Source: Thiobacillus sp. (GTDB lineage: Bacteria; Pseudomonadota; Gammaproteobacteria; Burkholderiales; Thiobacillaceae). Taken from it: DNA of 64,000 nucleotides. The translations under genes and the position numbers were made by a program. Each line of letters starts with the position of its first letter. Position 1 is the stretch's first letter. The stretch is from positions 1-64,000 of the forward strand of contig WGNC01000007.1 of assembly GCA_016124745.1 (NCBI GenBank), written 5' to 3'. Of this stretch, positions 1-64,000 are shown piece by piece. A model generated the notes under the pieces. The model did no database searches and was not told where the DNA came from. It saw only the letters and a program-made list of their open reading frames with translations.

Positions 1-175
1 ATTCCTTGATGAGGTGACTGCATGAGCAGCGAGCCTCGGCACGTCCGAGCGCCCGCGAATGCGGCCGTCACCGACGCACTGTCCGATGCCGGTCCCGTAT
101 TCCTTGATGAGGTGACTGCATGAGCAGCGAGCCTCGGCACGTGCGAGCGCCCGCGAATGCGGCCGTCACCGACGC
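1..175 (+). repeat. 98-bp-period tandem repeat (77-bp near-identical copies at 1-77 and 99-175, one mismatch)
   Basis: attccttgatgaggtgactgcatgagcagcgagcctcggcacgt[c/g]cgagcgcccgcgaatgcggccgtcaccgacgc occurs twice, offset 98; the only mismatch is 45 C / 143 G. Confidence 0.97.
22..123 (+). CDS. micro-ORF copy A, 33 aa (MSSEPRHVRAPANAAVTDALSDAGPVFLDEVTA)
   Basis: SD-like GAGGTGA before ATG; stop overlaps the next ATG as ATGA; sits in the tandem repeat; below the ORF-track cutoff. Confidence 0.4.
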   Translation: MSSEPRHVRAPANAAVTDALSDAGPVFLDEVTA

Positions 176-221
176 CCAAACCGTTGCATGCCGCATAATT
201 GTTGAAGAGGTGACCCCATGA
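120..221 (+). CDS. micro-ORF copy B, 33 aa (MSSEPRHVRAPANAAVTDAQTVACRIIVEEVTP)
   Basis: Same length as copy A; SD-like GAGGTGA; TGA overlaps the ATG of the radical SAM gene (ATGA). Confidence 0.4.
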   Translation: MSSEPRHVRAPANAAVTDAQTVACRIIVEEVTP

Positions 222-1312
222 GCATCCCAGAATCGCATTACCCTGCACGCTGGTGGCACGCGCTGCCCGACGGCCGCATCCAGTGCGACCTCTGTCCGCG
301 CGACTGCAAGCTGCACGAAGGCCAGCGCGGCCTGTGCTTCGTGCGCAAAATGGAGGCCGGCAAGATGGTGCTCACCACCTACGGCCGCTCGTCGGGATTC
401 TGCGTCGACCCGATCGAGAAAAAACCGCTCAATCACTTCTACCCCGGCTCGTCGGTATTTTCCTTCGGCACTGCCGGTTGCAACCTGGCCTGCAAGTTCT
501 GCCAGAACTGGGACATTTCCAAGTCGCGCGAGACCGACACCATGGTCGACCAGGCGATGCCCGACGAGATCGCCGCGGCGGCCGAGCGAAGCGGCTGCAA
601 GAGCGTGGCCTTCACCTACAATGATCCGGTCATCTTCGCCGAATACGCGATGGACGTGGCCGACGCCTGCCATGCGCGCGGCATCAAGACCGTGGCGGTG
701 ACCGCCGGCTACATGCATGACGACCCACGCCGTGCGTTCTACGCCAAGATGGACGCCGCCAATGTCGACCTGAAAGCGTTCTCCGAAGAGTTCTATTTCA
801 AGCTCACCGGCGCGCACCTGCAGCCCGTGCTTGACACGCTGATCTATCTGAAACGCGAAACGAACGTCTGGTTCGAGATCACGACCTTGCTGATCCCCGG
901 CCACAACGATTCCGACGCCGAGCTCTCGGCGATGAGCGCCTGGATCATGCGCGAGCTCGGCCCCGACGTACCGCTGCACTTTTCGGCCTTTCACCCCGAC
1001 TGGAAAATGATGGACGTGCCGCCCACGCCGGCGTCCACGCTGACGCGTGCGCGCGACATCGCGTTGAAGGCCGGGTTGCATTACGTCTACACCGGCAACG
1101 TGCACGACACGGCGGGCGGTACGACGTCGTGCCCAAGCTGCCACAAGCCGCTGATCGTTCGCGACTGGTATCGCATCGACGAGTACAGCCTGACCCCGGA
1201 TGGCCATTGCCCGCATTGCGGCAGCGTGATCGCCGGCCGCTTCGGCGAATTCAGCCATCCCTTCGGCAATCGCCGCATTCCGATTGCCATGCACCGCGAG
1301 GATCATCCATGA
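218..1312 (+). CDS. amrS: AmmeMemoRadiSam system radical SAM enzyme
   Basis: CNLACKFCQNWDIS CxxxCxxC motif; N-terminal Cys cluster CDLCPRDCKLHEGQRGLCFVR; C-terminal CPSCHKP and CPHCGS. Confidence 0.9.
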   Translation: MSIPESHYPARWWHALPDGRIQCDLCPRDCKLHEGQRGLCFVRKMEAGKMVLTTYGRSSGFCVDPIEKKPLNHFYPGSSVFSFGTAGCNLACKFCQNWDISKSRETDTMVDQAMPDEIAAAAERSGCKSVAFTYNDPVIFAEYAMDVADACHARGIKTVAVTAGYMHDDPRRAFYAKMDAANVDLKAFSEEFYFKLTGAHLQPVLDTLIYLKRETNVWFEITTLLIPGHNDSDAELSAMSAWIMRELGPDVPLHFSAFHPDWKMMDVPPTPASTLTRARDIALKAGLHYVYTGNVHDTAGGTTSCPSCHKPLIVRDWYRIDEYSLTPDGHCPHCGSVIAGRFGEFSHPFGNRRIPIAMHREDHP

Positions 1313-1950
1313 GCACCCCCACGCTGGTTCATATTCCTGCCGGACGCGCCACAATCGAGGGCATGCTCGAGATTCCCGAGCGCGCCGTCGGCCTCGTCCT
1401 GTTCGCTCACGGCAGCGGCTCGTCGCGCCATTCGCCGCGCAACAACGCGGTCGCCGGCGTGCTGCGCCAGGCCGGTGTCGGCACGCTGCTGATGGATTTG
1501 CTGACGCCCGGCGAGGACCGCGATTACGCACAGCGCTTCGATATCGGATTGTTGACGCAGCGGCTGCTGGAAGCCGCGCGCTGGGCGGGATCCGAGCCCG
1601 CCATCCGTGATCTGCCGCTCGGATTCTTCGGCGCCAGCACGGGTGCGGCCGCCGCGCTCGAAGCCGCTGCCGTGCTGGGCGACCGGACCCGTGCCGTGGT
1701 GTCACGCGGCGGTCGTCCCGATCTGGCCAGCGAGGAGGCATTGCAGAAAGTCCGAGCGCCGACGCTGCTGCTGGTGGGCGGTCTCGACGACGGCGTGATC
1801 GAGCTCAACCAGATCGCCTATGAGCAGTTGTCCTGCGAAAAGGAGATGCTGATCGTTCCCGGCGCCACCCACCTGTTCGAGGAACCCGGCACGCTGGAGG
1901 CGGTGGCGCGTCAGGCAGCGAACTGGTTTGCAAGGTATCTGCCTGCTTAG
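1309..1950 (+). CDS. alpha/beta hydrolase (dienelactone hydrolase family-like)
   Basis: VLFAHGSGSSRHSPRN, GFFGASTGAAAALEAA nucleophile elbow, PGATHLFEEPG; ATGA overlap with upstream gene. Confidence 0.8.
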   Translation: MSTPTLVHIPAGRATIEGMLEIPERAVGLVLFAHGSGSSRHSPRNNAVAGVLRQAGVGTLLMDLLTPGEDRDYAQRFDIGLLTQRLLEAARWAGSEPAIRDLPLGFFGASTGAAAALEAAAVLGDRTRAVVSRGGRPDLASEEALQKVRAPTLLLVGGLDDGVIELNQIAYEQLSCEKEMLIVPGATHLFEEPGTLEAVARQAANWFARYLPA

Positions 1951-2050
1951 CGACGCCCTGCAGGAGGGGCGCCTCGCCCCGAATGCCGGCGCCGCACCGC
2001 CATCCGCATTCGGCCCGGGGGCGGGCCTCCTACGCGTCTGATTCCGTGGC

Positions 2051-2785
2051 ATGATGAATTGCATGCCCCCGGATAACGCCGATCCCGCCATTTTCGTCGC
2101 CCACGGCCTGACCAAGGTCTACCGCATGGGCGAAGTCGAGGTGCACGCATTGCGCGGCATCGATCTCACGCTCAATCGCGGCGAACTGGTCGTGCTGCTC
2201 GGTCCTTCCGGCAGTGGCAAGTCGACGCTGCTGAACATCCTCGGCGGGCTCGATGCGCCGACCGGCGGTGAGGTGCGTTATCTCGACCATATGCTGACCG
2301 GTGCGTCGGAAGCCGAGCTCACACGTTTTCGCCGCGAGCATGTCGGCTTCGTGTTCCAGTTCTACAACCTGATTCCCAGCCTCACCGCGCGCGAGAACGT
2401 CGCTGCGGTGACCGAGATCGCGGCCGCGCCGATGCGTCCCGAGGATGCGCTTGGGCTCGTGGGGCTGGGCAATCGCCTCGACCATTTTCCGGCCCAGCTT
2501 TCGGGCGGCGAGCAGCAGCGCGTGGCGATCGCGCGCGCCGTCGCCAAGAACCCGGCGGTACTGCTGTGTGACGAGCCCACCGGCGCGCTCGATTCGGCCA
2601 CCGGCGTGGTGGTGCTCGAAGTGCTGGAAAAGGTGAACCGAGAACTCGGTACGCTGACCGTGCTGATCACCCACAACGCCGGCATCGCCGACATGGCCGA
2701 CCGCGTGATTCGCCTGTCCGACGGCATGATCGCGGACATCCATGCCAACCCCGCGAAGAAGGCGGCGCGGGAACTGGCCTGGTAG
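2051..2785 (+). CDS. ABC transporter ATP-binding protein (MacB/LolD type)
   Basis: Walker [10 protein letters not shown], signature [14 protein letters not shown], Walker [12 protein letters not shown]. Confidence 0.93.
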
Positions 2786-2797
2786 GCGCCTGCCTCG

Positions 2798-5167
2798 ATG
2801 AAAACCCTCGACCGCAAACTCCTGCGCGACCTCTGGCACCTGCGCGGCCAGGTGCTGGCGATTGCCGCGGTCATCATGGGCGGGGTCGCCACCATGGTGA
2901 TGTCGCTTTCCACCTACGATTCGCTGGTTACCACGCGCGATCGCTTCTACGGTGAATACCGTTTCGCCGAAGTCTTTGCCACGCTCAAGCGCGCACCCGA
3001 GACACTGACCGAACGGCTCGCCGCGCTGCCGGGCGTGGAGCACCTTGAGACGCGGGTGCGTGCCGGAGTGAAGCTCGAGGTGGCCGGTTTTTCCGATCCC
3101 ATCACCGGCCTGTTGCTGTCGCTGCCGGATGTCGGTGAAGCGCAGCTCAATCGGCTGCACCTCAAGCGCGGCCGCACGGTGCAAGCGTGGAGCACGGACG
3201 AGGTCGTGCTGTCCGATACCTTTGCCGATGCGCACGGCTTTCAGCCCGGCGACACGCTTTCCGCCATCATCAACGGCAGGCGCAAGACACTCACCGTGGT
3301 CGGCGTCGCGGTCTCGCCCGAGTATGTCTACCAGATCGCGCCCGGCTCCATGTTTCCCGACTTCAAGCGCTATGGCGTGCTGTGGATGGGTCGCCATGCG
3401 CTGGCGGCGGCCTACGACATGGAGGGCGCCTTCAACCAGCTCAGCCTGACGCTGGCGCGCGACGCGCACGAGCAGGACGTGATCGACCGCGTCGACGCCG
3501 TGCTGGCCGATTACGGCGGCACCGGCGCCTATGGTCGCGAGAACCAGTTCTCCAATCGCTTTCTATCGGAGGAACTGAAACAGCTCAAGACCATGGCCAC
3601 GATCTTTTCGGCCATCTTTCTCGGGGTGGCGGCTTTTCTGCTGAATGTGGTGCTGAGCCGGCTGATCGCGCTGCAGCGCGATCAGATCGCCATCCTCAAG
3701 GCGTTCGGTTATGGCTATCTGGCAATCGGCGCGCACTTCGTCAAGCTGGTGCTGCTGATGGCGGTGCTCGGCGTTGCAGCCGGGGTGGCGCTCGGCGGCT
3801 GGTTCGGCCAGGGCCTGTCCAACGTCTACACGGAAACGACATTCCGTTTTCCCTACCTCGACTACCGTATCGATCTGCGCGTGATCCTGATTGCCCTGGC
3901 CGTCAGCTGCCTGGCGGCGGTGAGCGGCACCCTCTACTCGGTGGTGCGGGCGGCACGGCTGCCGCCGGCCGAGGGCATGCGCCCCGAGATGCCGGCGACC
4001 TACCGCACCACGCTGGTCGAGCGCATCGGCCTGCAGCGCTGGTTTGCCACGCCGACGCGCATGATCCTGCGCCACATCGGGCGACGGCCGCTGAAGTCGC
4101 TGCTGACGGTGCTGGGCATTGCCTGCGCCTGCGGACTGATGATGGTGGGCAACTACCAGAAGGGGGCGATCGACTTCATGGTCGACGTGCAGTTCCGCCA
4201 GGCATCGCGCGAAGACCTGGCGCTGACTTTCATCGAGCCGACCTCCGGGCGCGCGCTGCACGAGCTGGCTGCGCTGCCGGGCGTCGATTTCGTCGAAGGC
4301 TTTCGGGACGTTCCGGCGATCCTGCGTTTCGGGCACCACCACTACCGCTCCGCTGTCTTCGGCATCCAGCCGCAGGGCCAGCTGCATCGCTCGCTCGACC
4401 ATCGGCTGCAACCGGTCGCGCTGCAGCCGGGCGGTGTCGTCCTGACCGACCACCTGGCGACGAACATCCTGCACGTGAAACCCGGCGACATGCTGACGGT
4501 CGAAGTGCTGGAAGGCAGCCGGCCGGTACGGCAGGTGCCGGTGCTGGGCATCACCAAGCAGTACTTGGGCGTGTCGGCCTACATGCAGCAGGATTCGCTC
4601 AACGCGCTGATGCGCGAGGGCAGTACGGTGACCGGCGCCTATCTCGCGCTGCAGCCTGGCGCGGAAGCCGCGCTCTACGCGCGCCTGCACGAACGTCCGC
4701 GTGTCCTCGGCATGGTGGCCAACGCGGCGGCGATCCAGAGTTTCTATGCCACCATCGGCGAGTTCATCCTGTTCTACACGCTGGTGTCCACGCTGCTTGC
4801 CGGGGCCATCGGTTTCGGCGTGGTGTACAACAGCGCGCGCATCGCGCTGTCGGAGCGCGGCCGCGAACTCGCGAGCCTGCGGGTGCTGGGCTTTTCCCGC
4901 GGCGAGATCGCCTATATCTTGCTTGGAGAACTGGCGCTGCTGACGTTGGTGGCGATCCCGGTCGGCTTCCTGGTCGGCGTGGGGCTGGTCGGAATCCTGG
5001 TGGTGGCGTTCCAGAGCGAGCTGTATCGCCTGCCGCTGATCCTGACGCCCGAGAATTACGCCATGGGCGCCAGCGTCGTCATCGTGTCCGCGCTGCTGTC
5101 CGGTCTGCTGTTGTGGAGACGGCTCGGCCGGCTGGACCTGGTGGCAGTATTGAAAACACGCGAATAA
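2798..5167 (+). CDS. ABC transporter permease, FtsX-like, two permease modules
   Basis: 789 aa with two FtsX-like TM modules; directly downstream of the ATPase. Confidence 0.9.
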
Positions 5168-5182
5168 GGCAGACAAGGGGAG

Positions 5183-6376
5183 ATGCAGCTACGTGCAAAG
5201 ATAGGGATGCTGGCGACCGCTGTGCTGGTGGTGGCAGGGCTCGTCTACGGCTTCATGCCGCGGGCGCTGCCGGTGGATATCGCTGAAGTGAAACGCGCGC
5301 CCCTCACGGTGACGGTGGAGGAAGAGGGCAAGACCCGGGTCAGCGAGCGCTACCTGGTGTCGGCGCCGGTGGCCGGCTATGTTCGCCGCATCGATCTCAA
5401 GGCAGGCGATGCCGTGGCCAAAGGGCAGGTGCTGGCGCTGATCGAGCCGGCGCGGGCGGTGGCGCTCGATCCTCGCACGCGCGCGCAGGCGCAGGCGCAG
5501 GCGAGTGGCGCCCAGGCGGCGCTCGCCGTTGCGCAGGAAAACGCGCGCGCCGCCGCTGCCGCCGAGCAGCTCGCGCAACAGGAAAGGACGCGCGCCGAAT
5601 CCCTGCAGCAATCGAACTTCCTCTCGGCGCAGGCGCTCGATACGGCACGCACTGCGGAGACCCGCGCCCGCGCCGCGCGACAGGCAGCCGACCATACGGT
5701 CAGGGTGGCGCGTTTTGAACTGGAACTGGCGCGCGCGGCTGTCGCGAACGCCAACCGCCTGCAGGCCGGCGGCGCAGTGGAACGGTTTCAGGTGCGTGCG
5801 CCGGTCGCGGCACGCGTGCTCAGGCTGCTGCACGAAAGCGAAGGGGCAGTGGCGGCCGGGCAGCCGCTGGTGGAAATCGGCAACCCCGATAGCCTGGAAG
5901 TCGAGGTCGAAGTGCTGTCCACACACGCGGTGAAAATTACGCCCGGCTCCAGGGTCATCCTCGACCGCTGGGGCGGCGAGGAGGCCGTGGAGGGCAGGGT
6001 GCGCGTGGTGGAGCCGAGCGGCTTCACCAAGATCTCGGCGCTCGGCGTCGAGGAGCAGCGGGTACGCGTGATCGTCGACTTCGCCTCGCCGCGCGAAGCG
6101 TGGCAGCGTCTCGGCGACGGCTATCGGGTGGAAGCCCGCTTCGTGTTGTGGGCAGGCGACGACGTGCTGCAACTGCCGACCAGCGCCCTGTTCCGCCACG
6201 GCAACGGCTGGGCCGTGTTTGCGGTCGAGGGAGGCCATGCCCGCCTGACGCCGGTAGAGACCGGCCAGCGCGCCGGCCTGGCGACGCAGCTGCGGTCCGG
6301 ACTCGCTGCCGGCGCCAGGGTGGTCAGCCACCCGGACGACACGCTTGGCGACGGCGCCCGCGTGAAGCTGCGCTGA
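5183..6376 (+). CDS. HlyD/RND-type periplasmic adaptor subunit
   Basis: N-terminal TM; lipoyl-like VSAPVAGYVRRIDLKAGDAVAKGQVLALIEP; Ala/Gln-rich coiled coil; follows the ABC genes. Confidence 0.88.
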   Translation: MQLRAKIGMLATAVLVVAGLVYGFMPRALPVDIAEVKRAPLTVTVEEEGKTRVSERYLVSAPVAGYVRRIDLKAGDAVAKGQVLALIEPARAVALDPRTRAQAQAQASGAQAALAVAQENARAAAAAEQLAQQERTRAESLQQSNFLSAQALDTARTAETRARAARQAADHTVRVARFELELARAAVANANRLQAGGAVERFQVRAPVAARVLRLLHESEGAVAAGQPLVEIGNPDSLEVEVEVLSTHAVKITPGSRVILDRWGGEEAVEGRVRVVEPSGFTKISALGVEEQRVRVIVDFASPREAWQRLGDGYRVEARFVLWAGDDVLQLPTSALFRHGNGWAVFAVEGGHARLTPVETGQRAGLATQLRSGLAAGARVVSHPDDTLGDGARVKLR

Positions 6377-6385
6377 GGCAGCCGT

Positions 6386-7012
6386 TCAGGCTTGCCCCAG
6401 GATGGCTTCGACTTCCGAGTCGTCCACCTGCGGAAAGTCGGCATAGAACTGGCCCACCGCCTGGAAGAATGGCGGTGCCTGCAGGCACACCACCTCGTCA
6501 GCGTAGCCCCGTATCTTCTCCAGCGTGTCCGGCGGCGCCACCGGCACCGCGCAGATCAGGCGGGCCGGTTTTCTGGCGCGCAGCGCATGCAATGCGGAAA
6601 TCATCGTGGCACCGGTGGCCAGCCCGTCGTCCACCACGATCACGATGCGCCCGGCCGGATCGATCGGCGGACGCAACGGCGTGTATTGCTCCCGCCGCTT
6701 GTTGATCGTCGCCAGCTGGGCCTGCATCTCCTGTTGCAGATAGGCGGACGTGCCGCCGGCCGATTCGGCGTAGTCCGCAACATAGGTCCAACCCGATTCG
6801 TCGATCGAGCCGATGGCGAATTCCGGATTGAACGGCGCGCGCAGCTTGCGCACCAGCACCACGTCAAGCTCGCCCTCCAGCGCCCGTGCCAGACGCTGTC
6901 CCATCGGCACCGCGCCGCGCGGGATGGCAAGGATCAGCGGATTTTTTCCCTTCCAGGCTTGCAACGCGACTGCCAGACTGTCGGCGGCCTGATTGCGGTT
7001 GGCGAATATCAT
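6386..7012 (-). CDS. phosphoribosyltransferase family protein
   Basis: IVIVVDDGLATGATM PRPP loop; LAIPRGAVPMG. Confidence 0.88.
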   Translation of the reverse strand: MIFANRNQAADSLAVALQAWKGKNPLILAIPRGAVPMGQRLARALEGELDVVLVRKLRAPFNPEFAIGSIDESGWTYVADYAESAGGTSAYLQQEMQAQLATINKRREQYTPLRPPIDPAGRIVIVVDDGLATGATMISALHALRARKPARLICAVPVAPPDTLEKIRGYADEVVCLQAPPFFQAVGQFYADFPQVDDSEVEAILGQA

Positions 7013-7157
7013 GATGTTCTCCTCGTATGCACTCTCATCTTAGGCGTGGCCGGGGCGTCCGGCAGCCTGCATTCACGCACGCGTTGATGTCGGCAGCGCA
7101 AGCGCGCCGGCGGCCTGCGAGACGAACGGAACGCGCGTCACGGGCTAAGCTTCACCC

Positions 7158-7169
7158 TATTGTGCAATA
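7158..7169. promoter_or_regulatory. inverted repeat TATTG-TG-CAATA in the Xre-RES promoter, candidate operator
   Basis: Palindromic arms about 60 bp before the antitoxin ATG, next to an AT-rich stretch (tatctaaaat). Confidence 0.4.
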
Positions 7170-7231
7170 GTCACAAAAGTATCTAAAATGTGCGTTATCA
7201 ACAATATGCCACGCAGCCGAAGGAGTCCCGG

Positions 7232-7594
7232 ATGAGCCTCGCACTCGCGCAAACAGAGACCGACCGTGCCAGTGTGCTCGCCGAAGCCCTGGCCAGCGCC
7301 GGCAGACAGCTCGGCATGAGCCAGGCCGATCTCGGTGCCGTCATCGGCAGGGATCGCACGGCCATCAGTCGCGGTCGCATCGATCCGGCCAGCAAGGCTG
7401 GCGAACTCGCGCTGCTGCTGATTCGCTGTTACCGCGCGCTTTATGTGCTCGTGGGCGGCAACCCGGAGCAGATGCGCCACTGGATGCAGACCGAAAACCT
7501 GCATACCGGCGGCATCCCGGCCGAGCAGGTGAAGACCGTGCAGGGACTGACCAGCGTGCTGGAATATCTGGACGCGATGCGGGGCAAACTGTAG
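7232..7594 (+). CDS. Xre/MbcA/ParS-type antitoxin (DUF2384-like C-terminus)
   Basis: HTH QLGMSQADLGAVIGRDRTAISR; C-terminal region as in Xre-RES antitoxins; adjacent to RES gene. Confidence 0.85.
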   Translation: MSLALAQTETDRASVLAEALASAGRQLGMSQADLGAVIGRDRTAISRGRIDPASKAGELALLLIRCYRALYVLVGGNPEQMRHWMQTENLHTGGIPAEQVKTVQGLTSVLEYLDAMRGKL

Positions 7595-8344
7595 GTGATC
7601 GACTGGGACGCCTGCCTGGCGGGCACCCCGCCGGTCAGATTCGCTGGGACGCTGCTGCGTCTGGTCGAAAGCCAGGAGCAGGTGGCGACTCATCAACTGG
7701 TGCGTTCGCTCGAGCGCCAGGCCGTGCTGGAAGAGATGCTCGAGGCCACCAAGCCGGCCCTGCGTCGCGGCAGCGGGGCGCTGCACTATCTGCTTGCCAC
7801 GCCGTTCCGCTATCCGCCGCTGAAGCACGGCTCGCGCTTCGGCCGCCGCAGCGAGCCCAGCCTGTGCTACGGCTCCCTGCAAACGGCAACGGTCCTCGCC
7901 GAGGCCGCCTATTACCGCTTCGTTTTTTGGTATGGTATGGTGCGGCCGCCCGCCGGCAAGCTCGATACCCAGCACACCCTGTTCGGCGCAGCGTATCGTA
8001 GCGGGCGGGGTCTGCAATTGCAGGCGCCCCCCTTCGATGCACATCGCGCCGAACTCGCCAGTCCGTCCGACTATCGCGCCAGCCAGGCGCTTGGCACGGC
8101 GATGCGTGCGGCAGGCATCGAGGCCTTCGAGTTCGTCTCCGCGCGCGATCCCGCGGGCGGCATCAACGTCGCGCTGTTCATGCCCGGCGCCTTCGCCAGA
8201 AAGGCCCCGGTTTCGCAGGACGCCTGGCTGTGCGAACTCACGGGTGAGCATGTGCGCTTCCGCGCTGCCCGTGGACGCGAGATCCACGAATTTCCGCTTG
8301 GCGTCTTCCAGGTGAATGGAACGCTGCCCTGGCCGGCCTGCTGA
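7595..8344 (+). CDS. RES-domain toxin
   Basis: GTG start immediately after antitoxin stop; PFRYPPLKHGSRFGRRSEPSLCYGS and later E/S motifs of RES family. Confidence 0.85.
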   Translation: MIDWDACLAGTPPVRFAGTLLRLVESQEQVATHQLVRSLERQAVLEEMLEATKPALRRGSGALHYLLATPFRYPPLKHGSRFGRRSEPSLCYGSLQTATVLAEAAYYRFVFWYGMVRPPAGKLDTQHTLFGAAYRSGRGLQLQAPPFDAHRAELASPSDYRASQALGTAMRAAGIEAFEFVSARDPAGGINVALFMPGAFARKAPVSQDAWLCELTGEHVRFRAARGREIHEFPLGVFQVNGTLPWPAC

Positions 8345-8466
8345 ACCGGCCCCCGCATCGGTTACACTCGGTTCGAATGAGCGTCAGTTCATCCGTTCAG
8401 GCCCCCGGCAAGCCGGACCCGCGGACCGCTACTGACTGATTGCAAACCCCACCAGCCTTCCATCGC

Positions 8467-8859
8467 ATGACTTCACCTGAAACAAGACCCTGCCCCTTCT
8501 GCCAGCTCGACCCGCTCCGCATCGTCGCCGAGGATGAACTCACGGTCGCTTATCGTGACGGCTTTCCCGTCTCGCTCGGCCATACGGTCATCATCCCGCG
8601 TCGCCATGTCGCCACGCTGTTCGAGGCCACCGAAGGCGAGCAGGCCGCGCTGCTCAGGATGCTGGCGCAGGCCAGGGACATTCTCGACAGGCACCACCAG
8701 CCCGACGGCTACAACATCGGCATCAACCAGGGCCCGGCCGGTGGTCAGACCGTGCCGCACCTGCACATCCACCTGATCCCGCGCTATCGCGGCGACAAGG
8801 AAGACCCGCGCGGCGGGGTGCGCTGGGTGCTGCCGGACAAGGCGAAATATTGGGCGTGA
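8467..8859 (+). CDS. HIT family protein
   Basis: CPFCQLDP..., GPAGGQTVPHLHIHLIPR (HxHxH triad). Confidence 0.93.
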   Translation: MTSPETRPCPFCQLDPLRIVAEDELTVAYRDGFPVSLGHTVIIPRRHVATLFEATEGEQAALLRMLAQARDILDRHHQPDGYNIGINQGPAGGQTVPHLHIHLIPRYRGDKEDPRGGVRWVLPDKAKYWA

Positions 8860-9067
8860 CGCACTTCGGACGGGGAACCGCCGAAGCCGGCATGGAACCA
8901 GCGATATGACAGGGGCTTGCTCACAGAACGGCCCGTTCGCCGGCCTGGGACAGCTCGGCCACACCCGTAGCGGCCATCCCTGCCCAACTCGATTCGCCAG
9001 TCCACACCGAATGCCGCGTGGTGAAAACAGACCGAGTCACGGCCGGATCCCACACGGCCTGCCGCAG

Positions 9068-9574
9068 TCAGGGCTGCGCCGTCACGTACACCAGGTTGTT
9101 GCCCTGGAACACCGCGCGGTAGAAATTGCCGCCGCAGTAGAAGTAGTTGACGTTGCCGACCGGCGTCGAGGTACATCCGGCGGGCAGGGTCGCGACCACG
9201 GTGCCCAAAGGCAGCGGTTTGCCGGCCGCTGCTTCAGCGTGCCCGGCCTTGGCCGCCGATGCGGCTGCCGCCGAAGCCGCCGCGGCCGATGCCGATGCTG
9301 ATGCCGCCGAGGCCGAAGCGGCTGCACTGTTTGCTGCCGCCGCCTGATGCTGGGCCGAGACCGCTGCGGCGGTAGCCGTGGTTGCAACGACGGCACTCCC
9401 GATGATCACGGTGCGGCGCGCGGCACGGCGCCAGACGCCAAAAATGGCCTGGGCCTCGGGTACCAGTTGAACGTACGCGGTCGACACCCGGGAGGGCGAA
9501 CGGGACGGCACATCGACGAGGAACATCAGAACGAGGGCAATGCCCAGGACTGCAGACTTGATGATGGGTTTCAT
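9068..9574 (-). CDS. exported hypothetical protein with Ala/Ser low-complexity segment
   Basis: Hydrophobic N-terminus MKPIIKSAVLGIALVLMFLVDV; AAAANSAAASASAASASASAAAASAAAASAA; C-terminal GNVNYFYCGGNFYRAVFQGNNLVYV. Confidence 0.65.
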   Translation of the reverse strand: MKPIIKSAVLGIALVLMFLVDVPSRSPSRVSTAYVQLVPEAQAIFGVWRRAARRTVIIGSAVVATTATAAAVSAQHQAAAANSAAASASAASASASAAAASAAAASAAKAGHAEAAAGKPLPLGTVVATLPAGCTSTPVGNVNYFYCGGNFYRAVFQGNNLVYVTAQP

Positions 9575-9593
9575 GTGGGGTCTCCGGTTGGGC

Positions 9594-10364
9594 TTACTGT
9601 GCAGATGCACTGCTGGCATCGAGGCGCAGGAAATCGGTTTCCGTCGCGTTCTGCGGCGGCTGGAAGTTGAACACGGAATCGGTCAGATTGGGGTCGACGT
9701 TCCAGTCGCTCATCACCACCGTCGTGCTGGGGTGCGCGAAGTGCAACTTGTCGGTGACGACATACTTGAGCGGCAAGGGCGCGCCGGTCTCCGGCACCCA
9801 GATCTGGAAATCGACATCCGGACGGCTGAACACGAGGTGGTCGGTCGTGACCCCGCCGATGGCCGCCTTGCCGACGATGATGGCCGACCACACGTGTTCC
9901 ATCATCAGCGGGAAGGCGTTCGTGTAGACCAGGTCGCTGGCGGGAGCAATGATGCCGAGCGATTCGCGCGCGTAATCCAGCATGGCCTCGATGTTGTCCG
10001 GCGCCGGCACGCTGGCGAAGTAGTTGTGCGATGCGTTGTAGAGGCTCAGCGTCTTGCCGTCGTAGGAAAAGCTCTGGTCGATGATGTCGCCGTGCCGCTT
10101 GGCGAGCAGCTTGTTGGGTCGCTTGATCATCAGGATGTTCGCGGAATCGAGCTGGACCTTCTGCCCCAGATCGAGCACCTCCTCGACGGTATTCTGCGTG
10201 CGCACGCTGAACTGCTTCAGTGAAGCAAGATAATCCAGCGAGCGTTGCAGGGTCTGCACGGCGGCCGGGTCAACGGTCTGCGCCTGCGCGGGAATGATTG
10301 TGGACAGCATTAGGGTCGCGAGAGCGAAGCCTGCTGCAGCCATCCTGAAATTCAAAATCGCCAT
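9594..10364 (-). CDS. DUF2092 domain-containing exported protein
   Basis: Signal peptide ending ...PAQAQ; VDPAAVQTLQRSLDYLASLKQFSVRTQNTVEEVLDLGQKVQ; KRPNKLLAKRHGD. Confidence 0.8.
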   Translation of the reverse strand: MAILNFRMAAAGFALATLMLSTIIPAQAQTVDPAAVQTLQRSLDYLASLKQFSVRTQNTVEEVLDLGQKVQLDSANILMIKRPNKLLAKRHGDIIDQSFSYDGKTLSLYNASHNYFASVPAPDNIEAMLDYARESLGIIAPASDLVYTNAFPLMMEHVWSAIIVGKAAIGGVTTDHLVFSRPDVDFQIWVPETGAPLPLKYVVTDKLHFAHPSTTVVMSDWNVDPNLTDSVFNFQPPQNATETDFLRLDASSASAQ

Positions 10365-10409
10365 GTTGATCTCCTGTTGGAAAAACAATTCACTGCAAAT
10401 TCATCCCAA

Positions 10410-10967
10410 TTACCGCCAGCCGACCCCGCGCGCGCCCACGCCCACGCCATGGAAACCGGGGCCCACCCCGCCGCCCACCCCGATCCAGTCAATGAACAAG
10501 GCCGTTGCGCCCCCGGCCTTGGGCATCTTGCCTTCGACCAGCTTATAGCTGTAGATCATGTCCTTTCCATCAACGACTGGATGGCTGATCTCGACCACGG
10601 TGAGCGTGTTGTCGGAGCGCCCCGGCTGATAGACCGACAAGGTGGCGTTGGGCGGATCGTTGCTGAAATTATCCGGGCCTTCCGATGCCTTCCATTCGTC
10701 CAGATAGGCGGGCATCGTGAGATGCCCGGCGACCCGTACAGGCCGATCCGAGAAATAGAGCGTCTGCTGGCCGACATTGACGAGCCGCAAGGTCTTGTCG
10801 TCAGCCTTCAGATTCTCTGCGGTTTGCACGAACATCAGTTGCACCTTTTGCTGGGATGGCGTCGCCGCGGGCGTCTTGGGGGCGCCCTGGGCGAAACCGG
10901 CATGGGGCAACGCGACCAACGCGATGACCGCAAGCAGTCGTCCCGAGGGCAAGGGTATGGGGTTCAT
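10410..10967 (-). CDS. exported hypothetical protein with Gly-rich C-terminus
   Basis: Signal peptide MNPIPLPSGRLLAVIALVALPHAGFAQ; C-terminal GVGGGVGPGFHGVGVGARGVGWR; 4-bp overlap with upstream gene. Confidence 0.65.
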   Translation of the reverse strand: MNPIPLPSGRLLAVIALVALPHAGFAQGAPKTPAATPSQQKVQLMFVQTAENLKADDKTLRLVNVGQQTLYFSDRPVRVAGHLTMPAYLDEWKASEGPDNFSNDPPNATLSVYQPGRSDNTLTVVEISHPVVDGKDMIYSYKLVEGKMPKAGGATALFIDWIGVGGGVGPGFHGVGVGARGVGWR

Positions 10968-11329
10968 GGTGTTCTCCTGTATGTTTTCGTCTGTCTTTCG
11001 CCTGCCAACGCCTGAGTCAATAGTACGGTCAGAATCAAGTGCAGTGCGACCGCCGGCCAAAGCAGTATGCCGGTCGAGGCGCCGACGACGCCGAGGTAGG
11101 CGAGATAGAGCATGACAGCCACGCTGTAGGTCAACATGCCGACGAGCGGCGACGCCCAGCAGGCGACCCCAAGGCCGATCAGGGCGATGCCGGCCACACG
11201 TGCGACCGGAATGGCAATGCCCGCCAGATCCTCTCCCAGCAACAACCGCCCGACGAGCGACGGCATGATCAGCAAGGCAAGGCCCGTCCCGAGTTCTCCG
11301 AGAGCGGCGAAGATCAGCACTTTATTCAT
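10964..11329 (-). CDS. small integral membrane protein
   Basis: Four predicted hydrophobic segments; same strand and overlapping the next gene. Confidence 0.65.
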   Translation of the reverse strand: MNKVLIFAALGELGTGLALLIMPSLVGRLLLGEDLAGIAIPVARVAGIALIGLGVACWASPLVGMLTYSVAVMLYLAYLGVVGASTGILLWPAVALHLILTVLLTQALAGERQTKTYRRTP

Positions 11330-11381
11330 GACATCCGGTTGCCTGCAGTGCTACACATGTTTCGAATATTCACCGCCGCCG

Positions 11382-11401
11382 GGCCGGACGTCCGTCCGGC
11401 C
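11382..11401. other. perfect hairpin GGCCGGACG-TC-CGTCCGGCC between sulfatase 1 and the small membrane protein
   Basis: 9-bp perfect inverted repeat, no T run. Confidence 0.7.
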
Positions 11402-11408
11402 TCGGCAC

Positions 11409-13871
11409 TCATTCCGGCTTAAGGGGCTCGAGCCTGAAGGTCAGCTTGTCGATCTTGCCCGTGAACTTGAAAGGCACGTCATAGCGATACTCCAGCATCG
11501 CCACGCCGGTACGCGTGTCCTGCCCGATGTCGAAGGTTTCATCTTCAGGAAAGGTGATCGGCGTGCCGTGTTGCATCGAATTCCTGGCGACTTCCTTGCC
11601 ATCGACATAGAGCACGCCAGTGCCGCTCTTGCCCAGGCCTGGCTCGTCGACCTTGTAGTCGAAAACGATGGTGTGCTTGCCGGGGCCCAATTCCGGCCCC
11701 TCCCAGACGGTGCGCTTGAGGTCGAGCAGATTGTAGAGGAACACCACCTTGCCCCGGCCGAACCCGAATTCGCCCTTGCTCAGGAACAGGCCGTAGCCGC
11801 CAAAGCGCCCGCCCTGGGTGACGATCATGCCTTCCGCGCCGCCTTTGGGGATCTCGACCTCGGCCGTGATGGTGTAGGACTTGTTCAGGATGCTCGGCGC
11901 CGCGCTGCCCGGCACGTCGGTCAGTCCGCCCGAATAGGTGAAGACCGTTCGTCCGGCCGTCAGGCTCGGCTTCGGTGCGATCCAGCGCGTGAGCGTCGTG
12001 TTGTCGAGCGGCAACACGTCGTACTTCGCCGCCTCGAGGTAGAAGAGGTTCTGCAGCTGCTGGAGCTTGCCCGGCATCCTGGCGGCGAGATCGTTGTTCT
12101 GGGTGGGATCCTCCATGACGTTGTAGAGCTCCCATTTGTACCCGGTAATGACATCCGGTGGCGTCTTGGAGCTCAGCTCCCACGGGAAGGTCGCAGGCGT
12201 TGTAGCCGCCACCCAACCGTCATGATAGATGGCGCGGTTGCCGAGCATCTCGAAGTATTGGGTCTTGTGCCGGCTCGGGGCGTGGGCGTTGGCCTTGTCC
12301 CAGGTGTAGGCCATGCTCACGCCCTCGATGGGGTGCTGCTTGATGCCGTTGATCGTATCGGGTTGCGGAATGCCGGTCGCATCGAGGATGGTCGGCACGA
12401 TGTCGATGACGTGGTGGAACTGGCGGCGGATGCCGCCTTCATCCTTGATGTGGCCGGGCCAGGACATGGCCACGCCCTGTGCCGTTCCGCCGAAATGCGA
12501 CGGCACCTGTTTCATCCACTTGAACGGTGCATTGAAGGCCCACGCCCATCCAGCCGAGAAGTGCGGGAAGGTGCGTTCCGACCCCCAAAACTCGTACCAG
12601 AGGAACTGGTCCTTGACCGGCACCTCGATGCCATTGAAGGTCGTGAACTCGTTCGGCGTGCCATTGACCATGCCTTCGGCGCTGGCGCCATTGTCGCCGC
12701 TGATGTAAATGATCAGGGTATCGTCGAGCTTGCCGAGGTCTTCGACGGCCTGGATGACGCGGCCGATCTCATGATCGGTGTAGGCCTGGTAGGCCCCATA
12801 GACGTCCGCCTGCTTGATGAAGAGCTTCTTCTGCGCCCAGTCGAGCGAGTCCCAGCGCGGCAGTTTGGCGCCGTTGTAGATATCCTGCCCATCCGGCCAC
12901 GGCGTCAGCTCTGCGTTCTCGGGCATGATGCCGAGCTTCTTCTGGTTGGCGAAGATCGTCTCGCGCAACTTTTCCCAGCCATCGTCGAACAGATGCATGG
13001 CGCTGATCTTGTCGATCCATTCCTTCGTCGGGTGGTGCGGCGCGTGCGTGCCGCCCGGTACATAGTAAATGAAGAACGGTTTTTCCGGCGCGAGCTCCTT
13101 GAGCTGCTTCATGTACTGGATCGCCTCGTCGGCCATGGCTGTCGTGAGGTTCCAGCCTGGATTGTCCTGGAAGGGGTAGATGGCCGTGGTATTGCGGAAC
13201 AGGTTGGGTTGCCACTGGCTGGCGTCGCCGCCGACGAAGCCATAGAAGTACTCGAAACCCATCCCGGTCGGCCACTGATCGAAGGGCCCTGCCTGGCTGT
13301 TCGCGAAGAACGGCGTGTTGTGATCCTTGCCGAACCACGAGGTCGCGTAGCCGTTGTCCTTGAGGATGGTGCCGATCGTGCCCTTCTCGATCGGGATGAT
13401 CGAGTCGTAGCCCGGGAACCCGGTCGCGATCTCGCCTACCACCCCGAAGCCCACCGAGTGATGGTTGCGTCCGGTGATGATCGCCGCCCGGGTCGGTGAG
13501 CACAGCGACGTGGAGTGGAAGTTGGTATAGCGCAGCCCGCTCTTCGCGATACGGTCGAGGGCCGGGGTCGGGATGACGCCGCCGAAGGTGCTCGGCGCGC
13601 CGAAGCCGTCGTCGTCAGTCATGATCAGCAGCACGTTGGGAGCGCCCTTCGGCGGCACCACACGCGGCGCCCACCAGGCCTTCGACTCCGACGCCTTGTC
13701 CCTGATCACGCCGCCGAACTTCGGATCGGGCGGCGGCAGTTCCCGGCCGCTGATCGTGGTGGTCGCGCTGGGCGATCCGGGCTCACCGGTGGTCTGGACC
13801 GCGGTCGCGGTAAGCGACAGCGTAGCGAAAACCAGGAATGACGCGTGGGCCAAGCCGTGAATCTTGCGCAT
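11409..13871 (-). CDS. arylsulfatase, exported (sulfatase 1)
   Basis: Signal peptide; APNVLLIMTDDDGFG; CSPTRAAIITGRNHHSVGFG (CxPxR formylglycine site); C-terminal lectin-like half. Confidence 0.93.
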   Translation of the reverse strand: MRKIHGLAHASFLVFATLSLTATAVQTTGEPGSPSATTTISGRELPPPDPKFGGVIRDKASESKAWWAPRVVPPKGAPNVLLIMTDDDGFGAPSTFGGVIPTPALDRIAKSGLRYTNFHSTSLCSPTRAAIITGRNHHSVGFGVVGEIATGFPGYDSIIPIEKGTIGTILKDNGYATSWFGKDHNTPFFANSQAGPFDQWPTGMGFEYFYGFVGGDASQWQPNLFRNTTAIYPFQDNPGWNLTTAMADEAIQYMKQLKELAPEKPFFIYYVPGGTHAPHHPTKEWIDKISAMHLFDDGWEKLRETIFANQKKLGIMPENAELTPWPDGQDIYNGAKLPRWDSLDWAQKKLFIKQADVYGAYQAYTDHEIGRVIQAVEDLGKLDDTLIIYISGDNGASAEGMVNGTPNEFTTFNGIEVPVKDQFLWYEFWGSERTFPHFSAGWAWAFNAPFKWMKQVPSHFGGTAQGVAMSWPGHIKDEGGIRRQFHHVIDIVPTILDATGIPQPDTINGIKQHPIEGVSMAYTWDKANAHAPSRHKTQYFEMLGNRAIYHDGWVAATTPATFPWELSSKTPPDVITGYKWELYNVMEDPTQNNDLAARMPGKLQQLQNLFYLEAAKYDVLPLDNTTLTRWIAPKPSLTAGRTVFTYSGGLTDVPGSAAPSILNKSYTITAEVEIPKGGAEGMIVTQGGRFGGYGLFLSKGEFGFGRGKVVFLYNLLDLKRTVWEGPELGPGKHTIVFDYKVDEPGLGKSGTGVLYVDGKEVARNSMQHGTPITFPEDETFDIGQDTRTGVAMLEYRYDVPFKFTGKIDKLTFRLEPLKPE

Positions 13872-13933
13872 GGATTTCTCCTCCGTTGCCGTAAGTATAC
13901 GGGTTGGACTATAGCAATGTGGCGGGTATGATA

Positions 13934-13950
13934 CCTTGCAATTCCAGACA
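13934..13950 (+). promoter_or_regulatory. candidate shared operator, site 1 (CCTTGCAATTCCAGACA)
   Basis: 63 bp upstream of the sulfatase 1 start codon; matches sites 2 and 3. Confidence 0.5.
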
Positions 13951-14039
13951 TTATTCGATTGGCCCCGCGCGCAGCGCGCAGCGCAGGCGACGATCTGAAC
14001 CCCACAGCTCACAAGAATTGACAGATTAAGACTAGATCG

Positions 14040-15092
14040 GTGAAAAAGAACATCAAATCAGATCCTCTGGCGTTGGGTACGCTGGTGATCAGTGCACCAG
14101 GGGATGTTCGAGTCGGCCCGATCCTTGCCATCCCGGACATTCTGACCGAGCTGGGCGTCAGTCCGCAGCGTGCGTTTGCAGAAGCCGGTGTCGATCCGCG
14201 ACTGTTCCAGGACCCTGAGAATCGTATCCAGATCGAGTCGCTCGGGCGCCTCCTCGAAACGTGCGTCGCGCTCACGGGCTGCCATTGTTTCGGACTGCGG
14301 GTCGGCGAGCGCTTCGATCTGAAGGGCTTTGGTCCGCTCGGCTATCTGTTGCGGAATTCCGCCACGGTAGGCGAGGCAATACGCAGCCTGCTGTTGCATC
14401 TCCACCTCCACGACCGGGGCGCAGCGCCGGTGCTGCTCGCTCCCGATCCCTCCCGCGTCATTCTCGGCTATTCGGTCTACCGTCACGGCACGCCGGCGAT
14501 CGCCCAAATCCTGGATGCCGCCATCGCAATCGGCTACCGCATCCTGACCGAACTGTGCGGGCCCACCTGGAAGCCATTGCGCGTCCAGTTTTCGCACAGC
14601 CGACCAGGCAGTATCGTCGCTTACCGGCGGGTGTTCCGCTCGAACATCAGCTTCGAGGCAGAAGTCTCGGGCATCGCATTCGCTTCTTCCTGGCTCGAAA
14701 AGCCAATCGAAGGTGCTGATCCGACGCTCCGCGACCTCGTCGCCAAGGCGATTCTGGATGCGCAGGCCAATCGGCCGATGAATTTCGGCGACCAGGTGGA
14801 ACGCGCCCTGCCACAAATGCTGCTGAGCGGCATGGCATCGACCGAGGCGGTCGCGCGCCTGTTCGCGATCCACGAGCGGACGCTTCGGCGGCGCCTGGAG
14901 GAGGAAGGGAAAAGTCTGCAGCAACTCATCAACCAGACGCGATTCGAGCTTGCAAAACAGCTTCTTGAAAATACGGTGCTCTCCATATCAGAGATTGCCG
15001 CTGCGTTGCGGTACGACGACCCGAATGCATTCTCGCGGGCATTCCGCCACTGGGCCCTGGTCAGTCCCACGCAGTGGCGCGCCCGGCAGTAA
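14040..15092 (+). CDS. AraC family transcriptional regulator (AraC1)
   Basis: N-terminal ligand-binding-like domain; C-terminal HTH ...IHERTLRRRLEEEGKSLQQLINQTRFELAKQLLENTVLSISEIAAALRYDDPNAFSRAFRHW; GTG start. Confidence 0.92.
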   Translation: MKKNIKSDPLALGTLVISAPGDVRVGPILAIPDILTELGVSPQRAFAEAGVDPRLFQDPENRIQIESLGRLLETCVALTGCHCFGLRVGERFDLKGFGPLGYLLRNSATVGEAIRSLLLHLHLHDRGAAPVLLAPDPSRVILGYSVYRHGTPAIAQILDAAIAIGYRILTELCGPTWKPLRVQFSHSRPGSIVAYRRVFRSNISFEAEVSGIAFASSWLEKPIEGADPTLRDLVAKAILDAQANRPMNFGDQVERALPQMLLSGMASTEAVARLFAIHERTLRRRLEEEGKSLQQLINQTRFELAKQLLENTVLSISEIAAALRYDDPNAFSRAFRHWALVSPTQWRARQ

Positions 15093-15141
15093 TCCAGTGC
15101 GCGGCGATTGAGTTCAGCTTCCTGCAAATCTGATCGATGCA

Positions 15142-15157
15142 TGGCCGGAAATGCAAG
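15142..15157 (-). promoter_or_regulatory. candidate shared operator, site 2 (CTTGCATTTCCGGCCA on minus strand)
   Basis: 65 bp upstream of the sulfatase 2 start codon; same orientation relative to its sulfatase as site 1. Confidence 0.5.
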
Positions 15158-15221
15158 CTCAATTGTCATAACTTCGTGCTAGATTGATTCGATGACGCTA
15201 ACACTTGAAGAGGAGAGAAAC

Positions 15222-17765
15222 ATGCGCAAGACTCAAAGCCTGATCCGGATGCTTGTCTGCATGGGCGGCCTTGCGATCGGTAGCGGCACCGCACTCGCCC
15301 AGCAGGTCACCGGCACGCTGGGTTCGCCCAGCGCCACGACCACCATCAGCAACAAGCAGCTGCCGGCGCCCGACCCGGCATTCGGCGGCGTGATCAAGAA
15401 CGACGCCCTGCAATCCAAGGCGTGGTGGGCGCCGCGCATCGTGCCGCCAAAGGGCGCGCCCAACGTGCTGCTCATCATCACCGACGATGCCGGCTTCGGC
15501 GTGCCCAGCACCTTTGGCGGCGTCATCCCGACGCCTACCATGGACCGCATCGCCAGCGAAGGCCTGCGCTACAACCGGGTTTTCTCCACCGCGCTGTGTT
15601 CGCCGACGCGCGCGGCGCTCATTACCGGGCGCAACCATCACTCGGCCGGCTTCGGCGTGATCTCCGAGCAGTCGACCGGCTTTCCGGGCTACAACAGCAT
15701 CATCGGCAAGGACAAGGCCACCATCGGCCGCATTCTGCTCGACAATGGCTACGCGACCTCTTGGTTCGGCAAGGACCACAACACGCCGGCCTTTGCCGCC
15801 AGCCAGGTCGGCCCCTTCGACCAGTGGCCGACCGGCATGGGCTTCGAGTATTTCTACGGCTTCGTCGGCGGCGACGCCAACCAGTGGCAGCCGAACCTGT
15901 TCCGCAACACCACGCAGATCTATCCGTTCGAGGGCAAACCGGGCTGGAACCTCGTCACCGGCATGGCCGACGACGCCATCGACTACATGACGCGCATTCA
16001 CCAGACCCAGCCGGACAAGCCGATCTTCATCAAGTACGCGCCCGGCGCCACGCACGCGCCGCATCACCCGACCCAGGAATGGGTCGACAAGATCAGCGCG
16101 ATGCATCTGTTCGACGACGGCTACGAGAAACTGCGCGAGCGCATCTTCGCGAACCAGAAGAAGCTCGGCGTGATCGCCCAGGACGCCCAGATGACGCCGT
16201 GGCCGAAGGAGGTCCTGAAGCCCTGGGACGAACTCACCCCCGAGGCGAAGAAACTGTTCATCAAACAGGTCGAGGTCTTCGCCGCCTACGCCGCCTACAA
16301 CGACCACGAGATCGGCCGCGTCATCCAGCAGTTCGAGGAACTGGGCAGACTCGACAATACGCTGATCATCTACATCAACGGCGACAACGGCACCAGTGCC
16401 GAGGGCGGGCCGCTCGGCACCCCCAACGAGGTCGCGTTCTTCAACGGCCTCAACGAACTCCCGGTCGAGGTGCAGATGAAGTGGTACGACGTCTGGGGTA
16501 CCGAGCACACCTACAACCACATGTCGGCCGGCTGGTCGTGGGCCTTCGACACGCCGTTCGACTGGTTCAAGCAGAACGCCTCGCGCCTGGGCGGCATCAA
16601 CCAGAACATGGTGGTGTCGTGGCCGGCGCGCATCAAGGACAAGGGCGCGCTGCGCGAACAGTTCATCCATGTGATCGACGTCTTGCCGACGATCCTGGAG
16701 GCCGCCGGCATCCACGCGCCGGTGTTCGTGGACGGCATCAAGCAGGCGCCGATCGAGGGCACAAGCTTCCTCTACACCTTCGACGCGAAGAACGCTAAGA
16801 CGCCGTCGCGCCATAAGACGCAGTACTTCGAGATGATGGGCCAGTGGGCGCTCTACGACGACGGCTGGCTGCTGAGCACCAAGGTCAATCGCGCACCGTG
16901 GCAGGCCTTCGGTGCGGCCAATCCCGACCCGCTGAACAACCAGGTGTTCCAACTCTACGATCTCTCCAAGGACTTCAGCCAGGCCAACGACATCGCCGAC
17001 AAGTACCCGGAGAAGGTCAAGGAGATGAAGGAAAAGTTCATCGCCGAAGCCAGGAAGTACCAGGTTTTCCCGATGGATGCCTCGGTCGCGGCGCGCATCG
17101 TCGCACCGCGGCCGAACATCACGGCCGGGCGCACCGAGTTCGTCTATACCCACCCGATGGTCGGATTGCCGCAAGGCGACTCGCCGTTCCTACTCAACAG
17201 CTCCTACACCATCACCGCGGACATCACGGTGCCGGAAGGCGGTGCCGAGGGCATGATCCTCACCTCGGGCGGGCGCTTCGCCGGCTATGGCTTCTACCTG
17301 CTCAAGGGCAAGCCGGTGTTCCTGTGGAATCTGGTCGACCTCAAGCGCATCAAGTGGGAAGGCCCGGAAGTGCTCGCGGCCGGCCGTCACACCGTCGAGT
17401 TCGATTTCAAATACGACGGCCTCGGCGTGGGGACGCTCGCGTTCAACAACATGAGCGGCATGGGCCGGTCCGGCACTGGCACCCTCAGGGTCGACGGCAA
17501 GGACGTGCAGACCATCAAGATGGAGCGCACGATGCCCATGATCCTGCAGTGGGACGAGAGCTTCGACATCGGTTCCGACACGCTGACCGGCGTCAACGAT
17601 GCCGACTATCTGCCGCCGTTCGCGCTGACCGCCAAGCTCAACAAGCTGACGCTCAAGATCGACCGCCCACAGTTGTCGCCCGAGGACATCAAGAAGCTCG
17701 AGGGTGCCATGGCTGAAGCGCTGGACGGCAAGCCCCTGACACGCGTGCAACCCGGGCCGCAATAG
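15222..17765 (+). CDS. arylsulfatase, exported (sulfatase 2, paralog of sulfatase 1)
   Basis: Signal peptide MRKTQSLIRMLVCMGGLAIGSGTALAQ; CSPTRAALITGRNHHSAGFG; extensive similarity to the 11409-13871 product. Confidence 0.93.
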   Translation: MRKTQSLIRMLVCMGGLAIGSGTALAQQVTGTLGSPSATTTISNKQLPAPDPAFGGVIKNDALQSKAWWAPRIVPPKGAPNVLLIITDDAGFGVPSTFGGVIPTPTMDRIASEGLRYNRVFSTALCSPTRAALITGRNHHSAGFGVISEQSTGFPGYNSIIGKDKATIGRILLDNGYATSWFGKDHNTPAFAASQVGPFDQWPTGMGFEYFYGFVGGDANQWQPNLFRNTTQIYPFEGKPGWNLVTGMADDAIDYMTRIHQTQPDKPIFIKYAPGATHAPHHPTQEWVDKISAMHLFDDGYEKLRERIFANQKKLGVIAQDAQMTPWPKEVLKPWDELTPEAKKLFIKQVEVFAAYAAYNDHEIGRVIQQFEELGRLDNTLIIYINGDNGTSAEGGPLGTPNEVAFFNGLNELPVEVQMKWYDVWGTEHTYNHMSAGWSWAFDTPFDWFKQNASRLGGINQNMVVSWPARIKDKGALREQFIHVIDVLPTILEAAGIHAPVFVDGIKQAPIEGTSFLYTFDAKNAKTPSRHKTQYFEMMGQWALYDDGWLLSTKVNRAPWQAFGAANPDPLNNQVFQLYDLSKDFSQANDIADKYPEKVKEMKEKFIAEARKYQVFPMDASVAARIVAPRPNITAGRTEFVYTHPMVGLPQGDSPFLLNSSYTITADITVPEGGAEGMILTSGGRFAGYGFYLLKGKPVFLWNLVDLKRIKWEGPEVLAAGRHTVEFDFKYDGLGVGTLAFNNMSGMGRSGTGTLRVDGKDVQTIKMERTMPMILQWDESFDIGSDTLTGVNDADYLPPFALTAKLNKLTLKIDRPQLSPEDIKKLEGAMAEALDGKPLTRVQPGPQ

Positions 17766-17818
17766 GCGGTTGTGAGGGCTGCGCGACAGCAGACTCAGCG
17801 CGTGTCGTGAACGAATTT

Positions 17819-17848
17819 CGCGGGCCGTTTCGCAAGGAGCGGCCCGCG
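17819..17848. terminator. hairpin CGCGGGCCG-N12-CGGCCCGCG downstream of sulfatase 2
   Basis: Perfect 9-bp stem about 54 bp after the stop codon; no clear T run. Confidence 0.4.
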
Positions 17849-17925
17849 AGTTCATTCAAGCCGCAGCACCCGAGCGGCCAGCCAGTGCATTCAGAAAAAA
17901 TTGCGGTGCAGGGGAAACGCCTGGA

Positions 17926-18300
17926 CTATCTGGAACAGACAAGTTTGAGGGTGTTCCCCAAGGCGGAATCCGGAGGAATCGGCATCCAGCCGGTCGAGCC
18001 ACTGAACGCATACACCGCATCGCCAGTTGCCATGCTTCCGGAATAGCCGCTCAAGTCGTGGATTCGCATTCTGAGCGCCGGGCAGTCGATTTCACTTCGA
18101 CCAAGCTTCGACTGGACACCATCCGCGTCCTTCTGCTTCATGTCCACAAGGACCAAAGCCATTCTCATATCGCCTTCCTTGCGGACACTCGACGAGTCGA
18201 TGTAGACGATACTTGTGCTGAATTTCATGAACTGCACCCAATTGGCGGCCACCGGGAGACTGACGGTCAGGGCGAAGAGTGCAAACATCATTCGTATCAT
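17926..18300 (-). CDS. exported small protein, surface-adhesin E-like
   Basis: MIRMMFALFALTVSLPVAANWVQFMKFSTSIVYIDSSSVRKEGDMRMALVLVDMK. Confidence 0.6.
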   Translation of the reverse strand: MIRMMFALFALTVSLPVAANWVQFMKFSTSIVYIDSSSVRKEGDMRMALVLVDMKQKDADGVQSKLGRSEIDCPALRMRIHDLSGYSGSMATGDAVYAFSGSTGWMPIPPDSALGNTLKLVCSR

Positions 18301-18543
18301 GGCGCGCCCTTAGTCTCGCAAACATTCAACCGGCAGCAAGGAATGCTGCCTCGGATCAAGATACGACTGCGAGCGAAAAAAGTCGATGGACAGGAGCCTC
18401 ACGGGGGAGAGGAGACTCATCGAACATATGAGCAGGACGCGCTGCAACTGGCGGACAGGGTGCCGAAGTGGCCGGCAGAGCCCATATTGTCGCAGCAAAT
18501 GCAAAGACCATCCCGAAGGATGGCTTAGCGGGGATGCGGGCTC

Positions 18544-18948
18544 TTAACGTTCGATGGCGAGCAACTCGACTTCGAAGGTCAGCACGGTGTTGGGCGGAAT
18601 GACCCCGGGAATGCCACGAGCGCCATATCCGGTATCAGCCGGACAGGTGAGCCTGGCCTTGCCGCCGACCTTCATCTTCTGCACGCCCTGGGTCCAGCAA
18701 GGGATGACGCCACGCAGCGGAAAGGCGATGGACTCGTTGCGCTTGTATGAACTGTCGAACTCGGTTCCGTCCGGCAGCGTTCCACGATAATGCACGCGGA
18801 CCGTGTTGTCTGCAGTGGGCGAAGCCCCCTGACCCGGCTTGACATGAACCACCACGACCCCCGATGGCAGGGTTTCCGTACTTCCGGCCAGTGCGGAAGC
18901 GCTGAGGCCCAGAGTTGCGATCGCCATGAGGATTTGAAGTGTTCGCAT
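18544..18948 (-). CDS. FKBP-type peptidyl-prolyl cis-trans isomerase, exported
   Basis: VRVHYRGTLPDGTEFDSSYKRNESIAFPLRGVIPCWTQGVQKMKVGGKARLTCPADTGYGARGIPGVIPPNTVLTFEVELL. Confidence 0.95.
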   Translation of the reverse strand: MRTLQILMAIATLGLSASALAGSTETLPSGVVVVHVKPGQGASPTADNTVRVHYRGTLPDGTEFDSSYKRNESIAFPLRGVIPCWTQGVQKMKVGGKARLTCPADTGYGARGIPGVIPPNTVLTFEVELLAIER

Positions 18949-18987
18949 TGAAGTCTCCCAACGAATGAAGTGAAGCGGCTGCGGTTT

Positions 18988-19254
18988 CTAGTCCGATGAT
19001 GCGCTTTTGCCGCTTCCGGCCTTTCGACCAGGCGCGACCGGCGGCACGTAGCCCGAAATCCGGCACTGGATCCCATCGATACGCTTGTTGCCATTGAAGT
19101 GGGTGACGCTGCACTGGGAGATTTCGCCGCGTTTCATCAGGTCAGCGAGCGACTTGCGTACTTGAGACAGGGCAATCCCGGTTGCCGATGCGATCTCCAG
19201 GTCGAGTAGCTGCCCATGTTTTTTCAAGTGGCTGAGAACCAGGTCTGTCTGCAT
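18988..19254 (-). CDS. small winged-helix-like protein
   Basis: MQTDLVLSHLKKHGQLLDLEIASATGIALSQVRKSLADLMKRGEISQCSVTHFNGNKRIDGIQCRISGYVPP. Confidence 0.6.
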   Translation of the reverse strand: MQTDLVLSHLKKHGQLLDLEIASATGIALSQVRKSLADLMKRGEISQCSVTHFNGNKRIDGIQCRISGYVPPVAPGRKAGSGKSASSD

Positions 19255-19327
19255 GTCGACTCCTTTGACGTGATGATGAGCGTGTGACTCGATGCGGGTC
19301 CTCGAGCCAGTCCAGAAAATCCGGAAA

Positions 19328-19356
19328 AGCAAAAAAGCCACCCCGTGGAGTGGCCT
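19328..19356 (-). terminator. Rho-independent terminator downstream of tRNA-Asn
   Basis: On the minus strand GGCCACTCCACGGGGTGGCTTTTTTGCTTTT: GC stem followed by T run. Confidence 0.8.
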
Positions 19357-19371
19357 GAATGCAGCTTTGTC

Positions 19372-19447
19372 TGGCTCCCCGACCTGGGCTCGAACCAGGG
19401 ACCTGCGGATTAACAGTCCGTCGCTCTACCGACTGAGCTATCGGGGA
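19372..19447 (-). tRNA. tRNA-Asn (GTT)
   Basis: TCCCCGATAGCTCAGTCGGTAGAGCGACGGACTGTTAATCCGCAGGTCCCTGGTTCGAGCCCAGGTCGGGGAGCCA; encoded CCA. Confidence 0.97.
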
Positions 19448-19560
19448 ATAGGAAAGCGCGCATTCTAGTGTCGGCGGCCTGATCGGTCAAGTCTCTGCAC
19501 GCCTGTTTTACCCTATTTCGTCGCCGAAACGGGTTTCTGGCGACCTGTGGAGTGGCCGTC

Positions 19561-20838
19561 TCAGGTCGGACTCGCCAGATTCATTCGCTCCAGGCGCTGG
19601 CACAGGGTGTCGATGATGCGGCGGGCGATTGGCGCGGAATGCAGCATCAGCTCTTCCATGATCTGTGGCGGCAGCGCCAGGACGGTGATTTCCGTGGCGG
19701 CCACCACCGAGGCGGTGCGTTGTTCGTTCAGCAGGTAGGCCATCTCGCCGAATAACTGGCCTTCCTTGAGTTCGCCGAGCCGGCGAAGTCCATCTTCGGT
19801 GTGCTTGTAGACGGCGGCGCGACCGGCATAGAGGAAATAGGCGGTACGCGAGTCGTCGCCTTCCTCGATCAGCGTATGGCCTGCAGGGTGGATTTCGCCG
19901 TACCTTTCCAGCAGCCGGTTGAGGTCACCGAAAACATAGGCTTCGAGCTTGTTTGCACCCTCGCCGCTGCGGCCGAGGAACAGCTTTTCCAGCGCGTCGA
20001 TGTCGGCCTTGCCGTAGGCATACAGTGCCTGGGCCCAAAGATACAGCAGCAGGAAGGCGAAAAAGGCGCCAATCAGTACGAACACCACACTTCCCAGCGC
20101 GCCGTAGAGGCTGAGGAAATTCTCCAGTTTGAAGAACGCGCCAAAGACCACGAGCAGCAGCGCCATGCTCACCGTTGCGGCAAACGAGAATATGGCCGCG
20201 TCGCGCGCGCGGGGATGCCGAAGCGGCAGGCGCCAGTAGGCAGCGAACAACAGCCCCCATACCATCGCAAACGCCAACAGGGTGTTGAGCGTCTGCAGCC
20301 CCTGTGCGCTGCCCAGGCCGATGAAATCGTTCTCGGCCAGGAAACTCAGCGTGGTCTGCGCCAGCGCGGCCACGCCCATCAGCAGAAACAGCACCGGCAG
20401 GATGACGAGCGGCAGCACCCACGACACCACCATATTGCGCTTGCTCTGGTCGGCAAAGATGATGCGGAACGCGCCCTGCACCGCGTTGACCAGCCCGCGC
20501 GACGACAGCACCAGGGTGGCCAGGCCGACGCCCCCGGCGGTCAGCTGGGCCTGGCGTGGAATGAAGCCGAGCGCGGTGAGGCTTTCCAGTTGCATCTGGT
20601 CATAGAGTGCCGCCATGAGGATGGTTGCGGGTGCAGAATTCTCGGCAATGTGCCCCAGCAGCTGCAGGGCGTAGCTCAGCAGCAGCAATAGCGGGGTGGC
20701 CGACAGCAGAAAATAGAATGCCGTCGCCGCAGCATGGTTTTTCAGGCCATTCTGGCCGAACAGGCGCAGGGTGGAATAGGCGAGCTGCAGCAACCAGCTC
20801 AGGGTGCCGCGGGTAGGGGGCAGGGCTGAGGTACGCAT
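19561..20838 (-). CDS. YihY/BrkB-family membrane protein with C-terminal cyclic-nucleotide-binding-like domain
   Basis: N-terminal YihY-like (HAAATAFYFLLSATPLLLLL); C-terminal IHPAGHTLIEEGDDSRTAYFLYAGRAAVYKHTEDGLRRLGELKEGQLFGEMAYLLNEQRTASVVAATEITVLALPP. Confidence 0.85.
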   Translation of the reverse strand: MRTSALPPTRGTLSWLLQLAYSTLRLFGQNGLKNHAAATAFYFLLSATPLLLLLSYALQLLGHIAENSAPATILMAALYDQMQLESLTALGFIPRQAQLTAGGVGLATLVLSSRGLVNAVQGAFRIIFADQSKRNMVVSWVLPLVILPVLFLLMGVAALAQTTLSFLAENDFIGLGSAQGLQTLNTLLAFAMVWGLLFAAYWRLPLRHPRARDAAIFSFAATVSMALLLVVFGAFFKLENFLSLYGALGSVVFVLIGAFFAFLLLYLWAQALYAYGKADIDALEKLFLGRSGEGANKLEAYVFGDLNRLLERYGEIHPAGHTLIEEGDDSRTAYFLYAGRAAVYKHTEDGLRRLGELKEGQLFGEMAYLLNEQRTASVVAATEITVLALPPQIMEELMLHSAPIARRIIDTLCQRLERMNLASPT

Positions 20839-20876
20839 GGCGCTAGCCTAACTGCATACGCAGCGGCGAGCCAGCG

Positions 20877-22070
20877 TCAGGCCAGCGCGGCGGCGATGCG
20901 CTTGAGCGCCTTTTCCAGGTTGGCCTGCGAGGTTGCGAACGACAGGCGGATGTAACCTTCGGCGCCGAAGGCCGAGCCGGGAACCACCGCGACGTCGGCG
21001 CTTTCCAGCAGGTATTCGCAGAAGGCGATGTCGGTGCCTTCTTCGATGACGTCGCGCGCCAGCAGATTCATGATCGCGGGGCGCACGTCGGGGAAGGCGT
21101 AGAAGGCACCGCCGCTGTCCACGCACTTGAAGCCGGGGAGGGCGTTCAGCGCGTCGACGACATAGCGGTGGCGTGCCTTGAAGGCGTCGAGCATCGGCGT
21201 GATGCAAGCCTGGTCGCCGTTGAGCGCGGCTTCGGCGGCCACTTGCGAGATCGAGGTGGGGTTGGAGGTGGACTGCGACTGCACGTTGGTCATCGCGCGC
21301 AGGATGGCTTCCGGGCCGGCCGCGTAGCCGATGCGCCAGCCGGTCATCGAATAGGCCTTCGACACGCCGTTCAGCACCAGCGTGCGGTCGTAGAGGTCGG
21401 GACAGACATTGAGGATGTTGACGAACGGCACGTCGTTGAGCCGGATGTGCTCGTACATGTCGTCGGAGGCGATCAGCACCTGCGGGTGACGGCGCAGCAC
21501 TTCGCCGAGCGCGGCGAGTTCGTCGCCACTGTAGACCGCCCCGGTGGGATTGGAGGGGCTGTTGAGGACGAACAGCCGGGTCTGCGGAGTAATCGCTGCC
21601 TCGAGCTGAGCCGGGGTGACCTTGAAGCCCTGCTCGATGCCCGCCTCGATGATCACCGGCTTGCCGTCGGCGAGGATGACGATGTCGGGATACGACACCC
21701 AGTAGGGCGCGGGGATGATGACCTCGTCGCCGGCGTTGACGACGGCCTGTACCAGGTTGAAGAAGCTCTGCTTGCCGCCGCACGAGACCAGGATCTGCTT
21801 GGGGGTGTAGTCGAGCCCGTTGTCGCGCTTGAACTTGGCGATGACCGCCGCCTTCAGGCTGGGGGTGCCATCCACTGCCGTGTATTTGGTAAAACCCGCG
21901 TTGATCGCCGCGATCGCCGCGTCCTTGATGTGCTGCGGGGTGTCGAAGTCGGGCTCGCCGGCGCCGAGGCCGACGATGTCGCGGCCGGATGCCTTGAGCG
22001 CGGCGGCGCGGGCGGTGACGGCCAGGGTGGGGGAAGGCTTGATGGCCTGTACGCGGCGGGAGAGTTCCAC
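20877..22070 (-). CDS. aspC: pyridoxal phosphate-dependent aminotransferase (aspartate aminotransferase type)
   Basis: [70 protein letters not shown] (PLP Lys); GTG start with SD aaggaa. Confidence 0.92.
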
Positions 22071-22140
22071 AGTGGTTCCTTCATGCACCCGTCTTGACGG
22101 AGTGCTACTATCGATAAGTTTTAGCCGCGCGATTTTACCC

Positions 22141-24160
<2,020 letters not shown>

Positions 24161-24168
<8 letters not shown>

Positions 24169-24655
24169 GGTTTTGATGGTGTGCATGGGCAATATCTGCC
24201 GTTCGCCGATGGCGGAAGGGATGCTGCGCAAGGCACTGCAGGAGGCTGGCCTCGATCGGCACGTGGAAGTGGATTCCGCCGGGACGCATGCTTATCACAT
24301 TGGATCGGCGCCTGATCCGCGGGCTCAGCAGGCGGTGAGCCGACGTGGCGCGGATATCAGCCGGTTGCGCGGACGCCAGGTTGCTGCAACCGATTTCGAG
24401 GCATTCGATTACATCCTGGTGATGGACACTGACAACTACAGCAAGCTGGTCCGCCTTGCCCCGGCGCTCCACCATCACAAGATCCGGCGCCTGCTGTCTT
24501 TCAGCCGCAAGTATCCCAACCTCGATGTGGTCGATCCGTATTACGGCGGCGCCCAGGGGTTCGAGGAAAATCTCGACATGATCGAGGATGCGGTGAAGGG
24601 ACTGATCCGGGATATTGCCGGTGCTCCGCAGGCGAAGCAGTGGCCAGGCATCTGA
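24161..24655 (+). CDS. low molecular weight protein-tyrosine phosphatase
   Basis: [17 protein letters not shown] (CX5R); C-terminal DPYYGG; 8-bp overlap with uvrB. Confidence 0.95.
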
Positions 24656-24751
24656 ACGCTGAATGCTACCGATTGAAAAGGATCTTGCCTGGAGTCGAGC
24701 CGAGCAGCCCGTCACAGAACTAGCGTGACCATTCCGTTCCCGGCAGGCAAG

Positions 24752-24779
24752 AAAAACGGGCGCCCCAGCGCCCGTTTTG
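24752..24779. terminator. bidirectional Rho-independent terminator
   Basis: AAAAACGGGCGC-CCCA-GCGCCCGTTTT between convergent genes. Confidence 0.9.
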
Positions 24780-24806
24780 TATTCAACCCATGAGGCATCG
24801 AGCCGA

Positions 24807-26321
24807 TCAGGGCTGCAGCTCGATCTCGCTCGGCCGCCAGGTCCTGTCAAACCACGGCTCCAGCGGGCCGTAGAGGCGCAGGATCATGAACCAGCCCTTG
24901 CCGGGAATCGTCTGCACCCAGTTGTTCTCCATGCTGGCCGGCGCCTTGGGTCCGAAGTACACGTCGACCGACCCGTCCGCGTTGACCCTGAATCCCTTGT
25001 CCTGGCTGCTGACACTGGGCGCTTTCTGGTCGGTCTGCAGCATCGAGCGTGTCTGGTTGTCGTAGACGATGACCGACCAGAAGGTCTTGACCGGAATATT
25101 GGGCGGCAGGTGCAGCTTGTAGGTCTTGGCACCGTCGAAGGGATTGCCGTTCGCGTCCTGGGCCGCCCAGGGATACTGCGATCCTTCACCAACCATCTTC
25201 TCCGCCATCGCCGGTGTCACGCCCGTGGCGAAATAGTAGAAGAAGGCCGCACCGTCGAGGTTGGCGACCCCAGGCGCGATCTCAAACTTGTAACCGCCGA
25301 AGAAAGGCAGACGCCACGCGCTGTTCGGGTAGAAATATGCATCCTTCTCGCGCAACTTGAAGGCGATGGTGCGCGCGGTGACGGCGCCGATATTGGCGGC
25401 ATCCGCCAGGATCTGTTTCATCCGGGCATCGGGGTTGAACGGCTTGCCCTTGACGATCCCGATCGAGGCGAACAAGCCGAGTGTCGTGGGATCGGAACCA
25501 TCGCTCGGCTCTTCCTGGATGGCCTTGTTCAGCATGTCCCAGAACGGGTAGTCACCAGGCGGGACAAAGTTCGCCGGTATGCCCGACGCGTTGACGAACT
25601 TCATTGGCGGCGGATTGGCTGCATCGGCCAGTCGATAGACCTTCAAGTGCTGCTTGACCGACTCGACCCCGGGCCTGGTCGAGCCGTCGACCAGGAAGGA
25701 GCGGAACGGCATCCAGTTGCCATAGGTGCTGGGCCGCACGACGTGATAGCCCGGTGGAATGTCGCCCGTGTAACCGGGCGGCAGGATGAGGTATTTGCCG
25801 CCTTGTCCCTTGTCTGCGCCGGTGATGCCGACGTCGGCTACCCAGCGATACCACATGTCGTCGATCAGCCCGAGCACCTTGGGCGGAATCTCGACGACCA
25901 GCGGCCCATCCCGAGTGTCGAGCCAGACGAAGCTGTAGATCGTGTTGTCGTTCGCCGTCAGTTCCACGGTTTTGGCATCGACCAGGTTTTCCCAGATCAC
26001 GTCGGTCTGATTGTCGGGGCCGAACCTGCGCATTGAGTCGCGCATGCCGATCTGGTTGACGATCGGGATTCCAAGCAGATAGGCCTGCAGCGCGCGCGAT
26101 CGGTCGAGGTTGTCATAAATTTTTTCGGCGGTGTTGGGCTTTGGGTAGCCGTCGGACAGGTGCAATGTGCCGATCGAGGTTTCGACCGTGTTAGGTGTGG
26201 CGACACCCGGTGCGATCGGCGTCGTCATCCTGTAGGTCTCGGCCGAGGCCGGCGTGACCATGGCGAGGGCGGAAATGCAGCTCAGTGCGATCGCCGCAAC
26301 GAACCCGGTTGAGTAGTTCAT
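24807..26321 (-). CDS. DUF1254/DUF1214 domain-containing exported protein
   Basis: Signal peptide MNYSTGFVAAIALSCISALAMVTPASAE; C-terminal WSVIVYDNQTRSMLQTDQKAPSVSSQDKGFRVNADGSVDVYFGPKAP. Confidence 0.9.
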   Translation of the reverse strand: MNYSTGFVAAIALSCISALAMVTPASAETYRMTTPIAPGVATPNTVETSIGTLHLSDGYPKPNTAEKIYDNLDRSRALQAYLLGIPIVNQIGMRDSMRRFGPDNQTDVIWENLVDAKTVELTANDNTIYSFVWLDTRDGPLVVEIPPKVLGLIDDMWYRWVADVGITGADKGQGGKYLILPPGYTGDIPPGYHVVRPSTYGNWMPFRSFLVDGSTRPGVESVKQHLKVYRLADAANPPPMKFVNASGIPANFVPPGDYPFWDMLNKAIQEEPSDGSDPTTLGLFASIGIVKGKPFNPDARMKQILADAANIGAVTARTIAFKLREKDAYFYPNSAWRLPFFGGYKFEIAPGVANLDGAAFFYYFATGVTPAMAEKMVGEGSQYPWAAQDANGNPFDGAKTYKLHLPPNIPVKTFWSVIVYDNQTRSMLQTDQKAPSVSSQDKGFRVNADGSVDVYFGPKAPASMENNWVQTIPGKGWFMILRLYGPLEPWFDRTWRPSEIELQP

Positions 26322-26543
26322 GTTGCTTTCCTTTTCCATTGCTGTTGAAAATCCGGGTCAAGAGTCGATCCTGGCCGTTTCCTTCTGTCCGCATCCCGAT
26401 AGCGCAGCGTATGCTGGCTGCTTTTCTGTTGTGTGGCCTGGCAAACCGAGCCATGGCCGCAAATCCGGGCGCCGACTCCCCTTGTTCAGGTGAATTCAAG
26501 CAACGCTACTGTTGTTCAGTCTAATAAGTTGTGCCCACTCCCG

Positions 26544-26560
26544 CCTTGCAATTCCGGACA
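26544..26560 (+). promoter_or_regulatory. candidate shared operator, site 3 (CCTTGCAATTCCGGACA)
   Basis: 16/17 identical to site 1; in the DUF1254/AraC2 intergenic region. Confidence 0.5.
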
Positions 26561-26714
26561 AATCCAGGCTATTTTTTGAAGTCTCGCGACTTGCTCTTTG
26601 TGTATGTCCCTCGAAATTGCGAACATGTCCCAATTGGCCCGGCACACTGGAGGGCTTGAAATGGCCCTTTTTCGAATACAAGGCCTTGTGAAAGCGAACC
26701 GGAGCAGATGCGGA

Positions 26715-27779
26715 ATGAAGCTTGAGAAACCTGGTGCCCAATCCTGCCCGTCGCGCGCACTGGCGATAAGCAAGCCGGGAACGGTGCGCATCGGTCCCGT
26801 TCTCGCGCTGCCGGTGGTCCTGGCCGAAATGGGCATCGATCCGGGGCATGCATTTTCAGAGGCCGGAGTCGATCTCGGGATTTTTCAGGATGGCGACAAT
26901 CGTTTGCCCATCGAGTCGCTTGGACGCCTGTTCGAATCCAGCGCAAGGTTGGCGAACTGCAGTCACATCGGGTTGCTGGTCGGGGAGCGATTCGACCTGA
27001 TGGGCCTCGGTCTGATCGGTGAACTGATGCGAAATTCGGCCACCGTGGGCGACGCGCTCCGCAGCTTGTTGCAGCATCTGCATTTGCACGACAGGGGGGC
27101 GGCGCCGCTGTTGCTGGCGCCCGATCCGGCTTACGTCATCCTGGCGTATTCCGTCTATCAACACAGCACCCCGGCGACGGCCTGCATTTACGATGCCGCG
27201 ATCGCGATCGGGTACCGGATTTTGCGAGAATTGTGCGGTCCGGGGTGGAAGCCCCTGCGCGTGCAGTTTGCCTACCGACAGCCAGACAAGGCCGCACCCT
27301 ATCGCCGCGTGTTCAAGTCGACGGTGGATTTCGACGCCGACGTTTCGGGGATCGTTTTCGACGCCATCTGGTTGCAGCATCCGATAAGGGGCGCTGATGC
27401 GGCGCGCCATGAGGTTCTCGCCAGGGCGATTCAAGACGCTGAAGCTGCAGGTCGGATGAGCTTTGCGGAACGGGTGCAAGGGGTTCTGCATCAGATGGTG
27501 CTCAGCGACACTGCGTCGGCAGCCGAGATCGCATTCCTGTTCGGGATCCACGAGCGCACCCTGCGCCGACGCCTCAAGTTCGATGGGAAGAACCTGCAAC
27601 GGCTGGTCAATGAAGCGCGATACGAACTGGCGAAGCATTTTCTCCAGAACACTGGACTCGCCGTATCGGAGATCGCAACGGCCCTGAAATACGCCGACCC
27701 GAACATCTTTTCCCGCGCCTTCCGCAACTGGTCAGGCGCCAGTCCGAAGCAGTGGCGTGAAGCCTGCCGGATCGGCTGA
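26715..27779 (+). CDS. AraC family transcriptional regulator (AraC2, paralog of AraC1)
   Basis: Collinear with the 14040-15092 product (GTVRIGPVLALPVVLAEMG / GDVRVGPILAIPDILTELG); C-terminal AraC HTH; start chosen by that alignment. Confidence 0.92.
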   Translation: MKLEKPGAQSCPSRALAISKPGTVRIGPVLALPVVLAEMGIDPGHAFSEAGVDLGIFQDGDNRLPIESLGRLFESSARLANCSHIGLLVGERFDLMGLGLIGELMRNSATVGDALRSLLQHLHLHDRGAAPLLLAPDPAYVILAYSVYQHSTPATACIYDAAIAIGYRILRELCGPGWKPLRVQFAYRQPDKAAPYRRVFKSTVDFDADVSGIVFDAIWLQHPIRGADAARHEVLARAIQDAEAAGRMSFAERVQGVLHQMVLSDTASAAEIAFLFGIHERTLRRRLKFDGKNLQRLVNEARYELAKHFLQNTGLAVSEIATALKYADPNIFSRAFRNWSGASPKQWREACRIG

Positions 27780-27830
27780 GGGCGCTGGCTTGAGAAGCCG
27801 GAGCCGAATTGTCGTTGGTGAAGCTGCGGA

Positions 27831-30395
27831 TCAATCCGTGCGCGTTTCCACCTGAACCAGCGGCTCCGGGCTTGGTTGCACCTGCGGCCGCGTGCGCCGT
27901 CGGGTCGGATGCGGCATGTCCGTCGCTGCGACTTCAACCGGGGGAACGCTCGCGGAAGCGGCGGTTTCCACCTGCGTCAGGCTCACTGCCTCGCCCTCGG
28001 GCTTGACCGAGGGACGACGGCGGCGGCGTGGACGTCCCGCTTCGCCAGTTTCGCTCGTGACCGTTGAAGCGACCTGGGTTTCCACCTGTTGCAGGTTCGC
28101 CGTACCGGTCGCCAGTTCGGCCAGAATGGTTGCTGGTGACGCGGTGACGGCCCCCGGAAGCAGCATGCCCGCCGCGACGTCAGCTTCCAGTTGCAAGGCT
28201 TGCTGCTGTGCGGGGGCAGCCTGGACGGGGGCTGCCTTCCTTGTTCCGGCGATTTCAATGATGGCGTGGAAGCGTGCTGGTGCCTGAGCCGAAGTGACCT
28301 CGATGATGGCGTGCGGCGTTCCCATCCCGTTGTTGTCTGCGACGTCCTGACGCCCTTCGCGCGGGCGGCGATTACCGCGTCCACGGCGGCTGCGCGGCTC
28401 GCGTTTTTCTTCGCTGCCCGCTCCCTGTGGCGATGCGGCGGCCTCTGCGGCGCGCGGTGCCGCTTCAGCTTCTGGACGCGGCTTGGGCTGGCGCGGCGCG
28501 CGCGGCGGTTTGGCCGTCTCCTTGGCGGATTCACCGCTGCTGCGTGCTTCGTTCGTGCGCGGTTCGGTCTGGCGGGAATCGCCGCGACCTTCACCACGGC
28601 CGCGACGCTGGCCGGGCTTGCGCTCGCGCCGCTCGCTCGGACGATCGCGTCGCGTGATGGCGGCCACCGGCTCGGCCGCAGGCGTGGTTTCGGCCGCAGG
28701 TGCTTCCTCACCCAGTTTTCTGAACCAGCCGAAGATGCGGTTGAACAGGCCGGACTGCTCCGGGCTCGGTGCTGCAACGACAGGCCGTGCAACCGGTGCC
28801 GGCTGCGGCGGCGGTGCGATCGATTTGACCGCGGCTTCGGGGCGGCCGGGCACTGCGGCCTGGGCGGCTTCGTAGCTGGACTCTGTTTCCGGCAGCGTCG
28901 CCATCTTGTAGCTCGGCTCGCTGGCTTCGCCCTGGTTCAGTTCGTCATGGCGCAGACGGGTGATGGTGTAGTGCGGGGTTTCCATGTGGATGTTGGGGAT
29001 CATCACCACATTGACCTTGAGGCGCGATTCCATGGTGTGGATATCGACGCGTTTTTCGTTGAGCAGGAAAGTCGCGACGTCGACCGGCAGCTGTACGTGC
29101 ACGGCGCCGGTGTTTTCCTTCATCGCCTCTTCCTGCAGGATGCGCAGGATGTGCAGCGCCGACGATTCGGTGCCGCGGATGTGGCCGGTGCCGTGGCAGC
29201 GCGGGCAGGGGTTGTAGCTGGTCTCGCCGAGCGAGGGCTGCAGCCGCTGACGCGACATTTCCAGCAGGCCGAAGCGCGAGATCTTGCCGGTCTGCACGCG
29301 GGCGCGGTCGTGGTGCAGGGCATCGCGCAGGCGGTTCTCGACCTCGCGCTGATGCTTGGGGTTTTCCATGTCGATGAAATCAATCACGATCAGGCCACCG
29401 AGATCGCGCAGACGCATCTGGCGGGCGACTTCGTCGGCCGCCTCGAGGTTCGTGTTGTAGGCGGTCTGTTCGACGTCGCTGCCCTTGGTGGCGCGTGCCG
29501 AGTTGACGTCGATCGACACCAGGGCCTCGGTGTGGTCGATCACGATGGCGCCGCCCGATGGCAGGTTGACCTGGCGCGAAAATGCGGATTCGATCTGGTG
29601 TTCGATCTGGAAACGCGAGAACAGCGGCACGTCATCGCGATAGAGCTTGACCTTGTTGACGTTGGCCGGCATCACGTGTGCCATGAACTGCTGCGCCTGC
29701 TCGAAGATGTCTTCGGTATCGACCAGCAGTTCGCCGATGTCGGCGGAGAAGTAATCGCGGATGGCGCGGATCACCAGGCTGCCTTCCTGGTAGATCAGGA
29801 AGGCCCCGGATTGCGACGACGAGGCGCCGTCAATGGCCTTCCACAGGCTCAGCAGGTAATTCAGGTCCCACTGGAATTCCTCGGCGGTGCGACCGATACC
29901 CGCCGTGCGGGCGATGAGGCTCATGCCCTCCGGAATGTCGAGCTGCGCCAGGGTGTCGCGCAGCTCGTTGCGCTCCTCGCCTTCGATACGGCGCGAAACG
30001 CCACCACCGCGCGGGTTGGTCGGCATCAGCACGACGTAGCGGCCGGCCAGCGATACGTAGGTGGTGAGCGCCGCGCCCTTGTTGCCGCGTTCATCCTTTT
30101 CCACCTGGACCAGCAGTTCCTGGCCTTCTTTCAGGTTCTCGGGGACGCGGCCGCCGTTGGGCAGGCAGGATCGGGCGATTTCCTTGAACGGCAGGAAGCC
30201 GTGGCGCTCGCAGCCATAATCGACGAATGCGGCTTCGAGGCTGGGTTCGACGCGGGTGATGACACCCTTGTAGATATTGCCCTTGCGTTGTTCCTTGCTG
30301 GCGGACTCGATGTCAAGGTCGACGAGCTTCTGGCCCTCGACGATGGCAACCCGGAGTTCTTCCGCCTGGGTTGCGTTGAAAAGCATGCGCTTCAT
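27831..30395 (-). CDS. rne: ribonuclease E
   Basis: [61 protein letters not shown]; zinc-link CPRCHGTG; disordered Arg/Pro/Ala-rich C-terminus. Confidence 0.97.
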
Positions 30396-30807
30396 TGTTT
30401 ACTCCCGCGCGCGTGCATACGGGACAGGCCAGACTGCCGCTGGATGTCAGCGACTCATGCGATCACGGGTTGGGTTGGGTGAAACGGCATGGATGGTTGT
30501 CCTGTTCCTGGAGAGTGTCACCGGCAGGGCCGGGCGGTCTTTCCGGTTCCCGCCGCAGGCTGTGCCCTGGCGTGAACATATATTTCGTATGCTTGTGGTC
30601 GCGTCATTGATAACATCGCTGCTTTGCCGACTGGCGGGGCAGGTGGTTTCGACTGCCCGCAATATTGCGAAATTGCGGCAGGAATCCAGACGGGCCGGGC
30701 TGGCGGCGGCCGGTGAGCGTTTTAACCGGCGTGATCTCTAAAAATTATCCGGCTTGGTTGCCGGACAGAGGTCAGGCAAAACTCGGCCTGAACCGGCGGT
30801 AGTGTAT

Positions 30808-31773
30808 ATGAAAAAGAATGACTTAGAGAAAGAATCGGTCCGGCGCGTCAAGATTGACGACAGCGCAGAGGGCCAGCGCCTGGACAACTTTCTGATGGCG
30901 CGGCTCAAAGGCGTGCCGAAAAGCCGCATCTACAAGCTGGTGCGCGGCGGCGAAGTGCGCATCAATGGCGGCCGCGTCGAAGTCAGCTATCGGCTGCAGT
31001 TGGGCGATGAAGTGCGCATTCCGCCGGTGCGCATGGCCGCTCCCGTCATCACCCCGGCAACCCATTTGCCGCAGGGCGGGATCCGGCTGCTGCCCCACAT
31101 CCTGTTCCGCGACGACGCGCTGATTGCGCTGAACAAGCCGGCTGGCATGGCGGTGCATGGCGGCAGCGGCATTTCGCGCGGGGTGATCGAGCAGATGCGG
31201 CTGGAACTGCCGGAATGCCGCTACCTGGAACTGGTGCACCGGCTCGACCGCGAAACCTCGGGTGTCCTGCTGATCGCACTGAAGCGGCGTGCGCTGGTCG
31301 GGCTGCATGCCGCGATGCGCGAGGGCAGGATCGAAAAGCGCTATCTGACGCTGGTGGCCGGGCGCTGGCCGAATCCGGTGCAGCATGTGAAGCTGCCGCT
31401 GCACAAACGGGTCACCGACGACGGCGAAAAGCGCGTCACGGTGCGAGACGAAGGCCAGACCGCGCACACCATTTTCCGCCGCTTGCAAAGCTTCGAGGAT
31501 TTCACCCTGCTGGAAGCGGAACTGAAGACCGGGCGTACCCATCAGATTCGCGTGCATGCCTCGCATCTGGGTTTTCCGATTGCGGGCGACGACAAATACG
31601 GTGATTTCGAGCTCAACAAATCGTTGGCCAAACTGGGGCTCAAGCGCATGTTCCTGCATGCGGCCCAGCTCGTGTTCGAGCATCCCGTTTCGGGCGAACG
31701 CATGTTGATCGAAGCACCGCTACCTGATGATTTGGCTAGATTCCTGGATACCCTGAATGCCCAAGCAATTTGA
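30808..31773 (+). CDS. rluC: RluA-family 23S rRNA pseudouridine synthase (RluC type)
   Basis: S4-like N-terminus; HRLDRETSGVLLIA; divergent from rne. Confidence 0.93.
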   Translation: MKKNDLEKESVRRVKIDDSAEGQRLDNFLMARLKGVPKSRIYKLVRGGEVRINGGRVEVSYRLQLGDEVRIPPVRMAAPVITPATHLPQGGIRLLPHILFRDDALIALNKPAGMAVHGGSGISRGVIEQMRLELPECRYLELVHRLDRETSGVLLIALKRRALVGLHAAMREGRIEKRYLTLVAGRWPNPVQHVKLPLHKRVTDDGEKRVTVRDEGQTAHTIFRRLQSFEDFTLLEAELKTGRTHQIRVHASHLGFPIAGDDKYGDFELNKSLAKLGLKRMFLHAAQLVFEHPVSGERMLIEAPLPDDLARFLDTLNAQAI

Positions 31774-32413
31774 CCTGCTGATTTTCGACTGGGACGGCAC
31801 CCTGATGGATTCCGCCGGCGTGATCGTCGATTCGATCCAGCGCGCATGCGAGGATATCGGCCATCCCGTGCCGAGCGAGCGAGCCTCGCGCCAGATCATT
31901 GGCCTGGGATTGGTCCAGGCGCTGCAAACCCTGTTGCCCGATTTGCCGGAAGATGACTATCCGAAGCTGGTCGAGCGCTATCGCCACTATTATCTGGGCC
32001 GCGACGCCCATATCCCCCTGTTCGAGGGCGTGGCAAGTGGTATCCGGCAATTGCATGCGGAAGGATTCACGTTGGCCGTGGCGACCGGAAAGAGCCATCT
32101 TGGGCTCAGTCGCGCACTCGAAGCCAGCGGGCTCGGCCCCTGGTTCGCAGCCACGCGCTGCGCCGACCAGACGCATTCCAAGCCGCATCCGGCCATGGTG
32201 CTGGAACTGATCGACGAACTGGCAGCGGATCCGCAGCGGACACTGGTGATCGGGGACACCAGCCACGATCTCCTGATGGCGTCTAATGCCGGAGTCGCCA
32301 GCCTGGGCGTGACCTACGGCGCGCACGAAGCTGGTGACCTGCAGCCGCATGCGCCCCTGGCCCTGATGAACAGTTTTGCCGAGGTGCATGCATGGCTGGA
32401 CGTGAACGCCTGA
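31757..32413 (+). CDS. HAD-superfamily hydrolase (phosphoglycolate phosphatase-like)
   Basis: LLIFDWDGTLMDSAGVI; LAVATGKSHLGL; VIGDTSHDLLMASNAG. Confidence 0.92.
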   Translation: MPKQFDLLIFDWDGTLMDSAGVIVDSIQRACEDIGHPVPSERASRQIIGLGLVQALQTLLPDLPEDDYPKLVERYRHYYLGRDAHIPLFEGVASGIRQLHAEGFTLAVATGKSHLGLSRALEASGLGPWFAATRCADQTHSKPHPAMVLELIDELAADPQRTLVIGDTSHDLLMASNAGVASLGVTYGAHEAGDLQPHAPLALMNSFAEVHAWLDVNA

Positions 32414-32748
32414 TTTGCGCTGCAGGTGATCTGGCCGAACGGGGCAAAGGCATACGCTTCGAACTGGAATGCTCCGGCAAGCCGCAGCCGGCCTTCGTGG
32501 TGCGCTTCGACGGCCGGCCACATGGCTTTCTCAACCAGTGCGGCCACGTGCCGGTGGAACTCGACTGGCAGGAAGGCGAATTCTTCGACGACTCGCGGCT
32601 ATACTTGATCTGCTCCACCCACGGCGCGCTCTACCATCCGGCAAGCGGGCAATGTGTCGGCGGGCGCTGTGCCGGTCGCGGCCTGATCCCTGTTCCGGTC
32701 GTCGAGCGTGACGGCCATATTTTTGTGATGGAAGAATGCAATGAATGA
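32392..32748 (+). CDS. Rieske-type [2Fe-2S] ferredoxin domain protein
   Basis: CGHVPVEL...CSTHGALYHPASGQCVGGRCAG (CxH ... CxxH). Confidence 0.88.
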   Translation: MAGRERLICAAGDLAERGKGIRFELECSGKPQPAFVVRFDGRPHGFLNQCGHVPVELDWQEGEFFDDSRLYLICSTHGALYHPASGQCVGGRCAGRGLIPVPVVERDGHIFVMEECNE

Positions 32749-33694
32749 GCAAGAAAAACCCGCCCCGGCGAACTGGGAACGCGAGGTGCTGGAGAAACTG
32801 GCACTGTCGGCGATCCAGGAGCAACGCCGCAGCCGCCACTGGAGCATCCTGTTCAAGACCCTCGGATTTCTGTATCTGTTCATCGTGCTGTTCATGGTGG
32901 CCGACTGGTTCGGCTCGGACGGCGTCTCCATCCCCAAGGCCCACACCGCACTGATCGATCTGCAGGGCGTGATCGCGGCCGACGCGACCAGTGCCGATTC
33001 GATCATCGGCAGCCTGCAGGGGGCGTTCGAGGACAAGAAAACCAAAGGCGTGATCCTGCGCATCAACAGTCCCGGCGGCAGCCCGGTGCAGGCCGGTCAG
33101 ATCTATGACGAGATCCGGCGACTGCGCGCGCTGCATCCGAAGATTCCGCTGTATGCCGTGGTGGACGACATCTGTGCCTCGGGCGGCTACTACGTCGCCG
33201 CCAGTGCCGACAAGATTTTCGTCGACAAGGCCAGCATCGTCGGTTCCATCGGCGTATTGATGGACGGTTTCGGTTTTACCGGAACCATGCAGAAACTCGG
33301 TGTCGACCGCCGCCTGCTTACCGCGGGCGACAACAAGGGCTTTCTCGATCCGTTTTCACCGGTCGATCCCAAGCAGGAAGCCTATGCGAGGCAGATGCTC
33401 GAGGAGATCCATGGCCAGTTCATCGGGGTGGTCCGGCAGGGTCGTGGCAAGCGCCTGAAGGAAACCCCCGACATGTTCAGCGGCCTGGTATGGAGCGGCG
33501 AGAAGAGCATCCAGCTCGGTCTGGCAGACGGTCTGGGCAACCTTGAGTCGGTTGCGCGCGACGTCATCAAGGCCGAAGACATTGTCGACTACTCGCAGCA
33601 GGAAAGCCTGGCCGAGCGCCTGATCGGCCGCCTGGGAGTGACCATGGCCAAGGCCTGGGCTCCGTTCGAGAAAGCGGGCGTGGTGTTGCGGTGA
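32741..33694 (+). CDS. sppA: S49 family peptidase (signal peptide peptidase)
   Basis: LRINSPGGSPVQAGQIYDEIRRLRA; CASGGYYVAASADKIFVDKASIVGSIGV. Confidence 0.94.
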   Translation: MNEQEKPAPANWEREVLEKLALSAIQEQRRSRHWSILFKTLGFLYLFIVLFMVADWFGSDGVSIPKAHTALIDLQGVIAADATSADSIIGSLQGAFEDKKTKGVILRINSPGGSPVQAGQIYDEIRRLRALHPKIPLYAVVDDICASGGYYVAASADKIFVDKASIVGSIGVLMDGFGFTGTMQKLGVDRRLLTAGDNKGFLDPFSPVDPKQEAYARQMLEEIHGQFIGVVRQGRGKRLKETPDMFSGLVWSGEKSIQLGLADGLGNLESVARDVIKAEDIVDYSQQESLAERLIGRLGVTMAKAWAPFEKAGVVLR

Positions 33695-33912
33695 GCGATT
33701 ATCAGCCGATTGCCTGTTCCGATCACGAGCGTCTGGAGTTCGGCGCGCTGACGCGGCAATGGCTGGACGTCGACGTGACGGCTGGCGATCAGGCCGGCTT
33801 TCGGCACCTGTTGCCGCTGGATGTGTACACACGCGACGGCGCGGAGTGGCTGGTGGCGCAGACGGAGTCTGGCGAACAGCTGACGCTGCGGCTCGACTGG
33901 CTGAAATTTTGA
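33691..33912 (+). CDS. Rof/YaeO-like Rho-binding antiterminator family protein
   Basis: MSDYQPIACSDHERLEFGALTRQWLDVDV...WLVAQTESGEQLTLRLDWLKF follows the Rof pattern YxPIxCxDxxxLE ... GExxxLRLDxL. Confidence 0.7.
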   Translation: MSDYQPIACSDHERLEFGALTRQWLDVDVTAGDQAGFRHLLPLDVYTRDGAEWLVAQTESGEQLTLRLDWLKF

Positions 33913-33916
33913 ATAT

Positions 33917-34618
33917 CTAGACGCCGATCCCGAACACCACCAGCTTGTCCCTGACGGCGTCGGTGCACCCGCGCCAGCCTTTCGCGCTGCGGGTTTGAAC
34001 CAGCTGGCCGGGCAGGCTGAGATCGGCGCCGACGCTGATCGTGGAGTCTGGAGAAAGCGCAGTGGCCAGCGCGTCCAACAGCGCCGCGCTGCGATAGGGC
34101 GTTTCGATGAACAGCTGGGTGGCGCGGTCGCGGCGAGCGGCTTTTTCAAGTTCGCGTATCTTCTGGCCACGTTCGGGTTCCCTGGCAGGCAGATAGCCGT
34201 GAAAGGCGAAGCGCTGCCCGCCCAGACCCGAGGCCATCAGCGCCAGCAAAATCGACGATGGGCCGATCAGCGGAACCACCGGAATGTTTTCGCGATGTGC
34301 GGCCATGACCAGCGCTGAACCGGGGTCGGCCACGGCGGGGCAGCCCGCCTCGGACAGCAGGCCGACGTCGTGTCCGGCCTTGAGCGGCGCCAGCAGCAGC
34401 GGGATGGCGGCGGCCGGCGTGTGTTCGTTGAGTTCCTCGATCTGCAGCGACTGGATCGGCAGCGGATGGCCCATGGCTTTCAGATGCGCGCGGGCGGTCT
34501 TGGCGCGTTCGACGACGAAGTGGTCGAGACGGCGTGCGACCGCGAGGGTGTCCAAAGGCAGGCAGGTGTCCGGGCTGACGGGGCCCAGCGGGACCGGGAT
34601 CAGGTAGAGGGTGGCCAC
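33917..34618 (-). CDS. SAM-dependent methyltransferase, RsmI/tetrapyrrole-methylase-like
   Basis: ATLYLIPVPLGPVSPDTCLP; LLSEAGCPAVADPGSALV; PLIGPSSILLALMASGL. Confidence 0.85.
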   Translation of the reverse strand: MATLYLIPVPLGPVSPDTCLPLDTLAVARRLDHFVVERAKTARAHLKAMGHPLPIQSLQIEELNEHTPAAAIPLLLAPLKAGHDVGLLSEAGCPAVADPGSALVMAAHRENIPVVPLIGPSSILLALMASGLGGQRFAFHGYLPAREPERGQKIRELEKAARRDRATQLFIETPYRSAALLDALATALSPDSTISVGADLSLPGQLVQTRSAKGWRGCTDAVRDKLVVFGIGV

Positions 34619-34624
34619 GTCAGA

Positions 34625-35215
34625 TCAAGTCGGGCGCCATGTCAGGACATCCACGTCCTCGTTGGCGAGCATTTCGGTCAGCACCATGAGCGGCAGGCCG
34701 ATCAGCGCGGTGGGGTCGGGGCTGTCCATGCGTTTCATCAGCGCGATGCCGAGCGACTCGCTCTTGGCTGATCCGGCGCAATCGTAGGGCTGCTCCTTGT
34801 TCAGATAAGCCGTGATTTGCGCGTCGGTGAGCGGGCGGATGTGCACCACGGTCGGCACGTCGCGCGTCTGGGCGTGGCCGGTACGGCTGTTCAGAAGCGT
34901 CAGCGCGGTATGAAAGACCATTGCCTTGCCCTGCATTCTCTTGAGTTGGGCAAAGGCGCTGTCGAAGTTGCCGGGCTTGCCGAGTTGTTCGCTGTCCAGC
35001 ATCAGGACCTGATCGGAGCCGATGATGAGGGCGTCGGGATGGCTTGCGGCGGCAGCCTGCGCCTTCAGCACCGACAGGCGCAGCGCGGTGGCCGAAGGCG
35101 TCTCGTTCGGCAGCGGCGTTTCGTCGACATCGGGTGCAAGCGTCTCGAACGGGATATGCAGGCGCGACAACAGATCGCGGCGGTAGCGCGAGGTGGAGGC
35201 GAGCACCAGTTTCAT
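34625..35215 (-). CDS. Maf-family nucleoside triphosphate pyrophosphatase
   Basis: MKLVLASTSRYRRDLLSRLHIPFETLAPDVDET; IIGSDQV. Confidence 0.95.
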   Translation of the reverse strand: MKLVLASTSRYRRDLLSRLHIPFETLAPDVDETPLPNETPSATALRLSVLKAQAAAASHPDALIIGSDQVLMLDSEQLGKPGNFDSAFAQLKRMQGKAMVFHTALTLLNSRTGHAQTRDVPTVVHIRPLTDAQITAYLNKEQPYDCAGSAKSESLGIALMKRMDSPDPTALIGLPLMVLTEMLANEDVDVLTWRPT

Positions 35216-37059
35216 TCGGGCTGGATCTCGACCAGTGCCATGTCGGGCGTCACCGCATCGCCCTTTTTCGCGAAAATGCTGATGACGACGCCAGAGATCG
35301 GCGCCTGAACCTCGTTCTCCATTTTCATCGCCTCGATCACCAGCACGCCGTCGCCGGCCTTGACGCTCTGGCCGATGCTGACCAGCACATCGACGATGGT
35401 GCCCGGCATGGCGGCGGTGACGTGGCCCGGATGGCTGGGGCGGGGTTTCTGGCCGGCCGCGCTCGGCGCAGCGGCAGTCTTGCGCGGCGTGCTGTCGCTC
35501 CCTGCGGATACGGCAACCTCATTGAGGGGTTCGACCAGCACTTCTTCCGTGACGCCGTCGATCGACACGAAATAGGGACGCTGGGCTGCATCGCTGCGGC
35601 CGCTGCCGGACAGCTTGATGTGGTAGGTCTCGCCGTGCAGCGTGATCTTGAATTCGTCGGCGGCATAGCGCGGCGCGCTGGCCTGCTCGGCGTTGCCCGG
35701 CGGCAACAGCGCTTCCGGCTTGAGGCTGCCGGCCGCGCGTTCCTGCAGCCAGGTTTTACCGATTTCGGGGAACATGGCGTAGGTCAGCACATCCTCGTCG
35801 GATTTGGCCAGCCCTTCGATCTCGCCGCGCAGTTTGTCGAGTTCGTCGCCCAGCAGGTCGGCCGGGCGGCAGGTGGTGACGTCGAGGTCGCCGATGGCGA
35901 TCTTGCGCACTTCCTCGTTGATATGCCCCGGAGCCTGTCCATAGCGGCCCTGCAGGTAGAGCTTCACTTCGTTGGTGACCGACTTGTAGCGGGCGCCGGT
36001 CAGGACGTTGAGCGCAGCCTGGGTGCCGACGATCTGCGAGGTGGGCGTAACCAGCGGCGGGTAGCCCAGGTCCTGGCGCACGCGCGGGATTTCGTCGAGC
36101 ACGGCGTCCATTTTGTCGATCGCACCCTGCTCCTTCATCTGGTTGGCGAGGTTGGAAATCATGCCGCCCGGTACCTGGTTGATCAGCACGCGGGTGTCGG
36201 TACCGGTAAACGCTGACTCGAACTGCCAGTATTTCTTGCGAACATCCTTGAAATAGGCCGAAATTTCCTCGATCAGCGGCAGCGAAAGTCCGGTGTCGTA
36301 GGCGGTGCCGGCAAGCGCGGCGACCAGGCTCTGCGTGGTGGGATGGCTGGCGCCTTCGGCAAATGCGCCAACACAGGTGTCGATGATGGTCGCGCCGGCT
36401 TCAACTGCCTTCAGGTGAGTCATGTGCGACAGGCCCGAGGTGGCATGGCTGTGGGTGTGAATGGGCAGGTGAGTGGCCTCGCGGATCGCGCATACCAGGT
36501 CATACGCGGTGTAGGGCGTGAGCAGGCCCGCCATGTCCTTGATCGCGATGGTGTCGCAGCCCATTTCGGTCAGACCCTTGGCAAGTTTGACGAAGTGCGG
36601 GATGTCGTGCACCGGGCTGGTGGTGTAGCAGACGGTGCCTTCGGCATGCTTGCCGGCGGCTTTCACGGCTTCGATCGACACGCGCAGATTGCGCAGGTCG
36701 TTCATCGCATCGAACACGCGGAACACGTCGACGCCGTTGTCGGCCGATTTCTGCACGAAAGCGCGCACCACGTCGTCGGAGTAATTGCGGTAGCCGAGCA
36801 GGTTCTGGCCGCGCAGCAGCATCTGGATGCGCGTGTTGGGCAGCGCCTTGCGCAATTTCCGTAGACGTTCCCAAGGGTCTTCACGCAAAAAGCGAACGCA
36901 GGCATCGAAGGTGGCGCCGCCCCAGGCTTCCAGCGACCAGAAACCGACCTGGTCGAGCTTGCCGCAGATCGGCAGCATGTCGGCGGTTTGCATGCGGGTG
37001 GCGATGAGCGACTGGTGGCCGTCGCGCAGAACCAGATCGGTGATATGTACTTTTGCCAT
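35212..37059 (-). CDS. pyruvate carboxylase subunit B / oxaloacetate decarboxylase alpha subunit
   Basis: ITDLVLRDGHQSLIATRM; KDMAGLLTPY; C-terminal biotinyl motif VIEAMKMENEV. Confidence 0.94.
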   Translation of the reverse strand: MAKVHITDLVLRDGHQSLIATRMQTADMLPICGKLDQVGFWSLEAWGGATFDACVRFLREDPWERLRKLRKALPNTRIQMLLRGQNLLGYRNYSDDVVRAFVQKSADNGVDVFRVFDAMNDLRNLRVSIEAVKAAGKHAEGTVCYTTSPVHDIPHFVKLAKGLTEMGCDTIAIKDMAGLLTPYTAYDLVCAIREATHLPIHTHSHATSGLSHMTHLKAVEAGATIIDTCVGAFAEGASHPTTQSLVAALAGTAYDTGLSLPLIEEISAYFKDVRKKYWQFESAFTGTDTRVLINQVPGGMISNLANQMKEQGAIDKMDAVLDEIPRVRQDLGYPPLVTPTSQIVGTQAALNVLTGARYKSVTNEVKLYLQGRYGQAPGHINEEVRKIAIGDLDVTTCRPADLLGDELDKLRGEIEGLAKSDEDVLTYAMFPEIGKTWLQERAAGSLKPEALLPPGNAEQASAPRYAADEFKITLHGETYHIKLSGSGRSDAAQRPYFVSIDGVTEEVLVEPLNEVAVSAGSDSTPRKTAAAPSAAGQKPRPSHPGHVTAAMPGTIVDVLVSIGQSVKAGDGVLVIEAMKMENEVQAPISGVVISIFAKKGDAVTPDMALVEIQPE

Positions 37060-37063
37060 GATT

Positions 37064-37332
37064 AGGGCGTGTCAACCTTCATTTCACCTCTGCGACGGGG
37101 GCAATTTGGGATGCAGCCCGCGAAGCAAGACGCGAAGTGGTGCAAGTCACCATGAGTGGCTTGCGACAAAGGGGGGCGCCCAAATCGCCCCCGTCCCGGA
37201 CGGTTGCCGCGAGAAAAACGCCGCTGCGGCGTTGCAAGGCCTGCGGATGGAATGACCATTCGCTGCACCTTGCGCGTGGCATCCATCGCTTTTTCGCGGC
37301 GAGGCAGGCGTGAAATGAAGCTTGCCACGTCC
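37064..37332. repeat. intergenic element with imperfect about 30-bp inverted-repeat ends and internal hairpins, MITE-like or structured RNA candidate
   Basis: CTTCATTTCAC at 37077-37087 vs GTGAAATGAAG at 37310-37320, similarity extending to both sides; hairpins GGGGGCG..CGCCCCC (37172-37192) and AACGCCG-CTG-CGGCGTT (37217-37233). Confidence 0.5.
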
Positions 37333-38756
37333 TATAAACCCTGATGTGCTGCGATGGCGGCTGCGATGGCGGCGGCCATCACTTCCGGCGGCTTTTTCTC
37401 GGTGTACTGGGTGAGTTCGGGATGTTCGTCAACAAAACTGGTGTTGAAACGTCCACTGCGGAACTCGGAATTCTTGAGAATCTCCTGGTAATAGGGAATC
37501 GTGGTCTTCACGCCATACACCAGCATGTCGGCCAGGGCACGTCGGCCTCGCTCGACGGCGGACTCCCAGGTCAGATTCCATACCGTGAGCTTGGCGCACA
37601 TGGAATCGAAATAGGGCGGAATGACGTAATCGGTGTAAATCGCCGCGTCCACCCGCACACCTGGGCCGCCCGGCGAGTAATAACGGGTGATGCGGCCGAG
37701 GCTGGGCAAAAACTCGTTTTTGGGGTCCTCGGCGTTGACGCGGAATTCGATGGCAAAGCCGCGATACTTGATCTCGTCCTGCTTGTATTGCAGCGGCAGG
37801 CCGGAGGCGATGCGGATCTGTTCCTGAACGATGTCGACGCCGGTTATGGTCTCGGTGATCGGGTGCTCGACCTGCAGCCGGGTGTTCATCTCCATGAAGT
37901 AGAACTGGTTGTCGGAATCGAGCAGAAATTCGACCGTGCCTGCATTCACGTAGCCGACTGCCTTGGCAGCACGTACCGCCAGTTTTCCGATGTATTGCCG
38001 CTGCGCTTCGGTCAACTGGGGGGATGGGGCAATTTCGATCAGTTTCTGGTTGCGTCGCTGGATCGAGCAGTCGCGCTCGAACAGGTGAATGACGTTGCCC
38101 TGGTTGTCGCCGAGGACTTGCACCTCGATGTGCTTGGGGCGCACCACGCACTTTTCGACAAACACCTCGGGTTTGCCGAAGGCCTTGCTGGCCTCCGATA
38201 CCACGCGGTCATAATTTTTAAGCAGTTCAGCTTCGTTGTCGCAGCGCCGGATGCCGCGCCCGCCACCGCCATTTGTCGCTTTCAACATCACCGGGTAGCC
38301 GATTTTATTGGCCAGCGTGCGTGCTTCCTCGACGTTTTCCAGATTGTGGTCCGAGCCGGGCGTAACCGGGATGCCCGCTGCGATCATCGCGTTGCGCGCC
38401 AGGATCTTGTCTCCCATCTTGCGAATCACGTCGGGCGAGGGGCCGATGAAGCGGATGCCGCGGCGTGCGCAAATGGTCGCCAGATCGGGGTTCTCGGACA
38501 GAAAGCCGTAACCCGGATGGAGCGCATCGCAACCGGAAGCCGCCGCGAGGTTGACCAGTGTATGGGCGTTCAGATAACCGAGGATGGGATCCTTGCCGAT
38601 GTGGTAGGCCTCGTCGGCTTTCTTCACGTGGAGCGCATGGCGGTCGGCGTCCGTATAGATGGCAACCGACTTGATGCCGAGTTCGGCGCAGGCCCGTACG
38701 ATGCGCACGGCAATCTCGCCCCGGTTGGCGACCAGTATTTTCTTAAGCATGGTCAC
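37332..38756 (-). CDS. biotin carboxylase subunit (pyruvate/acetyl-CoA carboxylase)
   Basis: MLKKILVANRGEIAVRIVRACAELGIKSVAIYTDADR; KATNGGGGRGIRRC; EMNTRLQVEHPITE. Confidence 0.95.
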   Translation of the reverse strand: MTMLKKILVANRGEIAVRIVRACAELGIKSVAIYTDADRHALHVKKADEAYHIGKDPILGYLNAHTLVNLAAASGCDALHPGYGFLSENPDLATICARRGIRFIGPSPDVIRKMGDKILARNAMIAAGIPVTPGSDHNLENVEEARTLANKIGYPVMLKATNGGGGRGIRRCDNEAELLKNYDRVVSEASKAFGKPEVFVEKCVVRPKHIEVQVLGDNQGNVIHLFERDCSIQRRNQKLIEIAPSPQLTEAQRQYIGKLAVRAAKAVGYVNAGTVEFLLDSDNQFYFMEMNTRLQVEHPITETITGVDIVQEQIRIASGLPLQYKQDEIKYRGFAIEFRVNAEDPKNEFLPSLGRITRYYSPGGPGVRVDAAIYTDYVIPPYFDSMCAKLTVWNLTWESAVERGRRALADMLVYGVKTTIPYYQEILKNSEFRSGRFNTSFVDEHPELTQYTEKKPPEVMAAAIAAAIAAHQGL

Positions 38757-38869
38757 CGTTTCTTTGACAAAAATAACGACAAATCATATCATTGCGGGCT
38801 AATGTTTAACCGGGTGCGTCATCTTGACCCTGTGCGCGTCGCCCCTGCCCGCCGAAATCCGGCTACGCC

Positions 38870-39289
38870 ATGCTTCAGCCTGTTGTAGTTGACCCTCGGC
38901 GTTTTTGCAGGGATTCGCGGACTTGGGATGCCCAGTCGAATGTGGCTGAGTTCCCGCGTCTCGCTCACGAATTTACGCAAGGCGCACTGTTCTGTCGAGT
39001 CACGGGCAATACGGACCAGCGCGGCGGGTTGTTTTTGCAGGTGTCGGTGCAGGGCAAGGTGGGGCTGGTTTGCCAGCGTTGCCTGGGTGAAATGCGGCAT
39101 TCGGTCGAAATCGCGCGGGTGCTGCACCTGGCGCGCAACGAGGCTGAACTGGAACGCCTGGAGGCGCAGCCCGACAGCGATGCGATTCTGGTTGGCGAGA
39201 CGGTCGACCTTGTCGACCTGGTTGAGGATGAAGTGTTGTTGAGCCTGCCGCTGGCGGCCAAGCATGCAGAAGGTGAATGCCCCGCTTGA
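38870..39289 (+). CDS. yceD: YceD/DUF177 family protein
   Basis: VGLVCQRCLGEM motif; C-terminal VDLVEDEVLLSLPLAAKH; upstream of rpmF. Confidence 0.88.
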   Translation: MLQPVVVDPRRFCRDSRTWDAQSNVAEFPRLAHEFTQGALFCRVTGNTDQRGGLFLQVSVQGKVGLVCQRCLGEMRHSVEIARVLHLARNEAELERLEAQPDSDAILVGETVDLVDLVEDEVLLSLPLAAKHAEGECPA

Positions 39290-39306
39290 CGGGAGCAGTG
39301 ATTTAC

Positions 39307-39337
39307 GGGTGCCAAGTCATTGGCACCCCGATTTTTT
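39307..39337 (+). terminator. terminator-like hairpin in the rpmF leader
   Basis: GGGTGCCAA-GTCA-TTGGCACCC (perfect 9-bp stem) then CGATTTTTT, ending about 12 nt before the rpmF ATG. Confidence 0.8.
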
Positions 39338-39349
39338 AAGGAGCAAGAA

Positions 39350-39529
39350 ATGGCAGTCCAGCAGAACAAAAAGTCCCCGTCCAAGCGTGGCATGCACCGC
39401 TCGCACGATTTTCTGACCAACCCGCCGCTGGCCGTCGAACCGACCACGGGCGAAGCACACCTGCGCCACCACATCAGCCCCAACGGCTTTTACCGTGGCC
39501 GCAAAGTCGTCAAGGCCAAAGGCGAGTAA
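39350..39529 (+). CDS. rpmF: 50S ribosomal protein L32
   Basis: [59 protein letters not shown]. Confidence 0.98.
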
Positions 39530-39583
39530 TTCCCTGGTGCGCTTTGGTTTGGCGCATCCAAGTCAGCCAACGTTTGCGGCTGT

Positions 39584-40603
39584 ATGAGATACATCACCGT
39601 CGCCATTGATGTCATGGGGGGCGACCACGGCCCTCATGTCACGGTCCCGGCGGCGATTCGGTGCCTTGCACGCTACCCCGACCTCAATGTGATTTTGGTC
39701 GGGTCGCAGGACATCATCGCCGCTGAGCTCAAGGCACATCGTGCCGAGTCCGGCCCACGTCTCATCGTGCGACACGCCAGTCAGGTGGTGGCGATGGACG
39801 AGGCGCCCGCATTGGCGCTGCGCGGCAAAAAAGACTCCTCCATGCGCGTCGCCATCGACCTCGTCAAATCCGGCGAGGCCGATGCCTGTGTGTCGGCGGG
39901 CAATACCGGCGCCTTGATGGCGACAGCGCGATTCGTCCTGAAAACCCTGCCCGGAATCGACCGTCCGGCGATTGCCGGCGTGATGCCCACGATCAAGGGC
40001 CACGCGCTGATGCTGGACATGGGCGCCAACGTCGACTGCACGGCCGAGCATCTGCTGCAGTTCGGCATCATGGGCGCGATGCTGGTGTCAGCCGTGGAAC
40101 ACAAGTCAAACCCAAGCGTGGGCCTGCTGAATATCGGCGAAGAGGACATCAAGGGCAGCGACATGGTGAAGCAGGCCGCCGATTTGCTGCGTAAGAGCCA
40201 TCTGAATTACTACGGCAACGTCGAAGGCAACGATATTTTCAAGGGCACCACCGATGTGGTGGTATGCGATGGCTTCGTCGGCAACGTCACGCTGAAGGCG
40301 TCCGAAGGGCTCGCCAAGATGATTGCCACCACGATTCGTACCGAGTTCAAGCGCAACTGGTTGACGCGACTTTCCGGCCTGGCGGCTTTGCCGGTGTTGA
40401 ACGCTTTCAAGCGCCGGCTCGACCCGCGCCGCTACAATGGCGCCACGCTGCTGGGTCTCAAGGGCGTCGTGGTGAAAAGCCATGGTTCGGCCGACCGCTT
40501 TGCGTTCGAGCACGCGATCGAAACCGCCAGCGATGAAGTCCGCAACAACGTGCTGAAGCGCATCACCGACCAGATCCAACTCCAGCAACGGGTGGCCGCT
40601 TGA
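39584..40603 (+). CDS. plsX: phosphate acyltransferase
   Basis: [34 protein letters not shown]. Confidence 0.97.
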
Positions 40604-41559
40604 TCTATTCCCGCATTCTTGGCACCGGCAGCTACCTGCCTGCCCGCATCCTGACCAACGCTGATCTCGAGAAACTGGTCGAGACGAACGATCAATGGAT
40701 CGTCGAGCGCACCGGGATCCGCGAACGTCATATCGCCGCTGAAGGCGAGTTCACCAGTGATCTCGCTACCTGGGCGGCGCGGGCAGCGCTCGACGTGGCC
40801 GGGCTGGCAGTCGACGACATCGACCTGCTGCTGGTCGCCACCACCACCCCGGATCTGGTTTTTCCCAGCACCGCCTGCATCGTGCAGTCCAAGCTCGGAA
40901 TGACCAACGGCAAGCCGGCATTCGACCTGCAGGCCGTATGCAGCGGCTTTGTCTACGCGTTGTCGGTTGCCGACCAGTTCATCAAGACCGGAGCCGCCAA
41001 ACACGTGCTGGTGATCGGCGCCGAAACCCTGTCGCGCATTACCGACTGGGCGGACCGCGGCAACTGCATTTTGTGGGGGGACGGTGCGGGCGCGGTGGTG
41101 CTGGGCGCTTCCAGCAAGCCCGGCATCATCGCCACGCATATCCACGCGGATGGCCGCCACAAGGAGCTGCTGCGCACCACCACGGGCGCCTCGACCGGTA
41201 TGAAGGAGCCTGCACTGATGCGGATGGAAGGCAATGCCGTATTCAAGATGGCGGTCAATACGCTCGACCGTATCGTCGACGAAACGCTGGAAGCCAACGG
41301 TTTGCAGAAGTCCGACATCGACTGGCTGGTACCGCATCAGGCCAACATCCGCATCATTTCCGCTACTGCGAAAAAACTTGGCATGAGCATGGATAACGTC
41401 GTGACCACCGTGGCGGGCCATGGCAACACCTCGGCCGCGTCGGTGCCGTTGGCGTTCGACGTGGCGGTACGCGACGGCCGCATCCAGCGCGGTCAGACGG
41501 TGCTCATGGAAGCCTTTGGCGGCGGCTTCACCTGGGGCTCCGCGCTTCTCAAGTACTAA
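40600..41559 (+). CDS. fabH: beta-ketoacyl-ACP synthase III
   Basis: [64 protein letters not shown]. Confidence 0.98.
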
Positions 41560-41572
41560 TGAGAGAAATGTA

Positions 41573-41653
41573 ATGAAACTGGCTTTCGTTTTTAGCTCTG
41601 GCATGACGCCCGCTGAGCGGGCATTGGCCTTCACTGAACACTCGTTGGAATGA
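41573..41653 (+). CDS. 26-aa micro-ORF between fabH and fabD (MKLAFVFSSGMTPAERALAFTEHSLE)
   Basis: N-terminus resembles FabD (MKLAFVF vs MKFAFVF); stop overlaps an in-frame fabD ATG (ATGA). Confidence 0.35.
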   Translation: MKLAFVFSSGMTPAERALAFTEHSLE

Positions 41654-41655
41654 CG

Positions 41656-42579
41656 ATGAAATTTGCATTCGTGTTTCCGGGGCAGGGCTCGCAATCGGTT
41701 GGCATGATGCAGGGCTGGGGCGCTCGTGACGAAGTGCGTTCCACCTTCGCCGAAGCCTCCGATGCGCTCGGTCAGGATCTTTGGGCACTCGTCACCGATG
41801 GTCCGGCGGATCAGCTCAATCTGACGGTCAATACCCAGCCCGCCATGCTGGCGGCTGATATCGCCGTCTGGCGCGTATGGCAGGCAGCAGGCGGCACAGC
41901 GCCGACTCTGCTGGCGGGGCATAGTCTGGGTGAATACGCGGCACTGGTCGCCGCGGCTGCCTTGAACTTCGCCGATGCGATCAAGCTGGTGCGCTACCGC
42001 GCCGATGCGATGCAGGCAGCCGTACCGGAAGGCGTCGGTGCGATGGCGGCGATTCTCGGCCTGGATGACGATACGGTGCGCGCTGTCTGCGCCGACGCGG
42101 CCGCGGGCGAAGTGGTCGAGGCGGTCAACCTGAACTCACCCGGACAGGTCGTCATTGCCGGCAACAAGGCGGCAGTCGAGCGTGCCATGGTGCTGGCGAA
42201 GGAACGGGGTGCCAAGCGCGCCTTGCCATTGCCGGTCAGCGTGCCGTCGCATTCGTCGCTGATGCTGCCTGCCGCCGAAAAGCTGCTGGCACACCTGCAG
42301 AGCATCACGATCGCTGCGCCAGCGATCCCGGTGCTGCACAACGCGGACGTCCAAAGCCATGCCGAGCCCGATGCGATTCGTGCCGCGCTGGCGAAGCAGT
42401 TGCACATGCCGGTACGCTGGGTCGAGACCGTGCAGGCCTTGAAAGCCGCAGGCATGGACCGCGTGATCGAATGTGGCCCCGGCAAGGTGCTGGCAGGCCT
42501 TAACAAGCGCATCGACGACAGCTTGCCTGCGCTGGCACTGGTCGATGAAGCCAGCCTGTTGGCCGCCCTCAATCAATAA
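41656..42579 (+). CDS. fabD: malonyl-CoA-ACP S-malonyltransferase
   Basis: MKFAFVFPGQGSQSVGMMQ; LLAGHSLGEYAALVAA; alternative ATG at 41650. Confidence 0.97.
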   Translation: MKFAFVFPGQGSQSVGMMQGWGARDEVRSTFAEASDALGQDLWALVTDGPADQLNLTVNTQPAMLAADIAVWRVWQAAGGTAPTLLAGHSLGEYAALVAAAALNFADAIKLVRYRADAMQAAVPEGVGAMAAILGLDDDTVRAVCADAAAGEVVEAVNLNSPGQVVIAGNKAAVERAMVLAKERGAKRALPLPVSVPSHSSLMLPAAEKLLAHLQSITIAAPAIPVLHNADVQSHAEPDAIRAALAKQLHMPVRWVETVQALKAAGMDRVIECGPGKVLAGLNKRIDDSLPALALVDEASLLAALNQ

Positions 42580-42591
42580 GGAGACGACGAT

Positions 42592-43332
42592 ATGCTGCAA
42601 GGAAAAATCGCGCTAGTCACTGGCGCCAGTCGCGGAATCGGCCAGGCGATTGCGCTGGCGCTTGGTCAGGCGGGTGCAACCGTGGTTGGCACCGCCACCA
42701 GCGACAAGGGTGCGCAGGCAATCGGTGATTACCTTGCCGCAGCCAACCTTCAGGGTGGTGGCATGAAGCTCGATGTCACCGACGCAGCCGAGGTCGATGC
42801 TGTCATCGCCGCGATCAGCGTGCAGTTCGGCGACATCGGCATCCTGGTCAACAATGCCGGCATCACCCGTGACAACCTGCTGATGCGGATGAAGGACGAG
42901 GAGTGGGACGACATCCTGGCGACCAACCTGACATCTGTGTTCAGGCTGTCGCGCGCAGTGTTGCGCACGATGATGAAGGCGCGCAGCGGACGCATCATTT
43001 CCATTGCATCGGTGGTGGGGGCGATGGGCAACGCCGGGCAGACCAATTACAGTGCCGCCAAGGCTGGCATCATGGGTTTCACCAAGTCGCTGGCACGCGA
43101 AGTCGGCAGTCGCAACATCACCGTCAACTGCGTGGCGCCGGGGTTCATCGACACCGACATGACGCGTGCGCTGCCGGACGCGCAGCGCCAGGCGCTGCTG
43201 GACCACATTCCGCTACGACGGCTGGGCTCTGTGGAAGATATCGCGCAGGCCGTCGCATTCCTGGCGTCGCCGTCTGCGGGCTATATTTCCGGTACCACCC
43301 TGCATGTCAACGGGGGCATGTACATGGCGTGA
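42592..43332 (+). CDS. fabG: 3-oxoacyl-ACP reductase
   Basis: IALVTGASRGIGQAIALALG; NYSAAKAGIMGFTKSLAREV. Confidence 0.98.
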   Translation: MLQGKIALVTGASRGIGQAIALALGQAGATVVGTATSDKGAQAIGDYLAAANLQGGGMKLDVTDAAEVDAVIAAISVQFGDIGILVNNAGITRDNLLMRMKDEEWDDILATNLTSVFRLSRAVLRTMMKARSGRIISIASVVGAMGNAGQTNYSAAKAGIMGFTKSLAREVGSRNITVNCVAPGFIDTDMTRALPDAQRQALLDHIPLRRLGSVEDIAQAVAFLASPSAGYISGTTLHVNGGMYMA

Positions 43333-43419
43333 CCGCCACTGAAAGTTTGGTAAAATCGTCCGGTTTCAATTTTCGTGGCTTCAAATTTGTTGAAGCCTTA
43401 TTTCAAGAGAGGATCAGTA

Positions 43420-43653
43420 ATGGATAACGTACAGCGTGTAATTAAAGTCGTCGCCGAGCAACTGGGCGTCAACGAGGCAGACATCAAGAACGAGTCTTCC
43501 TTCGTCGGCGACCTGGGCGCGGACTCGCTCGATACGGTTGAACTGGTGATGGCGCTGGAAGAAGAATTCGGCTGCGAAATCCCCGACGAAGACGCGGAAA
43601 AGATCACCACCGTCCAACAGGCGATCGATTACGTCAACAGTCATTCGAGCTGA
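43420..43653 (+). CDS. acpP: acyl carrier protein
   Basis: [30 protein letters not shown]. Confidence 0.99.
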
Positions 43654-43667
43654 TCGTTCACCCTGCC

Positions 43668-43854
43668 ATTGATTCGGCCCGACGATGACTGCTCTGAACA
43701 AGGCCACGCAGATCATCGTGCAGCATCGGGCTCGCAGAGCCGAATCAATAGGGCGCTGTTTCCATGTTTGCTGATTCGGAACGTGCGGCGCTCGCATCGA
43801 GCGGGCGGAATGCATCCCACCCGTTACCCCATTTCCTGTCGTGCCGAATCAATA
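43668..43854. repeat. acpP-fabF intergenic inverted repeats (four TGATTCGG/CCGAATCA boxes)
   Basis: ATTGATTCGGC 43668-43678, GCCGAATCAATA 43739-43750, TGATTCGG 43772-43779, GCCGAATCAATA 43843-43854. Confidence 0.85.
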
Positions 43855-43868
43855 AAGAGGACTGACCT

Positions 43869-45101
43869 TTGTCCAAACGTCGCGTCGTCGTCACCGGCCT
43901 CGGGATCATTTCCCCGGTCGGCAACACCATCCCCGAAGCCTGGGACAACCTGGTCGCCGGTCGCACCGGAATTGCCCGGATTACCCGTTTCGATCCGGGA
44001 CCTTTCGCCTCGCAGATGGCAGGCGAGGTCAAGAACTTCGATGTCGAGCAATACCTCAACGCGAAAGAGGCGCGCCGCATGGATGTCTTCATCCAGTTTG
44101 GCATGGCTGCCGGTATTCAGGCCATGCGCGATTCCGGCATCGAGGTTACCGAGGCCAACGCCGAGCGCATCGGCATCAACATCGGCTCCGGAATCGGCGG
44201 CCTGCCGCTGATCGAGGAAACCCACACCCTGCTGATGGAGTCGGGGCCGAGGAAGATTTCTCCCTTTTTCATCCCCGGATCCATCATCAACATGATTTCC
44301 GGCAATCTTTCCATCATGTATGGAATCAAAGGGCCCAACCTGGCAGTCGTGACGGCCTGCACCACCGGCCTGCACGCCGTTGGCCTGTCGGCCCGCATGA
44401 TTGCCTACGGCGACGCCGACGTGATGGTCGCGGGCGGCGCCGAGTGTGCGACATCCCCGCTGGGCGTGGGCGGATTTTCCGCTGCGCGGGCGCTGTCCAC
44501 GCGCAACGAAGACCCGGCGACCGCCAGCCGTCCATGGGACAAGGATCGCGACGGCTTCGTGTTGGGTGAGGGTGCCGGGGTGCTGGTGCTCGAAGAATAC
44601 GAGCATGCCATCAAGCGCGGCGCCAAGATCTACGCCGAGGTTTCGGGCTTCGGCATGAGTGGTGACGCTTACCACATGACGGCGCCGAGCACCGATGGTC
44701 CGCGGCGGTCGATGCTGAACGCCATGCGCGATGCAGGCGTGAATCCAGACCAGCTGAATTACGTCAACGCGCATGGCACGTCGACGCCACTTGGCGACAA
44801 GAACGAAACCGATGCGATCAAGCTGGCGTTGGGTGATGCGGCCTACAAGACGGTGGTCAACTCGACCAAGTCGATGACCGGTCACCTGCTGGGGGGGGCC
44901 GGCGGCGTGGAATCGGTGTTCACCGTGCTGGCGGTGCATCATCAGGTGTCGCCACCCACCATCAATATCTTCACCCAGGATCCGGAGTGCGATCTTGATT
45001 ATTGCGCGAATACGGCGCGCGACATGAGGATCGAGTATGCGCTGAAGAACAACTTCGGGTTCGGCGGCACCAACGGTTCGCTGCTCTTCAAGCGCGTCTG
45101 A
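43869..45101 (+). CDS. fabF: beta-ketoacyl-ACP synthase II
   Basis: [62 protein letters not shown] start. Confidence 0.97.
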
Positions 45102-45119
45102 CCTTGGCTGCGGACCGCC

Positions 45120-46436
45120 TTGAGCATGCTGGAAATCCAGGAATGGCCCCAGCGGCCTGATCTGGCCCGGCTTCAGGCGTCCAATCCGCAGCGCTATCCC
45201 GGCCTTTTCCTCAGCAGTGGCGACAGCGGTTGGGATGTGTTGTTCGCCTTCCCGCAGGACACCACGCGCATCACGGTAGCCACAGGCCTCTCCGGGCTGC
45301 AGGGGCATCCGGCGATGCAGTTGCGTCCGTTCGCAGCGTCCCGATCCGATAATGATCTGCCTTTCGTCGGCGGCTGGCTGTGCGCGTTTGCATACGAACT
45401 GGGCGGCTTGTTCGAGCCCAGTGCTGGACTGGCAGAGGATGCCGATTTTCCCCTGGCATGGCTGATCCGTATTCCCGCCGCGATACTTTGCGAGCGTCGC
45501 AGCGGGCGCTGCGTACTGGTCGCCGAGCCCGGACACAAGGCACTGCTCGCAGCCATGGCGCACGATCTGGCGCAGGGCTTGCCGCCCATTCTGGCCTTGC
45601 CGGAGCAAGCAGTCCTGCATGAGGACGACCCGGCCGCATTTTTGTCCGGCGTCGCGCGGATTCAGGAATACATTCGTGCCGGAGATGTATTCCAGGTCAA
45701 CTTGTCGCGGGGATGGCGGGCCGAATTCACGCAGCCGCTCAATCCTGCCTCGTTGCTTTCCCGGTTGATGCAAATGAACCCCGCACCGTTTTCCGCGCTG
45801 CTGCAGATGGAAGGGTGGGCGATCGTGAGTTCGTCGCCCGAAAGGCTGGTACGGCTTGGACGGGAGGGACTGCTCGAAACGCGTCCGATAGCCGGCACTC
45901 ATCCCAGGAGCGAGGATGCGGCGGAAGATGCTGCGTTGCGAACGCGCCTGCAGGCCCACCCCAAGGAGCGTGCCGAACACATCATGCTGGTCGACCTTGA
46001 GCGCAACGACCTCGGCCGGGTATGCGAACCCGGCAGCGTGAAGGTGGCGGCCTTGATGGAAATCGCCAGCTATCGCCACGTGCATCACATCGAATCCACC
46101 GTCTGCGGAAAATTGCGCCAGGACATGCAGATACTGGATGTTCTGCGGGCCGTCTTTCCCGGCGGTACCATCACCGGCTGTCCCAAGGTGCGCACCATGC
46201 AGATCATTCATGAACTGGAGCAGACGCCACGCCGCAGCTATACGGGTAGCGTCGGCTACATCAATCAGGACGGCAGCTTCGATTTCAATATTCTGATCCG
46301 CAGCTTCCTGTTGCGCGGACGCGAGTTGGTCTTCCGCGCCGGTGCCGGCATCGTGGCCGATTCCATCCCGCAACGTGAGCTCGATGAAACGCGCGCCAAG
46401 GCCCGGGGCCTGTTGCGCGCCCTGGAATCCGCATGA
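45120..46436 (+). CDS. pabB: aminodeoxychorismate synthase component I
   Basis: GDVFQVNLSRGW; ISSSPERLVR-like; FPGGTITGCPKVRTMQII; PabC adjacent. Confidence 0.93.
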   Translation: MSMLEIQEWPQRPDLARLQASNPQRYPGLFLSSGDSGWDVLFAFPQDTTRITVATGLSGLQGHPAMQLRPFAASRSDNDLPFVGGWLCAFAYELGGLFEPSAGLAEDADFPLAWLIRIPAAILCERRSGRCVLVAEPGHKALLAAMAHDLAQGLPPILALPEQAVLHEDDPAAFLSGVARIQEYIRAGDVFQVNLSRGWRAEFTQPLNPASLLSRLMQMNPAPFSALLQMEGWAIVSSSPERLVRLGREGLLETRPIAGTHPRSEDAAEDAALRTRLQAHPKERAEHIMLVDLERNDLGRVCEPGSVKVAALMEIASYRHVHHIESTVCGKLRQDMQILDVLRAVFPGGTITGCPKVRTMQIIHELEQTPRRSYTGSVGYINQDGSFDFNILIRSFLLRGRELVFRAGAGIVADSIPQRELDETRAKARGLLRALESA

Positions 46437-47242
46437 TCCTCGTCAACGGCCACGCTGCGGAAACCGTGAATGCGCTGGATCGCGGGCTCGCCTATGGCGA
46501 TGGCGTGTTCCGCACCTTGCGCACGCACTCGGGACAACCGCTGTGGTGGGCGGATCATTACGCCAAGCTCGCTTCGGACTGCAACGCGTTGGCGCTGGAC
46601 TGTCCGGATAGCACACCGTTGCAGGCCGAAGTCCGCCGGGTCGCGGAGGCCGGGCAGGGGGTCGCCAAAATCATGCTTACGCGCGGGCCCGCCGCGCGCG
46701 GCTATGCGCTTCCTGCGGCAGGGAATTGCACCCGCATTGTGCTGTCGACGCCGCTGCCGCCACATGCCTGTTCCGACGCGCCATCCGACATCACGGCGCG
46801 CTGGTGCACGCTGCGTCTGGCGCGCCAGCCGCGACTGGCGGGGATCAAGCACCTTAACCGGCTGGAGAATGTGCTGGCGCGCGCGGAGTGGGACGACCCG
46901 GCGATCTTCGAGGGGATCTTGTGTGACGACAGCGGATGGCTGGTAAGCGGCGTGATGAGCAATCTGTTCTGGGTCAGGCAGGACGAATTGTTCACCCCCG
47001 ACCTCAGTGATTGCGGGGTGGCAGGCGTGGCGCGAGACCGGCTGCTGCGTGTGGCAGCACGCCTCGGGATCAGAAGTCACATCGGGCAGTTTCGGTCAGA
47101 CGCTATACTCGCAGCCGACGAGATCATGATCTGCAACAGCGTGATCGGCGTGCGCCGGGTGGCCAGGCTGGATGACGTGACATGGTCGCCCACAGGCTGG
47201 ACGACCACTTTTAACCAAGCATTGTATGAAGATCTGGATTAA
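46433..47242 (+). CDS. pabC: aminodeoxychorismate lyase
   Basis: DRGLAYGDGVFRTLR; GIKHLNRLENVLARAEWDD. Confidence 0.94.
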   Translation: MILVNGHAAETVNALDRGLAYGDGVFRTLRTHSGQPLWWADHYAKLASDCNALALDCPDSTPLQAEVRRVAEAGQGVAKIMLTRGPAARGYALPAAGNCTRIVLSTPLPPHACSDAPSDITARWCTLRLARQPRLAGIKHLNRLENVLARAEWDDPAIFEGILCDDSGWLVSGVMSNLFWVRQDELFTPDLSDCGVAGVARDRLLRVAARLGIRSHIGQFRSDAILAADEIMICNSVIGVRRVARLDDVTWSPTGWTTTFNQALYEDLD

Positions 47243-48215
47243 GCGAACGCTCCTGCTCGCCGGCCTGCTGGGGCTAATGGCTGCAGGCTGGCTGGCCTGG
47301 TATGCCACGCAGCCCCTGCATTACGAGCCGCTGCCGAGAACGATCAACGTTGAACCGGGTACGCATTTGCGCAGCCTCAGCACATTGCTGGAACGAGAGG
47401 GCATCATTGGCAACGCGCGTGTCTTCTGGTTGCTTGGCCGCCTGCTGGGCAAGGCCGGGACGCTGAAGGTCGGCGTGTATACGCTCGACAAGCCGATGAC
47501 GCCGCTGGAACTCTACGCCAAGATCCAGCGCGGCGAGGTCACGACAGCCACCGTGAAGTTCATCGAGGGAAAGAACTGGCGTGAGGTGCGTGCAGTGCTG
47601 GCTGCACAACCCCTGCTGAAGAACGACAGCGCCGGCATGAACGATGCCGAACTGATGCAGGCCATCGGTGCAGACGAAGCCCATCCGGAAGGCCTGCTGT
47701 TTCCCGACACTTATTTCTACGCGCCGCATACGTCCGACCTCGAGGTGCTGCGTCGCGCCTATCGCCTGCAGCACGAAAAACTCATGGCCGCCTGGGAATC
47801 GCGCGCCCCGGGCTTGCCATACCAAAGTCCCTATGAGGCACTGATCATGGCTTCGATCGTGGAAAAGGAAACCGGTGTGGCTTCCGAGCGTCCGCAAATT
47901 GCCGGCGTTTTCATCAACCGGCTCAAGCGGGGCATGCGCCTGCAAACCGATCCCACCGTGATTTACGGATTGGGCGAGCGCTTCGATGGCAACCTGCGCA
48001 AGGTCGATCTGCAGACTGACTCACCCTATAACACCTATACGCGTGCCGGGCTGCCGCCCACGCCGATCGCGATGCCGAGCGAGGCGGCGATCCAGGCGGC
48101 TCTCAATCCTGCCAATACGGATGCACTGTATTTCGTCGCAAGCGGCAACGGCACCCATGTCTTTTCCAGCAATCTCGATGCGCACAACCGCGCGGTGAAT
48201 CGTTACCAGCGATGA
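47226..48215 (+). CDS. mltG: endolytic murein transglycosylase
   Basis: [66 protein letters not shown]. Confidence 0.97.
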
Positions 48216-48823
48216 TCTCAGGCAAATTCATTACCCTCGAAGGCGTCGATGGTGCCGGAAAAAGTACGCACCTGGGCTTTGTCGCCGAGTGGCTGCGGCA
48301 ACGGGGCAGGGAGGTCGTCGTGACCCGCGAGCCCGGAGGCACGCCGCTCGGCGAAACCTTGCGCGAGTTGCTGCTGCATCGCGACATGGATGCCGACACC
48401 GAACTGCTGCTGATGTTTGCAGCGCGGCAGGCCCACCTGGCCGAACTGATTCTGCCCGCACTCACCCGTGGCGCGTGGGTGGTGTCCGACCGTTTCACCG
48501 ATGCCAGCTATGCCTATCAGTGCGGCGGTCGCGGCATCGAGGTGGCGCGTATCGCCGCGCTGGAAGCCTGGGTACAGCGCGGTTTCACGCCCGATCTCAC
48601 CCTGTTGTTCGATGTGCCGCCTGAAGTGGCCGAAGCGCGCCGCTCGGCTGCACGTGCCGCAGACCGCTTCGAGCGCGAAGCCGACAGCTTCTTCGGCCGC
48701 GTGCGCAATGCCTATCTTGATCGGGCACGCGCCGAGCCGGACCGCATTCGGGTGCTGGATGCACGCCACAGCATCGCGGAACTGCAGGGCGAAATCAGCC
48801 AGCTGTTGCAGGCATTGACATGA
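48212..48823 (+). CDS. tmk: dTMP kinase
   Basis: [35 protein letters not shown]. Confidence 0.98.
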
Positions 48824-49803
48824 CCGCGCCCTATCCCTGGCTGGAAGCATCGTGGCAACGTCTGCTCGCAACCCGGCCACGGCCCGCGCAGGCCTTGCTG
48901 CTGGCAGGCCCGCGCGGGGTCGGCAAGGGCGCACTGGCGCTGGCATGGGCGCAGGCCTTGCTGTGCGAAGCGCCCCTGCCTGACGGTGCCTCATGCGGCA
49001 GTTGTGCCGCCTGCCACTGGTTCGGCACCGGTGCGCACCCGGATTTTCGGCTGATCACCCTGCAGGAAAAAACTGGCAAGGAAGGCGAAACCAGAATGGC
49101 GGTCGCCATCGAGGTCGAGCAGGCGCGCGAAGCCGTCGACTACGTCCAGTTGTCGACCTATCGGGCGGGTTATCGCGTGGTACTGCTGAATCCGGCGGAC
49201 AGCCTCAATCTGGCGGCTGCCAACGCCCTGTTAAAGGTGCTCGAGGAACCGCCGTTAAAGACGGTGTTCGTATTGGTTTCAGATCAGCCGCGTCGACTGC
49301 TGCCCACCATACGTAGCCGCTGTACGCGACTCGATATTGGTCTGCCGCCGACCGATGTCGCGAAGCAGTGGCTGGACAGCCAGCAGCTTGAGGATGCCGT
49401 GACCTTGCTGGCCTTGTCCGGTGGCGCGCCGTTGGATGCCCTGAAGTGGGCTGATGACGCCGAATTGAATGAGCGTCGTAGCGTGCTAGAGGGTCTGGCG
49501 AGCGCGGGAGAGATTGATCCGGTTACGTTGGCCGAACGCTGGAAGACGATCGGGATCCAGACCTGGCACACCGTCGCCTACAAGTGGCTGGGGGATTTGC
49601 TGGCGGTAAAATTGAAAGGCAGCGTGCGTTTCAACCATGATTTTGCCGATGTGCTGAAGCAGTTGGGAACGCGAGCGGATTTGCCCAGATTGCTGGCACT
49701 GGTTAAGAATCACGCTGATGCTGGCCGCACGCTGATGCATCCGCTCAACCGGTCTTTGCAGCAGCAGGCCTGGTTGATTGAATATCGGCATTTGTTTGAT
49801 TGA
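48820..49803 (+). CDS. holB: DNA polymerase III delta' subunit
   Basis: [53 protein letters not shown]. Confidence 0.95.
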
Positions 49804-49815
49804 TGAGAAACGACC

Positions 49816-50187
49816 ATGAACGCAGTAGCCCATGACGCAACCGGTGCCGTACGCCCAGGCGTGCTTTCCTTGTCGATCAAGGAGAAGTCGGCGCTTTTCG
49901 CCGCCTACATGCCCTTCATCAAGGGCGGCGGACTGTTCATCCCCACCAATAAAAGCTACAAGATGGGCGAGGAAGTGTTCATGCTGCTGACCCTGATGGA
50001 TGATCCATCCAAGCTGCCGGTTTCCGGCAAGGTGGTGTGGGTGACGCCGGACGGCTCGCACGGGGGGCGGATTCAGGGGGTAGGCGTGCAGTTCGCTTTC
50101 AACGAGAGCGGCAAGGCGGCCCAAAACAAGATTGAAGGTTTGCTCGGCGGTTCGTTAAAATCGGTGCGTCCGACACATACCATGTAG
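49816..50187 (+). CDS. pilZ: PilZ domain-containing protein
   Basis: Type IV pilus PilZ-like (MPFIKGGGLFIPTNKSYKMGEEVFMLLTLMDDPSKLPVSGKVVWVTP); downstream of holB. Confidence 0.9.
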   Translation: MNAVAHDATGAVRPGVLSLSIKEKSALFAAYMPFIKGGGLFIPTNKSYKMGEEVFMLLTLMDDPSKLPVSGKVVWVTPDGSHGGRIQGVGVQFAFNESGKAAQNKIEGLLGGSLKSVRPTHTM

Positions 50188-50215
50188 CGCCGCCATGCGG
50201 TGCACCGCTCACCGC

Positions 50216-50986
50216 ATGTATATCGATTCCCACTGCCACATCAATTTCCCCGATCTCGCCGACAAGTTGCCCGAGGTGTTCGACCTCATGGCACACAATC
50301 AGGTGAGCCACGCGCTGTGCATCGGCGTCGAGTTGGAAGGATTCCCTGAAATCCGCGCGCTGGCCGAAGCGCATCCCAATGTGTATGCCTCGGTTGGCGT
50401 CCATCCCGATCATGAGCATTGCACCGAGCCGACGGTAGCGGATCTGGTCGAGCTGGCGAACCATCCCAAGGTGGTGGCGATTGGTGAAACCGGGCTGGAT
50501 TATTTTCGCCTGACCGGCGACCTCGAATGGCAGCGCGAGCGTTTTCGTACCCATATCCGTGCCGCGCGCGCCTGCCGCAAGCCCCTGGTGATCCATACCC
50601 GTTCCGCAGCGGAAGACACCTTGCGCATCATGCAGGAAGAGCACGCCGGCGAGGCGGGGGGCGTCATGCACTGTTTTACCGAAAGCCTGGCGGTCGCGGA
50701 AGCGGCCATCGAACAGGGGTTCTACATTTCATTTTCCGGCATCGTCACCTTCAAGAACGCCGTCGCGCTGCGCGAGGTGGCGGCAGCCATCCCGCTCGAG
50801 CGCATGCTGATCGAGACCGACGCGCCCTATCTGGCGCCGGTGCCGCATCGCGGAAGGACGAACCAGCCAGGGTTCGTGAAACACGTCGCGGAAGAAATCG
50901 CACGCGTGCGCGGGATCACGGCAGAAGCGGTGGGGGAGGCGACCACGCAGAACTTCTTCCGCCTGTTTGCCGCTGCCCGGCCCTGA
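50216..50986 (+). CDS. TatD family hydrolase
   Basis: MYIDSHCHINFP; GVHPDHE; IGETGLDYFR; LIETDAPYLAP. Confidence 0.96.
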   Translation: MYIDSHCHINFPDLADKLPEVFDLMAHNQVSHALCIGVELEGFPEIRALAEAHPNVYASVGVHPDHEHCTEPTVADLVELANHPKVVAIGETGLDYFRLTGDLEWQRERFRTHIRAARACRKPLVIHTRSAAEDTLRIMQEEHAGEAGGVMHCFTESLAVAEAAIEQGFYISFSGIVTFKNAVALREVAAAIPLERMLIETDAPYLAPVPHRGRTNQPGFVKHVAEEIARVRGITAEAVGEATTQNFFRLFAAARP

Positions 50987-51042
50987 GACGCCGCGATGAC
51001 CTTGCACGCCGAAGGCCCAGTGTCAGAGGCGACCTGACAGGA

Positions 51043-52155
51043 TCACTGGCTGAAGAACGCCTTCACCTTGTCCATGAACGATTGCGCGCGCGGATTATTG
51101 TTGCGTCCGGGACTCAGGGCCTCGAACTCGCGCAACAGTTCGCGCTGACGCTCGGACAGATTGACGGGTGTTTCAACCAGCATGTGGCACAGCAGGTCAC
51201 CCGGTGCGTGGCTGCGTACGCCCTTGATGCCTTTTCCGCGCAGACGGAATACCTTGCCAGACTGCGTTTCCGCAGGAATCTTGATCTTCGCGTGGCCGTC
51301 CAGTGTCGGGATTTCAAGTTCGCCGCCGAGTGCAGCGGTGGCGAAGCAGATCGGCATTTCGCAATGCAGGTCATCGCCGTCGCGCTTGAATACCGGATGA
51401 TCCTTGAGATGGATCACTACGTAGAGATCGCCCGACGGACCGCCGTTGACGCCGGCTTCGCCCTCGCCGCCAAGACGGATGCGGTCGCCGTTGTCGACGC
51501 CGGCGGGGATTTTCACCGATAGTGTCTTGTGCTTCTTGACCCGGCCTTCGCCATGGCAGGTGGTGCAGGGGTCGGTCACCATCTTGCCGCTGCCGCTGCA
51601 GCGCGGACAGGTCTGCTGCACCGAGAAAAATCCCTGCTGAATGCGCACCTGGCCATGACCGCCACAGGTGGTGCAGGTGGTCGGCGTGGTGCCCGGCTTG
51701 GCCCCGCTGCCGTGGCAGGTGCCGCATTCTTCCAGCGACGGGATGCGGATCTTGGTCTCGGTGCCGCGCGCCGCCTCTTCCAGCCCGATTTCGAGGTTGT
51801 AGCGCAGGTCGGCACCGCGATAGACGCGGTCGCGACGATTGCCGCCGCCACCGCCGAATATGTCGCCGAAGATATCGGAGAAGGCATCGGAAAACCCGCC
51901 GCCACCGAACCCGCCGCCCATGCCGGCCTGCTGGTCGACACCGGCGTGGCCGAACTGATCGTAGGCAGCGCGCTTGTCCGAATCGGACAGCACCTCGTAG
52001 GCGAGCTTGGCTTCCTTGAACTTTTCCTCCGCACCCTCGTCCTGGTTGCGGTCAGGATGGTGCTTCATGGCCAGCTTGCGGTAGGCCTTCTTGATTTCCT
52101 CGTCGGATGCGTTCTTGGCGACGCCGAGGACTTCGTAATAATCGCGTTTGCTCAT
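51043..52155 (-). CDS. dnaJ: chaperone protein DnaJ
   Basis: [37 protein letters not shown]; four CxxCxGxG repeats. Confidence 0.99.
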
Positions 52156-52160
52156 TTTTG

Positions 52161-52258
52161 TAGGGGCTAGGATTTAGGAACTAGGGGCTAGGGTGGAGCC
52201 GGAAAAGGAAAAGCCGCGCAACGCGCGACCTCCCCTAATTCCTAGCCCCTAACTCCTG
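52161..52258. repeat. dnaK-dnaJ intergenic inverted repeat built on (T)AGGGGCTAGG boxes
   Basis: taggggctaggatttaggaactaggggctaggg ... cctaattcctagcccctaactcct, with inner CGCG-CAA-CGCG hairpin. Confidence 0.85.
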
Positions 52259-52262
52259 CCCC

Positions 52263-54179
52263 TTACTTGTCCTTCACCTCTTCGAACTCGGCATCGACCA
52301 CGTTGTCGTCGGCCGCACCGGCATTACCGCTTGCAGCCTCACCGGGCTGGGCCTTGGCCTGCTCGTCTTTGTACATCTGCTCGGCAAGCTTGTGGCTGGC
52401 GGTGGCGAGCGCATTGGTCTTGGCTTCGATATTCTCCTTGTCGCCCTCACGCACGGCATCCTCGGCTTCCTTCAGGGCGGACTCGATCGCGGCCTTTTCC
52501 TCAGCCGACACCTTGTCGCCGTATTCGGTCAGCGACTTCTTCACCGAGTGGATCATCGCATCCGCCGCGTTGCGCGCAGTCGCCAGTTCGAAGGCCTTGT
52601 GGTCTTCGGCGGCATTGGCTTCGGCATCCTTCACCATCTGCTGGATCTCGGCTTCAGTCAGACCCGAGCTTGCCTGGATCTTGATCTTGTTTTCCTTGCC
52701 GGAGGCCTTGTCCCTGGCCGACACGTGCAGGATGCCGTTGGCGTCGATGTCGAACGTGACCTCGATCTGCGGCATGCCGCGCGGCGCCGGCGGGATGTCG
52801 GTGAGGTTGAACTGGCCCAGGCTCTTGTTGCCGGCGGCCATTTCGCGCTCGCCCTGCAGCACGTGCACCGTCACCGCGCTCTGGTTGTCGTCGGCGGTGG
52901 AGAACACCTGCGAGGCTTTGGTCGGAATCGTGGTGTTCTTCGGAATCAGCTTGGTCATCACGCCGCCCAGCGTTTCGATCCCCAGGCTCAGGGGCGTCAC
53001 GTCGAGCAGCAGCACGCCCTTCACTTCCCCCTTGAGCACGCCGCCCTGGATCGCGGCACCCACGGCCACGGCCTCGTCCGGGTTGACGTCGCGGCGCGGA
53101 TCCTTGCCGAAGAAGTCCTTCACCGCGTCCATCACCTTGGGCATGCGGGTCTGGCCGCCGACCAGGATGACGTCGTCGATCTGCGAGGTGGTCAGCCCCG
53201 CATCCTTCAGCGCCAGCTTGCACGGATCGATGGTGCGCTTGATCAGTTCCTCGACCAGGCTTTCGAATTTTGCACGCGTGATCTTGACGGCCAGGTGCTT
53301 GGGACCGGAGGCATCGGCCGTGATGTAGGGCAGGTTCACCTCGGTCTGCTGACCGGACGACAGTTCGATCTTGGCCTTTTCCGCCGCTTCCTTCAGGCGC
53401 TGCAGCGCGAGCACGTCCTTTTTCAGGTCGACGCCCTGTTCCTTCTTGAATTCTTCCGCGATGTAGTCGATGAGGCGCTGGTCGAAGTCCTCGCCGCCGA
53501 GAAAGGTGTCGCCGTTGGTCGACAGCACTTCGAACTGGTGCTCGCCATCCATTTCGGCGATCTCGATGATGGAGATGTCGAAAGTGCCGCCGCCGAGGTC
53601 ATACACGGCGATCTTGCGGTCGCCTTCCTTCTTGTCCATGCCGAAGGCCAGTGCGGCCGCGGTCGGCTCGTTGATGATGCGCTTGACTTCGAGGCCGGCG
53701 ATGCGGCCGGCATCCTTGGTGGCCTGGCGCTGACTGTCGTTGAAGTAGGCGGGCACGGTGATGACGGCTTCGGTCACTTCCTCGCCCAGGTAGTCCTCGG
53801 CGGTTTTCTTCATCTTGCGCAGGGTCTCGGCCGAAACTTGCTGCGGGGCCAGCTTGTCGCCGCGCACTTCCACCCAGGCGTCGCCATTGTCGGCCTTGAC
53901 GATCCTGTATGGCATCAGGCCGATATCCTTCTGCACTTCCTTCTCTTCGAAACGGCGGCCGATCAGGCGCTTGACCGCGAACAAGGTGTTCTTTGCATTG
54001 GTGACCGCCTGGCGCTTGGCCGGTGCGCCAACCAGGATCTCGCCGTCTTCGGTGTAGGCCACGATGGACGGCGTGGTGCGCGCGCCCTCGGCATTCTCGA
54101 TCACCTTCGGCTTGCCGCCTTCCATGACTGCCACGCAGGAGTTGGTGGTGCCCAGGTCAATGCCAATAATGCGTCCCAT
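52263..54179 (-). CDS. dnaK: molecular chaperone DnaK
   Basis: [42 protein letters not shown]. Confidence 0.99.
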
Positions 54180-54239
54180 GATGTATTCCTTTTAAAAGAG
54201 ATTGAATTGAACCGAATGTGGGGGGGGGGAAGCGGTATT

Positions 54240-54764
54240 TCAAGCGTCCTTGCCCTTGGCGACCATCACCAGTGCAGGTCGCAGCGTGCGCTCGTGCAGT
54301 CGGTAGCCTTTCTGCAGCACCGTCACCACCGTGTTGGGCGGTTGGTCGGACTCGACCACCTGGATGGCCTGATGCATGTGTGGGTCGAACTTCTCGCCCA
54401 GCGGCTCGATGTCGTGCAGGTTGAATTTGCCAAATACGGCAGCGAGTTGCTTCAGGGTCAGTTCGACGCCGTCCTTGAGATTTTTCACGCTCGGTGACTC
54501 GACTGCCAGCGCAGCTTCCAGGCTGTCCTTCACTGCCAGCAACTCGCTGGCGAAGTTCTCCACGGCGAACCTGCGCGCCTTGTCGACGTCTTCCACTGCG
54601 CGGCGACGCATGTTTTCGGTCTCTGCCTTGGCGCGCAGCCAGGCGTCGTGGTGCTCGGCCGCCTGCAACTCGGCTGCTTTCAGCAACTCTTCCAGACCGG
54701 GCATGGTGTCTTTTTTCGCCTGGCTGTCGGCGGCGTTCGATTCGCTATTGATTTCTTCTTGCAT
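54240..54764 (-). CDS. grpE: nucleotide exchange factor GrpE
   Basis: [49 protein letters not shown]; upstream of dnaK. Confidence 0.98.
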
Positions 54765-54794
54765 GAATGGATGCTCCCAATTTGCTCTCGCGTG

Positions 54795-54823
54795 AATATG
54801 GGGGCTAAAGACGAGGCTTCAAG
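54795..54823 (-). promoter_or_regulatory. sigma-32-type heat-shock promoter of grpE-dnaK-dnaJ
   Basis: Minus strand CTTGAA-N14-CCCCATATT, matching the sigma-32 consensus CTTGAAA-N13-15-CCCCATnT, about 30 bp before grpE. Confidence 0.85.
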
Positions 54824-54919
54824 AGGTTTATATCAATTATCGCCAACTCGCGAAGCCGCCGGCACGGTCAAGCCGCAATTTGCCCAGCGTAAGCGCTTCC
54901 GGTATGATGCGCCGCTCTC

Positions 54920-55010
54920 GGAGAGGTGGATGAGTGGCTTAAGTCGCACGCCTGGAAAGCGTGTTCAGGATAATATCCTGACGGGGGTTCGAATCCCCCC
55001 CTCTCCGCCA
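54920..55010 (+). tRNA. tRNA-Ser (GGA)
   Basis: GGAGAGGTGGATGAGTGGCTTAAGTCGCACGCCTGGAAAGC...variable arm...GGGGGTTCGAATCCCCCCCTCTCCGCCA. Confidence 0.97.
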
Positions 55011-55024
55011 AAACACCATTAGAC

Positions 55025-55051
55025 AAGCGCCCTTGGGGGCGTTTTGTTTTT
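55025..55051 (+). terminator. Rho-independent terminator of tRNA-Ser
   Basis: AAGCGCCC-TTG-GGGGCGTTTTGTTTTT. Confidence 0.8.
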
Positions 55052-55450
55052 CTGCCCAGGTATTGATTTCACGCTATCCCAACTGCAAGAAACCGTCACG
55101 AAGCCGGGGTCGACAGTCTAGAACCTGGCGCTTGCCGAGTGCATCAGTCAGGCCGAATGGCCCAGTGCCGATGCGGTCACATACAAGCGCCATACCATCG
55201 GGCCGAAGGCATCAAGATCATGGTCGGAGCGCAGTCCATCCGACAACCGGCCGACAGCAGCGGTCAGATCGCACGTCTCCCGTTCCAGCTCGCCAGCCAG
55301 TTCATAAATGAAATGCGGGTGCTGTCGGTCATCGTCATTCACTGTAGAACAAACCGGCCCCGCCAGCATTGACGGGAATGCGTGGAAGGCTGGACGGATG
55401 CCTTGGGTCATGGGCTCAAGTTATGGATATTCGAGGAGGTATTCGCTTAT

Positions 55451-55952
55451 CTACCCCGTTCTCAGATAAGCAAGCGTGACTACGCGGTAATTGTGGGCAC
55501 CGCTCTTCAGCCATCGTTCCCAGGACGACATCCATGGCTCATGGATCTCGGGAGGAATCCCGAAATCATCTGGAATCGGGTCGACAGCCGAGGCCTCTTC
55601 GGGCAATGCAATATCTGCCAGGACCACACCGGCGCCTTCCTTCGGTGGCCGCCTTGCGAGGATGTGGCGTTTGGCATCGACGATCATGGTTTCGCCGAGC
55701 TACGTCGAGTCATCGGGAACGTCGGGCAGGCCCGGGCTGTAGAAATCATTGAACGGGCCGGCATAGGAGCCATGCACGATAGGTACGCCCAGCATCCTGG
55801 CCAGGCGGGGTGGGGCATTTTTCAGCGTCTTCAGATTGTTGGTCCGCGATGGGCCGAGGCTCGGCGGGGAACGCATGCCCCAGGCGATTGTCGATATTTG
55901 CACGGCGGTTCATCCCGGTTCTTCTTTCACCAACAGCTATAACGAATAGCAA
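55451..55952 (-). pseudogene. carbon-nitrogen hydrolase (nitrilase-like) remnant with in-frame TAG and likely frameshifted/truncated N-terminus
   Basis: ...PPRLARMLGVPIVHGSYAGPFNDFYSPGLPDVPDDST-TAG-LGETMIVDAKRHILARRPPKEGAGVVLADI... reads through in one frame across the TAG (55700-55702). Confidence 0.6.
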
Positions 55953-56077
55953 GTCCTGAGGATGGCTCGGGCCATGCGTGAGTGCTGCAAGCAGCCGGGC
56001 GTCGATGGCCGCCTGACTATGGCACCGCCCATTCCCATGATGGCCTGCAAATTATCAAGAACGAATCAGAAACCGAG

Positions 56078-56896
56078 ATGGGCATGACACCAAACCGAGC
56101 GCCCCTTCAAAGCGCGCAGCAGGATCGCATGATCCTGAAGCAGCTATCGCCGAACTTTCTCGATCCCCTGCACGAGTGGCGCCGCCTGTTTGCCGAGACC
56201 TGGGGCACCTTCCTGCTGGTGCTGGTGGCGGCAGGCGGTGGGGTGGTTGCGGCCCGCAGTGGCGGTGCCGTGACCCTCGGCATGATCGTGGTGGCACCCG
56301 GGCTCATGGTGATGGCGATCATCTATTTCATGGGCACCGTCAGCGGTGCGCATCTGAATCCTGCCGTCACGCTGGCATTCGCGGTGCGGCGTAACTTCCC
56401 GTGGCATCGGGTGCCGGGCTACATCCTGGCGCAGATTGTCGGCGGCCTTGCGGCGGCGCTCTTCCTGAAAACCCTGTTCGGCACCGTCGGCAACCTGGGA
56501 GCGACGATGCCTGGAAGCGGAGTCGGCAGCGGTACCGCATTGGCGATGGAAGTGGTGCTGACCGCCGGGCTGGTGAACACGATCCTCGGCACGGCTTCGG
56601 GCGCGCGCAACATCGGCGCCAACGGTGCCATCGCCGTGGGCGGCTACATCATCTTGGCGGGTCTCTGGGCGGCCCCGATCAGCGGTACCTCGATGAATCC
56701 GGTGCGATCGCTGGCGCCGGACCTGTTGCGCGGCGAACTTGGCACGACGTGGATCTATGTGGCGGGGCCGATACTCGGTGCATTGATAGGCGTTGTCTTC
56801 GAATGGATACTCAAGGGACAGCCCACCACGAGCGGCAGTATCGCCGCACAAGGTTCACTCGACGAAGACCGGCCTCCGCCAGACAAGCCGGAGTGA
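56078..56896 (+). CDS. MIP/aquaporin family channel
   Basis: SGAHLNPAVTLAFAV and SGTSMNPVRSLAPDLL; six hydrophobic segments. Confidence 0.92.
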   Translation: MGMTPNRAPLQSAQQDRMILKQLSPNFLDPLHEWRRLFAETWGTFLLVLVAAGGGVVAARSGGAVTLGMIVVAPGLMVMAIIYFMGTVSGAHLNPAVTLAFAVRRNFPWHRVPGYILAQIVGGLAAALFLKTLFGTVGNLGATMPGSGVGSGTALAMEVVLTAGLVNTILGTASGARNIGANGAIAVGGYIILAGLWAAPISGTSMNPVRSLAPDLLRGELGTTWIYVAGPILGALIGVVFEWILKGQPTTSGSIAAQGSLDEDRPPPDKPE

Positions 56897-56989
56897 CTCT
56901 TTCCCGCTAAAGGATCGCATGTCCACCTTCTGCAATACCACGATGCCACGCTCGCGAAGCCTGCAACATCGCCAAGATGGAGCCTGCAC

Positions 56990-59629
56990 ATGATGAAATC
57001 CTTCCCTGAGCCCGCTCGCGCATCGCGGCCGGGATCGAAAACCGATTCCGGCACCGATTTGAAATCCGTTCCCATGCCGGACCTTGAGAAAAAGCTCGGC
57101 TCGTCGCCAGACGGCCTCACCCAGGCCGAGGCGCAGAGACGGCTGGCGCAATACGGGCCGAACGCGCTGGAAGAAAAGCAGGCCAGTGCCTTCCTCAAAT
57201 TCCTCGGCTACTTCTGGGGGCCGATCCCGTGGATGATCGAAGCCGCGGTGATCCTGTCGGCGGTGGCACGGCACTGGCCGGATTTCTTCATTATTCTCAC
57301 GCTGCTGGTAGCCAACGCGTTGGTGGGATTCTGGGAAGAACACCAGGCGGGCAACGCCATCGCCGCGCTCAAGGCCAAGCTGGCGATCAAGGCGCGGGTG
57401 AAGCGCGATGGCAAGTGGGTGACTCCGGCCGCGCGTGAACTGGTGCCGGGCGACGTCATTCGCTTGCGCCTGGGCGATATCGTGCCGGCGGATGCGCGGC
57501 TGCTGGCGGGTGACGCGATCGAAGTCGACCAGTCCGCGCTGACGGGCGAGTCGCTGCCCACCGAGCGCAAAAGCGGCGAGGCCGTGTTTTCGGGGTCGAT
57601 CATCCGCCAGGGCGAGATCGATGCGATGGTCTACGCGACGGGTGCGAACACCTATTTCGGCAAGACGGCCCAACTGGTTCAGGAAGCTCAGACCACCAGC
57701 CATTTTCAGCGCGCAGTGCTGAAGGTCGGCAACTACCTGGTCATTCTCGCGGTCGCGCTGGTGACCGTGATCATCGCCGTCGCGCTGTTCCGCGGCGACC
57801 CGATTCTTACCACCCTGCAGTTCGCGCTGGTGCTGACCGTGGCCGCCATTCCCGTGGCGATGCCTACGGTGCTGTCGGTGACCATGGCGGTGGGCGCGCG
57901 CCTACTGGCCAGAAAGGAAGCCATCGTGACGCGGCTGGCGGCGATCGAGGAACTGGCCGGGGTGGACATCCTGTGCTCGGACAAGACCGGCACCCTGACC
58001 CAGAACAAGCTCACGCTGGGCGAGCCGTTCAGCGTGAGCAACATCCCGGCCGATCAAGTCATCCTCAACGCCGCGCTGGCCTCGCGCGCAGACAACCAGG
58101 ACACCATCGACCTCGCCGTGCTGGGCGGCCTGAAGGACGAGCAGGCCCTGAAAGGCTACGAAATTGTTCATTTCCAGCCGTTCGACCCGGTGCACAAGCG
58201 CACCGAAGCCAGCGTCAAGGGTGCGGACGGCAAGACGTTCAGGGTCACCAAGGGCGCGCCGCAGGTGATCCTGGGATTGTCGGCCAATGCCGATGAAGTG
58301 GTCGCGTCAGTGGACAAGGCCGTCAATGAATTCGCTGCACGCGGGTTCCGTTCCCTGGGCGTGGCACGTACGGATGGCGAGGGCGCCTGGCAATTCATGG
58401 GCGTGCTGCCGCTGTTCGATCCACCGCGTGAGGAAGCCCTGGCCACCATCGCGAGCGCGCGACAGATGGGGGTGAACGTCAAGATGGTGACGGGAGATGC
58501 CATCGCCATCGCACGCGAAACCGCCAGGAAATTGGGCCTGGGAACCAACATCCTCGATGCCAGCGGCGTCGGTGACGCCAAGCAGCACGAGACAGGTCAG
58601 CTGGCGGAGTCCATCGAGCGAGCCGATGGTTTTGCTCAGGTCTTCCCCGAACACAAGTTCCACATTGTGGATGTATTGCAGCAGCGTGGCCACATCGTCG
58701 GCATGACGGGCGACGGCGTGAACGACGCCCCCGCGCTGAAAAAGGCCGACTGCGGCATCGCCGTGTCAGGCGCGACCGATGCGGCACGCGCGGCGGCGGA
58801 CATCGTGCTGATGACCAGTGGCCTGTCCGTGATCATCGATGCCGTCAAGGAGAGCCGCAAGATCTTCCAGCGCATGAACAGCTATGCGATCTACCGCATC
58901 GCCGAGACGCTGCGCGTGTTGCTGTTCATGACGCTGGCGATCCTGATCTTCAACTTTTATCCGCTGACGGCGGTGATGATCGTGATGCTGGCCTTGCTCA
59001 ACGACGGCGCCATCCTCTCGATCGCCTATGACAACGTGCACTACAAGGACAAGCCAGAGGCCTGGAACATGCGCATGGTGCTGGGGATCGCCACGGTACT
59101 CGGCGTGATCGGACCGGCGGCGGCGTTTGGTCTGTTCTATCTCGGCGAGCGCGTCTATCAGCTCGACCGCGAACAGATCCAGACACTGATGTACCTGATG
59201 CTCTCGGTAGCAGGCCATATGACGATTTTCCTCACGCGCACGCGCGGCCCATTCTGGTCCATGCCGCCCGCAAGGATTTTGCTGCTGGCAGTGCTGGGTA
59301 CGCAGATCATCGCGACGCTGATTGCGGTGTACGGCGTGTTCATGACGCCGCTTGGCTGGGGCTGGGCGGCGTTCGTCTGGGGCTATGCGCTGGCCTGGTT
59401 CCTGGTGAGCGACCGCGTGAAACTGTTGGCGTATCGCGTACTGGATCCCGCTGGCGCGCCATTGCTTGGCAGGAAACCCGTCGAACCCGTGAAGCCTGCC
59501 GAAGTGACAGCATTGATCTCCAGGCGGGCCTATGAGTTGTATGTTCAGCGTGGTCGCGAGGAGGGTCATGCGGCTGAAGACTGGCTGCAGGCAGAGCGCG
59601 AGATCCGCAGGGATCTGGCGGGGCGATGA
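56990..59629 (+). CDS. plasma-membrane proton-efflux P-type ATPase (P3A) with C-terminal DUF2934-like tail
   Basis: LCSDKTGTLTQNKLTL; TGESLP; TGDGVNDAPALKKADCGIAVSGATDAARAAADIVL; tail SRRAYELYVQRGREEGHAAEDWLQAEREIRRD. Confidence 0.93.
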   Translation: MMKSFPEPARASRPGSKTDSGTDLKSVPMPDLEKKLGSSPDGLTQAEAQRRLAQYGPNALEEKQASAFLKFLGYFWGPIPWMIEAAVILSAVARHWPDFFIILTLLVANALVGFWEEHQAGNAIAALKAKLAIKARVKRDGKWVTPAARELVPGDVIRLRLGDIVPADARLLAGDAIEVDQSALTGESLPTERKSGEAVFSGSIIRQGEIDAMVYATGANTYFGKTAQLVQEAQTTSHFQRAVLKVGNYLVILAVALVTVIIAVALFRGDPILTTLQFALVLTVAAIPVAMPTVLSVTMAVGARLLARKEAIVTRLAAIEELAGVDILCSDKTGTLTQNKLTLGEPFSVSNIPADQVILNAALASRADNQDTIDLAVLGGLKDEQALKGYEIVHFQPFDPVHKRTEASVKGADGKTFRVTKGAPQVILGLSANADEVVASVDKAVNEFAARGFRSLGVARTDGEGAWQFMGVLPLFDPPREEALATIASARQMGVNVKMVTGDAIAIARETARKLGLGTNILDASGVGDAKQHETGQLAESIERADGFAQVFPEHKFHIVDVLQQRGHIVGMTGDGVNDAPALKKADCGIAVSGATDAARAAADIVLMTSGLSVIIDAVKESRKIFQRMNSYAIYRIAETLRVLLFMTLAILIFNFYPLTAVMIVMLALLNDGAILSIAYDNVHYKDKPEAWNMRMVLGIATVLGVIGPAAAFGLFYLGERVYQLDREQIQTLMYLMLSVAGHMTIFLTRTRGPFWSMPPARILLLAVLGTQIIATLIAVYGVFMTPLGWGWAAFVWGYALAWFLVSDRVKLLAYRVLDPAGAPLLGRKPVEPVKPAEVTALISRRAYELYVQRGREEGHAAEDWLQAEREIRRDLAGR

Positions 59630-59695
59630 AGGCTGCGTCAATATGATCGAGTTCGGTCAGTCAGCGTAACCGACGCGGTCTGTGACAACGGAGGT

Positions 59696-60598
59696 ATGAA
59701 GATGAAAATCAAAGTCAACGATTTCCAGGTGCCGCAAGGCGAGAAGGTCAACCTCAAGAAGTGGCCGACACGGGTCAAGCCCGTTTATGAGTCGAAGGAG
59801 CAATATCAGGAACTGCTCGAGGCACAAGTGGGGGAGCTCAGCGAACTGCAGCAGCTACTCTATGCGCACGACCGTTATTCGGTGCTGCTGATTTTTCAGG
59901 CCATGGACGCCGCCGGCAAGGATGGCGCCATCAAGCACGTGATGTCCGGCGTCAACCCCCAGGGGTGCCAGGTGTTCAGCTTCAAGCATCCGAGCGCCAC
60001 GGAGCTTGAACACGATTTTCTGTGGCGCACCTCCCAGTGCCTGCCGGAACGCGGGCGTATCGGCATCTTCAACCGGTCCTACTACGAGGAGGTGCTGATC
60101 GTTCGCGTGCATCCGGAGATTCTGCGCGGCCAGGGGCTTCCGGATGGCCTGGTCAAGGAGAAAACCATCTGGACGCAGCGTTATCGTTCCATCGTCGACC
60201 TGGAGAATCACCTCCATCGCAACGGTACACGCATCATCAAGTTCTTTTTGCACCTGTCCGAGGAAGAACAGCGCAGGCGCTTTCTGGCTCGCATCGAAGA
60301 GCCAGACAAGAACTGGAAATTCAGTCAGGCCGACATTGAGGAGCGGAAATTCTGGAACCAGTATATGCAGGCCTATGAGACATGCCTGAGCGCGACGAGC
60401 ACCACAATCGCACCCTGGTATGTGGTGCCTGCCGACGACAAGGAGAACGCCCGGCTGATCATTTCGCGGATCGTCCTCGATACGTTCAAATCGCTGAAAA
60501 TGCACTATCCGGAAACCGACGACAAGCGGCGGTTGGAACTGCTGTCGATCCGTGAGCAGTTGATGAAGCAGGGTCCGGGTGAACAGAGCGGTCGATAG
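59696..60598 (+). CDS. polyphosphate kinase 2 family protein
   Basis: [63 protein letters not shown]. Confidence 0.95.
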
Positions 60599-60716
60599 GT
60601 GCGCCCGAATCGGCATTTCCGGTGGGAGTCATGCCGCGAATCCCCCAGGCGTCAGCCTGGCTTCCTGAAGCCAAAATGCCGGCCCAGGTAAACGATCCGT
60701 GATGCGGAGAAGTCTC

Positions 60717-61505
60717 TCAGACTGGCGGCGGAAAGCGGTAGTTGTCCTGGGTAAACAGGTCGATGCCGCATTCCAGGTTCTCGATCCAGTCCAGGAAAGC
60801 GCTGACGGCCTCGCGCCCGGCAAAGTAGCGGCCATGCTGCGGCACCATCATTTCCACATCCATGCCGCGCACCATGCGCGCCCACAGCCGGCAGGCCTTG
60901 TTCGAGACCATGTAGCGCTTGTGGAAGCCCTCCATGTTCTTGAGGTTGGCTGCAAACTCGGCCTTCGTCCGGATCGGAATCAGGACTTCGTCGTGATGCA
61001 CCAGCGAAGCACCCATGTCGCCCGAGAACAGGATTTTCGATCGCTCGTCGTAGAACTGGAAGTTGCCTTCAGCGTGCAGGAAGTGGGCGGGGACCGCGAA
61101 GATATTCGTGTTGCCGAGGGGAACGCGCAAACCCTGGTCGGGAATCGCGGCAATGCGCCCTTCGGTCCGGCCGCCGGTACAGAAGTGCGGCACGAAGCGC
61201 GACCACAGCGAGGAGACATACAGCGTCGCCTCTGTCGAGAAAAGCCAGCGATTAAGCGATGCGACGATGTCGGGGTCCTGGTGCGAGGCGAAGATGTATC
61301 GCAGATTCTTGAACGGGAAAAATTTGCCCATCGCGACGATCAGGGCGTTGTAGGTCATCTGCCCGGCGGGATCGATCACCGCCCCCACGCCGTCGGTCAC
61401 GATCAGAAACTGGTTGGCCTGAACCGCCTCGCTTTCAGAGCTGTCGATCAGGTCGTTGAACATCAGGCAGACGTGTTCGGAATCCTTGTAGAGTTCGATG
61501 GACAT
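60717..61505 (-). CDS. MBL-fold oxygen-binding diiron (ODP/FprA-like) protein, stand-alone
   Basis: FASHQDPDIVASLNRW; PAHFLHAEGNFQFYDERSKILFSGDMGAS; MMVPQHGRYF; no flavodoxin domain. Confidence 0.85.
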   Translation of the reverse strand: MSIELYKDSEHVCLMFNDLIDSSESEAVQANQFLIVTDGVGAVIDPAGQMTYNALIVAMGKFFPFKNLRYIFASHQDPDIVASLNRWLFSTEATLYVSSLWSRFVPHFCTGGRTEGRIAAIPDQGLRVPLGNTNIFAVPAHFLHAEGNFQFYDERSKILFSGDMGASLVHHDEVLIPIRTKAEFAANLKNMEGFHKRYMVSNKACRLWARMVRGMDVEMMVPQHGRYFAGREAVSAFLDWIENLECGIDLFTQDNYRFPPPV

Positions 61506-61694
61506 GGTTGTAGTAACAGGATGGAGGTATCTTCTTTTACGGCCGGGAAAATGACGACTTTAGGAGAAGCGGTCCAAGCCGGGTCACAGCTCGAGCGTGG
61601 ACTGTCCGCCGAAAGGTTCGCGCTGTCATCGGGGGAATCGTCAGTCGCTGCAAGGGCGCGACGCGAAGCACTCTACGTCCGTCTTTTTGACTGC

Positions 61695-62408
61695 TCAAGG
61701 GCAGGCTGCTCGAGCCAGCGCCTGCAGGGTTTCGCCCTGCGGATCCAGAACGAACGCCGCCACGCCCAGATCGGCGGCCTTCCAGCCAGGCTGCAATCTG
61801 AAACTGTGACGCACGTTCGGATCGAGCGGCCCGACCAGTTCGCGCACCACATGCTCGTGACGCAGAGTGCGACCGGCGTTTTCGCCCGCTGTCACCGTCG
61901 AACTCAGATGGTTTTCAGCGAGCGCCAGGTAGAGCTGCGCATCTGCTTCGGAAGCCGGGCCGATGAAGCGGCTGTCCACCTGGACGTCGATGCGCTGGGG
62001 CGTTTGCGTCAGCGTCAGCACAAGGTTTGCCCGGGCGGAAACCGGATCCACATGCGGGGCGCGGCTGCGACGCCAGTTGCGGTAATCCGCGCCGTCGAGC
62101 ATCACCTGCGGCGTATACACCCAGCCCAGCCCGCTGTTGCGGGCACGCTGGCGCTGGCTGAAGGCCGCCTGGCCGAAGGGGTCGCGCCAGCCGAGCCGAT
62201 CCCAGTAATCCACGTGGAAGGCCAGCGGCACCACGTTGCTATCGGGTGGCAGTTGCGACAGCCAGCGGTCCGCAGCCGGGCATGAACTGCAGCCTTCAGA
62301 GGTATAGAGCTCCAGCAGGCTGTTGCGGGAGAGTCCGCTGGTGGCGCTGCAGGTGGCGGCGTGCGCGGCGGGGACGAGAAGGGCACAGAGCAACGGAAAG
62401 GCGCGCAT
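61695..62408 (-). CDS. DUF1223 domain-containing exported protein
   Basis: Signal peptide; LLELYTSEGCSSCPAADRWLSQL; VVPLAFHVDYWDRLGWRDPF; YTPQVMLDG. Confidence 0.92.
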   Translation of the reverse strand: MRAFPLLCALLVPAAHAATCSATSGLSRNSLLELYTSEGCSSCPAADRWLSQLPPDSNVVPLAFHVDYWDRLGWRDPFGQAAFSQRQRARNSGLGWVYTPQVMLDGADYRNWRRSRAPHVDPVSARANLVLTLTQTPQRIDVQVDSRFIGPASEADAQLYLALAENHLSSTVTAGENAGRTLRHEHVVRELVGPLDPNVRHSFRLQPGWKAADLGVAAFVLDPQGETLQALARAACP

Positions 62409-62580
62409 GGCAGACTCCGGTCAAGAGTCTTTCAGTCGCACCTGTCCCGACATCCTTACAAGCCGGTGGCTACATCAGGTGAAGCCGACTCGAAAGGACC
62501 GCCTCGCACCGGGTCTCCCAGCGAGTGTTCGAAAACCGCTTCGGCCGCAGGAAGTCTACGGCACGACCGCCCGGGCCCGC

Positions 62581-62871
62581 CTACTTGTGGGCAATCGGCT
62601 TTTCGGTGAACAGGTAGTCCCTGAGCTCTTTCGAGAAGCTTGGATCCTTGCGGCGAATCCACTCCAGCACCATGGACGCGTGCTCCTTCTCTTCGTCACG
62701 ATTGTGCTCAAGAATCGCTTTCAGTTCATGGTCTTTGCATGCATCAGCGCGCTGGTTATACCAGTCAACGGCCTCCAGCTCTTCCATCAATGAAACGATG
62801 GCGCGGTGCATATCGCGCGTTTCATCAGAAAGCTCTTCCATGGGTTCGTGGTAACCGACACTCGACATCAA
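62581..62871 (-). CDS. encapsulated-ferritin-like (EncFtn) family protein
   Basis: ETRDMHRAIVSLMEELEAVDWYNQRADACKDHELKAILEHNRDEEKEHASMVLEWIRRKDPSFSKELRDYLF; recalled EncFtn ferroxidase residues present. Confidence 0.88.
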   Translation of the reverse strand: MMSSVGYHEPMEELSDETRDMHRAIVSLMEELEAVDWYNQRADACKDHELKAILEHNRDEEKEHASMVLEWIRRKDPSFSKELRDYLFTEKPIAHK

Positions 62872-63004
62872 TTTCTCCTTCGGGTTGAAACAAAAAGCAG
62901 GGCTGCCCCCATTTGCTGCACGTGCACGCCCTGAAAACGAGCCTTAACTGGAGTGTACCTGCTCGAAGCAAGGCGCTGTCAGCGGGGTATGGCCGCGCAT
63001 AAGA

Positions 63005-63796
63005 TCACAATCCTAATTCAGCATCGGTCGCACTGTGTTCGTATTTGTTCTTCGGCGGCCATGGACGGACATGCCAGTCGGGTTCGAAAGCCATGGACGA
63101 TTTGCTGCGCCCCGGAAGCAAGGCGCCGTTTCCCGCTCCTTTGGCGTAGTCGTAATACAGTTTCACCACCTGTTCCTGCGTAGTTTGTTGCGCCGCAGGA
63201 TGTGAGGTGGAGGCTGTAATCCATTCGCGCACGCGCGCGTAACGCGCATCCATGGGCAGCGCGAAGTCTTCGTAATATTCCAGGAACCAGAAGCGCTGGA
63301 AGAACGGCGTGAACACCGTTTCCGCCCAGCCGAATTCTTCGAACAGGAATGGGCCGGCAGGCGAATGCGCCAGCAGGAAATCGTTCAGCTGCGCATACTG
63401 ATTGAGCATGCCTTCGCGCAGCGCTTCGCGACGCGCGGGATCCTGGTTCATCAGCCACCCATAGCCCTGGCTGAAGAAATCACCATCCATGCGCGTCAGC
63501 ATGTTCTCCACCGCTCGCCGCCACGGGTCGCGCTGTGCGACCGGCCGCTCCGGGTAGATGTCCTCGAGGTACTGCAGGATGACCAGGCTTTCCTTGATGA
63601 TGTGCCCGTCCGCGGTCTCCAGGATGGGTAGCGCCGTGGTGCCGCGCGTTTTTTTTAGCAGCCAGTCCGGCCGGGGCTGGGTGATGTCGATCACCTTGAA
63701 GTCGACTTCGTCGCGTCGGCCCTTCAGCGTCAGCAGGATTTCCAATCGCTGGCAGAAAGGACAGGCGGGGATGTGGTAGAGGGTCGGATGCGGCAT
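63005..63796 (-). CDS. glutathione S-transferase family protein (glutaredoxin-like CPFC N-terminus)
   Basis: TLYHIPACPFCQRLEILLTLKGRRDEVDFKVIDITQPRPDWLLKKTRGTTALPILETADGHIIKESLVILQYLEDIYPE. Confidence 0.9.
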   Translation of the reverse strand: MPHPTLYHIPACPFCQRLEILLTLKGRRDEVDFKVIDITQPRPDWLLKKTRGTTALPILETADGHIIKESLVILQYLEDIYPERPVAQRDPWRRAVENMLTRMDGDFFSQGYGWLMNQDPARREALREGMLNQYAQLNDFLLAHSPAGPFLFEEFGWAETVFTPFFQRFWFLEYYEDFALPMDARYARVREWITASTSHPAAQQTTQEQVVKLYYDYAKGAGNGALLPGRSKSSMAFEPDWHVRPWPPKNKYEHSATDAELGL

Positions 63797-63851
63797 GAGT
63801 GTGGTGGAGTGAAAAAACGGCTTGCAGTTAGAAAATATTGCGACGACGGTG

Positions 63852-64000
63852 CTATTCGTCGGATGGCTTGCGGCAGATCGGCCCGTCGATCGGATTCTCC
63901 ATGCTTTGCGCAATCGCAGTCACGATCTCGTGGATCTCGTCGGCCCTGAAATGCTCGAACAGGCGGCGCGCGATCGGCGGCGGGATGCGAATGGTGCGGG
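63852..64000 (-). CDS. partial hypothetical protein, C-terminus only
   Basis: ...TIRIPPPIARRLFEHFRADEIHEIVTAIAQSMENPIDGPICRKPSDE*; 5' part lies outside the window. Confidence 0.6.
   Translation of the reverse strand, partial: RTIRIPPPIARRLFEHFRADEIHEIVTAIAQSMENPIDGPICRKPSDE

What the first reader, a model, noticed from the sequence alone, without database searches (positions are those of the whole stretch)
62581..62871. EncFtn-type ferritin without an obvious encapsulin-targeting tail or neighbouring encapsulin gene
The 96-aa protein aligns from memory with the Rhodospirillum rubrum encapsulated ferritin; MEELEAVDWY and NRDEEKEH are present with the expected spacing. Known EncFtn proteins carry a C-terminal targeting peptide into encapsulin shells; here the protein ends FTEKPIAHK soon after the helical core, and no encapsulin gene is seen. 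It may act free or use a different partner. The neighbourhood beyond 64000 is not visible.
Basis: partly seen in the sequence, partly recalled or inferred. Interest (0 to 1): 0.6.

Follow-up and report, generated by a model that had tools for sequence, protein, structure and literature searches.

The report
Shell-free encapsulin-type ferritin (s-FLP)
A small iron-oxidising protein of the kind usually packed into a protein shell here has neither the packing tag nor any detectable shell gene in its genome; it belongs to a known but little-studied shell-free class, which this survey finds to be the common form among its bacterial relatives.

Summary
Window 62581-62868 (minus strand, ATG at 62868, 95 aa) encodes an EncFtn-type ferritin (PF22277 149.7 bits, TIGR04535 138 bits) with all ferroxidase residues and no targeting peptide. 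No Family 1 or Family 2 encapsulin was found in the 3.35 Mb, 97.8% complete genome, whose genus is Thiobacillus. It is a member of a known class, the 's-FLP' (type structure 3k6c, NE0167 of Nitrosomonas europaea: same length, 74/95 identical, same ending). A 2024 review left open whether s-FLPs are encapsulated and suggested the LFTxKPIAH end as a possible targeting peptide. The survey here argues against that. In 369 genomes of the class, 98 carry full-length EncFtn and 79 of these have no encapsulin. All 19 genes with a targeting peptide lie beside a shell gene; none of the 81 short-tailed genes does. Among 80 further named s-FLP genomes, none has a shell. The core is conserved, so the protein is probably an active free ferroxidase. 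What it does without a shell is unknown. A lead: in 20 genomes the s-FLP gene lies in the aerobic rubrerythrin-RFO-DUF3501 operon. The Thiobacillus genome has that operon 33.5 kb away, without an EncFtn in it. Nothing here was tested biochemically.

The parts
62581..62868 (-). CDS of the tail-less EncFtn-type ferritin (s-FLP), 95 aa, ATG start
   Evidence: AlphaFold model with closest PDB fold 3k6c
62875..62880 (-). ribosome-binding site AAGGAG, 6 nt before the ATG
   Evidence: read from the sequence
62758..62784 (-). codons for E29-Y37: E29/E32 entry site, E30 ferroxidase ligand, W36/Y37 (= Rru E31, E34, E32, W38, Y39)
   Evidence: residue mapping from the alignment; E29, E30, E32 and Y37 invariant in 178/178 short homologues
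62680..62706 (-). codons for H55-H63: ferroxidase ligands E60 and H63, putative exit site H55/E59/E62 (= Rru E62, H65, H57/E61/E64)
   Evidence: functional residues as in PMC5012862
62581..62607 (-). C-terminal tail TEKPIAHK and stop: no targeting-peptide motif; the class's conserved end K-P-I-A-H

Best explanation
The gene encodes a cytosolic, shell-free EncFtn-type ferroxidase of the s-FLP class. By homology it forms the open D5 decamer seen for EncFtn, with a di-iron ferroxidase centre at each dimer interface that oxidises Fe(II) with O2 or H2O2. It is not a cargo: it has no targeting peptide, the genome has no detectable Family 1 or Family 2 shell, and the class as a whole is consistently found away from shells. 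A free EncFtn ring cannot store mineral iron, so the likeliest role is removal of free Fe(II) and peroxide, with Fe(III) passed on or bound transiently rather than stored. Shown here: sequence, fold match, conserved catalytic residues, absence of shell and targeting peptide, and the class-wide pattern. Inferred: decamer, activity, physiological role.
For: Families and structure. No shell in the window's genome. Class-wide pattern: 98 of 369 genomes have full-length EncFtn, 79 of them without a Family 1 shell. All 19 genes with a targeting-peptide tail (27-47 residues after F87) are next to a shell gene and a 20th gene is fused to shell sequence; none of the 81 genes with tails of 16 residues or fewer is next to one. 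Shells in 0 of 80 further named s-FLP genomes and 0 of 11 short-tailed genomes drawn from the phylum. Genomes with both kinds (G014, G196, G247) keep the short copy away from the shell. E29, E30, E32, Y37, N56, E59, E60, E62, E69 and W70 are invariant in 178 of 178 short homologues and H63 in 177, which argues for retained catalysis. The short class has its own signature (I71, N38, C44, A93-H94). EncFtn cannot mineralise iron without a shell: PMC5012862, PMC7762939.
Against: No activity or oligomer data exist for this protein. The apo crystal structure of NE0167 (3k6c) is reported as a decamer but unpublished (PMC11202242). A shell too divergent for PF04454 and PF19307, or lying in the missing 2% of this genome, cannot be fully excluded for this genome alone. 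Families 3 and 4 were not searched. The 'release rather than store' step has no direct support.
Confidence: 0.72

Rival explanations
1. The s-FLP is a working part of the aerobic rubrerythrin system (rubrerythrin, Fe-S oxidoreductase RFO, DUF3501): an iron- or peroxide-handling enzyme, perhaps fed electrons by RFO, rather than a storage protein.
For: In 20 class genomes the short EncFtn and DUF3501 genes are neighbours on the same strand (coordinates); several loci show rubrerythrin-RFO-EncFtn-DUF3501 (L144, L146, L148, L162, L175, L180). No targeting-peptide copy lies beside DUF3501. DUF3501 occurs in 59 of 83 genomes with a short EncFtn against 101 of 286 others (Fisher p 8.5e-9, not corrected for kinship). 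The Thiobacillus genome has the full operon at contig C25 96381-98882. The preferred oxidant of EncFtn is unknown (PMC7762939).
Against: The window gene is not in that operon, and its neighbours (DUF1223, GST) are not shared with relatives. 24 of 83 genomes with a short EncFtn lack DUF3501. TP-only genomes also often have DUF3501 (8 of 15), so the co-occurrence is not specific to the short form; only the physical linkage is. No interaction data.
Confidence: 0.28
2. It is cargo of an undetected or divergent shell, with the LFTxKPIAH end acting as a cryptic targeting peptide (the possibility raised in PMC11202242).
For: The A93-H94 end is conserved (154/178 and 153/178). The review lists LFTD(E/N)KPIAHE as a putative targeting peptide.
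Against: The same YLFT..PI segment is present, before the linker, in proteins that carry a separate targeting peptide (YLFTEGPIT...), so it belongs to the core. No Family 1 shell in 79 class genomes, 80 named genomes and 11 phylum genomes; a Family 2 shell in only 2 of the 79. KPIAH does not fit the LxI/L-type consensus.
Confidence: 0.05
3. It hands iron to the genome's bacterioferritin, acting as an accessory ferroxidase.
For: The genome has one clear PF00210 ferritin, a 149-aa Bfr-like protein next to a carboxysome-shell-type gene.
Against: Not adjacent; no known EncFtn-Bfr contact; co-occurrence across genomes was not tested.
Confidence: 0.12
4. A decaying former cargo gene that lost its tail.
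For: Absence of tail and shell.
Against: The same length and end occur from Nitrosomonas to Colwellia and Nitrospirales, the catalytic residues are invariant, and the class has its own conserved signature.
Confidence: 0.01

Closest known systems
s-FLP class, NE0167 of Nitrosomonas europaea (PDB 3k6c, UniProt Q82XT5)
   Same: 95 aa, 74/95 identical, same start and end of the chain, same fold, no targeting peptide
   Different: No difference in kind found; W36 is L in NE0167
EncFtn of Rhodospirillum rubrum Rru_A0973 (5da5) and Haliangium ochraceum (5n5f), FLP-TP class
   Same: Core 61/92 identical to Rru, same ferroxidase and entry residues, same fold
   Different: Those carry a disordered linker and a GSLK-type targeting peptide and go with an encapsulin; here both are absent
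Fusion-FLP (Pyrococcus furiosus 5n5e/2e0z)
   Same: Homologous ferritin-like domain
   Different: Not fused to a shell protein
Aerobic-type rubrerythrin-RFO-DUF3501 system (PMC5114695)
   Same: Also a ferritin-like di-iron system; shares an operon with s-FLP in some genomes
   Different: A different family; in the window's genome the operon is 33.5 kb away and contains no EncFtn

Membership tests
EncFtn-like ferritins (PF22277 / TIGR04535) | Profile match above the curated cut-off over the whole domain | tested here: met
   PF22277 149.7 bits (cut-off 27), TIGR04535 138 bits (cut-off 125)
EncFtn-like ferritins (PF22277 / TIGR04535) | Ferroxidase ligands equivalent to Rru E32, E62, H65, with Y39 and entry site E31/E34 | tested here: met
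   E30, E60, H63, Y37, E29, E32
EncFtn-like ferritins (PF22277 / TIGR04535) | Two long antiparallel helices and a short third helix | tested here: met
   AlphaFold helices 15-43, 47-74, 80-86; best PDB match 3k6c
EncFtn-like ferritins (PF22277 / TIGR04535) | Annular D5 decamer and ferroxidase activity | not testable with these tools
   Needs purified protein
Encapsulated EncFtn (FLP-TP) | C-terminal targeting peptide | tested here: not met
   8-residue tail TEKPIAHK after F87, no GSL-type motif
Encapsulated EncFtn (FLP-TP) | Encapsulin shell gene, usually adjacent | tested here: not met
   No PF04454 or PF19307 in the genome
s-FLP class (3k6c type) | About 95 aa, no long disordered C-terminus, no apparent targeting peptide, LFTxKPIAHx end | tested here: met

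The most novel reading that the evidence does not exclude
Shell-free EncFtn is the prevailing form in this class of bacteria and works not in iron storage but as an iron- or peroxide-detoxifying enzyme linked to the aerobic rubrerythrin-RFO-DUF3501 system, in which its gene is often embedded.
Probability: 0.28. Interest if true: 0.62.

Novelty: new member of a known kind. Interest (0 to 1): 0.4.

Why it matters
EncFtn is described as needing its shell to store iron, and the NCBI family model it matches names it 'encapsulin-associated'. A large set of genomes carrying a conserved, apparently active EncFtn with no shell means that the name misleads, and that a ferroxidase with no storage compartment needs another function. 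The rubrerythrin-operon linkage makes that question testable. The window gene itself is an ordinary member of the class.

Tried and rejected
Frameshift hiding a longer C-terminus: rejected, because homologues end at the same place. Shell beyond the window's edge: rejected by the whole-genome search. Family 2 shell: none in the genome. Conserved neighbour of the window gene: none; its neighbours have no counterparts next to other s-FLP genes except distant P-type ATPases in two loci. Fur or FNR box upstream: no convincing enrichment over shuffled upstream sequence (FNR-like sites with up to 2 mismatches in 26 of 172 against 12-15 in shuffles, not followed up). Promoter scan: nothing; one weak terminator-like hairpin upstream at 62898-62911, no better than chance. 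Tree: with 86 columns most forks are unresolved. Targeting-peptide forms fall in a few places (5 label changes), so a single gain or loss of the tail was neither shown nor excluded. Plasmids: only 7 records, and one of the best is a partial hit on an Aquincola plasmid next to Tn7-like genes.

Full report
What is there. The minus strand of 62581-62868 encodes a 95-aa protein, MSSVGYHEPMEELSDETRDMHRAIVSLMEELEAVDWYNQRADACKDHELKAILEHNRDEEKEHASMVLEWIRRKDPSFSKELRDYLFTEKPIAHK. The protein matches PF22277 EncFtn-like and TIGR04535 above their cut-offs. Its nearest solved relative is NE0167 of Nitrosomonas europaea (3k6c), 74/95 identical over the whole length and with the same end. An AlphaFold model (mean pLDDT 82.8) gives the two long helices and one short helix, with 3k6c as best fold match, followed by the Haliangium and R. 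rubrum EncFtn structures.

Known class. A 2024 review (PMC11202242) divides encapsulated ferritin-like proteins into types and calls the 3k6c type 's-FLP': short, with no apparent targeting peptide. It says they were first classed as non-encapsulated (its reference 57, Giessen and Silver 2017; [quoted passage not shown] The window protein is a member of this class.

No shell in this genome. The window's genome (48 contigs, 3.35 Mb, 97.8% complete) has no Family 1 encapsulin (PF04454) and no Family 2 encapsulin (PF19307), and carries only this EncFtn gene. Same-genus genomes match named Thiobacillus records at 100% identity over several kb (L220=L036, L222=L021, L224=L027, L225=L030), so the genus is Thiobacillus.

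Survey. Of 369 genomes of the class, 98 have a full-length EncFtn and 19 have a Family 1 encapsulin; all 19 are among the 98, leaving 79 genomes with EncFtn and no shell. The tails of 102 EncFtn genes of this set were read. 81 have tails of 16 residues or fewer after F87, typically LFTxKPIAHx, and none has a targeting-peptide motif. 19 have tails of 27-47 residues ending in motifs such as GSLGIGSLK, LTVGSL or TIGSLK; every one lies next to an encapsulin gene. One (L169) has a 35-residue K/A/P-rich tail, no motif and no Family 1 shell. One (L208) is fused to shell sequence. In three genomes with both kinds (G014, G196, G247) the short gene is away from the shell. As further samples, 80 named s-FLP genomes have no Family 1 shell, nor do 11 short-tailed genomes drawn from the phylum. 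Within the genus, 14 other genomes with s-FLP were tested and only G441 has a shell, next to a second EncFtn-type gene. The samples overlap in a few species and genomes are related, so the counts are not independent events, but the pattern has no exception among the genes read.

The putative targeting peptide. The YLFTExPI segment also occurs in targeting-peptide-bearing proteins (YLFTEGPIT in R. rubrum and class members), where it precedes the linker and the true targeting peptide. It therefore belongs to the core. With no shell present, a targeting role for KPIAH is unlikely. The end is nevertheless conserved in the short class (A93 154/178, H94 153/178), along with I71, N38 and C44, which differ in the targeting-peptide class. 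The short form is thus a distinct conserved form and not a random truncation.

Activity. E29, E30, E32, Y37, N56, E59, E60, E62, E69 and W70 are invariant in 178 of 178 short homologues, and H55 and H63 are kept in 177. The protein should be an active ferroxidase. R. rubrum EncFtn oxidises iron but cannot mineralise it without the shell (PMC5012862), and a review states that EncFtn need encapsulin cages for this (PMC7762939). A shell-free EncFtn therefore poses a real functional question.

Possible partner. In 20 class genomes the short EncFtn and DUF3501 genes are neighbours on the same strand (positions), and in several the order is rubrerythrin (PF02915), CCG Fe-S oxidoreductase (PF02754), EncFtn, DUF3501 (PF12007). 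The rubrerythrin-RFO-DUF3501 cluster is known (PMC5114695). I found no paper in the library that links EncFtn with it (one paper holds both DUF3501 and 'encapsul'; it was not read), but subscription journals are largely missing. DUF3501 is commoner in genomes with a short EncFtn (59/83 against 101/286), but also fairly common in targeting-peptide-only genomes (8/15), so only the physical linkage is specific. The Thiobacillus genome has the full operon on the same contig at 96381-98882, with RFO and DUF3501 directly adjacent and no EncFtn between them. The window gene is solitary: DUF1223 and GST genes flank it and are not shared with relatives.

Verdict. What is added is strong genomic evidence that this class is shell-free, and a lead on its function.

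Noticed in passing
L144, L146, L148, L162, L175, L180 (and 14 further genomes by coordinates): Short EncFtn gene inside the rubrerythrin-RFO-DUF3501 operon, or next to DUF3501, same strand.
   Followed up: partly
L234:3381-5883 (G000:C25 96381-98882): Complete aerobic rubrerythrin-RFO-DUF3501 operon of the window's genome, 33.5 kb from the window gene, without EncFtn in it.
   Followed up: partly
L235:386-1236 (G000:C19): Bacterioferritin-like gene directly after a carboxysome-shell-type (BMC) gene (the latter named from its sequence, not scanned); the genome's only clear PF00210 ferritin.
   Followed up: no
L208 (G196:C227, minus strand): EncFtn domain in frame with only the second half of an encapsulin (profile positions 116-252) in a bacterium; probably a decayed or deleted fusion. 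Fusion systems are reported only from archaea (PMC8346489).
   Followed up: partly
L169 (G074:C20): EncFtn with a 35-residue lysine/alanine/proline-rich tail, no targeting motif, no Family 1 shell; the genome has a Family 2 shell elsewhere.
   Followed up: no
L138-L183 (e.g. L145, L163, L183): Several short EncFtns end in histidine-rich tails (LEKHHHD, LEQEHHGG, TGHHHDH), possibly metal-binding.
   Followed up: no
L251-L254: Divergent EncFtn-like proteins (83-86 bits) in one genus of the phylum; two of four genomes have an encapsulin elsewhere, tails not read.
   Followed up: no
L271 (NZ_CP097638.1 37865-44050): Partial s-FLP match (residues 1-62, 82% identical), unannotated, beside Tn7-like transposition genes on an Aquincola plasmid.
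   Followed up: no
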